Made by a program: the position numbers and the translations under genes. Of a stretch of DNA of 64,000 bases, positions 1-64,000 are shown one piece after another (positions within the stretch are counted from its first letter, which is position 1; each line of letters opens with the position of its first letter). This DNA comes from Tessaracoccus palaemonis (lineage in GTDB: Bacteria; Actinomycetota; Actinomycetes; Propionibacteriales; Propionibacteriaceae), in contig NZ_CP079216.1 of assembly GCF_019316905.1 (NCBI RefSeq), positions 2,480,001-2,544,000 on the forward strand, written 5' to 3'. The notes under the pieces are model-generated. The model ran no database searches, was not told the origin of the DNA, and worked only from the letters and a program-made list of their open reading frames with translations.

Positions 1-1436
1 TCGTCGAACACCTCGGCCGCTGCGTCTACACCGGCATCTACGAGCCCGGCCATGAGTCGGCCGACGAGCAGGGCTTCCGTCAGGATGTGCTGGAGCTTGT
101 GCGCGAGCTCGGCGTCTCGACGATCCGCTACCCCGGCGGCAACTTCGTCTCTGGCTTCCGCTGGGAGGACAGCGTCGGCCCCGTCGAACAGCGCCCGCGC
201 CGCCTTGACCTCGCCTGGCACTCCACCGAGCCCAACACCTTCGGACTCGACGAGTTCATGTCCTGGTGCGGCAAGGCCGACGTCGAGCCGATGATGGCAA
301 TCAACCTCGGCACGCGCGGGCTTGAGGAGGCCCTCGACATCCTCGAGTACTGCAACGTGCCCTCGGGCACCAAGCTGTCCGAGGAGCGCATCTCCAACGG
401 CGCCGTCGAGCCCCACCGCATCCGCATGTGGTGCCTGGGCAACGAGATGGACGGCCCCTGGCAGGTCGGCCACAAGTCGGCCGAGGAGTACGGCCGCGAG
501 GCCGCGAAGGTCGCCCGCGCCATGCGCATGGTCGACTCCAACCTCGAACTCGTGGCCTGCGGCTCGTCGAACTCCGAGATGCCGACGTTCGGCGAGTGGG
601 AGCGCGTCGTCCTGTCGGAGGCCTACGACGAGGTCGACCTGATCTCGGCGCACGTCTACTACTTCGAGGAGAACGGCGACCTCGGCTCGTTCCTCGCCTC
701 CGCCGTCAACATGGACAACTTCATCGACGGCGTCGTCGCCACGGCCGACTCCGTGCGCACCGCGCAGAAGAAGGACAAGCGGATCAACATCTCCTTCGAC
801 GAGTGGAACGTCTGGTACCAGAAGCGCGTCGAGTCCAAGGTGCCTGAGGGCGACGACTGGCCGGTCGCGCCGCGCCTCCTGGAGGATCTGTACAACGTCG
901 CCGACGCGGTCGTGGTCGGTAACCTCCTGATCTCGCTGCTGCGCCACACCGACCGCGTGCACGCCGCGTCGCTGGCCCAGCTGGTCAACGTCATCGCGCC
1001 GATCATGACCGAGCCCGGCGGCCCGGCCTGGAAGCAGACGACGTTCCACCCCTTCGCGCTGACCTCCCGGTACGCGCGCGGCAACGTGCTCACCATCCCG
1101 GTGCAGACCGGCAGCTACCACACCGAGAAGTACGGCGAGGTCCCGCTCGTCGACGCCGTCGCCACGCACGACGAGGAGGCCGGTGAGGTCGCGCTGTTCC
1201 TGGTGAACCGCTCCATCGCCGAGTCCGCGCCCGTCGAGGTCGACCTCAAGGCCGCCGGCGTCACGTCGGTGCTGGAGGCCGTCGAGCTGTCCAACCCGGA
1301 CGACCACGAGTGGCACGCCACGCAGGAGGACTCCACCTCCGTCGCGCCGAAGGAGCTGACCGGGGTCGAGCTGGCCGACGGCCACCTGTCCGCCGCGCTG
1401 CCCCCGATGAGCTGGGCAATGATCCGCCTCGGCTGA
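1..1436 (+). CDS. abfA: Alpha-L-arabinofuranosidase, GH51 (5' end missing)
   Basis: The enzyme removes terminal arabinofuranosyl residues from arabinan or arabinoxylan oligosaccharides. The frame is open from base 3, so the first ~20-25 residues lie outside the window; no internal start is needed. Near the N-terminus GIYEPGH and RYPGGNF are GH51 signatures. The acid/base glutamate is in GNEMDG (codon at 444-446) and the nucleophile glutamate in FDEWNVW (codon at 801-803). The C-terminal ~150 residues form the usual beta-sandwich and the protein ends in PPMSWAMIRLG, typical of the family. No signal peptide can be judged. A strong hairpin follows the stop. The family is very clear; the exact substrate is not. 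Confidence 0.95.
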   Translation, partial: VEHLGRCVYTGIYEPGHESADEQGFRQDVLELVRELGVSTIRYPGGNFVSGFRWEDSVGPVEQRPRRLDLAWHSTEPNTFGLDEFMSWCGKADVEPMMAINLGTRGLEEALDILEYCNVPSGTKLSEERISNGAVEPHRIRMWCLGNEMDGPWQVGHKSAEEYGREAAKVARAMRMVDSNLELVACGSSNSEMPTFGEWERVVLSEAYDEVDLISAHVYYFEENGDLGSFLASAVNMDNFIDGVVATADSVRTAQKKDKRINISFDEWNVWYQKRVESKVPEGDDWPVAPRLLEDLYNVADAVVVGNLLISLLRHTDRVHAASLAQLVNVIAPIMTEPGGPAWKQTTFHPFALTSRYARGNVLTIPVQTGSYHTEKYGEVPLVDAVATHDEEAGEVALFLVNRSIAESAPVEVDLKAAGVTSVLEAVELSNPDDHEWHATQEDSTSVAPKELTGVELADGHLSAALPPMSWAMIRLG

Positions 1437-1454
1437 TCTCACCGCCGCTGACCG

Positions 1455-1499
1455 CCCGGTCCGTCGACAGGCCCACCCAGGGTCCGTCGACGGACCGGG
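1455..1499. terminator. 14-bp perfect inverted repeat, likely bidirectional terminator
   Basis: Arms at 1455-1468 and 1486-1499 (CCCGGTCCGTCGAC and its exact complement) are separated by 17 nt. The hairpin lies between the 3' ends of the convergent arabinofuranosidase and TadE-like genes. There is no T-tract, which is usual in high-GC actinobacteria. Confidence 0.7.
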
Positions 1500-1505
1500 T
1501 CCGTT

Positions 1506-1892
1506 TCAACCCAGTGCGACCGTCGCGCTCCCGGTGCCGACCACATCGATCCCGTCGATGCCGATCAGCGGGAGGAACAGCGTCTCGTAGCGGCCGCGGA
1601 CCGTCACCTCGGCGGTCAGTCCCCGGACCGTCACCTCGGCGTCGAGGCCCGCCGCCTCCGCGTAGCCCCGACCGGCCGCCCGTGCGGGACCAGCGGGCAG
1701 GGTGGCCCCGGCAGCCTCCAGCGCGACGCGGTGGGTTGCCGCCCTGGCCGCCTCGGCCGCGACGGCGCGAGCCTCCTGCTCGGCGGCCGCGTGACCGGAC
1801 AGATCAACGCCCAGCCCGACGACCACGACGAACGCAGGCAGGGCCATCGCGACCCAGACGGACACGGCCGCGCCCCTCTCGTCCCGTGGCAT
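1506..1892 (-). CDS. TadE/TadG-like pilus assembly protein (orphan)
   Basis: A 128-residue protein with a short basic N-terminus (MPRDERGAA) directly followed by one hydrophobic segment (about residues 10-32) and then an Ala-rich helix. This is the layout of TadE/TadG-like pseudopilins, which sit in the membrane and contribute to Tad/Flp pili. In actinobacteria such genes usually sit in tad clusters; here no other tad gene is visible, since the neighbours are an arabinofuranosidase (convergent) and gluA (divergent). The ATG is at 1892-1890. It could also be a membrane-anchored protein with a TadE-like helix but no pilus role. Confidence 0.75.
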   Translation of the reverse strand: MPRDERGAAVSVWVAMALPAFVVVVGLGVDLSGHAAAEQEARAVAAEAARAATHRVALEAAGATLPAGPARAAGRGYAEAAGLDAEVTVRGLTAEVTVRGRYETLFLPLIGIDGIDVVGTGSATVALG

Positions 1893-2008
1893 CTGCGCCT
1901 CCCCTCCCAGGGCGGTCAGTCAATCACCGCGGAGGCTCAGATCGGCCGTTCTCCACACCGGCGACCCCCCTGTGCCCTGCCCGTGACCCATCTGATATGC
2001 AGGTTACG

Positions 2009-2080
2009 GTTGTGCAACACGTTCCCCGCAAAATGTCACATCGGGTTAAATCGCCTGTCAGGTGGACGTAGAGTGCCGCC
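2009..2080 (+). promoter_or_regulatory. gluA promoter region, leaderless -10 and upstream palindrome
   Basis: TAGAGT at 2069-2074 fits the TANNNT -10 pattern and is followed by exactly 6 nt before the gluA ATG, so the transcript probably begins at the start codon; no Shine-Dalgarno is present. Upstream, GTTG-TG-CAAC (2009-2018) is a short imperfect palindrome that could be an operator. A -35 element is not clear (TTAAAT at 2046-2051 is the best spaced hexamer). Confidence 0.45.
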
Positions 2081-2833
2081 ATGCCTGAAGCCCCCACCAC
2101 CAGACCCCTCGTCGAGATTCGCGGCGTCAACAAGTACTTCGGCTCGCACCATGTACTGAAAGACATCGACCTCGACGTGGCCAAGGGCGAGGTGGTGATC
2201 GTGATCGGCCCCTCGGGCTCAGGCAAGTCGACGCTCTGCCGTTCGATCAACAGGCTGGAGACCATCGACTCGGGAGAGATCCTGATCGACGGCGTCCGGC
2301 TGCCCGAGGAGGGACGCCAGCTCGCGGCGCTGCGCAGCGACGTGGGCATGGTGTTCCAGGCCTTCAACCTCTTCGCACACAAGACGGTGCTGGAGAACGT
2401 GACGCTGGCCCCCATCAAGGTCCGCAGGATCCCCAAGGCCGAGGCAAACAAGCGCGCAATGGAGCTGCTGACGCGGGTGGGAGTGGCGGACCACGCCAAC
2501 AAGTTGCCCGCCCAGCTCTCCGGAGGCCAGCAGCAGCGCGTGGCGATCGCCCGATCCCTCGCCATGGACCCCAAGCTCATCCTCCTGGACGAGCCGACCA
2601 GCGCCCTGGACCCCGAGATGATCAACGAGGTCCTCGACGTGATGGTTGAACTCGCGCAGGACGGCATGACCATGGTCGTCGTCACCCACGAGATGGGCTT
2701 CGCCAGGAAGGCCGCCGACCGGGTGGTGTTCATGGCAGACGGGGCGATCGTCGAAGAGGCCGCCCCGGAGGAGTTCTTCTCCCACCCGAAGTCCGACCGC
2801 GCCAAGGACTTCCTGTCCAAGATCCTCGCCTGA
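2081..2833 (+). CDS. gluA: Glutamate-type amino acid ABC transporter, ATP-binding protein
   Basis: The 250-residue cytoplasmic ATPase of a polar amino acid importer. Walker [10 protein letters not shown] is at residues 43-51, the signature is LSGGQQQR and the Walker B is LILLDEP, followed by the D-loop and a switch histidine (VVTHE). Length and sequence match the GlnQ/GluA family. It is the first gene of a four-gene operon with the binding protein 27 nt downstream and two permeases after it, the same order as Corynebacterium gluABCD. The ATG at 2081 is preceded by a -10 box only 6 nt away, which suggests leaderless translation. Glutamate specificity is inferred from operon order and similarity. 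Confidence 0.93.
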
Positions 2834-2860
2834 CCAACCGACGAGAAACGGAGATTCCCC

Positions 2861-3727
2861 ATGAAGTTCACCAAGCTCACCACCGCCGTCGCGGCCGCAG
2901 TAGCGGCAACGCTGGCGCTCACGGCCTGCGGGTCCGACGACACGGCCTCGCCTGAGGTCGCCAGCACGTCGTTCGCCGACGGCACCACGATGGCCAAGCT
3001 CCAGTCCGCGGGCAAGATCACCATCGGCACCAAGTTCGACCAGCCGCTGTTCGGCCTGGCCGGCCCCGACGGCACGCCCGAGGGCTTCGACGTCGAGATC
3101 GGCAAGATCATCGCGGCGAAGCTCGGCATCGACGCCGGCAAGATCAAGTGGACCGAGACCGTCTCGCAGAACCGCGAACCGTTCATCGAGAACGGCAACG
3201 TCGACATCGTCATCGCCACCTACACGATCAACGACACCCGCAAGGAGGTCATCGACTTCGCGGGCCCGTACTACATCGCCGGCCAGTCGTTCCTGGTCGC
3301 CAAGGGCAACCCGGCGGGCATCACGTCGCCGGAGACCGTCGGTGACAACAAGGTCTGCACGGTCACCGGGTCGACCTCCGAGGCCAACATCAAGGAGACC
3401 GTGCCGGCCGACCAGGTCATCACCGTCGACAAGTACTCCGACTGCCTCGAGCCCATCCGCACGGGCGAGGCACAGGCGCTGACCACGGACAACGTCATCC
3501 TGGCCGGCCTCGTGTCGCAGAACGGCGACGAGTTCGAGGTCGTCGACTCCACCTTCACCGAGGAGCCCTACGGCATCGGCCTGAAGAAGGGCGACGACGA
3601 CTTCCGCACCTTCATCAACGACACGCTCGAGCAGTCCTTCGAGGACGGCTCGTGGGCCGCGGCCTGGGAAGCGACGGCCGGCAAGGTCCTCCCGACCCCG
3701 GACCCGCCCACGGTCGACCGCTACTGA
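2861..3727 (+). CDS. gluB: Glutamate-type ABC transporter, substrate-binding lipoprotein
   Basis: A 288-residue extracellular solute-binding protein of family 3. The signal peptide (MKFTKLTTAVAAAVAATLAL) ends in a lipobox LTAC, so Cys23 should be lipidated and anchor the protein to the outer face of the membrane. The mature part carries family 3 features: TIGTKFDQPLFG near the N-terminus, EGFDVEIGK and VDIVIATYTIND. AACGGAG (2848-2854) lies before the ATG. The next gene, gluC, begins 72 nt downstream after a hairpin, a common arrangement that lets the binding protein be made in excess of the permeases. Confidence 0.93.
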   Translation: MKFTKLTTAVAAAVAATLALTACGSDDTASPEVASTSFADGTTMAKLQSAGKITIGTKFDQPLFGLAGPDGTPEGFDVEIGKIIAAKLGIDAGKIKWTETVSQNREPFIENGNVDIVIATYTINDTRKEVIDFAGPYYIAGQSFLVAKGNPAGITSPETVGDNKVCTVTGSTSEANIKETVPADQVITVDKYSDCLEPIRTGEAQALTTDNVILAGLVSQNGDEFEVVDSTFTEEPYGIGLKKGDDDFRTFINDTLEQSFEDGSWAAAWEATAGKVLPTPDPPTVDRY

Positions 3728-3738
3728 TCGATCCTGAA

Positions 3739-3770
3739 CAGGCGCCCCTCCCTCCGGGGCGGGGCGCCTG
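3739..3770 (+). terminator. Intercistronic hairpin between gluB and gluC
   Basis: Perfect 10-bp arms (CAGGCGCCCC at 3739-3748, complement at 3761-3770) with a 12-nt loop. It is placed just after the binding-protein gene, so it probably acts as a partial terminator or 3' stabiliser and lowers permease expression relative to gluB. Confidence 0.6.
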
Positions 3771-3799
3771 ACCCACTCACCCACTGAGGAGCCGCGCGT

Positions 3800-4447
3800 A
3801 TGGAAGCCGTGCTTGCGAACCTGGACAGCTACTGGGCCGGGTTCAAGGTCACCCTCGAACTGCTGATCGTCGGCGGGCTCGGGGCCATGGTGATCGGCAT
3901 CATCATCGCGCTGATGCGCATCTCCCCCATCGGCTCGCTGCGCGCCATCGCGACGGGCTGGACCGAGATCATGCGCAACACCCCACTGACGCTGATCTTC
4001 TTCTTCATCATCGTCGTGCTGCCGTCGCTGCAGATGGGCGTCAGCGCCAAGCTGGGCGCCTACATCGCGCTGAGCGTCTACACGTCCGCCTTCGTGGCCG
4101 AGGCGATCCGCTCCGGCATCAACGGCGTCCCGCTCGGGCAGGCCGAGGCGGCCCGCTCCGTCGGACTCGGCTTCGGCCAGACCGTGAGCCTGATCATCCT
4201 GCCGCAGGCGCTGCGGATGGTCGTGCCACCCATGATCAACGTCTTCATCGCCCTGGCCAAGAACACCTCCGTGGCCGGCGGCTTCATGGTCGTCGAGCTG
4301 TTCGCCGTCTCGAAGGGCCTGGCGAACGCCAACGGAAACGCGGTCATCCCGATCCTCATCGGCATCGGCCTGTGCTACCTGATCATCACCATCCCACTCG
4401 GCCAGCTGGCCGGGTGGGTCGAGCGGAAGGTGGCCCTGCAGAAATGA
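3800..4447 (+). CDS. gluC: Glutamate-type ABC transporter, permease subunit 1
   Basis: A 215-residue inner membrane permease of the HisM/GlnP type with about five hydrophobic segments. The EAA loop that contacts the ATPase is visible as QAEAARSVGLGFGQT. The ATG at 3800 follows GAGGAG (3786-3791). The stop codon overlaps the gluD start (ATGA at 4444-4447), indicating translational coupling. With gluD it should form the heterodimeric channel for the GluB-delivered amino acid. Confidence 0.9.
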   Translation: MEAVLANLDSYWAGFKVTLELLIVGGLGAMVIGIIIALMRISPIGSLRAIATGWTEIMRNTPLTLIFFFIIVVLPSLQMGVSAKLGAYIALSVYTSAFVAEAIRSGINGVPLGQAEAARSVGLGFGQTVSLIILPQALRMVVPPMINVFIALAKNTSVAGGFMVVELFAVSKGLANANGNAVIPILIGIGLCYLIITIPLGQLAGWVERKVALQK

Positions 4448-5358
4448 GCGCTTCAACCGCCAACGTCCTCTACGACGCGCCGGGCCCGAAGGCCCGCCGC
4501 CTGTCGCTCATCTCCTCCATCGTCTCGGCCGTCGTGATCGGCGGAGGGCTGCTCTGGCTGATCTGGAAGCTCGGCCAGCCGCGCACGACCGTCAACGGGA
4601 CCGTGCTGACGGGCCTGTGGGACCCGTCGCGCTGGGACATCTTCCTCGACAGCGCCGTGTGGCAGGGTCTGGTGGTCCGCGGGCTCATCATGGGCACGCT
4701 GCGCGCCGCGGCGCTGGCCGCCGTGCTCGCTCTGCTGCTCGGCGTCGTCCTCTGCTTTGCCCGTTCCGCCCCGTGGCGCTGGGTCCGCGGCGTCTCCGCC
4801 GTCGTGCTGGAGTTCTTCCGCGGCATGCCCGTGCTGCTGATGATGCTGTTCATCCTGCTGGCGCTGGGCACCAACGGCTACACCGCGGTCGTCGCGGCGC
4901 TGGCCATCTACAACGGCGCCATCATCGGCGAGGCCCTGCGCGCGGGTATCAACGCGCTGCCGAAGGGCCAGCGCGAGGCGGGCCTGTCGCTGGGTCTGAC
5001 CCCGTTCTCGACCCGGATCCTCATCGAGTTCCCGCAGGCCTTCCGCCAGATGCTGCCGATCATCGTCGCCCAGCTCGTCGTCCTGCTCAAGGACACGTCG
5101 CTGGCCTACGTCGTCGCGTATCCGGAGATCCTGCGCATCTCGTACCAGCTGAAGGACTACTTCGGCTCGACGACGTACTCGTTCTCGATCTTCCTGGTGG
5201 TGTTGGCGATCTACCTGGCGGTGAACTTCTCGCTGTCGGCGCTCGCACGCTGGATCGCGAAGCGCTCCGGCCCCAGGGCCGGCGCCCACACCGAAACCAA
5301 CGGGGCCGCCGAGGCCTTGGCCGACGACCCGATCCGCGCCGCCGACTCCGTCCGCTGA
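4444..5358 (+). CDS. gluD: Glutamate-type ABC transporter, permease subunit 2
   Basis: A 304-residue permease, partner of GluC. The start chosen is the ATG at 4444 that overlaps the gluC stop; the frame is open further upstream but that would run inside gluC. A cytoplasmic N-terminus of ~25 residues precedes the first membrane helix, and a second N-terminal helix (LVVRGLIMGTL) leads into the permease core with EAA motif QREAGLSLGLTPFST. The C-terminal ~40 residues are hydrophilic and variable, as in corynebacterial GluD. Last gene of the operon. Confidence 0.9.
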   Translation: MSASTANVLYDAPGPKARRLSLISSIVSAVVIGGGLLWLIWKLGQPRTTVNGTVLTGLWDPSRWDIFLDSAVWQGLVVRGLIMGTLRAAALAAVLALLLGVVLCFARSAPWRWVRGVSAVVLEFFRGMPVLLMMLFILLALGTNGYTAVVAALAIYNGAIIGEALRAGINALPKGQREAGLSLGLTPFSTRILIEFPQAFRQMLPIIVAQLVVLLKDTSLAYVVAYPEILRISYQLKDYFGSTTYSFSIFLVVLAIYLAVNFSLSALARWIAKRSGPRAGAHTETNGAAEALADDPIRAADSVR

Positions 5359-5404
5359 CCCCCGCCGCCGCTCATCCCGTGCCCCGCGCCCCACACCTCA
5401 CCGG

Positions 5405-5504
5405 GCCGCGATGAGCACGACACACTTGTCGTCGCCGAAACTGGCGGGTGTTAACGCTGACAGGGCCGATGAGCAGGAGGATGTGCTCATCGGCCCTGTC
5501 GACG
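5405..5504. repeat. ~100-bp direct repeat, copy 1
   Basis: Bases 5405-5504 recur at 5766-5865 with about 95 of 100 positions identical (differences: four in an 8-base patch near 5435-5442, one at 5496). The unit holds a small hairpin (ACGACA-CACT-TGTCGT) and a long one at 5459-5500. Copy 1 lies 46 bp after the gluD stop. The stretch 5359-5869 has no convincing gene. Confidence 0.85.
5459..5500. terminator. 17-bp perfect hairpin inside repeat copy 1
   Basis: Arms 5459-5475 (GACAGGGCCGATGAGCA) and 5484-5500 are exact complements around an 8-nt loop. It probably terminates the glu operon. The same hairpin in copy 2 (5820-5836 with 5845-5861) has one change that leaves a G-U pair and would terminate pntAB on the other strand. 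Confidence 0.75.
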
Positions 5505-5597
5505 GGCTCAACCTCGTCGGCCCACCGCTGGCCGGGGCGATGCCAACACGTCGCCCCTGCTCTGCCCGACTGCCCGGTCTGCCCGCTCAGCCCTCCC

Positions 5598-5734
5598 GAA
5601 AAGCGGTCAGTGCCCGATTCTCCTCACCTGACCGGGGAGAATCGGGCACTGACCGCTTTTCCGAGGGCGCCGTCGGCCGGGGAGTGGGCGCTTCTCGTCA
5701 CCGGACCGGGGAGAAGCGGCACTGACCACTTTTC
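5598..5734. repeat. 26-bp perfect palindrome with a third repeat copy beside it
   Basis: Bases 5598-5623 and 5636-5661 are exact inverted copies with a 12-nt loop. A third, direct copy of the same unit lies at 5704-5734, matching the 5630-5661 copy except at a few positions. The unit reads GACCGGGGAGAA-n-CGG followed by CACTGACC-n-CTTTTC. No coding capacity. The group is flanked by the two 100-bp repeats. Confidence 0.8.
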
Positions 5735-5765
5735 GGAAGCGGCGACGAGGTGCTGACCTTCGGAT

Positions 5766-5865
5766 GCCGCGATGAGCACGACACACTTGTCGTCGAGGCA
5801 AATGGCGGGTGTTAACGCTGACAGGGCCGATGAGCAGGAGGATGTGCTCATCGGCCTTGTCGACG
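5766..5865. repeat. ~100-bp direct repeat, copy 2
   Basis: Second copy of the 5405-5504 unit, offset by 361 bp, ending 4 bp before the pntB stop codon. Its position just after pntB suggests that this is the native pntAB terminator and that copy 1 is a duplicate, or the reverse for gluD. Confidence 0.85.
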
Positions 5866-5869
5866 TGTT

Positions 5870-7273
5870 TCAGGCGGTCACCTTCGACGGCAGCTCGGCG
5901 ACGATCTGCTCGACCGACTCCTTCGCGTCTCCGAAGCACATCACCGAGTTCTCGTTGAAGAACAGCGGATTCTGCACGCCCGCGTAGCCCGCACTCATCG
6001 AGCGCTTGAACACCACGACGGTGCCCGCCTCCCACACCCGCAGCACGGGCATGCCGGAGATCGGCGAGCCGGGCTCCATGGCCGCCGGGTTCACGGTGTC
6101 GTTGGCGCCGATCACGAGCACGACGTCGACGTCGCCGAAGTCGTCGTTGATCTCGTCCATCTCGTAGACGATGTCGTAGGGCACCTTCGCCTCTGCGAGC
6201 AGGACGTTCATGTGGCCCGGCAGGCGGCCGGCGACGGGGTGGATGCCGAAGCCGACCTTGGTGCCGGCGGCGCGGAGCCGCTCCGTGAGCTGCGCGACCG
6301 AATGCTGCGCCTGCGCCACGGCCATGCCGTAGCCCGGCACGATCATGACGGACTTCGCGTCCTTCAGCAGCTGCGCCACCTCGGCGCGGCTGGCCTCGCG
6401 GTGGTCGCCGTACTCCGTCTCCGGGCCCGACGACACGTCGTCGCCGAAGCCGCCGAGGATCACGGAGACGAACGACCGGTTCATGGCGCGGCACATGATG
6501 AAGCTCAGGATCGCGCCGGACGCGCCGACGAGCGCGCCGGTGATGATCAGGACGCTCATGTCGAGCATGAAGCCGCTCGCCGCGGCCGCCCAACCCGAGT
6601 ACGAGTTGAGCATCGACACGACAACGGGCATGTCCGCGCCGCCGATCGCGGCGACGAGGTGCGCGCCCAGCAGCAGCGACAGGACGGTCGCGATGATCAG
6701 CGCGATGATCGACCCGGTGGCGACGTACCACCAGCCGAGCCCGGCCAGCAGGACGACGATCAGCAGGTTCAGCCAGTGCCGACCCGGCAGCGTCAGCGGC
6801 TTCGACGAGATGCGCCCGTTCAGCTTGCCCCACGCGACGAGCGACCCGGTGAACGTGACCGCGCCGATGAAGACGCCGAGGTAGACCTCGAGCGTGTGGA
6901 GGACGTCGTGGTGCGTCGCCTCGAGGTGCACGTTGTAGCCGACGAGCACCGCGGCGGCGCCGACGAAGCTGTGCAGCAGCGCGATCAGCTCGGGCATGCC
7001 GGTCATCTGGACCTTGCGGGCCTTGTAGACGCCGATTCCGCCGCCGACGGCCAGCGCCGCGTACAGCATGATGGCCGCGTCGAACTGCAGGTTGTGGTTG
7101 GCGTAGTCGGTGTAGGCGATGGCGAAGTTCGTCGCGACGACGGCGAAGACCATGCCCATGATCCCGAACACGTTGCCCTTGCGGGCGGTCTCATGCTTCG
7201 ACAGGCCAGCGAGCGCGAGGATGAACATCAGCCCCGCGGCGATGTAGGTGGCGTTGATGAAGTTGGTCAGCAT
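5870..7273 (-). CDS. pntB: NAD(P) transhydrogenase, beta subunit
   Basis: The 467-residue PntB subunit of proton-translocating transhydrogenase, which drives hydride transfer from NADH to NADP+ using the proton gradient. The N-terminal half carries about eight or nine membrane helices (domain II). The C-terminal ~180 residues form the NADP(H)-binding domain III with [12 protein letters not shown] and later [10 protein letters not shown], both strongly conserved. Length matches E. coli PntB (462). The ATG at 7273 is 3 nt after the pntA stop, so the two are co-translated. A hairpin repeat follows the stop. Confidence 0.96.
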
Positions 7274-7276
7274 CGC

Positions 7277-8812
7277 TCAGTCCTTCCGGAACATGCCGAG
7301 CATGCGGTGGGTCACGGTGAACCCGCCGAACACGTTGATGGAGGCGAGCAGCACCGCGACGAAGGCGATGATCTTGACTGCCCAGTTGTCGCTCGCCAGC
7401 TGGGTCATGCCGCCGACGATGATGATGCCGCTGATCGCGTTCGTGACGCTCATCAGCGGGGTGTGCAGCGCGTGCGTGACGTTCCAGACGACGTAGTAGC
7501 CGACGACGCCGGCCAGCGCGAAGATCCCGAACAGGCTGACGAAGGCCGACGGCGCGACCGTCAGCACCGCGATCAGGATCACCGCCCCGATGCCGACCTG
7601 CACCACCTGATGCCACCACGGCCGGGGCGCCTTCGGCTCGACGACCGCGACGGGGGCCGCCTCGACCTTGGTTGCAGGCGCGGCCGACACCTCGATGGGC
7701 GGCGGCGGGAACGTGACCTCCCCGCCGCGCGTGATGGTCATGGACCGGACGACCTCGTCGTCGAAGTCCACGACGAGCTGGCCGTCCTTGCCGGGCGTCA
7801 TGAGGGTCAGCGCGTTGACGAGGTTGGTGCCGTACAGCTGCGACGACTGGCCCGGCAGCCGGCTCGCGAGGTCGGTGTAGCCGATGATCGTGACGCCGCC
7901 GTCGGTGACGTAGCTCTCCCCCGGCCTCGTCAGCTCGCAGTTGCCGCCGCCCTGCGCGGCGAGGTCGACGATGACAGAGCCGGGCTTCATCGTCGCGACC
8001 ATGTCGGCGGTGATGAGCTTCGGCGACGGGCGGCCGGGGATGGCCGCGGTCGTGATGATGATGTCGACCTCGCGGGCCTGGTCCGCGTACAGCTGTGCGG
8101 CCTTCGCCGCGTAGTCCGCGCCGACCTCCTTGGCGTAGCCGTCGGAGCTGACCCCCTGGCCGGCCTGCTCGACGTGCAGGAACGTGGCGCCCATCGACTC
8201 GACCTGTTCGGCGGTCTCGGGGCGGACGTCCGTGGCGCGCACGATGGCGCCGAGCGAGTTCGCCGCGCCGATGGCGGCGAGTCCGGCGACGCCCGTGCCG
8301 GCGACCAGCACCGTGGCCGGCGGGACCTTGCCCGCGGCGGTGACCTGCCCGGTGAAGAAGCGCCCGAACGCGTGCGCGGCCTCGACGACGGCGCGGTAGC
8401 CGGAGATGTTGGCCATCGAGCTCAGCGCGTCGAGGGCCTGCGCGCGGCTGGTGCGCGGCACCATGTCCATGCTGAGCGCCGTCACGCCGGCCGCGGCCAG
8501 CCTGGCCGTCAGGTCGGCGTCCTGGCGGGGCCAGAAGAAGCCGAACACGGCCGATCCCTGCCGCAGCTGGGCGAGCTGTCCCTCGTCGGGTGCGTTGACG
8601 AGGAGGACGACGTCGCTGCCGAGGGCCTCGCCCTCGGTGACGATCCGGGCTCCTGCCTCGACGTAGTGCGCATCCGGGAGGGACGATCTCGCCCCTGCGC
8701 CGGAGGCGACGACGACGTCGTAGCCGAGTTTGATGAGTTGGGAAACGGTGCGAGGTGTGGCCGCGACGCGGTTCTCGCCGGGGGTGGCCTCCGTGGGTAC
8801 TCCGACCTGCAT
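7277..8812 (-). CDS. pntA: NAD(P) transhydrogenase, alpha subunit (undivided)
   Basis: A 511-residue PntA with the NAD(H)-binding domain I and its membrane part in one chain, as in E. coli; many actinobacteria split this gene in two. The N-terminus [10 protein letters not shown] is the AlaDH/PNT family start and the dinucleotide fold is [15 protein letters not shown] near residues 168-182. Three or four hydrophobic segments fill the last ~125 residues. A -10-like TAGCGT (8824-8819) lies 6 nt before the ATG and no Shine-Dalgarno is seen, which suggests a leaderless transcript. First gene of the pntAB operon. Confidence 0.96.
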
Positions 8813-8867
8813 GCCGACACGCTAACGCAGCCGCCGACCGGACGTGCCGACGGGTCCGGCTATGCGG

Positions 8868-10298
8868 TCAGAGAACCGTTCCCGGCCGGTACGCGGCGGC
8901 ATCCGGGTTCTCCGCGACGATCCCGGCGATGCGGTCCGCCACGCGGGCGACCTGGGCCTGCGCGGTCCCTGCCAGCTCGAGCGGGGAGCTGACAAGATGC
9001 GCCAGCTCGTCGCGCGTCAGCTTCAGCCTCTCATCGGCCGCGAGCCGGTCGAGCAGGTCGTTGACGCGCGCCCCCTTGCGGAGGTCGAGGGCCACCGCCA
9101 CGGCGTGCTCCTTGATGGCCTCGTGGGCCTCCTCGCGGCCGACGCCCTTCCGGACGGCGGCCATCAGCACCTTGGTGGTGGTGAGGAACGGCATGTACCG
9201 CTCCAGCTCGGCCTCGATCACGGCCGGGAAGGCTCCGAAGTCGGCCAGTACGGTCAGGAACGTCTCGAACAGGCCGTCGAGCGCGAAGAACGCGTCGGGC
9301 AGCGCGATGCGGCGCACCACGGAGCAGGACACGTCGCCCTCGTTCCACTGGTCGCCGGCCAGCTCGCCCACCATCGACACGTAGCCGCGCAGCACGACCG
9401 CCAGGCCGTTGACTCGCTCGCACGAGCGGGTGTTCATCTTGTGCGGCATGGCCGACGAGCCGACCTGCCCCTCCTTGAACCCCTCCGTGACCAGCTCGAT
9501 GCCCGCCATCAGGCGGATGGTGGTGGCGAGGTTGCTCGGCGCCGCGGCGACCTGCGCGAGGCAGGTCAGCGCGTCGAAGTCGAGGGACCGCGGGTAGACC
9601 TGCCCGGTGGAGGTCAGCACCTGCGCGAAGCCCAGCTCGGTCGCGATGCGGCGCTCCAGTTCGGCGAGCTTGTCCGCGTCCCCGCCCAGCAGGTCGAGCA
9701 TGTCCTGGGCCGTGCCGACGGGGCCCTTGATGCCGCGCGCCGGGTAGCGGCCGATCAGGTTGTCGAGGCGCTCCAGCGCGACGAGCAGCTCGTCGGCGAC
9801 GGTCGCAAAGCGCTTGCCGAGCGTCGTCAGCTGCGCGGCGACGTTGTGCGAGCGGCCGGTCAGGGGCTGGTCGGCGTACTGCGTGGCCAGGCGGGCGAGC
9901 TGCGCCAGCGCCGCGACGACGCGGCCGCGCACCAGCCGCAGCGAGTGCAGCACCTGCAGCTGCTCGATGTTCTCGGTCAGGTCACGCGAGGTCATGCCCT
10001 TGTGGATGTGCTCGTACCCGGCCAGGGCATTGAACTCCTCGATGCGGGCCTTCACGTCGTGGCGCGTGACGCGCTCGCGGGCGTTGATCGAGTCGAGGTC
10101 CACCTGGTCGATGACGGCCTCGTAGGCGGCGATCACCTGGTCGGGGTCCGCCCCGCCGAAGTCGACGCCCAGGTCGCGCTGCGCACGCAGCACCGAGAGC
10201 CAGAGCTTCCGCTCCGAGACGATCTTGGCCTCCGGCGACCAGATGCCCTGCATCTGGGGGGAGGCGTAGCGGGTGGCAAGGACGTTCGGCACGCTCAT
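8868..10298 (-). CDS. purB: Adenylosuccinate lyase
   Basis: PurB cleaves SAICAR and adenylosuccinate in purine synthesis, releasing fumarate. The fumarase/aspartase superfamily signature GSSAMPHKMN is present, and TGRSHNVAAQ carries the catalytic histidine region. The protein closely follows the mycobacterial type (start MSVPNVLATRYAS, ending in YRPGTVL). The ATG at 10298 is chosen because it gives the conserved N-terminus; the frame extends 13 codons further upstream with no conservation. TAGACT at 10311-10306 sits 7 nt before this ATG, indicating leaderless transcription. Length 476 residues is normal. It stands apart from the purA-purD operon in this window. Confidence 0.96.
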   Translation of the reverse strand: MSVPNVLATRYASPQMQGIWSPEAKIVSERKLWLSVLRAQRDLGVDFGGADPDQVIAAYEAVIDQVDLDSINARERVTRHDVKARIEEFNALAGYEHIHKGMTSRDLTENIEQLQVLHSLRLVRGRVVAALAQLARLATQYADQPLTGRSHNVAAQLTTLGKRFATVADELLVALERLDNLIGRYPARGIKGPVGTAQDMLDLLGGDADKLAELERRIATELGFAQVLTSTGQVYPRSLDFDALTCLAQVAAAPSNLATTIRLMAGIELVTEGFKEGQVGSSAMPHKMNTRSCERVNGLAVVLRGYVSMVGELAGDQWNEGDVSCSVVRRIALPDAFFALDGLFETFLTVLADFGAFPAVIEAELERYMPFLTTTKVLMAAVRKGVGREEAHEAIKEHAVAVALDLRKGARVNDLLDRLAADERLKLTRDELAHLVSSPLELAGTAQAQVARVADRIAGIVAENPDAAAYRPGTVL

Positions 10299-10345
10299 GG
10301 GGCCGAGTCTAAATGACCCGGCCCGGGTCGTCGTCACGGTGCTGG

Positions 10346-10373
10346 GGTAGTCCGGCGGCGGCGCCGGACTACC
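10346..10373. promoter_or_regulatory. 12-bp inverted repeat between purB and map
   Basis: GGTAGTCCGGCG (10346-10357) and its exact complement (10362-10373) enclose a 4-nt loop, in the spacer between divergent purB and map. It may be an operator or a cruciform. Its right arm overlaps TACCCT (10370-10375), a possible -10 for map. Confidence 0.45.
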
Positions 10374-10418
10374 CTGGCGTTGACAACTCCAGCGGAATCA
10401 CACAGCAAGGTCGCACCC

Positions 10419-11186
10419 ATGATCGAGATCCTCAGCCCCACCCACTTCCCGCGCGCCCGCGCAGCGGGAGCGCTGGTCGCCGACATCCTGCAGACCATGA
10501 AGTCGCGCGCGAAGGTCGGCACCAACCTGCTGGAGATCGACCGGTGGACCCGCGAGATGATCGAGGCCGCCGGGGCCGTGTCCTGCTACGTCGACTACGC
10601 CCCGTCCTTCGGCGACGGCCCGTTCGCGCACTACATCTGCACGTCGGTCAACGACGCCGTGCTGCACGGCAAGCCGCGCAACCAGCGCCTCGCGGAGGGT
10701 GACCTGGTGAGCCTCGACCTCGCCGTCTCCCTCGACGGCGTCGTCGCCGACTCCGCCATCAGCTTCACGATCGGCGGCGGTGCCCCGGAGGACCTGGCGA
10801 TGATCGACGCGACGCAGCGCGCGCTGGCCGCCGGCATCGCCGTGGCGAAGGCGGGCGCGAAGGTCGGAGACCTCGCGCACGCCATCGGCACCGTCCTGAA
10901 GGACGCCGGCTACCCGGTCAACCTGGAGTTCGGCGGCCACGGCGTCGGCTCGACGATGCACCAGGACCCGCACATCCCCAACGACGGGCGCGCTGGCCGC
11001 GGCTTCAAGCTGCGCTCGGGCATGCTGATCGCGGTGGAGCCGTGGGTGATGGCCGACACCGCCAAGCTCGTCACCGACGAGGACGGGTGGACGCTGCGCA
11101 GCGCGACCGGGGCGCGCACGGCGCACAGCGAGCACACCATCCTCATCACCGACGACGGCGCCGAGATCATGACCCTGCCGGCCTGA
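10419..11186 (+). CDS. map: Methionine aminopeptidase, type I
   Basis: A 255-residue cytosolic metalloprotease that removes N-terminal methionine. The five metal ligands are recognisable in order: two Asp in LVSLDLAVSLDGVVADSA, His in GGHGVGS, Glu in AVEPWV and Glu in SEHTIL. The substrate-binding His is in VLHGKP. The ATG at 10419 gives a normal type Ia N-terminus without a zinc-finger extension; AAGG (10407-10410) is a weak ribosome site. The last 20 bases overlap the 3' end of the opposing MaoC gene, so the two transcripts must be antisense to each other there. Confidence 0.94.
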   Translation: MIEILSPTHFPRARAAGALVADILQTMKSRAKVGTNLLEIDRWTREMIEAAGAVSCYVDYAPSFGDGPFAHYICTSVNDAVLHGKPRNQRLAEGDLVSLDLAVSLDGVVADSAISFTIGGGAPEDLAMIDATQRALAAGIAVAKAGAKVGDLAHAIGTVLKDAGYPVNLEFGGHGVGSTMHQDPHIPNDGRAGRGFKLRSGMLIAVEPWVMADTAKLVTDEDGWTLRSATGARTAHSEHTILITDDGAEIMTLPA

Positions 11187-12033
11187 CCTCCCCGATCAGG
11201 TGCGGCTTGCCGGCCGAGTTCACCACCGCGAACGACCAGCCGTCCTCGGCCCGCTCCGCCGCGAACGACACCTTCCCCGGCAACAGGATCGGCTTGGTGA
11301 ACTGCACGGTGACCGTGTAGGCGTCCGGCAGGGCGCCGAGCGCCGCCAGCGCCCGCGCGTGCGTCCACATGCCGTGGATGATCGGCCGCGGGAACCCGAA
11401 CAGCCGGGCCGTGGCCGGGTGCAGGTGGATCGGGTTGGCGTCGCCTGAGACGGCCGCGTAGCGGCGGCCGAGGTCGGCCGGCAGCCGCCACAGCTGCGAC
11501 GGCGTGGCCGTCGTGGCCTCCAGCCGCAGGCCCGCTCTGGCCTCGCCTGGCACCTTCGCGCCGGTGGCGAGGTAGTTCGAGGAGCCCTCCCAGACGGTCT
11601 CGTCGCCCACCTTGATGCGCGAGACCATGTCGAACGTCGCACCCTTGGCGTGCGGAGCCAGGCCCTCGGCCTGCACCGTGATCCGCAGCCGCTCGCCCAA
11701 TCCGACGGGCCGGTGCAGCGTCATGGTGTTGCTGACGTGCACCAGCCCGGCGAGCGGGAAAGGGAACTCGTCGGCGGCGAGCAGCGCGGCCTGCAGCGGG
11801 AAGGTCTGCACGTGCAGCCAGGTGGCCGGCACCGAGTCGGCCAGCGCGAAGCCCGTCAGGTGGTCGTAGGCCGCGAGGCGGCCGACGTGCTGACCGGCGT
11901 CCTCGAGGAGGTAGACCAGCTCCGGCAGCGCGGCGACCCGCCCGCCCCGCTTGCCGACGGCCCCGGCCAGCCCCTTGATCAGCAGCCGCCCGGTGGCGGG
12001 CGGCTCCTTCAGCTCGATCACGCGCCGCGCCAC
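11167..12033 (-). CDS. MaoC-like (3R)-hydroxyacyl thioester dehydratase, HtdX type
   Basis: A 288-residue double hot-dog protein. The C-terminal half carries the hydratase-2 motif SGDANPIHLH with the catalytic Asp and His, followed by FPRPIIHGMW. The N-terminal half is a degenerate hot-dog (AGLVHVSNTMTLHRPVG). The start is the GTG at 12033, one base after the fabG4-type stop, so translation is coupled. Partner genes upstream (FabG4-type ketoreductase, thiolase) give the same trio as Mycobacterium tuberculosis htdX-fabG4-fadA2. Inferred role: hydration or dehydration of beta-hydroxyacyl thioesters. Confidence 0.88.
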   Translation of the reverse strand: MARRVIELKEPPATGRLLIKGLAGAVGKRGGRVAALPELVYLLEDAGQHVGRLAAYDHLTGFALADSVPATWLHVQTFPLQAALLAADEFPFPLAGLVHVSNTMTLHRPVGLGERLRITVQAEGLAPHAKGATFDMVSRIKVGDETVWEGSSNYLATGAKVPGEARAGLRLEATTATPSQLWRLPADLGRRYAAVSGDANPIHLHPATARLFGFPRPIIHGMWTHARALAALGALPDAYTVTVQFTKPILLPGKVSFAAERAEDGWSFAVVNSAGKPHLIGEVRPAGS

Positions 12034-12034
12034 G

Positions 12035-13423
12035 TCAGGCCCCCACGAGGTTCTGCCCGCACACGCGGATGACCTGCCCGTCGACGCCCGAGGACGCCGG
12101 GCCGCACAGGTAGGCCAGCGTCTCGGCCACGTCGACGGGGTCGCCACCCTGGCTGAGCGAGTTGGTGCGGCGGAAGATCTCGCGCGAGATGAATGGGATC
12201 GCCGCGGTCATCTCGGTCTCGATGAAGCCGGGCGCGACCGCGTTGACGGTGATCGGCCGGTCGGCGAGCTCGTCGCGCATGGCCCAGACGAGCCCCATCA
12301 CGCCGGCCTTGGAGGCCGCGTAGTTGGTCTGGCCCTTGTTGCCCGCGACGCCCGACGTCGACGCGATGCCGACGATCCGCGCCTCCTCGGCCAGCCCGCC
12401 CGGCACGTCGTGGCTGAGCAGGAAGGCGTTGATGCGCATCTCGGCGGCGAGGTTGACGTCGAGCACGGACGCCCAGCGCTTCTCGTCCAGGTTGGCGAGC
12501 AGCTTGTCGCGCGTGATGCCCGCGTTGTGGACGATGGCCCAGATCCGCGCGTCGGCGCCGTGGCGGGACGCGACGTGGGCAGCGATCCGTTCGCCGGCGT
12601 CGGCGGCGGTGATGTCGAGCTGCAGCGCGGAGCCGCCGAGCTCGTTGGCGACCTTCGCGAGCGCGTCGCCGGACTGCGGCATGTCCACGGCGACGACGGT
12701 GGCGCCGTCGCGGCCGAACGTGCGGGCGATCGCCGCGCCGATGCCGCGGGCCGCGCCCGTGACGACGACGACGCGGCCGGCGAACGGCTTCGCGTCGAGG
12801 TCGTGCGCGACCTTCTGCGGGCCGACGCGCCACGTCTGGCCGGACACGAACGCCGAGCGCCCCTCGAGCAGGAAGCTGAGCGTGGAGGCGAGGTCGCCGG
12901 CCTTTGCGCCCTCCTTCACGAAGACGAGGTTGGACGTCGACCCGGCGCGCAGCTCCTTGCCGACGGTGCGGTTGATGCCGTCGATGCCCTGTGCGACAGC
13001 CTTGGCTTCCAGCCCCTCGACCGCGGAGGCGTCGGTGGCGAGGATGATGACGCGGCCCGACGGCTCGAGGCCGCGCATGACCGGGCGCAGCAGAGCGCGG
13101 ATGCCCTCCAGCTGCACGATCTCGCGGACGCCGGTGGCGTCGACGACGATGGCGCCGGGCTTCGTCACGTAGCGGGGCGCCTGCTCGCGGCCGTTCTCGT
13201 CGCGGGTGCGGTTCTCCGGCAGGTCCAACGTGGGCTGGCCGGGTGTGATGCCGAGCAGCTCGAGCGTCGCGCGGCCGATGCCCGCACCGTCGAGCTCGCC
13301 GAGCACGACGGGGCCGGTGGGCAGCACGCGGCCGCGGCGCAGCCGGGGCGGGTCGGCCAGGCCGGCCTTGTTGGCGACGAACTTCCCGGCGCGGGTGCCG
13401 TAGAGGGTCTCGAGGATGTCCAT
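12035..13423 (-). CDS. High-molecular-weight 3-oxoacyl reductase, FabG4 type
   Basis: A 462-residue SDR protein with two Rossmann units, as in mycobacterial FabG4 (454 residues). The first ~210 residues form a flavodoxin-like pseudo-domain without the catalytic residues. The second has cofactor motif TGAARGIG (222-229), NAG at about 300-302, and the catalytic Ser region, Tyr368 and Lys372 (NYAASK). FabG4 prefers NADH; whether this one does cannot be told here. ATG at 13423 follows the thiolase stop by one base. The frame is open well upstream, but that part is the shadow of the thiolase gene. Confidence 0.9.
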   Translation of the reverse strand: MDILETLYGTRAGKFVANKAGLADPPRLRRGRVLPTGPVVLGELDGAGIGRATLELLGITPGQPTLDLPENRTRDENGREQAPRYVTKPGAIVVDATGVREIVQLEGIRALLRPVMRGLEPSGRVIILATDASAVEGLEAKAVAQGIDGINRTVGKELRAGSTSNLVFVKEGAKAGDLASTLSFLLEGRSAFVSGQTWRVGPQKVAHDLDAKPFAGRVVVVTGAARGIGAAIARTFGRDGATVVAVDMPQSGDALAKVANELGGSALQLDITAADAGERIAAHVASRHGADARIWAIVHNAGITRDKLLANLDEKRWASVLDVNLAAEMRINAFLLSHDVPGGLAEEARIVGIASTSGVAGNKGQTNYAASKAGVMGLVWAMRDELADRPITVNAVAPGFIETEMTAAIPFISREIFRRTNSLSQGGDPVDVAETLAYLCGPASSGVDGQVIRVCGQNLVGA

Positions 13424-13424
13424 G

Positions 13425-14672
13425 TCACACCGCTTCCAGGATCGCGACGACGCCCTGGCCGCCGGCTGCACAGATGGAGATGAGCCCCTTGGAGCCGGGG
13501 CCGCGCTCGGCGAGCTTCTTCGCGAGCGAGGCGACGATCCGGCCGCCGGTGGCGGCGAAGGGGTGGCCCGCGGCCAGCGACGAGCCGTTGACGTTGAGCT
13601 TCGCGCGGTCGACGGTACCGATCCCGCCTTCCTCCAGCGCCTTGAGGGTGGCCAGCACCGTGCTGGCGAAGGCCTCGTGGATCTCGATGAGGTCGAAGTC
13701 GTCAAGCGTGAGGGAGTTGCGCTCCAGCAGCTGTGGGATGGCGCGTACGGGGGCCAGCAGCAGGTCCTCGGTTCCCGTCACGTAGTCGGAGGCGGCGACC
13801 TGCGCGTCGACGAGGCTGGCCAGTACCGGCCAGCCGCGGCCGCGGGCGTAGGACTCCTCCGCGACCAGTGCGACGGCGGCGCCGTCGGTCAGGGCGGTGG
13901 AGTTGCCGGCCGTCATGGTCGCGCCGTCGCCCCTGCCGAACACGGGCTTGAGCTTGGCCAGCGCCTCCACGGAGGTGTCGGGGCGCAGCAGCGCGTCGCG
14001 GGCGACGCCGAGGTAGCCGGTGACCAGGTCGTCGAAGAAGCCGGCGTTCCAGGCGGCGGCCAGGTTGTGGTGCGACGCCACGGACAGCTCGTCCTGCGCC
14101 TCGCGCGTGACACCCCACTTCTTCGTGGTGAGAGCCTGCGACTCCCCCATGCTGAGCCCGGTGCGCGGCTCGACGACCGCGGGCGGCACGGGCGCGAGGT
14201 CCTGCGGTCGGATCCGGGACAGCGCCTTCAGCTTGTCGGGCAGCGTGCGGGCCCGATTGAGCTTGAGCAGCGCGCGGCGCAGCGGCTCGGTGACGACGAT
14301 CGGGGCGTCGGAGGCGGAGTCGACGCCGCCGGCGATGGCGACGTCCGCCTGGCCGAGGCGGATCTTGTTCGACGCGTAGACCACAGCCTCCAGACCGGTG
14401 CCGCACGCCTGCGCGAGGTCGACGGCGGGCGTGTGGGGCGACAGCGACGACCCGAGCACGGCCTCGCGGGTGAGGTTGAAGTCGCGGGTGTGCTTCAGCA
14501 CGGCGCCCGCGACGACCTCGTCGACCTGTTCGCCGGCGAGCCCGAATCGGGCGACGAGCCCGTCGAGGGCCGCGGTGAGCAGGTCCTGCGCCGAGGCGGA
14601 CGCGTAGGCGCCGCCGGCCTTGACGAAGGGGGTGCGGTTGCCCCCGACGATGACGGCTCTGCGTTGAGTCAT
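13425..14672 (-). CDS. Acetyl-CoA acetyltransferase (thiolase), FadA2 type
   Basis: A 415-residue type II thiolase. The nucleophile Cys90 is in QACGTG, the CoA-binding loop includes GHPFAATGGR, and the second active-site Cys is in CAAGGQG at the C-terminus; HEAF also fits. It catalyses thiolytic cleavage of 3-oxoacyl-CoA or the reverse condensation. The ATG at 14672 has GGAAGGAAA upstream as ribosome site. First gene of the operon with the FabG4-type and MaoC genes; it is divergent from the TetR regulator, sharing a 69-bp spacer with a palindrome. Confidence 0.93.
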   Translation of the reverse strand: MTQRRAVIVGGNRTPFVKAGGAYASASAQDLLTAALDGLVARFGLAGEQVDEVVAGAVLKHTRDFNLTREAVLGSSLSPHTPAVDLAQACGTGLEAVVYASNKIRLGQADVAIAGGVDSASDAPIVVTEPLRRALLKLNRARTLPDKLKALSRIRPQDLAPVPPAVVEPRTGLSMGESQALTTKKWGVTREAQDELSVASHHNLAAAWNAGFFDDLVTGYLGVARDALLRPDTSVEALAKLKPVFGRGDGATMTAGNSTALTDGAAVALVAEESYARGRGWPVLASLVDAQVAASDYVTGTEDLLLAPVRAIPQLLERNSLTLDDFDLIEIHEAFASTVLATLKALEEGGIGTVDRAKLNVNGSSLAAGHPFAATGGRIVASLAKKLAERGPGSKGLISICAAGGQGVVAILEAV

Positions 14673-14689
14673 CGGTTTCCTTCCAGACG

Positions 14690-14714
14690 TATCTGTAACC
14701 GACGGTAGCAGATA
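14690..14714. promoter_or_regulatory. Probable TetR operator in the thiolase/tetR spacer
   Basis: TATCTGTAACC (14690-14700) and GGTAGCAGATA (14704-14714) form an imperfect palindrome with 9 of 11 pairs matched around GAC. It lies between the divergent thiolase and tetR genes. A -10-like TACCTT at 14729-14734 precedes the tetR ATG by 7 nt. Autoregulation by the adjacent TetR protein is inferred. Confidence 0.55.
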
Positions 14715-14741
14715 CTCAAAGTTTCGGGTACCTTGTGTTCC

Positions 14742-15377
14742 ATGGCGACGACGCAGGACACCGGGCAGGAGGCTGTCGACGGCCGCGCGACGCGCTGGGA
14801 GCAGCACAACCTCCAGCGGCGGCGCGAGCTCGTCGAGGCCGCCGTGCGCGCGATCCGCAGCCTCGGCCCCAACATCGGGATGGACGAGATCGCCGCGTTC
14901 GCCGGCACGTCGAAGACCGTGCTCTACCGGCACTTCCACGACAAGTCCGGCCTCTACCAGGCGGTCGCGGAGTCCGTCGGCGACTACATCGTCCGCAAGC
15001 TGCCCTTCGACGACGCTCTCGACCCACGCGACCTCGTCTCCCGGCTGGCCGACGCCTACCTCGGCGTTGTCGAGCGCGACCGCAACCTCTACTTCTTCGT
15101 CTCTTCCCGACCCACGGGCGATACCCCCACCGAGGATCCCGTCCTCTCGATCACCACGCGGATCGGCAACACGGTCTCGGAAGCGATGCGCTCCTGGCTA
15201 CGCCGCGAGGGGCTCGATGAGGAGCCGGCCAACACCTGGGGGCACGGCGCCGTCGGCTTCATCTGGGCCGTCGCCGACCGGTGGATCGTCACCAACCTCC
15301 GACGCCCGCGCGAGGACGTCGTCGACTACATCGACCAACTGTTCATCCCCGCGTTCGACGCTCAACGAAGGAGTTGA
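14742..15377 (+). CDS. TetR-family transcriptional regulator
   Basis: A 211-residue regulator. The N-terminal helix-turn-helix spans about residues 20-65 (DEIAAFAGTSKTVLYRHFHDKSG, shown in part), typical of TetR. The C-terminal domain would bind a ligand, plausibly an acyl-CoA given that it lies between a thiolase operon and an acyl-CoA oxidase-type gene. The stop is 3 nt before the next gene, so both are in one operon. The ATG at 14742 is preceded by a -10-like box at 7 nt; the in-frame upstream codon at 14733 was rejected for that reason. Confidence 0.88.
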   Translation: MATTQDTGQEAVDGRATRWEQHNLQRRRELVEAAVRAIRSLGPNIGMDEIAAFAGTSKTVLYRHFHDKSGLYQAVAESVGDYIVRKLPFDDALDPRDLVSRLADAYLGVVERDRNLYFFVSSRPTGDTPTEDPVLSITTRIGNTVSEAMRSWLRREGLDEEPANTWGHGAVGFIWAVADRWIVTNLRRPREDVVDYIDQLFIPAFDAQRRS

Positions 15378-15380
15378 CCC

Positions 15381-17318
15381 ATGCACGCCAAGACCCCCAC
15401 GACCACCCCCACCGGTGAGGCCCTCCGCCGTTCCCTCGACGGCCCGTTCCATGCCCTGAAGCAGCGCTGGCGCGACGAGGTGACCGCCGATGACGTGGTC
15501 CGCGACACCGCGCTCGGCATGGAGGAGGCCCGCGACTGGACGCTGGCCAAGGTCGTCGAGCTGGCCGGGCGCAACTTCGTGACGGCTGGCTTCCCGACCG
15601 AGGTCGGTGGCAGCGGCAACGCGGCCGAGTCCGTCGCCAACTTCGAGATGATGGCCATGGGCGACCTCTCGCTCACGATCAAGTCCGGTGTGCAGCACGG
15701 CCTGTTCGGCGGTGCGATCGTCAACCTCGGCACGCAGTGGCACCACGAGACGTTCCTGCCGTCGGCGATCGACGTGTCGCTCCCGGGCTGCTTCGCCATG
15801 ACGGAACTCGGCCACGGCTCCGACGTGCAGTCGATCGAGACCACCATCACCTGGGACGCGACCACGGCCGAGTTCGTCGTCGACTCCCCCACCCCCACCG
15901 CCGCGAAGGCCTACATCGGCAACGCGGCCCGCGACGGCCGGATGGCCGCCGTGTTCGGGCAGCTGTGGGTCGATGGCGCGCACCAGGGCGTTCACGTGGC
16001 CCTCGTCCCGATCCGTGACGAGCAGGGCGACGACCTGCCCGGCGTCACGACCGGCGACCACGGCCACAAGGGCGGCCTCCTCGGCGTCGACAACGGCACC
16101 ATCGCGTTCGACCACGTCCACGTCCCGCGCGAGATGCTGCTGAACCGCTACGGCGGTGTCGACGCCGACGGCGTCTACCGCTCCGACATCAAGTCCAAGA
16201 ACGCCCGCTTCTTCACCATGCTCGGCACGCTGGTGCGCGGCCGCATCTGCGTGGGCGGGGGCGCCGCCTCCGCGGCCCGCAAGGGCCTGACGATCGCCGT
16301 CGACTACGCCAACCGGCGCCGCCAGTTCCGCGCCCCCGGCCTGGGCGAGGAGGTGCACCTGATGGACTACCTGACGCATCAGCGCCGCCTGCTGCCTGAG
16401 GTCGCCCGCGCCTACGCCTACGGCTTCGCGCAGAACGAGCTGGCTCTGCAGCTCCAGCGCATCACCGACGCGGCCGGGTCCGACCCCATCGCGGCCCGCG
16501 AGCTGGAGACCAGGGCCGCCGGCATGAAGGCCACGCTGACCCGCTGGGCCAACGACACGCTGCAGACCTGCCGCGAGGCATGCGGCGGCGCGGGCTTCAT
16601 GTCCGACAACGGCATCACGCTCGCCCGCCAGGACGCCGACATCTTTGCCACGTTCGAGGGCGACAACACCGTCCTGCTGCAGCTGGTCGCCAAAGCGCTG
16701 CTGCTCGACTACAAGTCGACGTGGGGCGACATGGATCTGCGCGGCACGGCGCAGAAGACCGCCAAGCTGATCGGCACGACCGTCCTGGAGCGCACCACAG
16801 CCCGCTCTGTCATCGAGCGCCTCGTCGCCGCCGCCGACCTCAAGCCCGAGGCCGAGCGCATCCGGATGCGCGGCTGGCACGTATCGCTGTTCGAGTTCCG
16901 CGAGCAGCACACCGTCGAGGGCCTCGCTCAGCGCATGCGCGCCGCGGCGAAGGAGAAGGATTCCTTCGCGGCGACCAACGCCTGCCAGACGCACATGCTC
17001 GAGGCCGCCCGCGCCCACATCGACCGCGTGGTTCTCGAGGCGTTCATCGAGGGCATCGCCGAGTGCGACGACGACTACGTCCGCGCGCTGCTGGTGAAGG
17101 TCTGCGACCTGTACGCCCTGGCCACCATCGAGGCCAACCGCGCCTGGTATCTGGAGCACGAGGCTTTCGAGCCCCGCCGCAGCAAGGCGGTCACCGCGGA
17201 GGTCGACAAGCTCGTCGGGGAGCTCCGGGGTCGCTCGCAGGAGCTGGTCGAGGGCCTGGGCGTCCCCGCCGGCTGGCTGCACCACCCGACGGCCGCGGTG
17301 CCCCCGCTGCTCCCCTGA
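15381..17318 (+). CDS. Acyl-CoA oxidase/dehydrogenase-type flavoenzyme
   Basis: A 645-residue flavoprotein of the acyl-CoA oxidase branch. CFAMTELGHGSDVQSIET is the FAD/substrate signature near residue 135, and FATFEGDNTVLLQLVAK near residue 420 is the oxidase-type C-terminal motif that contains the base-region Glu. The long C-terminal helical domain is also oxidase-like. It would carry out the first oxidation step of fatty acyl-CoA breakdown. AAGGAG precedes the ATG at 15381, 3 nt after the TetR stop. Although the locus resembles the mycobacterial fabG4 region, this protein is not FadE5-like in sequence. Whether it uses oxygen or an electron-transfer protein cannot be told. Confidence 0.9.
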   Translation: MHAKTPTTTPTGEALRRSLDGPFHALKQRWRDEVTADDVVRDTALGMEEARDWTLAKVVELAGRNFVTAGFPTEVGGSGNAAESVANFEMMAMGDLSLTIKSGVQHGLFGGAIVNLGTQWHHETFLPSAIDVSLPGCFAMTELGHGSDVQSIETTITWDATTAEFVVDSPTPTAAKAYIGNAARDGRMAAVFGQLWVDGAHQGVHVALVPIRDEQGDDLPGVTTGDHGHKGGLLGVDNGTIAFDHVHVPREMLLNRYGGVDADGVYRSDIKSKNARFFTMLGTLVRGRICVGGGAASAARKGLTIAVDYANRRRQFRAPGLGEEVHLMDYLTHQRRLLPEVARAYAYGFAQNELALQLQRITDAAGSDPIAARELETRAAGMKATLTRWANDTLQTCREACGGAGFMSDNGITLARQDADIFATFEGDNTVLLQLVAKALLLDYKSTWGDMDLRGTAQKTAKLIGTTVLERTTARSVIERLVAAADLKPEAERIRMRGWHVSLFEFREQHTVEGLAQRMRAAAKEKDSFAATNACQTHMLEAARAHIDRVVLEAFIEGIAECDDDYVRALLVKVCDLYALATIEANRAWYLEHEAFEPRRSKAVTAEVDKLVGELRGRSQELVEGLGVPAGWLHHPTAAVPPLLP

Positions 17319-17386
17319 CCGCTATTGCCTGCGCCTGCGTCGCCCTCGCCTGTCGGCCTCAGGGTCGTCAGGCGCCCGCCTGCCCA

Positions 17387-17507
17387 GACGCCACCCTTAC
17401 CGACACACGCCACCCTTACATGCAGGCGCCACCCTTGTTGACACATGCCACCGCCCTGGCGGTGGCATGTGTCAACAGCGGTAGCGTCGGTCAAGAGGGG
17501 TGGCGTC
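17387..17507. repeat. Palindromic 19-bp-iteron element, copy 1
   Basis: Three left iterons (GACGCCACCCTT-type, period 19) at 17387-17443 and two inverted ones on the right flank a central hairpin with perfect 18-bp arms (17438-17455 and 17458-17475) and a 2-nt turn. The element occupies the space between the convergent acyl-CoA oxidase-type gene and the ATPase gene. The right-hand iterons have a few changes. Further copies lie at 18976-19096 and 50682-50820. Confidence 0.9.
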
Positions 17508-17556
17508 TGTCATGTACTGACCACCGTCCGACGAGGACATGCCTCTCTGGTCTGGT

Positions 17557-18837
17557 TCACGGCCCCAGGAGCGCCAGCGGCACCACGAACACGCCGTCCG
17601 ACCTGCGGTAGGCGTAGCGGCCCGGGTAGACCACGACCCGCGCAGCGAGTCGTTCCCCGAGGACGCCGTGCAGCCAGTTGAGATGGCGCACATCCGCGGC
17701 CTCGACCGTGCCGGCGAGCTTCACCTCGATCGCGACGACCTGGTGATCGTCCCCCTCGACGATCAGGTCGATCTCGTGCTCGGTGTTCTTGGTCCGCAGG
17801 TGGCCGACTCGTGCCCCTGCCGCCTCCGCGTAGACCCGGACAGACTGGGTCACCAGCGACTCGAAGAGAGCGCCGAGCCAGGTGACAGCCCGGGCTCCGG
17901 GCAGGGGGTGACCCACACCCCGGAGAAGGCTCTGCTTTCCAACGCCCACAAGGCGGGCGGCCAGCGCAGGATCGACCAGGTGGTGCTTCGGCGCCAGGGT
18001 GAGCCGCTTCAGGGGCGCGAAGGCGGGAATCCACGCCTCGACGGGATCGAGTACGAAGATGCGTGTGAGGTGCTCCCGATACACGTCGGCCGTCTGCCGG
18101 GCCGGCTTGTCACCCTCGCCCGGCGTGGCAGCGTCCAGAACCGTGGCGTACCCGGCATCGGTCGAGGTCGCCGCGGCATAGGCGGCGAGCCAGGCGCGCA
18201 ACGCGGCGGGCCGGCGCACAGCTGCCCCGTTCTCCGGCAGCTCGTGTTCGACGATCCGGCTGAGGTAGCTGTCGAGTTGCAGCCGGCGGGCACGGTCGGG
18301 CAGATCGCGGATACCGGGCAGTCCCGACCGCATGATCTCGTCGACGTAGTCGTCGAGCGAGACCTCCGACGTTCCTTCCACCTCCGTCACGTCGCCGGCG
18401 AGCAGTGCGGCCAACGAGACGCGAGGCTCGAGCAGACCGCGCTCGCTGATCGCGAGCGGACGCATCGCGAGTCGCACGATCCGTCCAGCACCGGAGTGAA
18501 CTCGCACCCCCGGTGCCACGCCGGCTGAACCGGCGAGCAGGAACCGCCCCCCGGTGGGGTCATCGTCCACCGCATGTCGGACGCGATCCCACACTGCGGG
18601 TTCCAGCTGCCACTCATCGATCAGGACCGGCGTTGGCACCTGAACCACGAGGTCCGGATTGGCGGCGAGGGCCTCACGTTGCCCGGCGGCTGTCAGGGTG
18701 AGCACGGTGGAGGCACGCTGTGTTCCGGTCGCGGTCTTCCCAACTCCCTTGGCGCCCTCCAGCGCGACCGCAGCGAGTCCGCCGGGGATGAACACGGAAT
18801 CGAGTAGGTCGTCAACGATCCTTCGCTGGTACGGCAT
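17557..18837 (-). CDS. AAA ATPase with C-terminal DUF4143 domain
   Basis: A 426-residue protein of the AAA_14/DUF4143 group, of unknown cellular role. Walker A is GAKGVGKTA (residues 28-36) and Walker B PVLIDEW near residue 72; GRFLLAGSA is the sensor-1 region. The C-terminal ~130 residues include EIDLIVEGDD and VAIEVKL, an arrangement like PD-(D/E)xK nuclease folds that is common in DUF4143 proteins. The ATG at 18837 is 6 nt from TAGATT in the first of four tandem 23-bp repeats. The gene is bracketed by two copies of an iteron element, which hints at movement as a cassette. Confidence 0.85.
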   Translation of the reverse strand: MPYQRRIVDDLLDSVFIPGGLAAVALEGAKGVGKTATGTQRASTVLTLTAAGQREALAANPDLVVQVPTPVLIDEWQLEPAVWDRVRHAVDDDPTGGRFLLAGSAGVAPGVRVHSGAGRIVRLAMRPLAISERGLLEPRVSLAALLAGDVTEVEGTSEVSLDDYVDEIMRSGLPGIRDLPDRARRLQLDSYLSRIVEHELPENGAAVRRPAALRAWLAAYAAATSTDAGYATVLDAATPGEGDKPARQTADVYREHLTRIFVLDPVEAWIPAFAPLKRLTLAPKHHLVDPALAARLVGVGKQSLLRGVGHPLPGARAVTWLGALFESLVTQSVRVYAEAAGARVGHLRTKNTEHEIDLIVEGDDHQVVAIEVKLAGTVEAADVRHLNWLHGVLGERLAARVVVYPGRYAYRRSDGVFVVPLALLGP

Positions 18838-18840
18838 GCG

Positions 18841-18932
18841 CTCAATCTAACATTTGGACGAGTCTCAATCTAACATTTGGACGGATCTATATCTAACATC
18901 TGGACGAGTCTGGATCTACCATCTGGACGAGA
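18841..18932 (-). repeat. Four tandem 23-bp repeats carrying -10-like boxes
   Basis: Units at 18841-18863, 18864-18886, 18887-18909 and 18910-18932; the first two differ only at the last two bases and similarity drops with distance from the gene. On the minus strand each unit contains a TAGATN box: TAGATT, TAGATT, TAGATA, TAGATC. The one nearest the ATPase gene is 6 nt from its ATG and is the likely promoter -10. Change in unit number by slippage could alter expression. Confidence 0.85.
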
Positions 18933-18975
18933 CTAGGCACTCGGTGATCGCGCCCCGGGCCCTTGCCAGACGCTC

Positions 18976-19096
18976 GACGCCACCCTTACCGACAGACGCC
19001 ACCCTTGTTCGCACATGCCACCGCCCTGGCGGTGGCATGTGTCGATAGCGGTGGCGTCGGTCGGTAGGGGTGGCGTCGGTCGAGAAGGGTGGCGTG
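18976..19096. repeat. Palindromic 19-bp-iteron element, copy 2
   Basis: Two left iterons (18976-19013) and three inverted right iterons, all on a 19-bp period, flank a hairpin with perfect 14-bp arms (19012-19025 and 19028-19041). It lies between the upstream end of the ATPase gene region and the 3' end of the DUF3048 gene. In arrangement (2+3) it is the mirror image of copy 1 (3+2). Confidence 0.9.
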
Positions 19097-19120
19097 TGGA
19101 GCCGGGACGGACGCGGCGGC

Positions 19121-20224
19121 TCAGCCGAACTGCAGGTCGGCACTCGGCGACGGCAACTCGACGAACGTGCGACCGGGCGCGACCTTCAGCTTCGAGCCGT
19201 CCTTGCACGTGAACGTGAAGCGCTTGTTGATGGCGCCCTTCTTCCAGGTGCCGGTGACGCGCCTGCCGCCGTGGCAGTAGGTGAAGCTCCCCTTGGCGTC
19301 GATGATGTCGACGACGGGGTCGGCGGCGCCGGAGCCCTCCCAGATCTTGTCCATCCGCCACTCGGCGGAGATGATCAGGACCGAGTGGGCCGTGACGCGC
19401 TTGCCGTCGGCCAGCACGTGCTCGCCCCAGGGCTGGCTGCGCAGGTACATGCCGTTGTCAGCGAGTTCGTAGCTCATGTCGTACTTGTGCGCGCTGCCGT
19501 AGGGCACCGCGATGGTGGTGGCCTTCTTCTTGGAGTCGGCCGTCGAGGCCTCCTCCGCGGTCTCGGCGAACGGCAGGTACTGGCTCGGCTTCTTCTTCAT
19601 GCGGGTCGCCAGCTCGGCCATGCCCTTGGGGTGGGCCTGGATCGCGCGGTCGTAGTACGTCTGCCCGTTGAGCTGATAGAGCCGGTCCTGGTCGACGCTG
19701 AACGCGTCGGTGCCACGCCAGTCGAGGTAGGTCATGCGCTCGATGTAGTCGTCGTGCGCGTCGAAGTACTTCAGCACCCAGTCCGCCGCGCCGGTGTTGG
19801 CGAGCAGCGGTTTCATCGGCGACAGCAGCGGCACGTCGACCGGCCGGATGGACCGGATCGGCCCCACGGCCTCGGGGTACTTGCTGTGGAACACCGAGAC
19901 CAGGCGCGTGTAGGCGAAGCCGTTGGGCTGGCAGAAGATGATGTCGGCGTCCAGCAGCCCCCACTGGGGGTTCTCGTTCTTGAGGTTCGGTACCTTGGCC
20001 GCGACCGCCGGCCTGTCTAGCAGCTTCTCGTTCTTGACCTCGCGGCCGTTGAGCGGCCACGTGATCTTCGGCTCGGGCGACGGGCTCGGCGAGGGGCTGG
20101 GCGACGGCGAGGGGCTCTCCGGCGTCGGGGTGGGGGTGATCTCGGGGGTCTCGCCCTGGCAGGCGGCGAGCGCGGCTGTCGCGCCCACCGCGCCGAGCAG
20201 GACGGCGCGTCTGGAGGTGGTCAC
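19121..20224 (-). CDS. DUF3048 (YerB-like) lipoprotein
   Basis: A 367-residue exported protein. The N-terminus has twin arginines (TSRRAVLLG), a hydrophobic stretch and the lipobox LAAC, so lipidation at the Cys is expected. A Ser-Pro-rich linker of about 25 residues follows. The body matches DUF3048: PNLKNENPQWGL, VGPIRSIRPVD, NTGAADWVL and a C-terminal domain with GTWKKGAIN. Function is unknown. The GTG start at 20224 lies 5 nt after the purD stop; this is the last gene of the purA-purD operon. Confidence 0.88.
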   Translation of the reverse strand: MTTSRRAVLLGAVGATAALAACQGETPEITPTPTPESPSPSPSPSPSPSPEPKITWPLNGREVKNEKLLDRPAVAAKVPNLKNENPQWGLLDADIIFCQPNGFAYTRLVSVFHSKYPEAVGPIRSIRPVDVPLLSPMKPLLANTGAADWVLKYFDAHDDYIERMTYLDWRGTDAFSVDQDRLYQLNGQTYYDRAIQAHPKGMAELATRMKKKPSQYLPFAETAEEASTADSKKKATTIAVPYGSAHKYDMSYELADNGMYLRSQPWGEHVLADGKRVTAHSVLIISAEWRMDKIWEGSGAADPVVDIIDAKGSFTYCHGGRRVTGTWKKGAINKRFTFTCKDGSKLKVAPGRTFVELPSPSADLQFG

Positions 20225-20229
20225 GGTGT

Positions 20230-21465
20230 TCAGTGTGGCAGGCCGACGTCGGTGCGGTGGAAGCCCCCCGCGAGTCGAACCTGTGAGACCAGATCGTAGG
20301 CTCGGCTCCTCGCCTCCTCGACGTCGGCGCCGCGGCCGACGATGCCCAGCACGCGCCCGCCCGACGACACCAGTTCGTCCCCGTCGAGCCGCGTCCCGGC
20401 GTGCAGGACGTAGGCGTCCTTCTCGTCGGCCGGCAACCCGATCGGCGTGCCCGTGACCGGGGTGCCCGGGTACCCCTCGGCCGCCTCGACGACCACGACG
20501 GCCGCTCCGTCGAACCACTCGAGCTCCCCCACGGCGTCGAACTCACCGCGCGCCGCCGCGCGCAGCACCCCACCCAGCGGCGTCTTCAGCAGAGCCAGGA
20601 CGGCCTGCGTCTCAGGGTCGCCGAAGCGGACGTTGAACTCCACGACGCGCAGCCCCTTCGACGTCAGCGCGAGGCCGGCGTACAGCAGGCCGATGAAGGG
20701 CGTGCCGCGGCGGGCCATCTCCCGCAGCGTCGGGTCGACGACCTCGGCCATGATCTGGTCGACGAGCCCGGGCTCGGCCCAGGTCAGCGGCGAGTAGGCG
20801 CCCATCCCGCCGGTGTTGGGGCCGGCGTCGCCGTCGCCCACACGCTTGTAGTCCTGGGCGGGCATCAGCGGAAGGCCGCGCACCCCGTCGCAGATGGCGA
20901 ACAGCGAGACCTCCGGGCCGTCGAGGTAGTCCTCGATCACGACGCGCCCGCATGACTGCGCGTGTTCCAGCGCGGCGTCGCGGTCGTCGGTCACGACGAC
21001 GCCCTTGCCGGCCGCGAGCCCGTCGTTCTTCACGACGTACGGGGCTCCGAACGCGTCGAGGGCCGCCTCGTACTCCTCGCGGCTCCCGCAGACGCGGGCC
21101 TCGGCGGTCGGCACGCCGGCGGCTGCCATCACGTCCTTGGCGAAGGCCTTCGACCCCTCCAGCACGGCGGCCTCCCGACCCGGCCCGAAGGCGTCGATGC
21201 CCGCGGCGCGCAGCGCGTCGGCGACGCCCGCGACGAGCGGGGCCTCAGGGCCGATGACGACGAGGTCGACGGCCAGCTCGCGGGCCAGCGCCACGACGGC
21301 GTCGGGGTCGGCGGCGTCGACGGCGTGCAGGGTCGCGAGCGCCGCGATGCCCGGGTTGCCGGGAGCGGCGTGCAGTGCGGTGACGAGTGGATCGGAGGCC
21401 AGCGAGCGGGCCAGCGCGTGTTCGCGCCCGCCGGAGCCGAGCAGGAGGGTCTTCACCCGCGCCAC
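20230..21465 (-). CDS. purD: Phosphoribosylamine-glycine ligase
   Basis: PurD forms GAR from phosphoribosylamine, glycine and ATP in purine synthesis. The N-terminal GSGGREHA loop, the ATP-grasp segment YVVKNDGLAAGKGV, and EFNVRFGDPETQ with the metal ligands are all present. 411 residues is normal. The start is a GTG at 21465, one base after the stop of the small upstream membrane protein; a second GTG at 21456 is possible. Part of the purA-purD-DUF3048 operon. Confidence 0.95.
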   Translation of the reverse strand: MARVKTLLLGSGGREHALARSLASDPLVTALHAAPGNPGIAALATLHAVDAADPDAVVALARELAVDLVVIGPEAPLVAGVADALRAAGIDAFGPGREAAVLEGSKAFAKDVMAAAGVPTAEARVCGSREEYEAALDAFGAPYVVKNDGLAAGKGVVVTDDRDAALEHAQSCGRVVIEDYLDGPEVSLFAICDGVRGLPLMPAQDYKRVGDGDAGPNTGGMGAYSPLTWAEPGLVDQIMAEVVDPTLREMARRGTPFIGLLYAGLALTSKGLRVVEFNVRFGDPETQAVLALLKTPLGGVLRAAARGEFDAVGELEWFDGAAVVVVEAAEGYPGTPVTGTPIGLPADEKDAYVLHAGTRLDGDELVSSGGRVLGIVGRGADVEEARSRAYDLVSQVRLAGGFHRTDVGLPH

Positions 21466-21466
21466 A

Positions 21467-21685
21467 TTAGTCGAGCGCGTCCGCCCTCTCCGCCGCCTCC
21501 TGGGAACGCTGGACGAGGATGCGGAAGCCGACGATCGCGGCTATGAAGCCGCCGCCGACCGGCACGGCCCACCACCAGCCCCAGCCGATGTCCTCCTGCC
21601 AGATGGCGATGGCCACCGTCGCGACCATGAACAGCACGAGGCCGACGACCAGGGTCGTGACGAGGCGACGCGTGCCCCGCGTCAT
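21467..21685 (-). CDS. Small two-helix membrane protein
   Basis: A 72-residue protein with a basic N-terminus (MTRGTRR), two hydrophobic segments (about residues 9-28 and 37-57) joined by a Trp-rich turn (GWGWWWAV), and a charged cytoplasmic tail. It fits tightly between purA (stop 7 nt upstream) and purD (1 nt downstream), which supports it being a real gene. I do not recognise a family. Confidence 0.7.
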   Translation of the reverse strand: MTRGTRRLVTTLVVGLVLFMVATVAIAIWQEDIGWGWWWAVPVGGGFIAAIVGFRILVQRSQEAAERADALD

Positions 21686-21692
21686 GCCTGTG

Positions 21693-23042
<1,350 letters not shown>

Positions 23043-23175
23043 CCCGGCCTCACCGACACCGAGCCGGAAGCCGCCGAAACCCGCCCCAACTGGCCCTGTT
23101 GCGCCGGGCACGGCGGTGGAAGAATGGGGTGTGCGCGCACACTTGGCGCCCGTTGCAACGACGCAGGAGGATCCC

Positions 23176-24167
<992 letters not shown>

Positions 24168-24171
<4 letters not shown>

Positions 24172-24800
24172 GCGCAACTGAACTGACCCTCGATCTGTTG
24201 GCCGCATGGCTGCGGCGCTACGCCGAACTCGTCGGCGACCAGAAGGCCTACCTGACGGAGCTCGACTCGGCGATCGGTGACGCCGACCACGGCACCAACA
24301 TGGCCCGCGGCACCGCCGCGGTCGTCGAGCACCTCGACGAGGCCAACACCGTCGACGCCCTGCTGAAGAAGGCCGGCATGACGCTCGTGAGCACCGTCGG
24401 TGGCACCGCCGGCCCGCTCTACGGCACCCTGCTGATGCGGATGGGCATGAACACGGGCGCGGTGACGGAGCTGTCGCCGGCAGAGTTCGCGACCGCGCTG
24501 CGGGCCGGCCTCGATGGCCTGATCGCGCGCGGCAAGACGGAACTGGGTGACAAGACCATGGTCGACGCGCTCACCCCGGGCCTCGACGCCTTCGACACGT
24601 CGCTGGCCGACGGCGGCGACCTGGCCTCGGCTGCGAAGGCCGCCCAGGCCGCCGCGGCCGCCGGCCGGGACGCGACCGAGCCGATGATCGCCCGCAAGGG
24701 GCGCGCGAGCTACCTGGGCGAGCGTTCCCGCGGGCACCTCGATCCGGGCGCCACGTCCGCCGTCCTGCTGTTCGACGCTCTCGTCGACGCGATCGGCTGA
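24168..24800 (+). CDS. dhaL: Dihydroxyacetone kinase, DhaL (ADP-binding) subunit
   Basis: DhaL holds ADP as a cofactor that shuttles phosphate from DhaM to dihydroxyacetone. DSAIGDADHGTNMARG contains the Asp ligands for the two Mg ions, and GTAGPLYGT and DATEPMIARKGRASYLG are conserved nucleotide contacts. 210 residues. The GTG at 24168 overlaps the dhaK stop; an in-frame GTG slightly upstream (24159) is inside dhaK and less likely. Confidence 0.95.
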
Positions 24801-24803
24801 CCC

Positions 24804-25532
24804 GTGGCAGTCGGAATCGTCGTCGTATCGCACAGCCATGCCCTGGCGGAGGCCGCCGTCGAGCTAGCCATGCAGATGGTCCACGGGGATGCCCCGCCCA
24901 TCGCCCTGGCCGCGGGCACGTCCGACGGGGGCCTCGGCACCGACGCGACGGCCGTCACGTCAGCGCTGGCGGACGTGGACCAGGGGGACGGCGTCGTCGT
25001 GCTCGTCGACATGGGCTCCGCGCTGATGAGCGCGGAACTCGGCGTCGAACTCTACGACCAGCCCGGCACGGACGTCCGCATCCTGCCCGCCCCCTTCGTC
25101 GAGGGCCTCGTCGCAGCCGTGGTGCGTGCGACCGGCGGCGCATCGATCGACGAGGTCGCAGCCGAGGCGGACCAGGGGCTGACCCCGAAGCTGTCCGCCC
25201 TCGGCACGCCGCCGGTGCCGGCTCCGCAGGTCTCCCCCGTCGAGGAGGCGTCCGAGGACGACACGGCCCACTCGGAGGCCGTCATCGTCAACACCACCGG
25301 CCTGCACGCCAGGCCGGCCGCCGAACTGGTCGCCCAGGCGCGCAGCTTCGACGCGGAGGTGAAGGTCAGCTGCGGCGACGCCGGCCCGGTGTCGGCGAAG
25401 AGCAGCATCGGCCTGGCCACGCTGGCCGCCCGCAAGGGTGACCTGCTGGAGTTCACCGCGACGGGTGCCGAGGCGGAACAGGCGGTCGAGGCGCTCGCGC
25501 AGTTCGTGTCGAACGGCCTGGGCGAGCTGTGA
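24804..25532 (+). CDS. dhaM: DhaM phosphotransfer protein: EIIA-Man domain fused to HPr
   Basis: A 242-residue fusion. Residues 1-125 are the EIIA(Man)-like domain with the phosphorylatable His in VVSHSHALAE. After an acidic linker of about 30 residues, residues 155-242 are an HPr domain with the active-site His168 in GLHARPAAE and a regulatory-type Ser region (SAKSSIG). There is no enzyme I-like part as in E. coli DhaM, so general enzyme I must phosphorylate it. GTG start 3 nt after the dhaL stop. Confidence 0.93.
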   Translation: MAVGIVVVSHSHALAEAAVELAMQMVHGDAPPIALAAGTSDGGLGTDATAVTSALADVDQGDGVVVLVDMGSALMSAELGVELYDQPGTDVRILPAPFVEGLVAAVVRATGGASIDEVAAEADQGLTPKLSALGTPPVPAPQVSPVEEASEDDTAHSEAVIVNTTGLHARPAAELVAQARSFDAEVKVSCGDAGPVSAKSSIGLATLAARKGDLLEFTATGAEAEQAVEALAQFVSNGLGEL

Positions 25533-25548
25533 CGGATAGGCTGCTCCC

Positions 25549-25989
25549 ATGAGCGAGACGCACCCGAACCTGATGGCCGCCGACGTCGTGGTCAGCCTGC
25601 CGGAGGATCCCGCCCTGGCCGCCATCGCGGAGCGGGGCCGGGACCACTTCCTGGAGGTGGTGGCGGCGCACCCGACGTCGTCGCTGTGCTGGGCGCTGCT
25701 CGCCGAGACCTGCCTGCAGGACGAGGGGCTCGGGGGCGCGGTCGCGGCGTACGCGTACGCCCGTACCGGCTACCACCGGGGCCTCGACCAGCTGCGCCGC
25801 AACGGCTGGAAGGGTTCGGGACTGATCCCCTGGGAGCACGAGCCGAACCGCGGCTTCCTCCGCGCCTTGTGGGCGCTGAGCGTCGCGGCCGGCCGCATCG
25901 GCGAGACCGAGGAGCAGGAGCGCTGCGCGCAGTTCCTCCGCGACTCCTCCGAGGAGGCCTTCAGGGTGCTGTCCGGCTCGGACGCCTGA
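25549..25989 (+). CDS. DUF3151 family protein
   Basis: A 146-residue soluble protein matching the actinobacterial DUF3151 family, function unknown. Features include ALLAETCLQDE, AYAYARTGYHRGLDQLRRNGWKG and IPWEHEPNRGFLRALWAL. It follows dhaM by 16 nt, but TAGGCT (25537-25542) is 6 nt before its ATG, so it likely has its own leaderless promoter. A strong terminator follows. Confidence 0.85.
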   Translation: MSETHPNLMAADVVVSLPEDPALAAIAERGRDHFLEVVAAHPTSSLCWALLAETCLQDEGLGGAVAAYAYARTGYHRGLDQLRRNGWKGSGLIPWEHEPNRGFLRALWALSVAAGRIGETEEQERCAQFLRDSSEEAFRVLSGSDA

Positions 25990-26006
25990 AACTCCCGCAG
26001 AGACAA

Positions 26007-26040
26007 CGACACGGCCCCGGCATCCGCCGGGGCCGTGTCG
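26007..26040 (+). terminator. 15-bp hairpin terminator after the DUF3151 gene
   Basis: CGACACGGCCCCGGC (26007-26021) pairs perfectly with 26026-26040 around ATCC, 17 bp after the stop. Between here and 26557 no intact gene is seen; the space holds only the broken frame at 26246-26443. Confidence 0.85.
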
Positions 26041-26245
26041 CGTTCTCAACCAGGCAGCCGCGCCGACCAACCAGCACAATCTCCAGAGGAGAAGCGACCT
26101 TCGAGTGGGTGTCGGTGGCGACCTTCAGCAACGCGCGACTCGCGGTGGGAATGGCTTCCCAAGGTGCGGGTTCCTGAGCTAAGTGGAGACTGGATGGATC
26201 GCAGGAACTTGCAAGCCTGGGCTGGCTCCGCAACCCGCGACGCCC

Positions 26246-26443
26246 ATGAGCGACCGCATCACGATGAACGACTACGTCTGTCCCAGCTGAAGTGCCGACT
26301 TCGGCTATCCCTTGGAACTGACGATCCACAAGGAGCTCGGCTGCGAGTGGGGTCCCGATGATACCGGGGGCGCCTCGTACTGCTGCGGCATGATCCTCGA
26401 GGAGGGCGAGACCGTCTGCATGAGCTGCGGCGAGCCTCTCTAG
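26246..26443 (+). pseudogene. Small zinc-ribbon-like frame broken by a TGA
   Basis: Reading from the ATG at 26246 gives MSDRITMNDYVCPS, then a TGA at 26288-26290, then 50 further codons to a TAG at 26441-26443 with GYPLELTIHKELGCEWG, SYCCG and VCMSCGEPL. A TGC in place of the TGA would restore a CPSC knuckle that pairs with CMSC, as expected for a two-knuckle zinc ribbon of 65 residues. A nonsense mutation is the simplest reading; a sequencing error is possible. No family recognised. Confidence 0.5.
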
Positions 26444-26557
26444 ACCCACGGCGACAGAAAGCCCGCCCGGCGGAGACGCAAAGGCCCGGGGCCTCGGGGT
26501 TGGTCTCATCGGCACCAGCCATAGCAGTACCGAGGGAGCCCAGGGGCTGGGTCAACT

Positions 26558-27853
26558 TCACCCAGGCGGGGTCACAAGAGATGGTAGGGGGCCGATGTCT
26601 TGTGCGGCGATCTCGTACTTCGGCCACTTGTCGTAGAGGTATCGTGATTCGCGTTTCGCGACGATGCCATGCTTCTCGAGTTCGCCGAGCCAACTCCTGA
26701 CTGCTTCCTCGGGGAACCGAACGTCGCGGTCCATCGCCTCGAGTTCCTGGACCATCTTGCGGATACTGACCTGTTGTCCGCACCGGCGCCGATACACATG
26801 GTTGAGGTAGAGCTTTGATTGCCACATCGCGGGAGGGAACGGTAGCTGGATGACGGTTCCCCCGCTGGCTGGTGTGTGCTGCAGGTAGCCGGGGAAGCTG
26901 CCGAAGATCGTCACGATGCGGTGGCGCTCGGAGCTTGTCTCCCAGGCAACGGCGTGAGCCTCAGACTTGCTCTGCACCCTGGCGAAGAACCGCTCCCTGA
27001 CCTCCAGCATCCTGCGTGCATGTTCCTCCCTCTCGGCCTGACGCCTCGCAGCAGCGAGTTTGACGCGAACAGATGTCCGCAGCAGCGCTGCCAGCTCGTC
27101 GGTGACAAAACGTCGCTCGTTGTCCAGTCTGAACGCATCCAGTCTCTCTGACTGCAGCTCCCCCGCTCCCACGGTACTCAGCACGCGTTGCCCGCTGTCC
27201 CATGCGCGCTTCGTGGCGTATCCGATGCTCTCGAAACTGGGATCGATGAAAAGAACAGGCGCACCAGCATCTGCAACAGCCGACAGGGTCGGGCCCAATA
27301 CCACCACATCAGATGCGTTCCTTGACCGGTGGAAGTGGTCGCCTCCATACCCCCACAGCCACACATCCACGATGCCCAGCTCTCGGTAGGAGTCATGACG
27401 CGCTCGCCACTGATTGGAAGACATGTGTGCGTACTGGACCTCGAACGCGATCTGCGCGCCGGTCGCCGGTGAGGTCGCCATCACGTCAGCACGCCGCCGC
27501 CCATCCAAGGTCGTTACTTCGAGGTCGACCTCGAGCATCGGGTACCGGTTGGTCAACCAGCGCTTTATCAGCAGTTGGCACTGCAGGTGGGCGATCCCTA
27601 CCCGATCATGCCCACCGCCGGCCACGTGGGAGAACCCGTGTCTCCGGTCTCCTCGATCGACCACGGTCAGCGCAGGCGACCCGCACTCCGGCACGACACA
27701 GGAGAACGTCTCGCCCTGCTTTCGGCGCTCTTTGAACTCTGGCGCGGCGTTCTCGGGCAGGTACTCGATCTCATCAGCAGAGTTCAGCGCGAAAACGAGC
27801 CGGCTCTCGGGTGATCCGGTGAAGGCGCAGTACTCGTCGGTGCGATGTCTCAC
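26558..27853 (-). CDS. CoiA-like nuclease family protein
   Basis: A 431-residue protein resembling competence protein CoiA. Near residues 52-75 FSCVVPECGSP and HGFSHVAG match the N-terminal Cys-pair/His region. RRADVMATSP and IAFEVQYAHMSSNQWRARHDSYRELGI (in part) give the PD-(D/E)xK nuclease core with Asp, Glu and Gln. WLWG follows as in CoiA. A basic coiled segment (about residues 260-295) and a winged-helix-like C-terminus extend it beyond usual CoiA. No other competence genes are near. The GTG at 27853 is 6 nt after TAGCTT (27865-27860), indicating a leaderless start. Base composition looks less GC-rich than the flanks. Confidence 0.7.
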   Translation of the reverse strand: MRHRTDEYCAFTGSPESRLVFALNSADEIEYLPENAAPEFKERRKQGETFSCVVPECGSPALTVVDRGDRRHGFSHVAGGGHDRVGIAHLQCQLLIKRWLTNRYPMLEVDLEVTTLDGRRRADVMATSPATGAQIAFEVQYAHMSSNQWRARHDSYRELGIVDVWLWGYGGDHFHRSRNASDVVVLGPTLSAVADAGAPVLFIDPSFESIGYATKRAWDSGQRVLSTVGAGELQSERLDAFRLDNERRFVTDELAALLRTSVRVKLAAARRQAEREEHARRMLEVRERFFARVQSKSEAHAVAWETSSERHRIVTIFGSFPGYLQHTPASGGTVIQLPFPPAMWQSKLYLNHVYRRRCGQQVSIRKMVQELEAMDRDVRFPEEAVRSWLGELEKHGIVAKRESRYLYDKWPKYEIAAQDIGPLPSLVTPPG

Positions 27854-28028
27854 GCGGCAAAGCTATCGCGTATCCGCGCTAGTGGCAGGGCTATTCGCAG
27901 CTGATAGACGGGGAGGCGGTTGTGCCGGCCGTCCCAGTTTCTCGCCCCTATTGGCCACCCATCTGTCCCTGGGAGCGCGGATCCTCACCAGGCTCGATGA
28001 CCAGTCCTCGCTCCGGTTGGCGTATGCG

Positions 28029-28050
28029 CGTTGCCCGCCCCCGGGCAACG
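28029..28050 (-). terminator. 9-bp hairpin after the 28066-28563 gene
   Basis: CGTTGCCCG (28029-28037) pairs with 28042-28050 around CCCC, 15 bp beyond the stop of the minus-strand gene at 28066. The rest of the 27854-28065 spacer holds nothing I can identify apart from the CoiA-like promoter. Confidence 0.55.
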
Positions 28051-28065
28051 ACCTCAGTTTATGGG

Positions 28066-28563
28066 CTATTGGCTGCGGTCCCGATCGATCTCCAGGAAGC
28101 GCTGATAGATGGGCGACTCCTCTTCGTTGTAGAAGCCCTCGTCGTCTTCCACTCCGTAGATCAGGAGCGCCAGGTCGTGGTCGCCGAGTTGCAACCATTC
28201 GCGGTTGACTTCGCCTGGCGATGGATAGGTCAATGAGGCCAGATCGTAGAGCCGGCCGCCGAGTGCCTCCCAAGCGGCATCCATCCCTTCGACTTCGCCC
28301 CATTCGAGAGTGTGGCGGGCGCCGTCAGGGTCAGTCCAGTCGAATCGCTCCTCGTCATAGTGGGTGAAGTTGCCGTAGCCACAGAAGATGCTGATGGTGG
28401 TGGCGGTCTGACCGGTCTGAGCAACCAACTCCTTAGCTTTCGCCTCGACACGATCCCAGGCAGCGTTGATCTCCTCTTGTCGCTGCGCGAGGCTGATCAG
28501 GATCTCCTCGTCCGAGGGCATGGGGCCGACTGCGGGGACAGAAGCGGGTTGAGGCGTAGTCAC
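28066..28563 (-). CDS. Acidic hypothetical protein
   Basis: A 165-residue, strongly acidic, soluble protein with no membrane segment. After a Pro-rich N-terminus comes a helix (DEEILISLAQRQEEINAAWDRV, in part), then a beta-rich section (TISIFCGYGNF, FDWTDPDGARHTLEW) and LALLIYGVEDD. I do not recognise a family; small acidic proteins beside accessory genes are sometimes immunity or anti-restriction factors, but nothing here shows that. The GTG at 28563 has CACAAT 6 nt upstream, supporting this start; an ATG at codon 15 is the alternative. Confidence 0.65.
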   Translation of the reverse strand: MTTPQPASVPAVGPMPSDEEILISLAQRQEEINAAWDRVEAKAKELVAQTGQTATTISIFCGYGNFTHYDEERFDWTDPDGARHTLEWGEVEGMDAAWEALGGRLYDLASLTYPSPGEVNREWLQLGDHDLALLIYGVEDDEGFYNEEESPIYQRFLEIDRDRSQ

Positions 28564-28746
28564 GCGACCATTGTGGCGCTCTCAGACCCCCTCCGCCCGA
28601 CCGCACGCAACACTGGCACCTATGTGCCCGTCAGGCTCTGAGTGCTACTCATCCTGGCGCGCAGACCCCTCAATCCTGCGTCCCTGCGCGCTCATGGGGA
28701 TCGGGTCCGGCGGCCGACAGCGGAGCCTTTGTTCTCAGCGCCGGGG

Positions 28747-28902
28747 CTAGATGCCGTGGGGGGCCTCGTGGTGTGTGGCTTCGAGGGCGGTGACGGTCAG
28801 TTGTGGATCGTTGGGATGTCCGTTGATCTAGGCGGTGCCGCCTGCTTGGCCGGTGTAGCGGACTGCCTGGGCCCAGCGTCGATGCACTCTGCGCTCGGGC
28901 AT
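28747..28902 (-). pseudogene. Possible remnant of a small gene
   Basis: From the ATG at 28902 a frame runs 24 codons (MPERRVHRRWAQAVRYTGQA...) to a TAG at 28830-28828 and then continues open for 26 codons (NDPQLTVTALEATHHE...) to a second TAG at 28749-28747. The texture looks protein-like, so it may be a decayed gene, but this is weak evidence. The remainder of 28564-29001 shows no gene. Confidence 0.25.
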
Positions 28903-28976
28903 TCCTGACACATGCACTACACATCGTCGGCCACGGCTTCTGCACACAGGGGCGGGCTGGCCCCACAGACTCGTGC

Positions 28977-28994
28977 ATACCTCCTAGGTATACT
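28977..28994 (+). promoter_or_regulatory. Toxin-antitoxin promoter and operator
   Basis: ATACCT-CCT-AGGTAT (28977-28991) is a perfect palindrome overlapping a TATACT -10 box (28989-28994). The antitoxin ATG is 7 nt downstream. Autorepression by the antitoxin or complex, usual for type II modules, is inferred. Confidence 0.6.
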
Positions 28995-29001
28995 CAGGAA
29001 T

Positions 29002-29262
29002 ATGAGCAGAACGACGATCGCAGTCACCAAGCCCCTGCGCGAGCGCATCTCGACACGCGCGCGAGCCGAGCACGTGACCGTCGAACAGTTCCTCAATCGG
29101 CTGCTCGACCAGGAGGAGGACCGCCGATTCTGGGCCTCGTTCGAGGATCTCACCCCGGAGAAGTACCGTGCCGCGCTCGTGGAGGACGGCGACGACTGGG
29201 TCCTGGACGCCGACTACTCGCCCGAGGAACGAAAGACCCTCGAGGACGAGGCCGATCGATGA
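29002..29262 (+). CDS. Antitoxin of a MazEF-type module (ribbon-helix-helix-like)
   Basis: An 86-residue acidic protein with a short N-terminal strand (SRTTIAVTKPLRERI) and helix pair (VEQFLNRLLDQEE) like ribbon-helix-helix DNA-binding antitoxins; the acidic C-terminal tail would wrap and block the toxin. The ATG at 29002 is chosen because of the -10 box 7 nt upstream; the frame extends further upstream without conserved features. Its stop overlaps the toxin start (ATGA at 29259-29262). Confidence 0.8.
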   Translation: MSRTTIAVTKPLRERISTRARAEHVTVEQFLNRLLDQEEDRRFWASFEDLTPEKYRAALVEDGDDWVLDADYSPEERKTLEDEADR

Positions 29263-29585
29263 TCCCAGATCGCGGGAACGTCGTCTGGGCCTCCCTCGAG
29301 CCCACCAGCGGCCATGAGCAGCGGTGCCACCGGCCTCATCTCGTACTGTCCGACCGTCGCGTCAACGAACTCTTGGGCATGGTGGTTGCCGTGCCCATGA
29401 CCACCAAGAGGCGCCCCTGGGCATGGCGAGTGGAGCTAGGCCCTGACTCCTTCGCCATGGCCGAGCAGCCCCGCTCCTTCAGCCTCGAGCGCATCACCCG
29501 GATCGACCCCACCGATTACGACACGTCGGAGGTTGCCCGCGCTCTGTTCCGCATCATCGGCGTCCCGATCGACCCTTCAACCTAG
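29259..29585 (+). CDS. MazF/PemK-family endoribonuclease toxin
   Basis: A 108-residue protein with the MazF fold: RGNVVWASLEPTSGHEQRCHRPHLVLSD is the family N-terminus (first strands and the Arg-containing loop) and VVAVPMTTKRRPW the next core segment. It would cleave mRNA at short motifs when freed from its antitoxin. The overlap with the antitoxin gene is typical. The gene ends 20 bp from the convergent GH3 gene and no terminator hairpin is seen between them. Confidence 0.88.
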   Translation: MIPDRGNVVWASLEPTSGHEQRCHRPHLVLSDRRVNELLGMVVAVPMTTKRRPWAWRVELGPDSFAMAEQPRSFSLERITRIDPTDYDTSEVARALFRIIGVPIDPST

Positions 29586-29605
29586 CCTCCGATCGCCCCT
29601 TCCGT

Positions 29606-31933
29606 CTAGCCCCCGAGCACCTCCACGGCCACGGGCGTCGTCAGCACGCGGCCCTCGCCGACCACCCGACGCTGCCCGGTGATCTCGACGCTGACGGGCT
29701 CGCCCCGGTCCTCGCTGGAGCGCCCGATCGAGAGCCGGATCTCGCCCGGCTCCACGATGCGGCGCCGGTCGACGCCCGTGAAGGACGTGCGGTCCGCGTG
29801 CACGCTGAACGTCACGCGGCGCGCCTCGCCGGCCGGCACGTCGACCTTGGCGAAGCCGACGAGCTGCTTGAGCGGGCGGACGACCTCGGCCCACGGGTCC
29901 TCCAGGTACAGCTGCACGACGTCCGAGCCGTCCCGCTCCCCGGTGTTGGTGACCGTGACGGACACATCGACGGCTCCTTCGACGTCCATCGAATCAACCG
30001 AGGCGACGAGGTCGCCGTGCTCGAACGACGTGTACGACAGGCCGTGACCGAAGGGGTACAGCGGCCGCGGGTCGAGGTTGGAGATGCCGTCGCTGACCCA
30101 GCCGAGCAGCGGGTTCAGGTAGGTGCCCGGCTGCCCGCCGCGCAGCGCGGGGAACGCGATGGGCAGGCGGCCCGACGGGTTGGTCTCGCCCGTCAGCACC
30201 GCCGTGATCGCGGCGGCGCCCTCGACGCCCGGCATGAAGGCCGAGACGATGGCCGCGGTGCGGTCGGCGTACTCGCCGAGCGCGTAGGGACGGCCGGTGA
30301 CCAGCAGCAGCACGACCGGGGTGCCAGTGGCCAGCACCCGCTCGACGAGCTCACCCTGACGACCGGGGAGGCGGAGGTCCTCGACGTCGCAGCCCTCGCC
30401 CGAGGTACCGATGCCGAACAGGCCTGCGATGTCGCCGACCGTCACGATCGCCAGGTCGGCCGAGGCAGCCAGCGCGACCGCCTCGTCGAGCTGAGCATCG
30501 GTGCCGTCGGTGAAGCCGCAGCCGGGCGCGAAGGACACCTCGCCGCCGAGCGCCGCGGGCAGCGTCTCGACCAGGCTCGCGATGTCCAGCCCGGTCTGGC
30601 GGCCGGGCAGCTTCGACATGACGTGGTTGGGGAACGAGTAGCAGCCCATGAACGAGCGCACGTCCTCCCAGACCGGGCCGACGACCGCGACCTTCCGGTC
30701 GCCGGGCGCCAGCGGCAGCACGCCGTCGTTCTTCAGCAGCACGATGGACTCGTCGGCCATCCTGCGGGCGATGCCCCGGTTGCCGGCGGAGTCGAGATCG
30801 CGGTCGGGCGCGTCGCCGCCGGCGGGCCGCCAGTCGGCGTCGAGCAGGCCGAGCTCGGCCTTCTGGGTCAGCGCCCGCAGCGCGGCGCGGTCGATGAGCT
30901 CCTCGGTGACGAGGCCGCGCTCGACGGCCTCCACCAGGTCGCCGTACGGGCCGGTCTCCGGCAGCTCGATGTCCATGCCGGCCCGCAGGGCCAGCGCGGC
31001 GGCCGTCGCGCCGTCGGGGGCGATCAGATGTGTGTGGGTGAGGAACGGGATGGCCCAGTAGTCGCTGACGACGGTGCCCTCGAAGCCCCAGCGGTCGCGC
31101 AGCACCTCCGTCAGCAGCCACGGGTCGGCGACCGACGGCACGCCGTCGATGTCGCAGTAGGAGTTCATCACCGACTTCACTCCCCCGGCCCGCACCGCCA
31201 TCTCGAAGGGCGGCAGCATGACGTCCTCGAGCTCGCGGCGACCCATGGAGATGGGCGCGTGGTTGCGGCCGGCCCTGGACGCGGGGTAACCGACGAAGTG
31301 CTTGAGCGTGGCGTGCACGCCGGCACCCTGCAGGCCGCGCACGTAGGCGGTGCCGAGGCTTCCGACGAGGTACGGGTCCTCGCCGCAGGTCTCCTCGACG
31401 CGGCCCCAACGGTAGTCGCGGACGACGTCGAGCAGCGGGGAGAGTCCCTGCTGGACGCCGAGGGCGGCGAGGTCGGCGCCGATGGCGGCGGCCATCTCCT
31501 CGATCAGCTCGGGCCGCCAGGTGGCGCCCCAGGCGATCGCGGCGGGGTACACGGTCGCGCCGAGCGTCGTGATGCCGGTGAGGCATTCCTCGTGCGCGAT
31601 CGGCGGGATGCCGAGCCGCGACGACTCCTGCACCTCGCCCACGCGGCGCGCCAACTCCGCGCGCCCCTCGGCGACGGTCACGGGGCCGGTGCCGAAGATG
31701 CGCGTCAGGTGGCCGAGCCCGTCGCGCGTGGTCTCCTCCCAGGAGACGGTGGCCATCGCCGACTCCATCGGCGCCACGTCGTGGTGCTCGACGTCCTCGG
31801 CGGCGGGCTCGTCGGCGCGGGGGCGGTTCCAGAAGGAGCCGAGCTGGCCGACCTTCTCGGCCAGCGTCAGCTCGCTCAGCAGGGCTGCGGCGCGCTCGGC
31901 CGGGGCCAGCGCGGTGTTGTTCCAGGGATGCAT
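29606..31933 (-). CDS. Glycoside hydrolase family 3 (beta-glucosidase/xylosidase type)
   Basis: A 775-residue three-domain GH3 enzyme without signal peptide, hence cytoplasmic. The N-terminal TIM barrel has KHFVGYPASRAGRNHAP and the nucleophile Asp in GTVVSDYWAI; the alpha/beta sandwich has VVLLLVTGRPYAL; the C-terminal fibronectin-III-like domain ends the protein (DVVQLYLEDPWAEVVRP). AAGGAA precedes the ATG at 31933. It follows two permeases and a binding protein on the same strand, so it most likely hydrolyses the imported sugar. Beta-glucosidase and beta-xylosidase activities cannot be separated from sequence alone. Confidence 0.9.
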   Translation of the reverse strand: MHPWNNTALAPAERAAALLSELTLAEKVGQLGSFWNRPRADEPAAEDVEHHDVAPMESAMATVSWEETTRDGLGHLTRIFGTGPVTVAEGRAELARRVGEVQESSRLGIPPIAHEECLTGITTLGATVYPAAIAWGATWRPELIEEMAAAIGADLAALGVQQGLSPLLDVVRDYRWGRVEETCGEDPYLVGSLGTAYVRGLQGAGVHATLKHFVGYPASRAGRNHAPISMGRRELEDVMLPPFEMAVRAGGVKSVMNSYCDIDGVPSVADPWLLTEVLRDRWGFEGTVVSDYWAIPFLTHTHLIAPDGATAAALALRAGMDIELPETGPYGDLVEAVERGLVTEELIDRAALRALTQKAELGLLDADWRPAGGDAPDRDLDSAGNRGIARRMADESIVLLKNDGVLPLAPGDRKVAVVGPVWEDVRSFMGCYSFPNHVMSKLPGRQTGLDIASLVETLPAALGGEVSFAPGCGFTDGTDAQLDEAVALAASADLAIVTVGDIAGLFGIGTSGEGCDVEDLRLPGRQGELVERVLATGTPVVLLLVTGRPYALGEYADRTAAIVSAFMPGVEGAAAITAVLTGETNPSGRLPIAFPALRGGQPGTYLNPLLGWVSDGISNLDPRPLYPFGHGLSYTSFEHGDLVASVDSMDVEGAVDVSVTVTNTGERDGSDVVQLYLEDPWAEVVRPLKQLVGFAKVDVPAGEARRVTFSVHADRTSFTGVDRRRIVEPGEIRLSIGRSSEDRGEPVSVEITGQRRVVGEGRVLTTPVAVEVLGG

Positions 31934-31958
31934 CGGGATTCCTTGGGAAGCGGGCCGG

Positions 31959-32834
31959 TCAGCCCTTGACGGCGCCCGACAGTCCGCCGACGATGCGGCG
32001 CTGCATGGCGAGGAAGAAGATCATGGCGGGGACCATCGACAGGCTGGTGAAGGCGAAGACGCCGGCCGTGTCGGAGGAGTACTGCGTCGAGTAGTCCGCG
32101 ACGCCCAGCGGCAGCGTGCGCATGTCGCCCTGGAGCAGCAGCAGAGGCAGCAGATACGCGTTCCACGAATTGACGAACGCGAGCACGCCGACGGTGACGA
32201 GGCCCGGGCCGGACAGCGGCAGCATCATCCGCCAGAAGACCGTGATGCGGCCCGCGCCGTCGATGGACGCGGCCTCCTCGATCTCGGCGGGGATCTGCTG
32301 CAGGAACGGGCGCAGGATGACGATGGTCATCGGCAGCGCGAACGCCGCCTGGGGCAGCGCGACGCCGAACCACGTGTTGCTCATCCCCAGGTCCCTGGAG
32401 ATGATGATGAACAGCGGGATGACGGCGACGGTCGCGGGGAACAGCAGGCCGAGCACGAAGACCATGTAGAGGGCCTCGCGGCCGCGGAAGCGGTAGCGCG
32501 ACAGCGGGTAGGCCGCCATCAGCCCGCAGATCACCACGAGCGCGGTGGTCAGCAGCGCGATGGCCAGCGAGTTGAGGCCGTACGTCCAGAACCGGCCGTC
32601 GGCGAGCACGCGGGCGTAGTTGTCCCAGACCCACGGGTCGGGCATGCCGGCCGGGTCGGCGGCGAGCTGGGCATTGGTGCGGAAGCCGCCGAGGATCGCG
32701 TACAGCACGGGGCCGAGCGAGAACCCTGCGACGATCAGGATGACGAGCCAGACGAGCGGGTTGAAGCGCTTCCGGCGGGACGCCGTCCTCGCCGGCGCGG
32801 CGTGGGCGGGGGCGGTGAGCGTGGCAGTGGTCAT
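31959..32834 (-). CDS. Sugar ABC transporter permease (MalG-like)
   Basis: A 291-residue CUT1-family permease with six predicted membrane helices. The EAA loop is EIEEAASIDGAGRITVFWR. The start ATG at 32834 overlaps the stop of the preceding permease gene (TGATG), so they are co-translated. Its C-terminus RRIVGGLSGAVKG is typical of MalG/AraQ proteins. It pairs with the upstream permease in the glucoside-type importer; no dedicated ATPase gene lies in the operon, so a shared MsiK-type ATPase encoded elsewhere is likely. Confidence 0.92.
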   Translation of the reverse strand: MTTATLTAPAHAAPARTASRRKRFNPLVWLVILIVAGFSLGPVLYAILGGFRTNAQLAADPAGMPDPWVWDNYARVLADGRFWTYGLNSLAIALLTTALVVICGLMAAYPLSRYRFRGREALYMVFVLGLLFPATVAVIPLFIIISRDLGMSNTWFGVALPQAAFALPMTIVILRPFLQQIPAEIEEAASIDGAGRITVFWRMMLPLSGPGLVTVGVLAFVNSWNAYLLPLLLLQGDMRTLPLGVADYSTQYSSDTAGVFAFTSLSMVPAMIFFLAMQRRIVGGLSGAVKG

Positions 32835-33835
32835 CAGCGGGCCGCCTTGTCGGCGTAGTCGGGGTTGTCGCGTCGCAGGATGAAGCGCTGGTAGACCAGT
32901 GCGAGGGCGAGCGCGACGACGAACAGGATCACGGAGGCGGCGCCGGCGATGCCGTAGTTGGAGCGCCGGGTGCCCTCGTTGATGAGGAAGGTGGCCATGG
33001 TCATGGTCGAGTTGGCGGGGCCGCCCTTGGTGAGGATCCAGACCATGTCGAACAGCTGCAGCGAGCCGACCATGGACAGGAAGCCCCAGGTGCGCAGCGT
33101 GGGGCCGAGCAGTGGCAGCGTCACGTAGCGCTGCGTCTGCCACCAGGTGGCGCCGTCGATCTGCGCCGCCTCGTCGAGCTCGGCGGGCACTCCCTGCAGG
33201 CCGGCGAGGAACAGGATGATCGCCAGACCGAGGTACTTCCAGGTCAGGACGACCATGACGGTCCACATGGCGTACTTCGGGTCTCCGAGGAAGCCCTGTT
33301 CGGGACCCTGGATGCCGACCATGCCCAGGATGGAGTCGATCACGCCGTACTGGGGCTGCAGGAGCTGGAACCACACGACGCCGGCGATGACCTCGGCGAG
33401 CACGTAGGGGACGAAGACGATCATCCGGAGGATGCCCTGGAACCGCATCTTGCGGTTGAGCAGCAGAGCGACGGCGATGCCGACGGGCAGCTGGATCACG
33501 ATGGACATCACGACGACGAACAGGTTGTTCAGCAGCGCGCCGACGAAGACGTCGTTGGTCAGGACCGACACGTAGTTCTTGAGGCCGACGAAGTCGACCA
33601 GCGGGCCGAAGCCCTTCCAGCGGAAGAACGAGAATTCGACGGCCCGGATCATGGGCCACACGATGAACATGAAGAACAGCACGAGGGCGGGGGCGGTGAA
33701 GCCGATCACCTCGAGTGCCATCCGCCAGTCGCGGGGTCGCCGGGTCCGGGCCGGGGAGGCCGGGCGCTGCTCAGAGCGCCCGGCCGCCGCGACGCCCGCA
33801 CCAGTCGACTCGACAGTGGTGGGGGACGTCATCAT
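32834..33835 (-). CDS. Sugar ABC transporter permease (MalF-like)
   Basis: A 333-residue CUT1 permease with a hydrophilic N-terminus of about 38 residues and six membrane helices. The EAA loop is ELDEAAQIDGATWWQTQRY. Three consecutive start candidates (GTG 33838, ATG 33835, ATG 33832) exist; the ATG at 33835 overlaps the binding-protein stop (TGATG) and is preferred. It forms the membrane channel with the following permease. Confidence 0.92.
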   Translation of the reverse strand: MMTSPTTVESTGAGVAAAGRSEQRPASPARTRRPRDWRMALEVIGFTAPALVLFFMFIVWPMIRAVEFSFFRWKGFGPLVDFVGLKNYVSVLTNDVFVGALLNNLFVVVMSIVIQLPVGIAVALLLNRKMRFQGILRMIVFVPYVLAEVIAGVVWFQLLQPQYGVIDSILGMVGIQGPEQGFLGDPKYAMWTVMVVLTWKYLGLAIILFLAGLQGVPAELDEAAQIDGATWWQTQRYVTLPLLGPTLRTWGFLSMVGSLQLFDMVWILTKGGPANSTMTMATFLINEGTRRSNYGIAGAASVILFVVALALALVYQRFILRRDNPDYADKAAR

Positions 33836-35124
33836 CACTTCTCCGCGTCAGCCGCCTGCTGGGTGGCGTCCACGATGTCCTGCGGGGAGGCCTGGCCGGC
33901 GAACATCAGCGCGATCGCGTCGTTCATCGCGCCGCCGACCGACGTGCCGAACGCCGTGTCGAAGTAGAGCTGGACGCGGGCCGCGTTGTCGCGGACCTCG
34001 AGGAGGTCGGCAAGCGCCGGGTCGGTGACGTACTGCGAGGCGCTGGGGTTGGTCGGCAGGCCCATGTCATTCTCGGCGAACGTCTTCTGCACCTCGTCGG
34101 AGAGGAGGTACTTGATCAGCTCGGTCGCCTCGTCGGGGGCGTCCGCCGGGGAGGCCCAGGCGTCGCCGCCGCCGAGCGCGGAGGTCGGGTCGCCGGCCTG
34201 GCCGTCGAACGAGGGGAACGCGAACCAGCCGGTGGCGTCGCCCAGGCCCTTGCCGTCCTCGGTCAGGCCCTGCATCACGCCGGGCTCCCAGTGACCGGCG
34301 AGCTCCATGGCGACCTTGCCTGTCGCCAGCAGGCCGGAGGCCGAGGTCGGGCCGGTCTGCGCCGGGGTGTTGAGGAAGCCCGCGTTGAACGGCTCGGCCG
34401 CGACGAGCTTCTCGAGCTGCTCGCCCGCGGTGACGAAGCACTGGTCGGAGAAGTCGAGGGTCTTGACGGCGTCGTCGAGGACGGCGGAGTCACAGGCGCG
34501 CAGCGCGAAGTAGTACCAGTAGTGGGCGGCGGGCCACTTGTCGCCGGCGCCGACCGAGATCGGGGCGATGCCCGCGGCCTTGAGCTTGTCGATCGCGTCG
34601 TACATCTCGTCCCACGTCTTCGGGGCCTCGGTGATGCCGGCCTCGGCGAACATGTCGGTGTTGTACCAGAAGCCGACGACGCCCATCGAGAACGGCAGGG
34701 CGTAGGTCTGGCCGTCGACCTGCCAGCCGGAGACGTTGCCGCCCAGCTTGGCGATCTCGTCGGAGGCGGACTCGGTGATGTCCTTCACCAGGCCCGCGTC
34801 GACCTTGTCGGCCAGCTCGCCACCACCGCGCTCCATGTAGACGTCGGGAGCGTCGCCCGACTGCCACGCGGCCTCGAGGCGCGTGAGCATGTCCTCGTGC
34901 GCCATCGCCGTGACCTCGACGGTGACGCCGGGGTGCGCCGCCTCGAAGTCCTTCGCGACCTGGTCGTAGACGCTCTTGCCCGGCTCGTTGTTGGAGTTGT
35001 GCCACCACGTGAGGGTGACGTCGCCCGAGGCACCGTCGGTGGTGCTCGTGTCTGAGGCCGAGCCGCCGCACGCCGACAGGGCGATCGCGGCAGCCGCACA
35101 CAGGCCAAGGATCTGCTTCTTCAT
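33835..35124 (-). CDS. Sugar ABC transporter substrate-binding lipoprotein
   Basis: A 429-residue CUT1 family solute-binding protein. The signal peptide MKKQILGLCAAAAIALSAC ends in a lipobox, so Cys19 is the lipid attachment site. TWWHNSNNEPGKSVYDQ, VGFWYNTDMFAEAGI and WDEMYDAIDKLK are typical of family 1 binding proteins. GGAGG is 6 nt upstream of the ATG at 35124. First gene of the operon; its promoter carries a perfect LacI-type operator. The frame is open upstream but only across the promoter. Confidence 0.92.
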   Translation of the reverse strand: MKKQILGLCAAAAIALSACGGSASDTSTTDGASGDVTLTWWHNSNNEPGKSVYDQVAKDFEAAHPGVTVEVTAMAHEDMLTRLEAAWQSGDAPDVYMERGGGELADKVDAGLVKDITESASDEIAKLGGNVSGWQVDGQTYALPFSMGVVGFWYNTDMFAEAGITEAPKTWDEMYDAIDKLKAAGIAPISVGAGDKWPAAHYWYYFALRACDSAVLDDAVKTLDFSDQCFVTAGEQLEKLVAAEPFNAGFLNTPAQTGPTSASGLLATGKVAMELAGHWEPGVMQGLTEDGKGLGDATGWFAFPSFDGQAGDPTSALGGGDAWASPADAPDEATELIKYLLSDEVQKTFAENDMGLPTNPSASQYVTDPALADLLEVRDNAARVQLYFDTAFGTSVGGAMNDAIALMFAGQASPQDIVDATQQAADAEK

Positions 35125-35151
35125 TGAAACCTCCAGTTGGTGTTCGCGAAA

Positions 35152-35205
35152 CGTTTCGCGAAACGCTAATACTTTGTATCGTAGTAAAACCATATAGCAA
35201 GTCAA
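35152..35205 (-). promoter_or_regulatory. Promoter and LacI operator of the sugar ABC/GH3 operon
   Basis: On the minus strand TTGACT (35205-35200), a 16-nt spacer and TACGAT (35183-35178) form a credible promoter. Downstream of the -10 is a perfect 14-bp palindrome CGTTTCGCGAAACG (35152-35165), a typical LacI-family site placed to block transcription. Confidence 0.75.
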
Positions 35206-35243
35206 GCCCCGGGGCCACGACGACGAGGGTTGTTACCACTCCG

Positions 35244-35273
35244 TTGCCGACGCCGAAACGGTTTCGGTATGCT
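35244..35273 (+). promoter_or_regulatory. Autoregulated leaderless promoter of the first lacI gene
   Basis: TTGCCG (35244-35249), an 18-nt spacer and TATGCT (35268-35273) form a promoter. Between them lies CCGAAAC-G-GTTTCGG (35253-35267), a perfect palindrome with the same GAAACNGTTTC core type as the operator of the divergent operon. The GTG start is 6 nt after the -10. Confidence 0.7.
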
Positions 35274-35279
35274 GGCCCC

Positions 35280-36305
35280 GTGCCGAACCCTTCCACGCCC
35301 CGCCTCGAGGCGGTGGCCGCGCTCGCGGGAGTCTCGCGAGCCACAGCCTCCAAGGCCCTCAACGGCCGCAGCGACGTCTCTCCCGAGACGCGCACCCGCG
35401 TGCTGGCCGCCGCCGAGGAGGTCGGCTACCGCGGGGGCGCCACTCCCGTCGACACACCGCTCATCGCGCTGGTCGCCGACAATCTCGAGACGACCTACAC
35501 GCTCGACATCCTCAGAGGCGCGACCACGACGTCGATGGAGTTGGGCGTCGGACTCGTGACCCACTACTCCGAGGGCCCGCATCCCGGCACCGCCCCCCTC
35601 AGCGACGCGTGGTTCGAACTCGTGAAGGCCAGCCGCTGGCTCGGCGTCATCGTCGTGACGACCCGTCTGTCGCCCCACCAGCTCCAGCTGATCGAGAAAC
35701 TGGGACTGAAACTTGTCGCGATCGACCCGGCCAACGCACTGCCCGCCAGCACCGCCTCGATCGGCGCCACGAACTGGAACGGCGGCGTCGAGGCCACCAG
35801 CCACCTCATCTCGCTCGGCCACCAGCGGATCGCCTTCGTCAACGGCACCACGGGATCCGTGCCGTCGTCCGAGCGTCTCCAGGGCTACCTGTCGGCGCTG
35901 TCGATGCACGACCTCCCGCACGACCCGACGCTGGTCGTCGGCGACTACTTCAGCCACGAGGCGGGCGTCGCCGCCGGACTGAAGCTGCTCGGCCTGCCGG
36001 CCCACCGTCGGCCGACGGCGATCTTCGCGGCGAGCGACATCATCGCCATGGGCGTCTACCAAGCGGCCCGTCAGCTCGGCCTGCGGATCCCCGATGATCT
36101 GAGCATCGTCGGCTTCGACGACACCCATCTCGCCACGCTCGTCAGCCCACCCCTGACCACCGTCCACCAGCCGCTGGCGGCCATGGGCTCGGCCGCCGTC
36201 CGCTCGCTCGTGGACATCGCCCACGGCCGCCCCGTCACCGGCGGCCCCATCCGGCTCGCGACCCGCCTCATGGTCAGGGACTCCACGGCCGCCCCGCGTG
36301 GATGA
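35280..36305 (+). CDS. LacI-family repressor of the sugar ABC/GH3 operon
   Basis: A 341-residue regulator. The N-terminal helix-turn-helix is RLEAVAALAGVSRATASKALNG with the hinge following by residue 60. The periplasmic-binding-protein-like domain includes GFDDTHLATLVSPPLTTV, characteristic of the family. Divergent from the binding-protein gene and with matching palindromes in both promoters, it almost certainly controls the operon at 29606-35124 and itself. The GTG at 35280 is chosen from the -10 box 6 nt upstream, implying a leaderless mRNA. Confidence 0.9.
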   Translation: MPNPSTPRLEAVAALAGVSRATASKALNGRSDVSPETRTRVLAAAEEVGYRGGATPVDTPLIALVADNLETTYTLDILRGATTTSMELGVGLVTHYSEGPHPGTAPLSDAWFELVKASRWLGVIVVTTRLSPHQLQLIEKLGLKLVAIDPANALPASTASIGATNWNGGVEATSHLISLGHQRIAFVNGTTGSVPSSERLQGYLSALSMHDLPHDPTLVVGDYFSHEAGVAAGLKLLGLPAHRRPTAIFAASDIIAMGVYQAARQLGLRIPDDLSIVGFDDTHLATLVSPPLTTVHQPLAAMGSAAVRSLVDIAHGRPVTGGPIRLATRLMVRDSTAAPRG

Positions 36306-36337
36306 GCCCGGCCGTTAGGGCATCCGCTCTCGCGGGC

Positions 36338-36366
36338 TTACACTTTCCGATGGCCCATTTTCTACA
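36338..36366 (+). promoter_or_regulatory. Possible typA promoter
   Basis: TTACAC (36338-36343), 17 nt, then TCTACA (36361-36366). This would give a short leader with GGGAG (36370-36374) as ribosome site. Confidence 0.35.
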
Positions 36367-36383
36367 TCGGGAGTCCACCACCC

Positions 36384-38246
<1,863 letters not shown>

Positions 38247-38271
38247 CCCTGCGGGGTTCAGCCCCAACTAC

Positions 38272-38308
38272 CACGCGCGGCGACAAGTATGTCTTGTCGC
38301 CGCGCGTG
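38272..38308 (+). terminator. 16-bp hairpin terminator after typA
   Basis: CACGCGCGGCGACAAG (38272-38287) pairs exactly with 38293-38308 around TATGT, 25 bp after the typA stop. Confidence 0.85.
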
Positions 38309-38319
38309 TTACATGTAAC
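38308..38319 (+). promoter_or_regulatory. 12-bp palindrome before the second mazEF-type pair
   Basis: GTTACATGTAAC is a perfect palindrome ending 8 nt before the antitoxin ATG. It abuts the typA terminator. Likely operator for the antitoxin; AACGAT (38317-38322) may be part of the -10. Confidence 0.5.
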
Positions 38320-38327
38320 GATAGATC

Positions 38328-38537
38328 ATGGCAGTTCGTGAGCGCGTCAGCGAATACAGACGCCGGATGCGGGAACGAGGCTTCCGCCCGGTGCAGGTGT
38401 GGGTGCCAGATGTCCGCACTCCTGCTTTCGCAGCAGAGGCCGAGCGTCAGTCGAAGCTGATCGCCGAGCACGAGAGCGCCACCGACGACCAGGCGTTCAT
38501 TGAAGCCATCTCGGCACCGTGGGATGACGACGAGTGA
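38328..38537 (+). CDS. MazE-like antitoxin, DUF3018 family
   Basis: A 69-residue protein matching DUF3018 antitoxins: [35 protein letters not shown] is the family core, followed by an acidic tail (SAPWDDDE) suited to toxin binding. The ATG at 38328 lies just after a palindromic operator candidate. The stop overlaps the toxin start (GTGA at 38534-38537). Confidence 0.88.
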
Positions 38538-38860
38538 TCCGCGGCGAACTATGGACGGTATCCGGAGGCGTCTACGCCTCGAAACCCCGGCCAGCCCTGA
38601 TCTTCCAGGATGACGCCTTTACGGCAACGGCGTCCGTGACGGTACTCCCTCTGACGAGCAGCCTCATCGACACACCCCTGCTGCGCGTGCGTGTCCTGGC
38701 GGGCGAACTGTCAGGGCTCGCCAGGGACAGCGACGTGATGATCGACAAGATCACCACCGTCCGCCGCTCGAACCTCGCCGAGCGGGTCGGCCGGGTGTCG
38801 GCCGAGCAACTGGCAGAGATCGAGCGCGGCGTCATGGCTTTCCTCGGCCTGGCCAGGTAG
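38534..38860 (+). CDS. MazF-family endoribonuclease toxin
   Basis: A 108-residue toxin, partner of the DUF3018 antitoxin. IRGELWTV and [12 protein letters not shown] give the N-terminal MazF strands, [11 protein letters not shown] the next, and [23 protein letters not shown] the C-terminal core. It is distinct from the MazF at 29259, so the window holds two unrelated modules. GTG start set by overlap with the antitoxin. Confidence 0.88.
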
Positions 38861-38868
38861 GCGTTCGC

Positions 38869-38921
38869 CCTGAGCGAACTATCTAGATATATCTTTGACA
38901 TATCTAGATAGTTCGCTCAGG
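38869..38921. promoter_or_regulatory. 22-bp perfect palindrome, probable PadR operator
   Basis: Bases 38869-38890 and 38900-38921 are exact inverted copies around ATCTTTGAC. Each arm contains TATCTAGATA, itself a palindrome. A TTGACA hexamer (38895-38900) lies in the loop and first base of the right arm, so a promoter for the PadR gene would be covered by a bound dimer. It may double as terminator for the toxin gene, whose stop is 8 bp upstream. Confidence 0.75.
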
Positions 38922-38974
38922 CTAGTGTTGTCGGCGCGGTTGAGCGCCGGAAGACAACACGCAAGGAGTCAGTC

Positions 38975-39631
38975 ATGGAATACGCCATGCACCACCCGTT
39001 CATGGGACGTCGCCCCCAGATGCGCGACCTTTTCGCAGCCAACGAGGTCGACGACGAGCGTCGCCGCCCCCGCGGCGAGGACCGCCGGGGCGGGGGCCGC
39101 GGGCACCGCGGTCACGGCCGCGGCATGGGCCCCGGCTTCGGCATGGGCCCGGGCTTCGGAGGCCCCGGCTTCGGCGGTGGCCGTCCCGGCGGCCGCAAGC
39201 GTCGCGGCGACGTACGCCTCGCGGCCCTCCTGCTGATCGCGGAGGCCCCGCGCAACGGCTACCAGATCATCCAGGAGATCGAGTCCCGCAGCGAGGGCAA
39301 CTGGAAGCCCAGCCCGGGCGCGATCTACCCGGCGCTAAGCCAGCTCGAGGACGAGGGCCTCATCCGGGCCGCCGCCTCCGAGGCCGGCAAGCTCTTCGAG
39401 ATCACCGAGACCGGTGCCGCAGAGGCCGAGGCCGCCAAGGACCGTCCCGCCCCCTGGGAGAACCAGGGCGACGAGAAGGATCCCGTCCACGCCCTCATGC
39501 TGAGCGTCCGCCAGGCCGGTCAGGCCGCGATGGCCATCGCACAGTCAGGCAACCCCGAGCTGATCACCAAGGCCGCCGCCGAGCTCGACGAGCTCAAGCG
39601 CCGCCTGTACCAGTTGCTCGCCGAGAACTGA
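38975..39631 (+). CDS. PadR-family regulator with Gly/Arg-rich N-terminus
   Basis: A 218-residue regulator. The first ~75 residues are low-complexity, His/Arg then Gly-rich (RRGGGRGHRGHGRGMG, then GFG repeats). The PadR winged helix starts near residue 77: RLAALLLIAEAPRNGYQIIQEI and SPGAIYPALSQLEDEGLI. The C-terminal part is a helical dimerisation region. AAGGAG lies 9 nt before the ATG at 38975. The strong upstream palindrome suggests autoregulation. No clear target is adjacent; the next gene is an EamA exporter. Confidence 0.88.
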   Translation: MEYAMHHPFMGRRPQMRDLFAANEVDDERRRPRGEDRRGGGRGHRGHGRGMGPGFGMGPGFGGPGFGGGRPGGRKRRGDVRLAALLLIAEAPRNGYQIIQEIESRSEGNWKPSPGAIYPALSQLEDEGLIRAAASEAGKLFEITETGAAEAEAAKDRPAPWENQGDEKDPVHALMLSVRQAGQAAMAIAQSGNPELITKAAAELDELKRRLYQLLAEN

Positions 39632-39671
39632 TCCACGGCCGGGCCGCCTGAGGGCGGTCCACGCCTGGACC

Positions 39672-39690
39672 GGTGGCCTCACCGGCCACC
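39672..39690 (+). terminator. Short hairpin between padR and the EamA gene
   Basis: GGTGGCC (39672-39678) pairs with GGCCACC (39684-39690). It overlaps the spacer just before an alternative EamA start, so it may act as a weak terminator or attenuator. Confidence 0.4.
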
Positions 39691-39713
39691 CGATGAGGAG
39701 CACACTGGCCCCC

Positions 39714-40610
39714 ATGCCGCTCCGCTCCTCCCTCGCCGCAGTGCTGGTCGCCGCGATCTGGGGCATCAACTTCGTCGTCATCGACCTGGGGCTCGGCGGC
39801 ATGCCGCCCACCCTCTTCGTGGCGCTGCGCTTCGTCGCGGTGCTCGTCCCCGCCATCTTCCTCGTCCCGCGTCCGGTTGCCCGGACGCGGGACGTTGTGC
39901 TGATCGGGTGCTTCATGAGCCTCGGCCAGTTCAGCCTCCTCTACACCGCCATCGCGCTGGGCATGCCCGCCGGCATCGCGTCGCTGGTGCTCCAGGCCCA
40001 GGTCGCGCTGACCGTCGTGTTCGCGGCCCTCGCGCTGCGGGAGCGCCCGACCAGCAGCCAGCTCGTCGGGGTGCTGATCGGAGCCTCAGGCCTGCTGATC
40101 GTCGGGCTCGGCCGCGGCGCGGCGACCCCGGCCGTCGGGTTCCTCGTCACGCTGCTCGCCGCGACGTCATGGGCCATCGGCAACGTCATCGCGCGCCGCG
40201 CCGGGGCCACCGTCGGAGCCGGGCCGCTGTCGGGCCTCTCCATGACCGTCTGGTCCGCGCTGGTCGTGCCGCTCCCCCTGCTGGGGCTGTCGCTGATCCT
40301 CGACGGGCCGGGCGTCGTCTGGGCGTCCCTCACGCACCTGACAACGGCGCAGCTGCTGTCGACGGCCTACACGGCGTGGCTGGCGAGCCTGGTCGGCTAC
40401 GGCATCTGGAACACGCTGCTCGCGCGGCACCCGGCGTCGTCGGTGGTGCCGTTCACCATGCTCGTGCCGCCCGTCGGCATGCTGGCCGCGTGGCTCATCG
40501 AGGGCGAGTCCCCTGCGCCGCTCGAGGTGGTCGGCGGCGTCGTCCTGCTGCTCGGCGTCGCGGTCACCACTGGTGTGCTGCGCCGTCGCATCTTCAGCCG
40601 GGCCGCCTGA
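39714..40610 (+). CDS. EamA-family (DMT) transporter
   Basis: A 298-residue membrane protein of the drug/metabolite transporter superfamily with ten hydrophobic segments in two EamA repeats (VAAIWGINFVVIDLG at the N-terminus, TSWAIGNVIARRAG in the second). Substrates are unknown; members export amino acids or metabolites. Start uncertain: the ATG at 39714 gives the usual N-terminus, while an ATG at 39693 would add seven residues. GAGGAG (39694-39699) is too far for ideal use by the first. Confidence 0.88.
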   Translation: MPLRSSLAAVLVAAIWGINFVVIDLGLGGMPPTLFVALRFVAVLVPAIFLVPRPVARTRDVVLIGCFMSLGQFSLLYTAIALGMPAGIASLVLQAQVALTVVFAALALRERPTSSQLVGVLIGASGLLIVGLGRGAATPAVGFLVTLLAATSWAIGNVIARRAGATVGAGPLSGLSMTVWSALVVPLPLLGLSLILDGPGVVWASLTHLTTAQLLSTAYTAWLASLVGYGIWNTLLARHPASSVVPFTMLVPPVGMLAAWLIEGESPAPLEVVGGVVLLLGVAVTTGVLRRRIFSRAA

Positions 40611-40613
40611 CCG

Positions 40614-41531
40614 TCAGAGCGGCGAGGCCTCGCTCTCGGGCGCCGCGTGGTTGCGGCGCCCGAACTGCACGATCTCCGGGTCGACGATGCCGATGGCGTC
40701 GACGTCCTTGCCGTCGTAGTCGTGGAGGCTGAGGAACAACCGGATGGCGTTGAGGCGGGCACGCTTCTTGTCGTTGGACTTGATGCGGTACCAGGGCGCC
40801 AGGTCGGTGTCGGTGTACTTCAGCATGGCGTTCTTGGCCTCGGTGTAGTCCTCCCAGCGGTCGAGAGACTCCAGGTCCATCGGGGACAGCTTCCACCGTC
40901 GGACGGGGTCGATCTGCCGGATGGCGAAGCGGGTGCGCTGCTCGCGCTGCGTGACGGAGAACCAGAGCTTGGTCACAGTCATGCCCGACTCGATGAGCAT
41001 CTCCTCGAAGACCGGCGCCTGCCGGACGAAGATCTGGTATTCCTCGTCGGTGCAGAAACCCATCACCTTCTCGACGCCCGCCCGGTTGTACCAGGACCTG
41101 TCGAACAGAACGATCTCACCGTTGGTGGGCAGGTGCGCGATATAGCGCTGGAAGTACCACTGGCCGCGCTCGCGCTCGGTCGGCTTCGTCAGCGCGACTG
41201 TGCGCGCGGTGCGCGGGTTGAGGTGCTCGGTGAACCTCTTGATCGCGCCGCCCTTGCCGGCGGCGTCGCGCCCCTCGAACAGAATGATGTGCCGGGTGCC
41301 GCGGTCCTGGGCCGAGTACTGGAACTTCAGCAGCTCGATCTGCAGCTTCCGCTTGGCCGCCTCGTACTCCCTGCGGCCGAGCAGCTCGTCGTACGGGTAG
41401 CGGTCCCGCCAGGTCTCGACGGCCTTGCCCATCGGGTCGATCAGGTACGGGTCCTCGTCGGACAGCCCGGCGAGCTCGTACCCGTCGGCGACGAGCTGGT
41501 CGATGTACTCACGTAGTCCCTGCTGACTCAT
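40614..41531 (-). CDS. ppk2: Polyphosphate kinase 2
   Basis: A 305-residue class I PPK2, which transfers phosphate between polyphosphate and nucleoside diphosphates. Walker A is EGRDAAGKGG (residues 86-95), the Walker B region DRSWYNRAG, and the lid has RTRFAIRQIDPVRRWKLSPMD (in part), all conserved. The protein is soluble. It is convergent with the EamA gene (4 bp between stops) and divergent from tpx. With ppk1 at 55196 the cell has both polymerising and utilising enzymes. Confidence 0.95.
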   Translation of the reverse strand: MSQQGLREYIDQLVADGYELAGLSDEDPYLIDPMGKAVETWRDRYPYDELLGRREYEAAKRKLQIELLKFQYSAQDRGTRHIILFEGRDAAGKGGAIKRFTEHLNPRTARTVALTKPTERERGQWYFQRYIAHLPTNGEIVLFDRSWYNRAGVEKVMGFCTDEEYQIFVRQAPVFEEMLIESGMTVTKLWFSVTQREQRTRFAIRQIDPVRRWKLSPMDLESLDRWEDYTEAKNAMLKYTDTDLAPWYRIKSNDKKRARLNAIRLFLSLHDYDGKDVDAIGIVDPEIVQFGRRNHAAPESEASPL

Positions 41532-41620
41532 GGGTCCAGTTTTCCAGCCATTGGTGAACGCCGCCTGAACTCAGCCCAAACGGATGACCCGGCTGCCCGT
41601 TCACCCAATACCCTGGGGCC

Positions 41621-42118
41621 ATGACTGACATCGGTTTCAAGGGATCCACCGTCCACTCCGTCGGCTCGCTGCCCGAAGTGGGCTCCAAGGCCCCCGACTT
41701 CGAGGTCACCGGCCTCGACTTCTCCCCCATCACCAACGCCGACTTCGCCGGCTCCACGCTCGTCATCAACATCTTCCCGTCGGTCGACACCGGCGTCTGC
41801 GCCATGTCGGTGCGCCGCTTCAACGAACTGGCCGCCGGCCTCGACGGCGTCAAGGTGCTGTGCGTCTCCCGCGACCTGCCGATGGCGCTCGGCCGCTTCT
41901 GCGGCGCCGAGGGCATCGAGAACGTCACCGTCGCCTCAGACTTCCGGACCGACTTCGGCGAGAAGTACGGCGTCACGTTCGCCGATGGCGGCTTCAAGGG
42001 GCTGCTCAGCCGTTCGGTCGTCGTGCTCGACGCTGACGGCACCGTCCTCTACACGCAGCAGGTCGCCGACACCGGCACCGAGCCCGACTACGACGCGGCC
42101 CTGGCGGCCGTCGCCTGA
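41621..42118 (+). CDS. tpx: Thiol peroxidase (atypical 2-Cys peroxiredoxin)
   Basis: A 165-residue Tpx that reduces peroxides with thioredoxin. The peroxidatic Cys60 is in FPSVDTGVCAMSVRRFN, and the resolving Cys94 in RFCGAEGIENV. It is soluble and full length. TACCCT (41609-41614) is 6 nt before the ATG, so the mRNA is probably leaderless, although GGGG lies between them. Confidence 0.96.
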   Translation: MTDIGFKGSTVHSVGSLPEVGSKAPDFEVTGLDFSPITNADFAGSTLVINIFPSVDTGVCAMSVRRFNELAAGLDGVKVLCVSRDLPMALGRFCGAEGIENVTVASDFRTDFGEKYGVTFADGGFKGLLSRSVVVLDADGTVLYTQQVADTGTEPDYDAALAAVA

Positions 42119-42120
42119 CC

Positions 42121-43428
42121 TCAACGCCGACGGGGCAGCTTCAGGGTGTCGCGCGTCGACCTCGCCACGCCGGCGGGGCGCGACGCGCGCACCATGAGCG
42201 CGGCCCCGGCCCATAGGCTGACCACGCCCACCGTCGACAGCGGCGCCCTCACGTCGAACATGGCCCCGTGGTTCCACACCAGCATGGAGCCGGCGATCAT
42301 CACGCAGAACGACAGCAGGGCCAGGTCGCGGTCCTGCTGCTCCCCCAACGGCGGGATGAGCTTGAACTCCACCCAGCCGACGGCCGGCGCGACGACGGAC
42401 AGCACCGCGAGGCCCGCCGCGATCACCAGCGCCTGCGAGAGCAGGAGCCACGACAGGGACGGCACGAACGTCGAGACCGTCAGCAGCGCCATGCCGCCGA
42501 TGGCCAGGCACGGGATGTGCCACAGGTAGATGGTCATCGCCAGCGCGTTGATGGTTCCCACGAGCTTCTCCGCGCGCGGGCGCATGTTCCGCAGCACACC
42601 TGAGCGCTCGACGAGCCCCATCACCGCGGCCTGCGCCACGCCCAGCAGCGCCATCGCCAGCGTCGGCGGGAGGTGGTTCGCCACGGGCATGTTGCCGAAG
42701 CCCACGGCGCTGGGCGGGTAGCCGAACAGGAACACCAGCACTGCGATGCCGCCCGCGGCGAGCCCGAGCAGGATCCAGGTCCTCATCACCGGCCCGGTCC
42801 GGAACCAGCCGCGCTGGTAGCCGATGCCCAGCTGGTGGCACAGCAGCCAGACCAGGAACATGTTCAGCTCGCCGAGCCCGCGCAGCTGATGCCCGAAGAC
42901 GCCGCGGTCGACGATGACGATGGCGACCATGAAGACCACGAGGACCCAGGCGCCGAACCTGTCGTGCAGACGGACCAGGAACGGGGCGAACAGCACGATC
43001 ACCAGGTAGACGGAGATGAACCACAGCAGCCGCATGAAGTGCGTGCTGGCCTGGTAGGCGTAGTCGAAGAAGCCAAGCCACCCCGCCACGCTGGCCACCA
43101 CGGCGAAGAACGTCACGAACAGCGTGAGCCCGCCAGTCAGCCGTCTGCCCCGGTTGGCCAGGTAATGCGAGAACCCGGTGCCGCGCGCGTACATCTTGTC
43201 GACGATCAACGCGTTCGCGAAGCCCCCGCAGACGAAGAAGGCCGGCATGGCCATCAGGAGCCACGAGGCGAAGAACACCCACGACGGCGGGGACCACTGC
43301 GTGATGTAGAGAGACCCGTCGAGGGTCAGGTGAGCGGTGTAGAGGAGGCCGTGAAAGACCACGACGATCAGCACCGAGAGCGCGCGGGTGACGTCGACCG
43401 TGTGGTTCCGTCCGATCTCCGCGCTCAC
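42121..43428 (-). CDS. Membrane acyltransferase, acyltransferase-3 family
   Basis: A 435-residue protein with about ten or eleven hydrophobic helices. The N-terminal HTVDVTRALSVLIVVVFHGL carries the Arg and His typical of acyltransferase-3 enzymes that O-acylate cell-surface sugars, lipids or secondary metabolites. It is convergent with tpx (2 bp between stops). GTG at 43428 with CATGCT 6 nt upstream. The acceptor is unknown. Confidence 0.82.
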   Translation of the reverse strand: MSAEIGRNHTVDVTRALSVLIVVVFHGLLYTAHLTLDGSLYITQWSPPSWVFFASWLLMAMPAFFVCGGFANALIVDKMYARGTGFSHYLANRGRRLTGGLTLFVTFFAVVASVAGWLGFFDYAYQASTHFMRLLWFISVYLVIVLFAPFLVRLHDRFGAWVLVVFMVAIVIVDRGVFGHQLRGLGELNMFLVWLLCHQLGIGYQRGWFRTGPVMRTWILLGLAAGGIAVLVFLFGYPPSAVGFGNMPVANHLPPTLAMALLGVAQAAVMGLVERSGVLRNMRPRAEKLVGTINALAMTIYLWHIPCLAIGGMALLTVSTFVPSLSWLLLSQALVIAAGLAVLSVVAPAVGWVEFKLIPPLGEQQDRDLALLSFCVMIAGSMLVWNHGAMFDVRAPLSTVGVVSLWAGAALMVRASRPAGVARSTRDTLKLPRRR

Positions 43429-43450
43429 CCGGCAAGCATGCCAGAGGCTC

Positions 43451-44464
43451 TCACGCCGTCTCGCGCACCACCAGCTCCGTCGGCAGGATGACGGAGTCGA
43501 CCTCGCGCCCGTCGATCCCTGCGAGGACCAGCTCGACCATGGCGCGCGAGATCTCGGCCCACGGCTGCCTCATGGTGGTCAACGGCGGGTCGTGGCTCTC
43601 CGCGAGCCCGGAATCGTCGAAGCCAGCCACCGCGACGTCGCCCGGCACCGAGTAGCCGGCGTGGCGCAGCGCGGTGATGGCTCCGACCGCGATGATGTCG
43701 GAGGCCGCGAACACGGCGTCCGGGGCCCCGGAGCGCTCGAGGATCCGGGCCATCGCCCTGCCCCCGGCTTCGCTGGAGTAGGTGTCCTGCTCCACGAGGG
43801 CCGGGTCGAACAGTGTCCCCATCTCGGCCCGGAAACCGTCGAGGCGGTAGCGCCCGCCGGGCGTGTCGTTCGGCCCGGTGATGATCGCGATGCGGCGATG
43901 CCCCTTGTCGAGAAGGTACCGGGTCATGATGCGGGCCGATCCGGCCTCATCGACGGCTACCGTGGGGATCTCGCTCTCCAGCCCGAGCGGGCTGCCGGTG
44001 CTCACCGTCGGCACCCTGGCAGCCAGCAGGGAGAGCAAGAGTGGGTTCGCCTCGTGAGAGGAGATCAGCATGACGCCGTCCACGTGCCCGGCGCGCACGA
44101 AACGCTCGACGTTCTTCCGCTCTGCCTCGGTGTCGGCGATGACCAGCACGAGTGTCTTGTCGTGCTGTGCCAGCGCCTCGGTGGCTCCCCGCAGCAGTCG
44201 CGCGAACGTCGGGTCGGAGAAGAGCAGGTGGTGCGGCTCGGTCAGCAGGAACGCGACGGAGTCGGCGCGGCCGGTTGCCAGCGAGCGGGCGGCGTGGTTG
44301 GCCGTGTATCCCGTCCGGGCGACGGCGGCCTCCACCGCTGCACGCGCCTCGGGAGAGACCCAGTGACCGCCGTTGAGGACGCGCGAGACCGTGCCATACG
44401 AGACGCCCGCCACCGCGGCGACGTCCCGGATGGTCAGCCTCTTCGCCTGGCCTTGTCCCGTCAC
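43451..44464 (-). CDS. LacI-family repressor of the beta-galactosidase operon
   Basis: A 337-residue regulator with N-terminal TIRDVAAVAGVSYGTVSRVLNGGHWVS as helix-turn-helix and ligand domain ending GFDDSGLAESHDPPLTTMRQP. It is divergent from the GH42-MalEFG operon, and two matching palindromic sites lie in the shared spacer. GTG start at 44464, supported by TAGAGT 7 nt upstream; the open frame beyond it covers the operator. Galactoside-type inducer is inferred. Confidence 0.9.
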   Translation of the reverse strand: MTGQGQAKRLTIRDVAAVAGVSYGTVSRVLNGGHWVSPEARAAVEAAVARTGYTANHAARSLATGRADSVAFLLTEPHHLLFSDPTFARLLRGATEALAQHDKTLVLVIADTEAERKNVERFVRAGHVDGVMLISSHEANPLLLSLLAARVPTVSTGSPLGLESEIPTVAVDEAGSARIMTRYLLDKGHRRIAIITGPNDTPGGRYRLDGFRAEMGTLFDPALVEQDTYSSEAGGRAMARILERSGAPDAVFAASDIIAVGAITALRHAGYSVPGDVAVAGFDDSGLAESHDPPLTTMRQPWAEISRAMVELVLAGIDGREVDSVILPTELVVRETA

Positions 44465-44505
44465 GCAGCGCACTCTACCCCGTTGCCGGGAGCTTCCGCT
44501 TCTTC

Positions 44506-44587
44506 TGTAACGGGTCACAGTTTGGTAACGCCACTCGACATCTGCAGCGCTCACATTCTAGTATTGCGAGCGTTGTAACCGGTCACA
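44506..44587. promoter_or_regulatory. Paired LacI operators in the lacI/bga spacer
   Basis: TGTAACGGGTCACA (44506-44519) and TGTAACCGGTCACA (44574-44587) are near-palindromes, both followed by GTTTG, 68 bp apart (about six and a half turns). One lies near the lacI promoter and the other just after TAGTAT (44560-44565), a possible -10 for the beta-galactosidase gene. A looping repressor would fit the spacing loosely. Confidence 0.75.
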
Positions 44588-44623
44588 GTTTGACCGCGCT
44601 CTGACCCGAGGATGTGTCTGTCT

Positions 44624-46612
44624 ATGACTTCCATGCCCTGGCCCGGTGGGATCGCCTACGGAGGCGACTACAACCCCGAGCAGTGGCCCCGCCACGTGTG
44701 GCGCGAGGACGTCGCGCTGATGCGCGAGGCCGGCGTGAACCTGGTGAGCGTCGGCATCTTCTCCTGGGCCCTGATCGAGACCTCCGAGGGGGTCTTCGAC
44801 TTCGCGTGGCTCGACGAGATCATCGACCTGCTGCACACCAACGGCATCAGCGTCGACCTCGGCACCCCCACCGCCTCCCCGCCCGCCTGGTTCTTCGCCA
44901 CGTACCCCGAGGCGCGGGCCGTGAACGCCGACGGGGTCCCGATGGGCTTCGGCGCGCGCGGCATGGCGTCGCACTCGTCCCCGGCCTACCGTGCCGCCGC
45001 CACCCGCATCGCGGGAGAGCTGGCGCGCCGCTACGCCGACCACCCCGCCGTGGTCATGTGGCACATCCACAACGAGTACGGCGTGCCCGTCGGCGAGGAC
45101 TTCTCCGACGCCTCCAAGCTCGCCTGGCGCGAATGGCTGCAGGCCCGCCACGGCGACCTCGACGGCCTCAACGCCGCCTGGGGCACCGCCTTCTGGAGCC
45201 AGCACTACGGGTCCTGGGAGCACGTGGGCGTCCCCGCCACCGCACCGTCGGTCATCAACCCTGGCATGCTGCTCGACTGGGCGCGATTCACCGACCACCA
45301 GCTGCGCGAGTGCTTCATCGCGGAGCGCACGGCCATCCGCGAGCACGCCACGCAGCCCGTCACCACCAACTTCATGGCGAACCAGCACGGCGGCTGCGAC
45401 CTGTGGGCGTGGGCCCGCGAGGTCGACATCGTCTCGGACGACCACTACCTGTGGGCGGCCGACGAGGAGGCCGAGATCGGGCTGGCCATCGCGGCAGACC
45501 TGACGCGCTCCGTCGGCGGCGGCAACCCGTGGATCCTGATGGAGCACTCCACGTCGGCGGTGAACTGGCAGCCGCGCAACATCGCCAAGCGACCGGGCGA
45601 GATGGCCCGCAACTCTCTGTCGCACCTGGGCCGCGGCGCCGACGGCATCCTGTTCTTCCAGTGGCGCGCAGGCCGCTCCGGGGCGGAGAAGTTCCACTCG
45701 GCGATGCTGCCGCACGCGGGCACGGAGTCCCGCGTGTTCCGCGAGGTCGTCGACCTGGGCGCCAAGCTCGGCAGGCTCGCCGAGGTGCGCGGCTCCCGCG
45801 TCGTCTCGCAGGCCGCGATCCTGTGGGACTACGAGTCGCACTGGGCCCAGGGCCTCGAGTGGCGTCCCTCCGAGGACCTCGGCGCCCTCGAGCGCACCCG
45901 CGCCTACTACGAGCGCCTGTGGCGCGACGGCATCACCATCGACTTCGCGCACCCCGACCAGGACCTCAGCGCGTACCCGCTGGTCATCGCGCCGGCGCAG
46001 TACCTCCTCACCCTCGAGCAGGCCGCGAAGCTCAACGCCTACGTCGAGGCCGGAGGCACGCTGGTCGTGTCGTACTTCTCCGCCGTCGTCGATGAGAATG
46101 ACCGGGTCCACGAGGGCGGCTTCCTGCGGCCCCTCGAGCCGGCGCTGGGCGTCTGGGTCGAGGAGCACCTCCCCATGCGCGAGCACGCCGTCGGCGCCGT
46201 CGAGCTCGACGGGTACCAGCTGAACGTCGACGTGTGGCAGGAACACCTCGTGGTGACCGGCGCCGACATCGTCGGCACCTACACCGCTGGCCCCGGCCGC
46301 GGCCTGGCAGCCGTGACCCGGAACGCGCACGGCAGCGGCACCGGCTGGTACGTCAGCACGCGTCCCGACGCAGAGGGCCTGCGGGCCGTCATGCAGCGCG
46401 TCTACGCCGACGCGGGCATCGTTCCGCTCGACCTGCCGCGCGGCGTCGAGGCCGTCACGCGACGCGGCGAGTCGGCCGACTACCTCGTCGCGATCAACCA
46501 TTCCGAGGCCACCGTCGAGATCCCTGCCGAGGGGACCGACCTCCTGACCGGGGACGCCGTCGCCGGTCTCCTCACCCTGCCGGGCGGCGGCGTCGCCGTC
46601 GTCCGGGTTTGA
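44624..46612 (+). CDS. Beta-galactosidase, GH42
   Basis: A 662-residue cytoplasmic GH42 enzyme. GGDYNPEQW marks the N-terminus, the acid/base Glu is in HIHNEYG near residue 148, and the nucleophile Glu in ILMEHST near 307. The trimerisation and C-terminal beta domains follow. The ATG at 44624 is preferred because GAGGA lies 11 nt upstream; an in-frame ATG at 44612 overlaps that site. First gene of the bga-malEFG-like operon, so it should split the sugar imported by the adjacent ABC transporter. Confidence 0.94.
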   Translation: MTSMPWPGGIAYGGDYNPEQWPRHVWREDVALMREAGVNLVSVGIFSWALIETSEGVFDFAWLDEIIDLLHTNGISVDLGTPTASPPAWFFATYPEARAVNADGVPMGFGARGMASHSSPAYRAAATRIAGELARRYADHPAVVMWHIHNEYGVPVGEDFSDASKLAWREWLQARHGDLDGLNAAWGTAFWSQHYGSWEHVGVPATAPSVINPGMLLDWARFTDHQLRECFIAERTAIREHATQPVTTNFMANQHGGCDLWAWAREVDIVSDDHYLWAADEEAEIGLAIAADLTRSVGGGNPWILMEHSTSAVNWQPRNIAKRPGEMARNSLSHLGRGADGILFFQWRAGRSGAEKFHSAMLPHAGTESRVFREVVDLGAKLGRLAEVRGSRVVSQAAILWDYESHWAQGLEWRPSEDLGALERTRAYYERLWRDGITIDFAHPDQDLSAYPLVIAPAQYLLTLEQAAKLNAYVEAGGTLVVSYFSAVVDENDRVHEGGFLRPLEPALGVWVEEHLPMREHAVGAVELDGYQLNVDVWQEHLVVTGADIVGTYTAGPGRGLAAVTRNAHGSGTGWYVSTRPDAEGLRAVMQRVYADAGIVPLDLPRGVEAVTRRGESADYLVAINHSEATVEIPAEGTDLLTGDAVAGLLTLPGGGVAVVRV

Positions 46613-46643
46613 CCACAGTTAAGAACCGGAAGGAAACACGAAG

Positions 46644-47900
46644 ATGCGTTACCTGAGCATCGGCGCCGCCGCGGTCGCCGCCACCATGCTGCTGGGGGCC
46701 TGCTCCAGCGGCACGCCCGAGACCACCACGACTGCCGAGTCCACCGCCTCGGCCACCTCCGAGGCACCAATCGACGCCTCGGGCATCGAGCTGACGATCT
46801 GGACCGATGAGAATCGCAAGCCCGCGATCGAGGACGCCGCGAAGGTGTTCGAGGAGGAGACCGGCGCGACGGTCACCCTCGTCCAGAAGAACTTCGAGGA
46901 CATCCGCAACGACTTCATCAACCAGGTGCCGACCGGCGAGGGCCCGGACCTGACCATCGGCGCGCACGACTGGGTCGGTTCGCTCGTCCAGGCCGGTGTC
47001 ATCTCCACGATCGACCTCGGCGACAAGGCCTCCTCCTTCGAGCCCGTCTCGATCGACGCCTTCACCTACGACTCCCAGCTGTACGCCATGCCGTACTCCC
47101 TGGAGACCATCGCCCTGATCCAGAACACCGACCTGGTCGGCGAGGACGCCCCCGCCACGTGGGACGACATGATCGCCGCGGCGAAGGAGGCAGGCGTCGA
47201 TCGCCCCGTCGTGATCAACACCGCGGGCCAGACCGGTGACGCGTACACCATGTACGGCTTCCAGACCTCCTTCGGCGCCCCCGTCTTCGTGCAGGACGAG
47301 ACCGGCTTCACCACCGAGGTGGGCATGGGCGGCGAGGCTGGCACCAAGTTCGCCAAGTGGCTCAGCGCCAACGGTGAGGAGGGCACCGGCTACATCTCCA
47401 CCACGATCGACTACGACACCAACAACGAGCTGTTCGCGTCCGGCAAGGCCGCCTACACCGTCCAGGGTCCGTGGGCCATCGAGGCGCTGACCGCCAAGGG
47501 CGTCAACGTCAAGGTCAACCCCATCCCGTCGGCCGGTGGCGAGACCGCCTCCCCGTTCGTCGGTGTGCAGGGCTTCTACCTGAGCTCCGAGTCCAAGAAC
47601 GCCCTGGTCGCGCAGGAGTTCCTGACCAACTACCTCGCCACCGATGAGGCTCAGAAGGCCCTCTACGAGGCCGACCCGCGCATCCCCGCCTGGAGCACGC
47701 TGGCCGAGGAGGTCTCCTCCGACGCCAACATCGCCGGCTTCGTCGCCTCCTCGAAGAACGGCGTCCCGATGCCGAACATCCCCGAGATGGCATCGGTCTG
47801 GGACCTCTGGAACGCCGCTCAGGTGCAGATCATCAAGGGTGCAGACGCTGAGTCGACCTGGACGAAGATGGTCTCCGACCTCGAAGCTTCCATCGGCTGA
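46644..47900 (+). CDS. Sugar ABC transporter substrate-binding lipoprotein (MalE-like)
   Basis: A 418-residue CUT1 binding protein. Signal peptide MRYLSIGAAAVAATMLLGAC with lipobox, then a Thr/Ser-rich linker of about 25 residues. ELTIWTDENRKPAIEDAAKVFEEE and GPDLTIGAHDWVG resemble maltose/galacto-oligosaccharide binding proteins. GGAAGGAAA precedes the ATG. It is 31 nt after the beta-galactosidase gene and followed by malF- and malG-like genes, which points to beta-galactosides as substrate. Confidence 0.92.
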   Translation: MRYLSIGAAAVAATMLLGACSSGTPETTTTAESTASATSEAPIDASGIELTIWTDENRKPAIEDAAKVFEEETGATVTLVQKNFEDIRNDFINQVPTGEGPDLTIGAHDWVGSLVQAGVISTIDLGDKASSFEPVSIDAFTYDSQLYAMPYSLETIALIQNTDLVGEDAPATWDDMIAAAKEAGVDRPVVINTAGQTGDAYTMYGFQTSFGAPVFVQDETGFTTEVGMGGEAGTKFAKWLSANGEEGTGYISTTIDYDTNNELFASGKAAYTVQGPWAIEALTAKGVNVKVNPIPSAGGETASPFVGVQGFYLSSESKNALVAQEFLTNYLATDEAQKALYEADPRIPAWSTLAEEVSSDANIAGFVASSKNGVPMPNIPEMASVWDLWNAAQVQIIKGADAESTWTKMVSDLEASIG

Positions 47901-47978
47901 TTCACCCCTCAGTGGGGGCGGGCTCATCGGCCCGCCCCCGCTGGCCGGTTCAGCTCACGAAAGGGGAAGGTGGACACC

Positions 47979-49562
47979 ATGTCGGAGGCCCACGAAGAAA
48001 AGACGACCACGGGGTATAGCCGCCGTGGTTGGAACGGCTGGGGATTCCTGGTCAAGCTGCTGATCATGGCCGTCGTCAACGCGGTCGGCCTGATGGGCAT
48101 CCTGTCCGCGTTCAACGCGGGCAGCTGGGTGATCCTCGGCTTCGCGGTGGTGCTGCTCGCGGCCGCCGACTACGTGTACTTCAGCAGGCGCGCGCTGCCG
48201 CTGAAATACCTCCTGCCCGGCCTCGCATTCATGCTGATGTTCCAGGTGTTCATCTTCGGCTACACCGGCTACATCGCGTTCACCAACTACGGCGCGGGTC
48301 ACGTCGGGTCGCAGCAGCTGGCCGTCAACGCCGCGCTGCAGCAGGGTGAACGCCGGGTCGAGAACTCCCCCACCGTTCCGCTGTCCGTCGTTCAGAAGGG
48401 CGACGAGTTGGGCTTTGCCATCGTGCAGGACGGCGAGGTCCTCGTCGGCACCGCGGACGAGCCGCTTGAGGTCGTCGGCACCTCCGCCGACGGCAAGGCA
48501 CCCACCGAGGTCGACGGCTGGGAGGTCATCGGTCGCCGAGACCTGCTGAGCAGCCAGGACCTGCAGACACAGGTCGTCAACCTTCGCGTCCCCATCTCCG
48601 ACGACGCCACCGACGGGTCCATCCGCACCCGCGACGGCTCCACCGGGTCGATCTACCAGTCCTCGATGGAATGGGACCCGGACGCGCAGACCATCACCGA
48701 CACCGAGAACGGCATCGTCTACCGGGCCACCGACCAGGGCACCTTCACCGCCGACGACGGCACCTCGCTGACCACTGGCTGGATCGTCAACGTCGGCTTC
48801 GACAACTTCATGCGCCTGTTCACCGACCCGACGATCGTCTCGCCGCTGGCGATGGTCGCGCTGTGGACCGTGGTCTGGGCCATCTTGTCGGTGCTGGTGC
48901 CGTTCGGGATCGGGCTGTTGATGGCGTTCGTCTACAACGACGAGCGCATCCGCGGTCGCAGGATCCTCCGCACGCTCTTCATCCTCCCCTACGCGTTCCC
49001 GGCGTTCATGTCGGCGCTCCTCTACCGCGGCATGTTCAACGCGGAGTTCGGCGTCATCAACGAGCTGTTCTTCGGCGGCGCGAACATCGACTGGCTGGGC
49101 AACCCATGGTTGGCCAGGTTGGCGGTTCTGTTCGTCAACGTGTGGCTGACCTACCCGTACTACTTCCTCGTGTGCACCGGGGCGCTGCAGTCGCTGCCTG
49201 CGTCGACGCTGGAGGCCGCGGCCCTCGACGGCGCCAACAGGTACAGGCAGATGACCTCGATCATCCTGCCGCTGGTGCTCGTGGCCACCGCGCCGCTGCT
49301 GATCTCGTCCTTCGCCTTCAGCTTCAACAACTTCACCGTGATCTTCATGTTCAACGACGGCGGGCCCGCCATCCCCGGCGCCCCGTACGCCCTCGGCGCC
49401 ACCGACATCCTGATCTCTGCGATCTGGGACATCTCGGGCGTCAACCGGGGTGTGGCCGACTACGGCCTGGCCAGCGCCCTGTCTGTCATCGTGTTCGTCA
49501 TCGTCGGAGCAATCTCCGCGATCGCGTTCCGCCAGACCAAGAAGCTCGAGGAGTTCGCCTGA
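47979..49562 (+). CDS. Sugar ABC transporter permease (MalF-like, with large periplasmic loop)
   Basis: A 527-residue permease. The first helices are followed by an extracellular insertion of about 170 residues (roughly 100-270) like the MalF P2 domain, then the six-helix core with EAA loop TLEAAALDGANRYRQMTSII. The ATG at 47979 has AAGGGGAAGG 8 nt upstream; a GTG at 47970 overlaps that site. The stop overlaps the malG-like start (TGATG). Confidence 0.92.
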   Translation: MSEAHEEKTTTGYSRRGWNGWGFLVKLLIMAVVNAVGLMGILSAFNAGSWVILGFAVVLLAAADYVYFSRRALPLKYLLPGLAFMLMFQVFIFGYTGYIAFTNYGAGHVGSQQLAVNAALQQGERRVENSPTVPLSVVQKGDELGFAIVQDGEVLVGTADEPLEVVGTSADGKAPTEVDGWEVIGRRDLLSSQDLQTQVVNLRVPISDDATDGSIRTRDGSTGSIYQSSMEWDPDAQTITDTENGIVYRATDQGTFTADDGTSLTTGWIVNVGFDNFMRLFTDPTIVSPLAMVALWTVVWAILSVLVPFGIGLLMAFVYNDERIRGRRILRTLFILPYAFPAFMSALLYRGMFNAEFGVINELFFGGANIDWLGNPWLARLAVLFVNVWLTYPYYFLVCTGALQSLPASTLEAAALDGANRYRQMTSIILPLVLVATAPLLISSFAFSFNNFTVIFMFNDGGPAIPGAPYALGATDILISAIWDISGVNRGVADYGLASALSVIVFVIVGAISAIAFRQTKKLEEFA

Positions 49563-50446
49563 TGTCCGCTGACACTCTCCCCGAATCCCGCACCTCGGCC
49601 CGCCGCAAGCGCTGGTTCCTCGAGGTCGGCTGGAAGTACATCTTCGCGGTGTTCATCCTGTTCTACGCGGTGTTCCCGCTCATCTACATCGTGTCGGCGT
49701 CGCTGAACCCGCACGGCTCGCTGGCCGCCAGCAACTCGCTGTTCACGGTCTTCTCACTGGACAACTTCAAGGCCCTCGGCGAGACGTCCTACTGGACCTG
49801 GTACGCCAACACTCTGATCATCGGTGGGTCTGCCGCCATCGGCACGGTGCTGATGGGTGCCTGCGCGGCGTACGCGTTCTCGCGCTTCCGCTTCAGCGGT
49901 CGGCGCGTCGGCCTGACGACGCTGCTCATCGTTCAGATGTTCCCGCAGGCGCTCGCGTTCGTCGCGATCTTCCTGATGCTGCTCGCCATCGGCGAGGTGT
50001 TCCCCGTCCTCGGGCTGAACTCCAAGCTCTCGCTGATCTGCGTCTACCTCGGTGGCGCGCTCGGCGTGAACACGTTCCTGATGTACGGCTTCTTCAACAC
50101 CATCCCGATCGAGATCGACGAGTCCGCCAAGATCGACGGCGCCTCACACGCCCAGATCTTCTGGCGGCTGATCATGCCCCTGGTTACCCCGATCCTCGCT
50201 GTCGTCGCCCTGCTGGCCTTCATCTCCAGCTTCGGCGACTACATCGTCAGCAAGATCATCCTCGTGTCGGAGGACAACTGGACGCTCGCCGTCGGCATGT
50301 ACCAGTGGGTCTCCAACCAGCTGACGTCGCGCTGGGGCCTGTTCGCCGCCGGCGCCCTACTGGCCGCCGTCCCGGTCCTCGTGCTGTTCCTGACGCTGCA
50401 GCGCTACATCGTCGGCGGCCTGACCGCCGGCTCCGTCAAGGGCTGA
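49562..50446 (+). CDS. Sugar ABC transporter permease (MalG-like)
   Basis: A 294-residue permease with six helices; EAA loop EIDESAKIDGASHAQIFWR and C-terminus YIVGGLTAGSVKG as in MalG. ATG at 49562 overlaps the previous stop. No ATPase gene follows, so an MsiK-type ATPase from elsewhere in the genome probably serves it. Confidence 0.93.
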   Translation: MSADTLPESRTSARRKRWFLEVGWKYIFAVFILFYAVFPLIYIVSASLNPHGSLAASNSLFTVFSLDNFKALGETSYWTWYANTLIIGGSAAIGTVLMGACAAYAFSRFRFSGRRVGLTTLLIVQMFPQALAFVAIFLMLLAIGEVFPVLGLNSKLSLICVYLGGALGVNTFLMYGFFNTIPIEIDESAKIDGASHAQIFWRLIMPLVTPILAVVALLAFISSFGDYIVSKIILVSEDNWTLAVGMYQWVSNQLTSRWGLFAAGALLAAVPVLVLFLTLQRYIVGGLTAGSVKG

Positions 50447-50490
50447 TCGCCAGCTCCGTCGAGGCCTGACCGCACGGTCGCAGCCGCAAG

Positions 50491-50519
50491 CCGCCGATCC
50501 CCGCCCAGGGGGTCGGCGG
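50491..50519 (+). terminator. Terminator hairpin of the bga-malEFG operon
   Basis: CCGCCGATCCCC (50491-50502) pairs with 50508-50519 with one G-U pair, loop of 5 nt, 45 bp after the last stop. Confidence 0.75.
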
Positions 50520-50549
50520 TTCTGCGTTCCAGGCGGACGACCTTGTCGT

Positions 50550-50660
50550 CGGCTCGTTGAGCTTGTCGAATCGCCCTGAGCGCAGCGAAGGGTCCCACCC
50601 AAGCCACGTTTCGTCAGCGCTGGCGCGCTTCCTCAACGCCCTTGGACAAGCTCAGGGAAC
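50550..50660. repeat. GAGCTTGTCGAA-type intergenic repeat pair
   Basis: CGTTGAGCTTGTCGAA and GCCCTGAGCGCAGCGAAGGG (about 50554-50592) face CCCTTGGACAAGCTCAGGG (50639-50657). Sequences of this kind are common intergenic palindromes in high-GC bacteria. They fill the space between the malG-like terminator and the iteron element. Confidence 0.6.
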
Positions 50661-50681
50661 CGGATGGGCGCCCCGTCGGTC

Positions 50682-50820
50682 GACGCCACCCTTACGTGCA
50701 GACGCCACCCTTACGTGCAGACGCCACCCTTCTCGACACTTGCCACCCCCATGGCGGTGGCAAGTGCGAACAAGGGTGGCGTCCGTCGGTAAGGGTGGCG
50801 TCCGTCGGTAAGGGTGGCGC
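50682..50820. repeat. Palindromic 19-bp-iteron element, copy 3
   Basis: Three left iterons (50682-50736, starts 19 bp apart) and three inverted right ones flank a hairpin with 14-bp arms (50737-50750 and 50753-50766, one mismatch). The right end is 4 bp from the ygfZ stop. The stem carries ACTTGCC/GGCAAGT where copies 1 and 2 have ACATGCC/GGCATGT, a paired change on both arms. Confidence 0.92.
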
Positions 50821-50824
50821 GGGA

Positions 50825-51754
50825 TCAGCCGAGGACGGGGCGGACGTGGAGGCCGACCTCCGGGTCCACCAGGGGCTCCTGGGCTGCGGCGATGCCGGCC
50901 ACGACCAGCTCCGCGTCGACCGGGACCGAGCGCTTCACCAGCGCCAACGCGATGGGGCCGAGCTCGTGGTGCCGGGCCGACGAGCCGACGAAGCCCACCT
51001 GCCGGCCGTCGAGTTCCAGCGGAGCGCCGACCGCCGGCAGCTCCGACATGGAGCCGTCGAGGTGCAGCTGCACCAGCCGACGGGGAGGCCTGCCCAGCGT
51101 GTGGACGCGGGCGACGGTCTCCTGGCCGCGGTAGCAGCCCTTCGACAGGTGTGTTCCGACGAGCCCGATCTCGTTCGGGATCGTCCGGTGGTCCGTGTCG
51201 ACGAAGACGCGCGGCACGCCCGCGGCGATGCGCATCGCCTCGAACGCCCACAGTCCGACCGTGTCCGGCAGCTCGACACCGACCGGCAGAAATGCCTCGA
51301 CGCCGCCGAGGTCGCTGTCGCGCACCCGCCACGCGGGGTCCAGCGCGACCTGGTGCCCGGCCCACACGACGTGCAGGTCCTCGCGACGGCGCACCTCTAC
51401 GCGCATGGCGAAACGCATCGAGTCGAGGAACGCGGACAGCGCGTCGCCGTGGCCTGGCTCGGTCCACGCCAGGAAGCTCGTGCCGTCGTCGGTGCCGTAG
51501 AGCACGTGCTCGACGTGGCCCGTGGGGCTGAGGATCAGCGCGGTCGTCGCCTCGCCGACGGGCAGCGACTCGAGGTGCTGCGTCGTCAGGGCGTGCAGGA
51601 AGGCCAGCCGGTCGGCGCCCGATACCTCGACGACCTCGCGGTTGCGCAGGTCGACTACCCCTCCCCCGGAGGTCAGCAGCCGGGCCTCGGCGACGGGGTT
51701 GCCGAAGTGCCAGGCCAGCCCCGCGTCGATGCCGTCCTCGATGCCGACGCGCAT
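50825..51754 (-). CDS. ygfZ: Folate-binding protein YgfZ (iron-sulfur cluster factor)
   Basis: A 309-residue protein of the GcvT-like YgfZ/COG0354 family that helps Fe-S enzyme maturation using tetrahydrofolate. The diagnostic KGCYRGQE motif is present, followed by ETVARVHTLGRPPRRLV. The ATG at 51754 overlaps the stop of the upstream lipocalin-like gene (TGATG). The open frame extends 8 codons upstream but the overlap supports the chosen start. Confidence 0.93.
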   Translation of the reverse strand: MRVGIEDGIDAGLAWHFGNPVAEARLLTSGGGVVDLRNREVVEVSGADRLAFLHALTTQHLESLPVGEATTALILSPTGHVEHVLYGTDDGTSFLAWTEPGHGDALSAFLDSMRFAMRVEVRRREDLHVVWAGHQVALDPAWRVRDSDLGGVEAFLPVGVELPDTVGLWAFEAMRIAAGVPRVFVDTDHRTIPNEIGLVGTHLSKGCYRGQETVARVHTLGRPPRRLVQLHLDGSMSELPAVGAPLELDGRQVGFVGSSARHHELGPIALALVKRSVPVDAELVVAGIAAAQEPLVDPEVGLHVRPVLG

Positions 51755-52260
51755 CAGACCCGCTTCAGCTGCGCCCACATGTGCGGCCGCAGCTCGTGCT
51801 CGGTGGTGGCGCGGTCGAGCGCGTACATCAGCTGGCCGTCGACCTTGCCGTACAGGCGCTGCCCGGCGGAGTGGGTGACGTCGGCGTGCTCGGTGCGCAC
51901 GACGGCGTCGCTGAGCAGGTCGATGCGGGTCACCTGGATCTTGCCGACGAGGACCTCGGTCCAGCCGTGCGCGTTCGCCAGCACGACCTCGACGGACGCG
52001 TCGGCGCGGGGACGCCAGAAGCCGGACTCCATGCCCAGCGGCTCGCCGTCCGCTTCGTCGTCGGCGCCGAGCTTGAACGACTGGGCGGCATAGAACAGGT
52101 AGTCGCCCCCGTTGTGGCTGAACTCGATGCGCTGCTCGAACTGGAACTCGTTGCCCTCGTGGTCGGTGCCTTTACCGGTGCCTTCCCAGCGGCCGACCAG
52201 CCAGCCGAGCGCGGTCAGCTTGGGGTTCAGGCCCTCGGGGACCTCGATGTCGATGTTCAC
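51754..52260 (-). CDS. FABP-like/nitrobindin-type (DUF1794) beta-barrel protein
   Basis: A 168-residue protein matching the DUF1794/nitrobindin-like family of ten-stranded barrels. LGWLVGRWEGTGKG is the N-terminal GxWxGxG signature, and ESGFWRPRADASVEVVLANAHGWTEVLVG matches the middle. Actinobacterial members may bind haem and react with nitric oxide or peroxynitrite; the proximal His cannot be assigned safely here. GTG start at 52260 overlaps the stop of a 41-codon gene just upstream. Co-transcribed with ygfZ. Confidence 0.85.
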   Translation of the reverse strand: MNIDIEVPEGLNPKLTALGWLVGRWEGTGKGTDHEGNEFQFEQRIEFSHNGGDYLFYAAQSFKLGADDEADGEPLGMESGFWRPRADASVEVVLANAHGWTEVLVGKIQVTRIDLLSDAVVRTEHADVTHSAGQRLYGKVDGQLMYALDRATTEHELRPHMWAQLKRV

Positions 52261-52382
52261 TTCTCGTCTTCTCCTCTGAGCTGGCGGCGCAGGCCGAACA
52301 GGACGAACCCGAGGATCAGCAGCGCAAATGCGCTCGAGATCCCCGCGGCGATGATCAGTACCCACACCAGGACAGCGTCCAT
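52257..52382 (-). CDS. 41-residue single-pass membrane protein
   Basis: From ATG 52382: an N-terminal hydrophobic helix (AVLVWVLIIAAGISSAFALL) continuing through LILGFVLFG, then a basic/acidic tail LRRQLRGEDEK. The stop at 52259-52257 overlaps the next gene's GTG (GTGA), and TATACT lies 8 nt before the ATG (52396-52391). These two features support a real first gene of the ygfZ operon. Family unknown. Confidence 0.65.
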   Translation of the reverse strand: MDAVLVWVLIIAAGISSAFALLILGFVLFGLRRQLRGEDEK

Positions 52383-52417
52383 AGGTGACAAGTATATGGA
52401 CCCCGACCGGTTCCGGC

Positions 52418-52855
52418 TCAGGCCCAGTTCTCGGTGTCGATCGTGATGGTGATGGGTCCGTCGTTGACTGATGCCACCTGCATGTGGGCGCCGAAGCGCC
52501 CCCGCAGCACCGTCGCGCCGAGCGCCTCCAGCTGCGTACAGAGCTCCTCGACCAGCGGCTCGGACACCGGTCCCGGCGCCGCGGCGCTCCAGCCCGGGCG
52601 ACGGCCCTTTCTGGTCGACGCGTAGAGAGTGAACTGGCTGACGACGAGGATCGGCGCGTCGACGTCACTGGCGGAGAGCTCGTCGTCGAGGATCCGCAGG
52701 CCCCAGATCTTGCGCGCCAGCGCGGCGGCCTGCGCGACGGTGTCGTCGTGGCCCACGCCGGCGAGCACCAGCAGCCCCGGCCGGGGCAGTTCGGCGATGA
52801 TCTCGTCCTCGACGGTGACGGAGGCGGACGAGACGCGGGTACAGACGATGCGCAT
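52418..52855 (-). CDS. dtd: D-aminoacyl-tRNA deacylase
   Basis: A 145-residue Dtd that removes D-amino acids wrongly attached to tRNA. The catalytic SQFTLYAST motif and the Gly-cisPro motif in SVNDGPITI are present, with [12 protein letters not shown] at the N-terminus. Start ATG 52855 gives the usual N-terminus; an ATG three codons upstream (52864) is the alternative. No ribosome site is clear for either. Confidence 0.94.
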
Positions 52856-52892
52856 GCGGGTCATTGTTGCGCGTCTGCGAGGCGGCGCGCGC

Positions 52893-53576
52893 TCAGGCAG
52901 GGGCGAGGAACTCCAGCGCGCTGATGGACACCGCGTCGGATAGGTCGGAGTCGTCGCCGGGCTCCGTGACGCCGAGTACGTCCATCGCGATGCTGGTCGT
53001 CTCCGTCTCCGGGAATCGGACCTCCTGGGCGTCGCGGTCGTTGGGCGCGAGCCCCTGGTCGAAGAACGAGCCGTCGTCGAAGGTCCAGCGGATCGCCGTG
53101 ATACGCCGCTCGGCGGCGTAGCGGTCCGTCCAGGCTGTGTTGCCGTTGACGACCCGCAGCGCGGCGAGCGTGACCGGCTCGTCGAACTCGAACACGGCCG
53201 TCTCGCCGATGCCCTCCCCCCTGCACCGCCAGATGCTGGTGTCGGACTGGTCGATGAGTGCGGCGGGCGCATCGTCCGCCTGACTCTTGCTGCACTTGCC
53301 TTCGGCGCTGTCTGGCGTGACGGTCTTCACGACCCCGGTGTAGGGCGTGTACTGCCCGTCGTCGACGGAGTTCGCGGGCTCGAGCGGGGACGAGGAGATC
53401 ACGTCTGCGCTGCCGGTGGTGCTGGAGTCCGAGCGGATGAGGACCAGCCGTCCGCCGAAGAACCCGGCGACGACGGCGATGGCGAGCATCAGGACAAGCA
53501 GCCGGGGCTCAACGCCGGGGCGTGCGTCGACCGCGATCGACTTCCGGACTGCCTCGTCCGGCACCTGGAGCGCCAT
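52893..53576 (-). CDS. Membrane-anchored protein with discoidin-like extracellular domain
   Basis: A 227-residue protein with a cytoplasmic N-terminus of about 25 residues, one helix ([17 protein letters not shown]), and an extracellular part. The last ~140 residues ([51 protein letters not shown], in part) look like the galactose-binding/discoidin fold seen in secreted sugar-binding proteins. Ligand and role unknown. TAGCAT is 6 nt before the ATG, so probably leaderless. Divergent from glnR. Confidence 0.7.
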
Positions 53577-53687
53577 GGCGCAATGCTACAAGCCCGGTTC
53601 CCAGCGTGAACGACTGATCCACACGCCATGTCGTTGGGCGATACGATGAGGGCCGATCCACAGTCAGGTAGAAGGAGGGAAGTCGGC

Positions 53688-54341
53688 TTGAGCGCTGTTC
53701 TCTTTGTCTCCGCGAGCGAACCGCCGGACGAGTTGCGCCTCCTCTCGCATCAGGTGAACCAGGCGGCATCCGCCTCGAAGGCGCTCCTCGAAGCCGAGAA
53801 TGCCGACGTCGTCGTCGTCGATGCCCGCACTGACCTCGCCGGAGCCCGTTCCACGTGCCAGACGCTGTCCCGCGGCGGCAACACACCGATCCTGCTGCTG
53901 GTGGCTGTCTCGGGGCTTGCCGTGCTGTCCCCCGAATGGGGTTTCACCGACTTCATGGCCGTCGGAGCGGAGCCCGCCGAGCTCGACGCACGCCTGAGGA
54001 TCCTCGCCCGCGCCGCCGTCGACCCCGACGTGCTTGTCATCGGGCCGATCCGCGTCGACGGGGCCGCGTACTCCGCGAGCCTCGATGGCGCGCCTCTCGA
54101 TCTGACGTACACCGAGTTCGAGCTGCTGCGCTACCTCATGCAGCATCCTGGGAGGGTGTTGTCACGCGAAACCCTCGTCAGCCAGGTATGGGGATACGAC
54201 TACTACGGCGGCACGCGGACCGTCGACGTGCACGTCAGACGCCTACGGGCGAAACTCGGCCAGTACGACCACTACATCGGCACCGTCCGCAACGTCGGGT
54301 ACCGCTTCGCGAGCGCCCGGGAGGTCAACCGTGCTGGTTAA
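53688..54341 (+). CDS. glnR: GlnR-type nitrogen regulator (OmpR-like, orphan)
   Basis: A 217-residue response regulator of the GlnR type that controls nitrogen genes in actinobacteria. The receiver half has DVVVVDARTDL with the conserved Asp but lacks the usual full acidic pocket, as in known GlnR. The winged-helix half has LTYTEFELLRYLMQHPGRVLSRE and WGYDYYGGTRTVDVHVRRLRAKLG (in part). The start is a TTG at 53688, set by AGGAGG at 53673-53678 with 9-nt spacing; in-frame ATGs upstream at 53628 and 53646 precede that site. No sensor kinase gene is adjacent. The order glnR-mshD is conserved in mycobacteria. Confidence 0.88.
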   Translation: MSAVLFVSASEPPDELRLLSHQVNQAASASKALLEAENADVVVVDARTDLAGARSTCQTLSRGGNTPILLLVAVSGLAVLSPEWGFTDFMAVGAEPAELDARLRILARAAVDPDVLVIGPIRVDGAAYSASLDGAPLDLTYTEFELLRYLMQHPGRVLSRETLVSQVWGYDYYGGTRTVDVHVRRLRAKLGQYDHYIGTVRNVGYRFASAREVNRAG

Positions 54342-55191
54342 CATGTCGCCGTTGAGCCCGACGATGCGCGACACCCTGCGAGCACTCGTCGCCGCGATCG
54401 CGGAGCACGACGGTGTGCAGCCCATCAACGAGTCGGCTTCGCTGGGCATCGACGGGCTGCGGGAGGCCGACTTCTTCTTCATGGGTCGCCGCGACGACCC
54501 GTTCGGCTTCGTCATCTGCGACGTCCGTGACGAGACCCTGCTGATCGGCGTGCACCCGGCCCACCGCCGTGAGGGTTTCGGCACTGAGCTGCTGCTGCAG
54601 GCGCTGGCGTCCTATCCCGCGTACTCGGCCTGGGCCTTCGGCACGCTGCCGGGTGCCGAGGAACTCGCCCGGCACGTCGGCATGGAGCCGGCACGGCTGC
54701 TGTACCGGATGGAGCGGGCGCTCCCCGCCGTCGACGGCACGCCCCTGGTCGTCGACGGCTACACCGTCGACACCTTCCGTCCCGAGGACCGCGAGCAGAT
54801 CGTCGGCGTCAACGGCGCTGCCTTCGCTCACCACCCGGAGCAGGGCAGGCTGACGGTCGAGGAGTTCGACCAACTCGCCTCCCAGGACTGGTTCGACCCC
54901 TCGGGCCTGTTCGTCGCGCGGCGCGACGGCGAGGTCGCCGGGTTCCACTGGACGAAGCGTCACGGCGACGGCCTCGGCGAGGTCTACGTCATCGCCGTCG
55001 GCCCCCGCCACGAGGGCAGGGGACTCGGCCGGGTGCTGTTGGAGCGCGGCCTACAATGGCTCGCTGAGCAGGGCGACGACCGTGTCCAGCTCTACGTTGA
55101 AGGCTCTGAGGAGCGGGTCGTGCGGATCTACCGCAATGCGGGCTTCCTCACCAAGCAGGTCGACACCAGTTACCGCACGCGAGGAGTGTAA
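54331..55191 (+). CDS. mshD: Mycothiol synthase
   Basis: A 286-residue enzyme that acetylates Cys-GlcN-Ins, the last step of mycothiol synthesis. It has two GNAT domains; the C-terminal one holds the acetyl-CoA loop [20 protein letters not shown] and the N-terminal one [34 protein letters not shown] is the family C-terminus. The GTG at 54331 overlaps the glnR end and follows GGGAGG by 6 nt; ATG 54343 is an alternative. Confidence 0.94.
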
Positions 55192-55195
55192 GTCT

Positions 55196-57295
55196 GTGAC
55201 GGAGATCACGCAGCCTGATGAGGCCGTGCTGCCCACCGACCGCTACCTCGACCGCGAACAGAGCTGGCTCGACTTCAACAACCGGGTGCTCGACCTGGCG
55301 AAGGACGCGGGGCGCATCCCCCTGATCGAGCGCGCCAAGTTCCTCGCGATCTTCTCCTCCAACCTCGACGAGTTCTTCATGGTCCGCGTCGCCGGTCTGA
55401 AGCGCCGCATCGCCGCCGGCGTCGCCGTGCCGACGGTGACCGGCAAGATGCCCGGCGAGCTGCACGCCGAACTGCTCGAGAGCGTCCGCACTCTCGTCAC
55501 CGAACAGTCGCGTGTCTTCCAGCAGGAGGTCCGCCCCGCGCTGGCCGCCGAGGGCATCGAGATCCTCGCCTGGGACCAGCTGACGGCGGCGGAGAAGGAC
55601 CGCATGCGCGCCCTGTTCGCGGAGCGGATCTTCCCGGTGCTGACGCCCCTGGCCGTCGACCCGTCGCACCCGTTCCCCTACATCTCCGGCCTGTCGATCT
55701 CGCTGGCCATCCTGCTGCGCAACCCCGCGACCGGTGCCCGTCAGTTCGCGCGCGTCAAGGTACCCTCCATCCTCGCCCGTTTCGTGAGGCTGGCCGAGGG
55801 CCGGTACCTGCCGCTGGAGGAGATCATCGCCCGGCACCTCGGGCAGCTGTTCACCGGCATGCAGGTGCTGGCGTCCACCACGTTCAGGGTCACGCGTAAC
55901 GAGGACATCGAGGTGGAGGAGGATGACGCCGAGAACCTCCTCTTCGCTCTGGAGAAGGAGCTCCTGCGTCGCAAGGTCGGCCGCCCTCCTGTCCGTCTCG
56001 AGGTCGAGGAGGGCATCGACGACGAGATGCTCGCGATGCTCACCGCCGAGCTGGATGTCCGCGACGACGAGGTGTTCCGCATGCAGGGCCCGCTCGACCT
56101 CTCGGGCCTGTTCGCGCTGGCGGACTCGACGCGCGAGGACCTCAAGTACCCGAACTTCCTGCCGATCACACACCCGGACCTTGCCCAGGTCGAGTCCGCG
56201 CGACCCGCCGACATGTTCAAGGCCCTCAAGCTGCGCGACGTGCTGGTGCAGCACCCCTACGACTCCTTCGCGACCTCGGTGCAGCGGTTCATCGAGCAGG
56301 CGGCGGCCGACCCTTCGGTGCTCGCCATCAAGCAGACCCTGTACCGCACCTCGGGCGACTCCCCCATCGTCGACGCGCTCATCGAGGCCGCGCAGGCGGG
56401 CAAGCAGGTGCTGGCGATCGTCGAGATCAAGGCCAGGTTCGACGAGCAGAACAACATCGGCTGGGCGCGCAAGCTCGAGCAGTACGGCGTCCACGTCGTC
56501 TACGGCATGATCGGCCTGAAGACGCACTGCAAGCTGGCGATGGTGGTCCGCGAGGAGAGCGACGGGAACCTGCGCCGCTACGCGCACATCGGCACGGGCA
56601 ACTACAACCCGAAGACGGCCCGCATGTACGAGGACATGGGGCTGCTCACGAGCAATCCCATCATCACCGACGACGTCGCCCGGCTGTTCAACCACCTGAG
56701 CGGCATGACCCAGGAGACCCACTACCGCCGGCTGCTCGTCGCACCGCACGGCATCCGCAACGGCCTGCTGAACTACATCGACGCCGAGATCGACAACCAC
56801 CTCGCCGGCAGGCCCGCCGGAGTGAAGATCAAGGTCAACTCCATGGTCGACGAGGCCATCATCGACGGGCTCTACCGCGCCTCGCAGGCCGGTGTGCCCG
56901 TGGATGTCTGGGTCCGCGGCATCTGCACCATCCGGCCGGGAGTCCCCGGCCTCAGCGAGAACATCCGCGTCCGTTCGATCCTCGGGCGCTTCCTGGAGCA
57001 CTCGCGCGTGTTCTGGTTCGCGGGCGGCGGCACGCCGATGGTGGGCATCGGGTCGGCCGACATGATGCACCGCAACCTCGACCGACGCGTCGAGGCGATC
57101 GTGTCTCTGAACAACCCGGCTCACATCCGCCAGATCGAGGACCTCTTCGAGCGGGCCTTCTCGGACGAGACGGTGCGCTGGGAGTTGCACGACTCCCAGT
57201 GGAGTGCCCACACCGTGCGCGACGACGGCGAACCGCTGACGGATCTCCAGGAGTGGTTGATCCACCAGGCCTCAGCCAGGCGAGCCAGCCGATGA
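55196..57295 (+). CDS. ppk1: Polyphosphate kinase 1
   Basis: A 699-residue Ppk1 that reversibly polymerises ATP gamma-phosphate into polyphosphate. The N-terminal domain has [15 protein letters not shown] and [15 protein letters not shown]; the phosphorylated His464 lies in [12 protein letters not shown] and a second active-site His near residue 518 in [10 protein letters not shown]. The GTG at 55196 follows GAGGAG by 9 nt and begins 4 nt after the mshD stop. Its stop overlaps the Nudix gene (ATGA). Confidence 0.97.
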
Positions 57296-58164
57296 GCCGG
57301 CGGCCCAGGATCCGCGCCGCCGGCGCCGTCGTGCTGCGCGGCGACGGCGACGACACCGAGGTGCTCATCATCCACCGGCCGCGCTACGACGACTGGTCTC
57401 TCCCGAAGGGCAAGGGCAAGGTCGACGAGCTTCCCCCGCAGACCGCGGTGCGCGAGGTTCTCGAGGAGACCGCCACCACCGTCCGGCTGGGCCTGCGGCT
57501 ACCCACGATCAGGTACCACCTGTCGAAGGGCGACAAGTCCGTCGAATACTGGCGCGCCGAGGAGGTCTCGGCCCAGGAGTTCACGCCGAACGCCGAGGTC
57601 GACAAGACCTGCTGGGTCGGCATCGACAAGGCCATGCGCCGCATCACGTACGCCGACGAGCGGCGCGTGCTGTCGGCGGCTCTCCTCAAGCCCCGCACGA
57701 CCCCACTGATCCTCGTCCGGCACGCCAAGGCGATGCTCCGCAGGAACTGGTCGGGGCCCGATCAGGAACGGCGCCTCACCGGACGCGGCAGGCACCAGGC
57801 CGAGGAACTCGCCCAGCTGCTCGGCGCCTACGGCGTCACCGACCTGGTCTCCTCCTCGTCGACGCGCTGTGTGCAGACGCTCGCCCCCTACGGCCGCCAG
57901 CAGGGCATCGAGGTCCTCACCACCGACGTCCTGACGGAGGAGGAGGGCACCGTGCGCCCCAGCGAGGTCAGCGACTACGTGGCCGATCTCCTGCAGTCGA
58001 TCACCCGCCCCACAGCAATCTGCGGCCACCGCCCGGTGCTGCCCGCCATGTTCGAGGGGCTCGACCTCCCGGCGCGCCCGATGGTCGTCGGCGAGGCCAT
58101 CGTGCTGCACCGCGACGACGACGGGACCGTCGTCGAGGTCGAGGTCCACAAGCCGACTGCCTGA
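57292..58164 (+). CDS. Nudix hydrolase fused to histidine phosphatase (MutT1 type)
   Basis: A 290-residue two-domain protein like mycobacterial MutT1. Residues 1-135 are the Nudix domain, with the Nudix box at about 40-62 (Gly40, Glu46, REVLEE). Residues 138-290 are a histidine phosphatase with LVRHAKAM. MutT1 degrades 8-oxo-dGTP and diadenosine polyphosphates. ATG overlaps the ppk1 stop, so it is co-translated with ppk1, the same neighbourhood as in mycobacteria. PHO-box-controlled pstS follows. Confidence 0.9.
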
Positions 58165-58216
58165 CCAGGGCCACTTTCGGGCTGATGTGTGGAGCGGCTC
58201 GCAAAGGTCCGCAACC

Positions 58217-58271
58217 GTTCACCTTCCGTTCACCCGAGGCGAAGGGTTCGGTTACTTTGCGGTCCTAGCGT
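58217..58271 (+). promoter_or_regulatory. PHO box and pstS promoter
   Basis: Two adjacent 11-nt direct units GTTCACCTTCC (58217-58227) and GTTCACCCGAG (58228-58238) match the PhoP-binding PHO box of actinobacteria. A weaker GTTCGGTTACT follows at 58246-58256. TAGCGT (58266-58271) would be the -10, 7 nt before the GTG. Confidence 0.8.
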
Positions 58272-58278
58272 GCCGTGC

Positions 58279-59388
58279 GTGGATAACATCGCCAACACCG
58301 GTACCCGAGCCCGCACCGCCCTGCGCATCTCCGCAGCCCTCGGACTCTCCGCCGCGCTCTTCCTGAGCGCCTGCGCCGCCAACGAAGCGGCCGACCCCGC
58401 CAACCCCAGTTCCTCCACCCTGTCCGGCACGCTGTCCGGCAAGGGCGCCTCCTCCACCAAGGTCGCCCAGGAGACGTGGATCGCGGCCTTCCAGACCGCG
58501 AACACCGACGTGACGGTCAACTACTCCCCCGACGGCTCGGGCGCCGGGCGCGAGGCGTTCATGGCTGGCGGCGCTGACTTCGCCGGCTCCGACCGGGCCC
58601 TGAAGCCCGAGGAGAACACCGCCGGGGGCTTCGGCGGCTGCGCCGACACCTCCGCGGCCATCGACCTTCCCGTCTACATCTCCCCCATCGCGGTGATCTT
58701 CAACCTCGACGGCGTGGACTCGCTGAACCTCACCCCCGATGTCCTCGCCAGGATCTTCCACGGCGACATCACCAACTGGAGCGACGACGCGATCGCCGAG
58801 ATCAACCCCGACGTGAAGCTGCCGGACCTGGTCATCACGGCCGTGCACCGCTCCGACGAGTCTGGCACCACCGAGAACTTCACCGACTACCTCGCGGCGA
58901 CCGCCCCCGATGTCTGGACCGAGGAGGTCTCGAGCAGCTGGCCGGTCGACGGCGGCGAGGCCGCCAAGGGCACCTCCGGCGTCGTGGCGGCCGTGACCGG
59001 CGGCGCCGGCACCATCGGCTACGCCGACGCGTCGCAGGCCGGTTCCGCGACCATCGCGAAGGTCGGCCCCGACGGCGACTTCCAGGAGCCCACCGAGGAG
59101 GGCGCGGCGGCCGCCGTCGAGGCCTCCCCGCTCGAGGAGGGTCGCGCCGAGAACGACATCGCGATCACGATCGACCGCTCCGCCGCAGGCTACCCGCTGG
59201 TGCTGGTCTCCTACGCGATCGCCTGCGCCGAGTACAAGGACGCGACCCAGGGTGCCCTGGTGAAGGACTACCTGAGCTACATTGCGTCGGAGGAGGGACA
59301 GTCCGCGGCCGAGGCCTCCGCCGGATCCGCGCCGCTGTCCGCCTCGCTCCGCGAGAAGGTTCTCGCGGCGATCGACACCATCAAGTGA
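58279..59388 (+). CDS. pstS: Phosphate ABC transporter, phosphate-binding lipoprotein
   Basis: A 369-residue PstS. The signal peptide ends in a lipobox FLSAC. GKGASSTKVAQETW and YSPDGSGAGREAF form the phosphate-binding N-terminal loops, and HRSDESGTTENFTDYL is the second, all as in PstS. The GTG at 58279 is supported by TAGCGT 7 nt upstream; an in-frame GTG at 58270 would overlap that box. First gene of pstSCAB, controlled by the PHO box. Confidence 0.93.
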   Translation: MDNIANTGTRARTALRISAALGLSAALFLSACAANEAADPANPSSSTLSGTLSGKGASSTKVAQETWIAAFQTANTDVTVNYSPDGSGAGREAFMAGGADFAGSDRALKPEENTAGGFGGCADTSAAIDLPVYISPIAVIFNLDGVDSLNLTPDVLARIFHGDITNWSDDAIAEINPDVKLPDLVITAVHRSDESGTTENFTDYLAATAPDVWTEEVSSSWPVDGGEAAKGTSGVVAAVTGGAGTIGYADASQAGSATIAKVGPDGDFQEPTEEGAAAAVEASPLEEGRAENDIAITIDRSAAGYPLVLVSYAIACAEYKDATQGALVKDYLSYIASEEGQSAAEASAGSAPLSASLREKVLAAIDTIK

Positions 59389-59395
59389 CGACCGC

Positions 59396-59431
59396 CCTCG
59401 GGCCGCGGCGCTGAGGCGTCGCGGCCCGAGG
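59396..59431 (+). terminator. Intercistronic hairpin between pstS and pstC
   Basis: Perfect 12-bp arms CCTCGGGCCGCG (59396-59407) and complement (59420-59431), 7 bp after the pstS stop. Likely a partial terminator or 3' stabiliser that leaves more pstS than permease message, like the one after gluB. Confidence 0.65.
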
Positions 59432-59458
59432 ACCGCCCTCAGAGACAACAGGAGAACC

Positions 59459-60436
59459 ATGACCACGGACACCAGGGAGCCGGCCAGTCCGGCCGCCTCC
59501 TTCGGCGACCTGCAGCGCGACCCCCGCCGCTTCGGCGACAAGCTCTTCAAGGGCATCTCGACGGGTTCCGGCACCGGGATCCTCGTGATCCTCGCCGCGG
59601 TGGCGACGTTCCTCGTCGCGCTGGCGATGCCCGCCCTGCTCGCGAACGCCGAGGAGCTCCCCTACGGCCCGTTCTGGTCCTGGGTGCTGCCCTACGCGCT
59701 CGGCACGGTGTGGGTGGCCTTCCTGGCGATGCTGTTCGCGGTCCCCACCGCCATCGGCGTCGCCCTGTTCATCACCCACTACGCGCCCCGCCGCCTGGCT
59801 CAGGGACTCGGCTACATCATCGACCTGCTGGCCGCCGTGCCTTCGGTCGTCTTCGGCCTGTGGGGCATCAACGTGCTCGCTCCGCTCGTCCAACCGATCT
59901 ACGCGTGGCTGAACGCGAACCTCGGCAGCACCCCCGTGCTGCGGATCTTCTTCGGCGGCCAGGTCTCCGGCACCGGGCGCACCATCCTGACGGCGGCCCT
60001 CGTGCTTGCGGTCATGGTGCTGCCGATCATCACCGCGGTGACCCGCGAGGTCTTCCTGCAGACCCCCCGGCTGCACGAGGAGGCCTCCCTCGCGCTGGGC
60101 GCGACCCGCTGGGAGATGATCCGTCAGGCCGTCCTGCCCTTCGGCATGCCCGGCATCGTGTCGGCGTGCATGCTCGGGCTCGGCCGCGCCCTGGGTGAGA
60201 CGATGGCGGTTGCCATGGTGCTGTCCCCCGGGCCGGGGTTCAACCTCGAGCTGCTGACCTCCAACAACCCGAACTCGATCGCCGCGAACATCGCCCTGAA
60301 GTTCCCCGAGTCCTACGGGCTCGGCGTAAACCAGCTGATCGCCTCCGGCCTGATCCTCTTCATCATCACCCTGCTGGTGAACATGGGCGCCCGCGCCATC
60401 GTCGCCCGCCGCGCCGAGTTCTCGGGAGCAAACTGA
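59459..60436 (+). CDS. pstC: Phosphate ABC transporter permease
   Basis: A 325-residue PstC with six helices after a cytoplasmic N-terminus. YIIDLLAAVPSVVFGLWG is the PstC/A signature and EEASLALGATRWEMIRQAVLP the EAA loop. AGGAGA precedes the ATG at 59459. Stop overlaps pstA (TGATG). Confidence 0.95.
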   Translation: MTTDTREPASPAASFGDLQRDPRRFGDKLFKGISTGSGTGILVILAAVATFLVALAMPALLANAEELPYGPFWSWVLPYALGTVWVAFLAMLFAVPTAIGVALFITHYAPRRLAQGLGYIIDLLAAVPSVVFGLWGINVLAPLVQPIYAWLNANLGSTPVLRIFFGGQVSGTGRTILTAALVLAVMVLPIITAVTREVFLQTPRLHEEASLALGATRWEMIRQAVLPFGMPGIVSACMLGLGRALGETMAVAMVLSPGPGFNLELLTSNNPNSIAANIALKFPESYGLGVNQLIASGLILFIITLLVNMGARAIVARRAEFSGAN

Positions 60437-61512
60437 TGCACGCCACCGTCACCGAGTCCGCCGACTCCCGCAAGCGCAACATCCTGACCTCCGCCCAGCT
60501 GCCCCCCGCCACGACCCCGGCCCTGATCGTCACGGCCGTCGTGGCAGCCGCCGGCGTCCTGGCGTTGTTCGGCTCCGCCTCGGTGGGTGCCGTGATCGCG
60601 CTGGGCGCCGCGGTGTTCCTCGTAGCGTCCTACTCGCTGTCCGCCGCGGTGGAGGGCACCCGTAAGGCCAAGGACCGACTGGCCCGCAACATCGTCACCG
60701 GGCTGTTCCTGCTTGCTCTCGTGCCGCTCATCTCCGTCGTCTGGGGAACCATCAGCAAAGGCATGGCCCGCTTCGACGCCCTGTTCTTCAGTTCGTCGAT
60801 GCGCAACGTCGTCGGCGAGGGAGGCGGGGCCGTCCATGCCATCTGGGGCACGCTGATCATCACCGGCCTGGCGACGCTGATCTCCGTGCCGATCGGCATC
60901 CTGACGGCCATCTATCTGGTGGAGTACGCAGGCAAGGCAAAGCTCGGACGGGCCATCCGCTTCTTCGTCGACGTCATGACGGGCATCCCGTCGATCGTCG
61001 CCGGTCTGTTTGCCTACACCGTCTTCTCGCTGTTCTTCGGGGCCGGCACCAACAACGGCATCTCGGGCGCCTGTGCCCTGGCGATCCTGATGATCCCGAC
61101 CGTGGTCCGCTCGACCGAGGAGATGCTGCGACTGGTGCCCAACGAGCTGCGGGAGGCGTCGTACGCGCTGGGTGTGCCCAAGTTCCGGACCATCGGCCGC
61201 GTGGTGCTGCCCACCTCGATCGCCGGCATCGTGACCGGCGTCGTGCTCGGCATCGCCCGCATCATCGGCGAGACCGCCCCCCTGCTGGTCACCGCTGCGA
61301 TCACGTCGTCGATGAACCTGAACCCCCTGGCCAACCCGATGGCGACGCTGCCGGTGTTCGTCTACTACGAGTACACGACGCCGGGCGCCGATCCGACCCC
61401 CTACATCGACCGCGCCTGGGCCGGCGCGCTCACCCTGATCATCATCGTCATGGGACTGAACCTGATCGGGCGACTCATCGCCTGGAAGTTCGCCCCCAAA
61501 GCCGGCCGCTGA
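60436..61512 (+). CDS. pstA: Phosphate ABC transporter permease
   Basis: A 358-residue PstA. Two extra N-terminal helices precede the core, giving a longer protein than E. coli Pst[19 protein letters not shown] and [24 protein letters not shown] are the conserved permease segments. Start overlaps the pstC stop. Confidence 0.95.
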
Positions 61513-61532
61513 CAACAAGGAAACGCACACAC

Positions 61533-62312
61533 ATGTCCAAGCGCATCGAGATCCGCGACCTCAACATCTTCTACAGCAAGTTCCATGCCGTCAAGGACGT
61601 GAACATGGTGATCCAGCCCCGCTCCGTGACGGCCTTCATCGGCAGCTCGGGCTGCGGGAAGTCGACGGTGCTGCGGTCCCTGAACCGCATGCATGAGGTC
61701 ATCCCCGGCGCCTACTGCACCGGAGAGGTTCTCCTCGACGGCGTGGACCTGTACGACAAGGCGGTCGACCCGGTGCGCGTCCGCCGCCAGGTCGGCATGG
61801 TGTTCCAGCGGCCGAACCCGTTCCCGACCATGAGCATCCGCGAGAACGTGCTGGCAGGCGCGAAGCTGAACAACGCCCGCCTCTCCCGCACCGAGGCCGA
61901 CGAGCTGGTCGAGAAGTCGCTGATCGGCGCGAACCTGTGGAACGAGGTCAAGAACCGCCTCGACCGCCCGGGGTCCGGCCTGTCGGGTGGCCAGCAGCAG
62001 CGCCTGTGCATCGCCCGCGCCATCGCGGTCTCCCCCGACGTGCTGCTGATGGATGAGCCCTGCTCCGCCCTCGACCCCATCTCCACGCTGGCCATCGAGG
62101 ACCTCATCAAGGAGCTCAAGGAGACCTACACCGTCGTCATCGTGACGCACAACATGCAGCAGGCGGCTCGTGTGTCGGACCAGACGGCGTTCTTCAACCT
62201 CAAGGAGCACGGGAAGCCGGGCGAGCTGATCGAGATCGGCCCCACGGAGAAGATCTTCCACAACCCCGACCAGCAGGCCACTGAGGACTACATCACCGGC
62301 CGCTTCGGCTGA
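61533..62312 (+). CDS. pstB: Phosphate ABC transporter ATP-binding protein
   Basis: A 259-residue PstB. Walker [11 protein letters not shown], signature SGGQQQRLC, Walker [17 protein letters not shown], the PstB hallmark. AAGGAAA precedes the ATG at 61533. Last gene of the operon; no phoU follows in this window. Confidence 0.97.
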
Positions 62313-62320
62313 CCCGAGTC

Positions 62321-63523
62321 TCAGCCGCAGCTCAGCAGCCCGGCCTCCGCCTTCAGCGTGAGGATCCGGGCTGTTGACGTCTCCAGGCCCGCCCGGAAGT
62401 CGGCGTCGTCGTCGGCCTCGTCCAGCACGGCCGCGACCATGTCGCCCATCAGGCGCGGGTCTGCGTTGATGACGAGGTCGCCGCCGGCTGCCAGGAACCG
62501 GACGGCCCGCTCCCCCGGAGCCACGTCGCCGACGGCCTTGGCCGCTCCGAGGTCGTCGGCGATCACGACGCCGTCGTAGCCGAGCTTCCCGCGGAGCAGG
62601 TCGGTGATGACCGCCGACGAGAAGACGCCCTCGTTGTCGGGGTCGATCTTCTCGAAGATCGCCGACGAGATCATCACGGAGCTGACGCCCGCGTCGATGG
62701 CGGCCTCGAACGGCTCCAGCGCGACGGAGTCCTCGTCGATGTCGTCGTCGTGAGCGACGGCGTAGTCGGTGTTCTCGGTGACCTCGCCGAGCCCCGGGAA
62801 GTGCTTGGCCGAGGTCATGATCCCGCCGGCCCGCATGCCGTCGATGAAGGCTGTGACTGACTCGGAGACCTGTTCGGCATCCGCCCCGAAGTCGCGTTTG
62901 AGGCTGCCGATCGGGGCGTTGGTATCTCGCTTGGACTCGGGCACGACGTCGGCGACGGGCGCGAGGTTGTAGTCCACGCCGGCCTTCTTCAGCTGCTGGG
63001 CCCAGGACGTCGCCTGGGCGCGCAGGTCATCGACGGACCAGGTGCCCTGCTCGCGGGCGGTCGGGATCGTCGAGAAGCCGTCGCCCTGGAGCCGCTGCAC
63101 GGTGCCGCCCTCCTGGTCGACCGCGATCATGATCGGCAGCCTCGCGGTGCCCTCCTTGGAGATGCTGGCCGTCAGGGTGCGGATCGCCGAGCTGCCGGAG
63201 GTCCGGTTGCTCAGCAGGATGACCGAGCCGATGTCGTAGTCGGCGATCGCCCTGCGCGTGGTCTCGTCCAGCTCGGCGCTGTCGAGGCCGATGATGAACA
63301 GCTGCCCCACCTGCTCCTCCAGGGACAGGTCCGCGGCCAGGGTGGCGCAGCTGTCAACCGTCGGCGACGGGGACGCCGTCGTTGACGGGGCCAAGGCGCT
63401 GGTCGTGGTCGCCGGGTCCGTAGCCGCGGCCGTCGCCGACGCCGTGCCGGCGGTCAGCGGAGCGGGTGCGCAGGCTGCCAGCGCCACGGCACCCAGGGCT
63501 GTCAGGGCCGTGGCGGCCCTCAC
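62321..63523 (-). CDS. GH3 lipoprotein (beta-N-acetylhexosaminidase-like)
   Basis: A 400-residue exported protein with lipobox LAAC, a Thr/Ser-rich linker to about residue 57, and a single GH3 barrel. KHFPGLGE and VVIADDLGA (nucleophile Asp region) identify it as NagZ-like. The usual Asp-Ser-His acid/base motif after KHFPGHG is absent; the segment reads VTENTDYAV. It is therefore either a variant hydrolase or an inactive binder. The GTG start overlaps the stop of the mycothione reductase gene. Compare LpqI in mycobacteria. Confidence 0.85.
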
Positions 63524-64000
63524 TGGCCGATCTCCCCCGGCTTGCGGGCCAGGACGAGCTTCAACAGCGCGTTCTCGATGACCTCCGGCAGCGCGGGGTG
63601 GATCCAGTACTGGCCGCGCGCGAGCTCGTCGACGCGCTGCCCGAAGCTCATCGCCTGGATCAGGGGCTGGATGAGGGTGGACGCCTGGGGGCCGATGATG
63701 TGCGCGCCGACCAGGTGCATGGAGCGCGGGTCGGCGAGCAGCTTGACGAAGTGCTCCTCGTCCTCGAGCGCCCAGCCGTACGCGACGTCGGCGTAGCGCT
63801 GGCGGGCGACGATGTAGGGAGCTCCCCAGTTCCTGAGTTCCTGCTCCGTGACCCCCACCGACGCGATCTGCGGGTCGCCGAACACCGCCTGGGGCACGAA
63901 CCGGTGGTCGGTGCCGCGCAGGTCGTCGGGGTGGAGGAGGTTGTGCTGGACCGTGCGGCCCTCAGCGTTGGCGACGTGTTTGAGGAGGTGGTCGCTGGAG
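63520..64000 (-). CDS. mtr: Mycothione reductase, C-terminal part (cut by window edge)
   Basis: The last ~160 residues of a flavoprotein disulfide reductase. [19 protein letters not shown] is the start of the dimerisation domain and [17 protein letters not shown] contains the active-site His-Pro and Glu. [19 protein letters not shown] upstream resembles mycothione reductase rather than lipoamide dehydrogenase. The enzyme reduces oxidised mycothiol with NADPH, matching mshD in this window. The N-terminal FAD domain lies beyond base 64000. Confidence 0.88.

Follow-up and report, generated by a model that had tools for sequence, protein, structure and literature searches.

What purpose arrays of inverted 19-bp iterons serve in the gaps between genes, and which protein acts on them, is the question raised by the element at 17387..17507 and its two relatives in the window. 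The window is the whole stretch of 64,000 bp that was analyzed and corresponds to positions 2,480,001-2,544,000 of genome G000 (a single contig of 3,204,344 bp), in which dnaA is found at 343-828.

Each copy consists of inward-facing arrays of 19-bp iterons built on a 20-bp palindrome, GCCACC-N8-GGTGGC, and the GCCACC and GGTRGC boxes are spaced by exactly 19 bp on both sides. The copies and their box positions were read directly from the sequence. Copy 1 (17387..17507) has GCCACC boxes at 17390, 17409, 17428, and 17447 and GGTRGC boxes at 17461, 17480, and 17499, with the core box pair at 17447-17466. Copy 2 (18976..19096) has boxes at 18979, 18998, and 19017 and at 19031, 19050, 19069, and 19088 (core box pair 19017-19036). 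The boxes of copy 3 (50682..50820), a solo element, are found at 50685, 50704, 50723, and 50742 and at 50756, 50775, 50794, and 50813 (core box pair 50742-50761). The three copies and the strict period described in the sequence-only reading were recovered as given. The central hairpin of that reading is present as an inverted centre, which is the innermost inverted iteron pair with 8 bp between its boxes; the counts of 3+2, 2+3, and 3+3 hold without this pair and become 4+3, 3+4, and 4+4 when it is included. With up to one mismatch, GCCACCCTT occurs 26 times in the window versus a shuffled mean of 12.41, a value reached in 0 of 100 shuffles. A separate feature is found at 5430-5890 of the window, where two almost identical palindromes, with their centres at 5479 and 5840, flank a third, stronger one at 5629 (24/26); these palindromes are unrelated to the iterons.

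Copies in the genome and in its relatives

The whole genome of G000 was searched with a two-iteron pattern allowing up to 2 mismatches, which gave 66 + 70 occurrences versus 0 + 0 for the reversed control; recognizable cores numbered 33 versus 0. At least 35 elements are present, 33 with a recognizable core and two without. The proposal of a dispersed repeat therefore extends well beyond the three copies from which it was made. Confinement to these copies or a match to a known annotated family had been named as outcomes against it, and neither was found: Rfam gave 0 matches over the window at the gathering threshold, and relatives of the element occur in other genomes. One element (L037, G000:C1:358472-359956) is interrupted by approximately 1.4 kb with the short direct repeat GACACAT at its ends, which resembles an insertion sequence. 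Many intergenic gaps, for example at approximately 50553-50660 of the window, at L031, and at L145, are occupied by another dispersed repeat, of the type ...CTTCGACAAGCTCAGGGAACCGG..., which is unrelated to the iteron arrays.

Gene orientation around the 35 elements was determined with a simple purpose-made gene caller and compared with the background of its gene calls. The elements lie between convergent genes in 19 cases (p = 1e-5), between tandem genes in 15, and between divergent genes in one (p = 0.002). An intergenic position next to gene 3' ends, as first described, is thus the rule, the exception being the single divergent case.

For 23 G000 elements, the flanks match those of elements in the sister genome G021, mostly at 90-98% identity, and some of the orthologous pairs, copy 3 of the window among them, differ by whole 19-bp units. 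Twelve G000 elements have no partner in G021. The G021 counterpart was read for 6 of the 12 and contains no element; in the counterpart of 748618, two convergent stop codons are separated by only about a dozen bases. Presence and absence between relatives, put forward earlier as a check on the repeat, are thus seen at six sites. Five G021 elements are without a partner in the list of G000 elements. G000 lacks a 2.3-kb stretch of G021 in which a nuclease pseudogene is accompanied by three palindromes of a second flavour. Neither 748618 nor the 2.3-kb insertion showed a clear target-site duplication; the relative is simply without the element.

A model of the G000 copies matched G021 at 70 places, counting both strands, and seven other genomes weakly, so that 9 of 60 genomes were positive with G000 included. 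Several of the weakly matching genomes carry the same plan with other box sequences. A flavour-agnostic pattern with up to 2 mismatches was found in 19 of 39 genus genomes; the reversed control gave 1-2 matches in 7 of the 39, six of the 19 positives are single matches, and some of these are chance. With up to 1 mismatch, the pattern was found in 21 of 198 family genomes; these belong to three genera, of which one is represented by just one doubtful match, and the reversed control gave 0 in all listed genomes except one. The pattern GCCANC is biased: it is absent from G022, G034, and G035, whose bracketed or palindrome-flanked genes have other boxes. Element presence is patchy, and the flavour differs by genome. 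The repeat has no match among plasmids and phages, and among named genomes the G000 flavour was found as one stretch in Halorubrum, probably by chance. Elements of different flavour stand beside homologous neighbour genes at G000:C1:536512 and at L171 (G007:C6), which are perhaps the same ancestral site.

No element was found in 1,194,829 bp (37%) of G000 opposite dnaA, a gap from 1,175,677 to 2,370,506 (P = 5e-6, 1 of 200,000 simulations). The largest element-free gap of G021 lies in the same chromosome half (P = 0.048), the two genomes being close relatives whose gap statistics are not independent. The arrays could on these grounds be chromosome-organizing sites of the host, for nucleoid occlusion or segregation, which are kept out of the terminus, and their conservation at the 23 orthologous sites is consistent with such a role. 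We consider this very unlikely, since presence is patchy, each genome has a different flavour, and the elements bracket genes. The gap in the terminus half of G000 may reflect biased insertion, the purging of copies, or some part played in organizing the chromosome.

A bracketed gene for an AbiEi-type protein with a nuclease fold

Clustering of the neighbour genes of 78 element loci gave no universal partner. An AbiEi gene formed one small cluster, which became clear only once its homologues were located. The gene, with one match in G000, is found at G000:C1:1174606-1175520, outside the window, and is bracketed by elements at 1,174,473 and 1,175,677. Its 305-aa product is probably the partner of the repeats. 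The best homologues in G021 and G023 are likewise bracketed by a pair of elements in the local flavour, and palindromes stand at either end of the G007 homologue, whose reading frame is interrupted by one TGA. The protein matches three Tsukamurella plasmids and gave no match among phages.

The N-terminal part of the protein resembles an AbiEi antitoxin, including its DNA-binding domain. AbiEi antitoxins of type IV toxin-antitoxin systems lack the additional C-terminal nuclease fold, and the G000 gene, in contrast to theirs, has no adjacent AbiEii-type toxin by Pfam; its two neighbours gave a weak bacterial PH domain or DUF6057 at E 0.026. The C-terminal fold matches the homing endonuclease I-Bth0305I and Vsr. 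Residues E193, D226, E237, D239, and K243 are invariant in an alignment that left out the G007 gene with its TGA, the G021 pseudogene, and L190. The EDxHD motif of such nucleases includes a conserved histidine, and no invariant histidine was found after residue 77 in the homologues. The protein therefore shares its nuclease fold with Vsr-like homing endonucleases and differs from them in lacking this histidine, in its AbiEi-like DNA-binding part, and in being encoded between its own inverted-iteron repeats.

Element and gene co-occur within the genus: both are present in 16 genomes, the element only in 3, the gene only in 4, and neither in 16 (Fisher p = 8.8e-5). Because some pattern positives are chance, the count was repeated with a stricter pattern, giving 12, 1, 8, and 18 genomes, respectively (p = 4.3e-4). 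Palindromes of at least 19/26 stand close on both sides of the gene at 11 of 30 homologue loci, in flavours quite unlike that of the window. At 18/26 or better they are found on both sides at 20 of 40 loci, on one side at 15, and on neither at 5. The palindrome threshold misses true ends, such as the left end of L180, and a comparison of the two flanks with each other is therefore the better test.

The two flanks match each other (E <= 1e-5) at 33 of 40 family loci and at 26 of 29 class-wide loci, 28 of these 29 being outside the own family; the loci are the best-scoring matches and not a random sample, some reach contig ends, and those shared by G000 and G021 and by G004 and G002 are orthologous and not independent. 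Among the controls, mismatched flanks matched in 1 of 300 cases and random intervals in 0 of 300. A looser cut-off of E <= 0.01 matched 35 of 295 mismatched flanks. At these 33 and 26 loci the gene is bounded by matching terminal repeats, as an insertion sequence would be. The match is specific to the gene: in genomes with two or three nuclease genes, a gene's own flanks match in 23 of 24 cases, compared with 3 of 36 when the second flank is taken from another such gene in that genome. Neither test had any cases removed from its counts.

In several genomes the repeat found at the gene is present as numerous dispersed solo copies as well, and dispersed flavours were also compared with individual genes. 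G172 and G173 contain many dispersed copies, and the nuclease genes first examined there had other flavours. The sole remaining gene of G172 and one of the two remaining genes of G173 carry the dispersed flavour, as expected beforehand. The G170 nuclease gene agrees only partly with the dispersed flavour of its genome, and the second nuclease gene of G023 (L269) has another one. Three states were found at the locus of the second G002 nuclease gene: a solo element in G005, two elements with no gene in G004, and element-gene-element in G002. The relatives thus hold an element at the site, and the states are compatible with gain or loss of the gene.

The AbiEi-type protein could instead be a regulator whose operators are the repeats, both those beside its own gene and the dispersed ones, the nuclease-like domain serving something else. 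Such a regulon would fit the inverted repeats that AbiEi antitoxins bind in their own promoters, as described in PMC7319586, and the iterons singly conform to the consensus. It is unlikely in view of repeats on both sides of the gene, a dispersed set found mostly at gene 3' ends and only once between divergent genes, and locus states with and without the gene. It is also quite improbable that a transposase acting in trans moves the ends and that the AbiEi-nuclease gene is only cargo or an addiction gene. The gene-specific match between nuclease genes and ends across many genomes argues against a passenger, as does the fact that two of the dispersed flavours could be assigned to a nuclease gene; element pairs that bracket other genes, such as an HTH gene in G021, argue for one.

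The window holds a further example of the latter arrangement. The gene between copies 1 and 2 (17557..18837, minus strand) encodes a 426-aa AAA_14/DUF4143 ATPase (Pfam DUF4143 2.3e-21, AAA_14 2.2e-6; PADLOC PDC-S01 7.6e-69). It is not the partner nuclease and is possible cargo. The slot of G021 between neighbours matching those of this gene contains different genes, and element pairs therefore also bracket genes other than the nuclease gene; these may be carried along or swapped through recombination. A DUF4143 homologue in G004 (L138, element at 3,196,907) adjoins an element of another flavour, and genes of this type may be recurrent cargo. Three operator-like 23-bp direct repeats (74-100% alike) are found at 18863-18931, upstream of the DUF4143 gene and between it and copy 2.

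Probable binding sites, proposed mechanism and known systems

The variation among copies bears on whether the arrays act as protein sites or as RNA. For G000, 32 of 36 loci were aligned, leaving out the two halves of the split copy and the elements at 404010 and 667750. The arms pair in 82.4% of cells versus 83.5% after shuffling, and double changes number 29 versus 45.1. In the 28 copies of G023, arm pairing is 0.538 versus 0.567 shuffled. Since neither value exceeds the shuffles, each iteron appears to keep the consensus independently, as a protein site would. The arrays of G000 are accordingly predicted to be protein-binding sites in preference to RNA hairpins. Of the three possibilities raised by the sequence-only reading, the mobile palindrome and the protein-binding array seem to be aspects of one thing, and an RNA structure at transcript ends is unsupported by the pair counts in G000. 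An RNA or cruciform element was likewise unsupported in G023. The arms of the 8 copies of G015 do pair better than shuffles (29 of 2000 shuffles attain the value), and near-perfect 58-bp palindromes are found in G173, G170, G028, and G004.

These palindromes would also suit bidirectional transcription terminators or RNA hairpins at convergent gene ends, as would the convergent setting of over half of the G000 elements and the core hairpin, which folds as single-stranded DNA at -13.6 kcal/mol (z -4.66). Terminators have no need of gene specificity on both sides of one gene family, and together with the pair counts of G000 and G023 this makes them a highly improbable explanation.

The elements are likely to be recognition arrays and terminal parts belonging to a selfish element with a single gene. 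The AbiEi-type domain would bind each 19-bp iteron, and the nuclease would cut or nick in the palindromic core or close to it. Through repair or copying, the gene might then be inserted together with a second element, in a homing-like or IS-like manner, or an element without the gene might spread. Gene loss, for example by recombination between flanking copies, would leave solo elements like those of the window. Copies landing in promoters or genes would have been purged, which would account for the bias to gene 3' ends.

REPs mobilized as REPINs by a RAYT share several of these features: the repeats are extragenic, dispersed and placed at gene 3' ends, their flavours are lineage-specific, and a linked single gene is flanked by them. 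The convergent context of the G000 elements resembles the extragenic context reported for REPs in PMC3733652, which also describes a GTAG or CGTC tag beside the REP stem. GGCGTC occurs within the iteron, which lacks a stem that it could tag: for four single 19-mers, folding was not better than for shuffled sequences (z 0.35, -0.44, -0.57, and 0.17). The Y1_Tnp domain (PF01797) was found in 0 of 39 genus genomes, G000 included, versus 5 of 14 control genomes, and RAYT-driven REPINs are rejected on this count. The unit here is a 19-bp iteron with no hairpin of its own, and the linked gene combines an AbiEi-like part with a Vsr-like fold. The solo elements are best read as recognition arrays and end copies of a selfish nuclease gene of a homing-like or IS-like kind, in a system analogous to REP-RAYT that is made of different parts.

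IS elements with MITEs or solo LTR-like remnants are similar in having one gene between matching repeats together with gene-less copies. They differ from the elements described here, in which no transposase domain was found, the ends are palindromic multi-iteron arrays of variable length, and no clear target-site duplication was seen at the two sites named above; ISfinder was outside this comparison.

We lean towards a class-wide family of mobile elements, so far unrecognized, that would be driven by an AbiEi-type domain with a Vsr-like nuclease, each enzyme reading only its own palindromes, and many solitary actinobacterial "AbiEi antitoxins" would be such nucleases. No description of this system was found in the open-licence literature. 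If correct, the proposal would provide the actinobacterial proteins currently labelled orphan AbiEi antitoxins with a function and with a target that can be tested, and a new type of enzyme would stand behind dispersed bacterial palindromes where RAYT is absent. Because each gene has its own repeat flavour on both sides, many natural pairs of a DNA-binding domain and its cognate site are available, with which one could test directly how AbiEi-type domains recognize their sites and how selfish nucleases spread. Selfish genes may then also be among those counted as toxin-antitoxin or defence genes.

At four of the class-wide loci (L234, L237, L241, and L254), the ends of the nuclease gene begin with a common AATGATCATGT word. 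In L234 and L241 this word is present at both ends as an inverted pair, which looks like a true terminal repeat.
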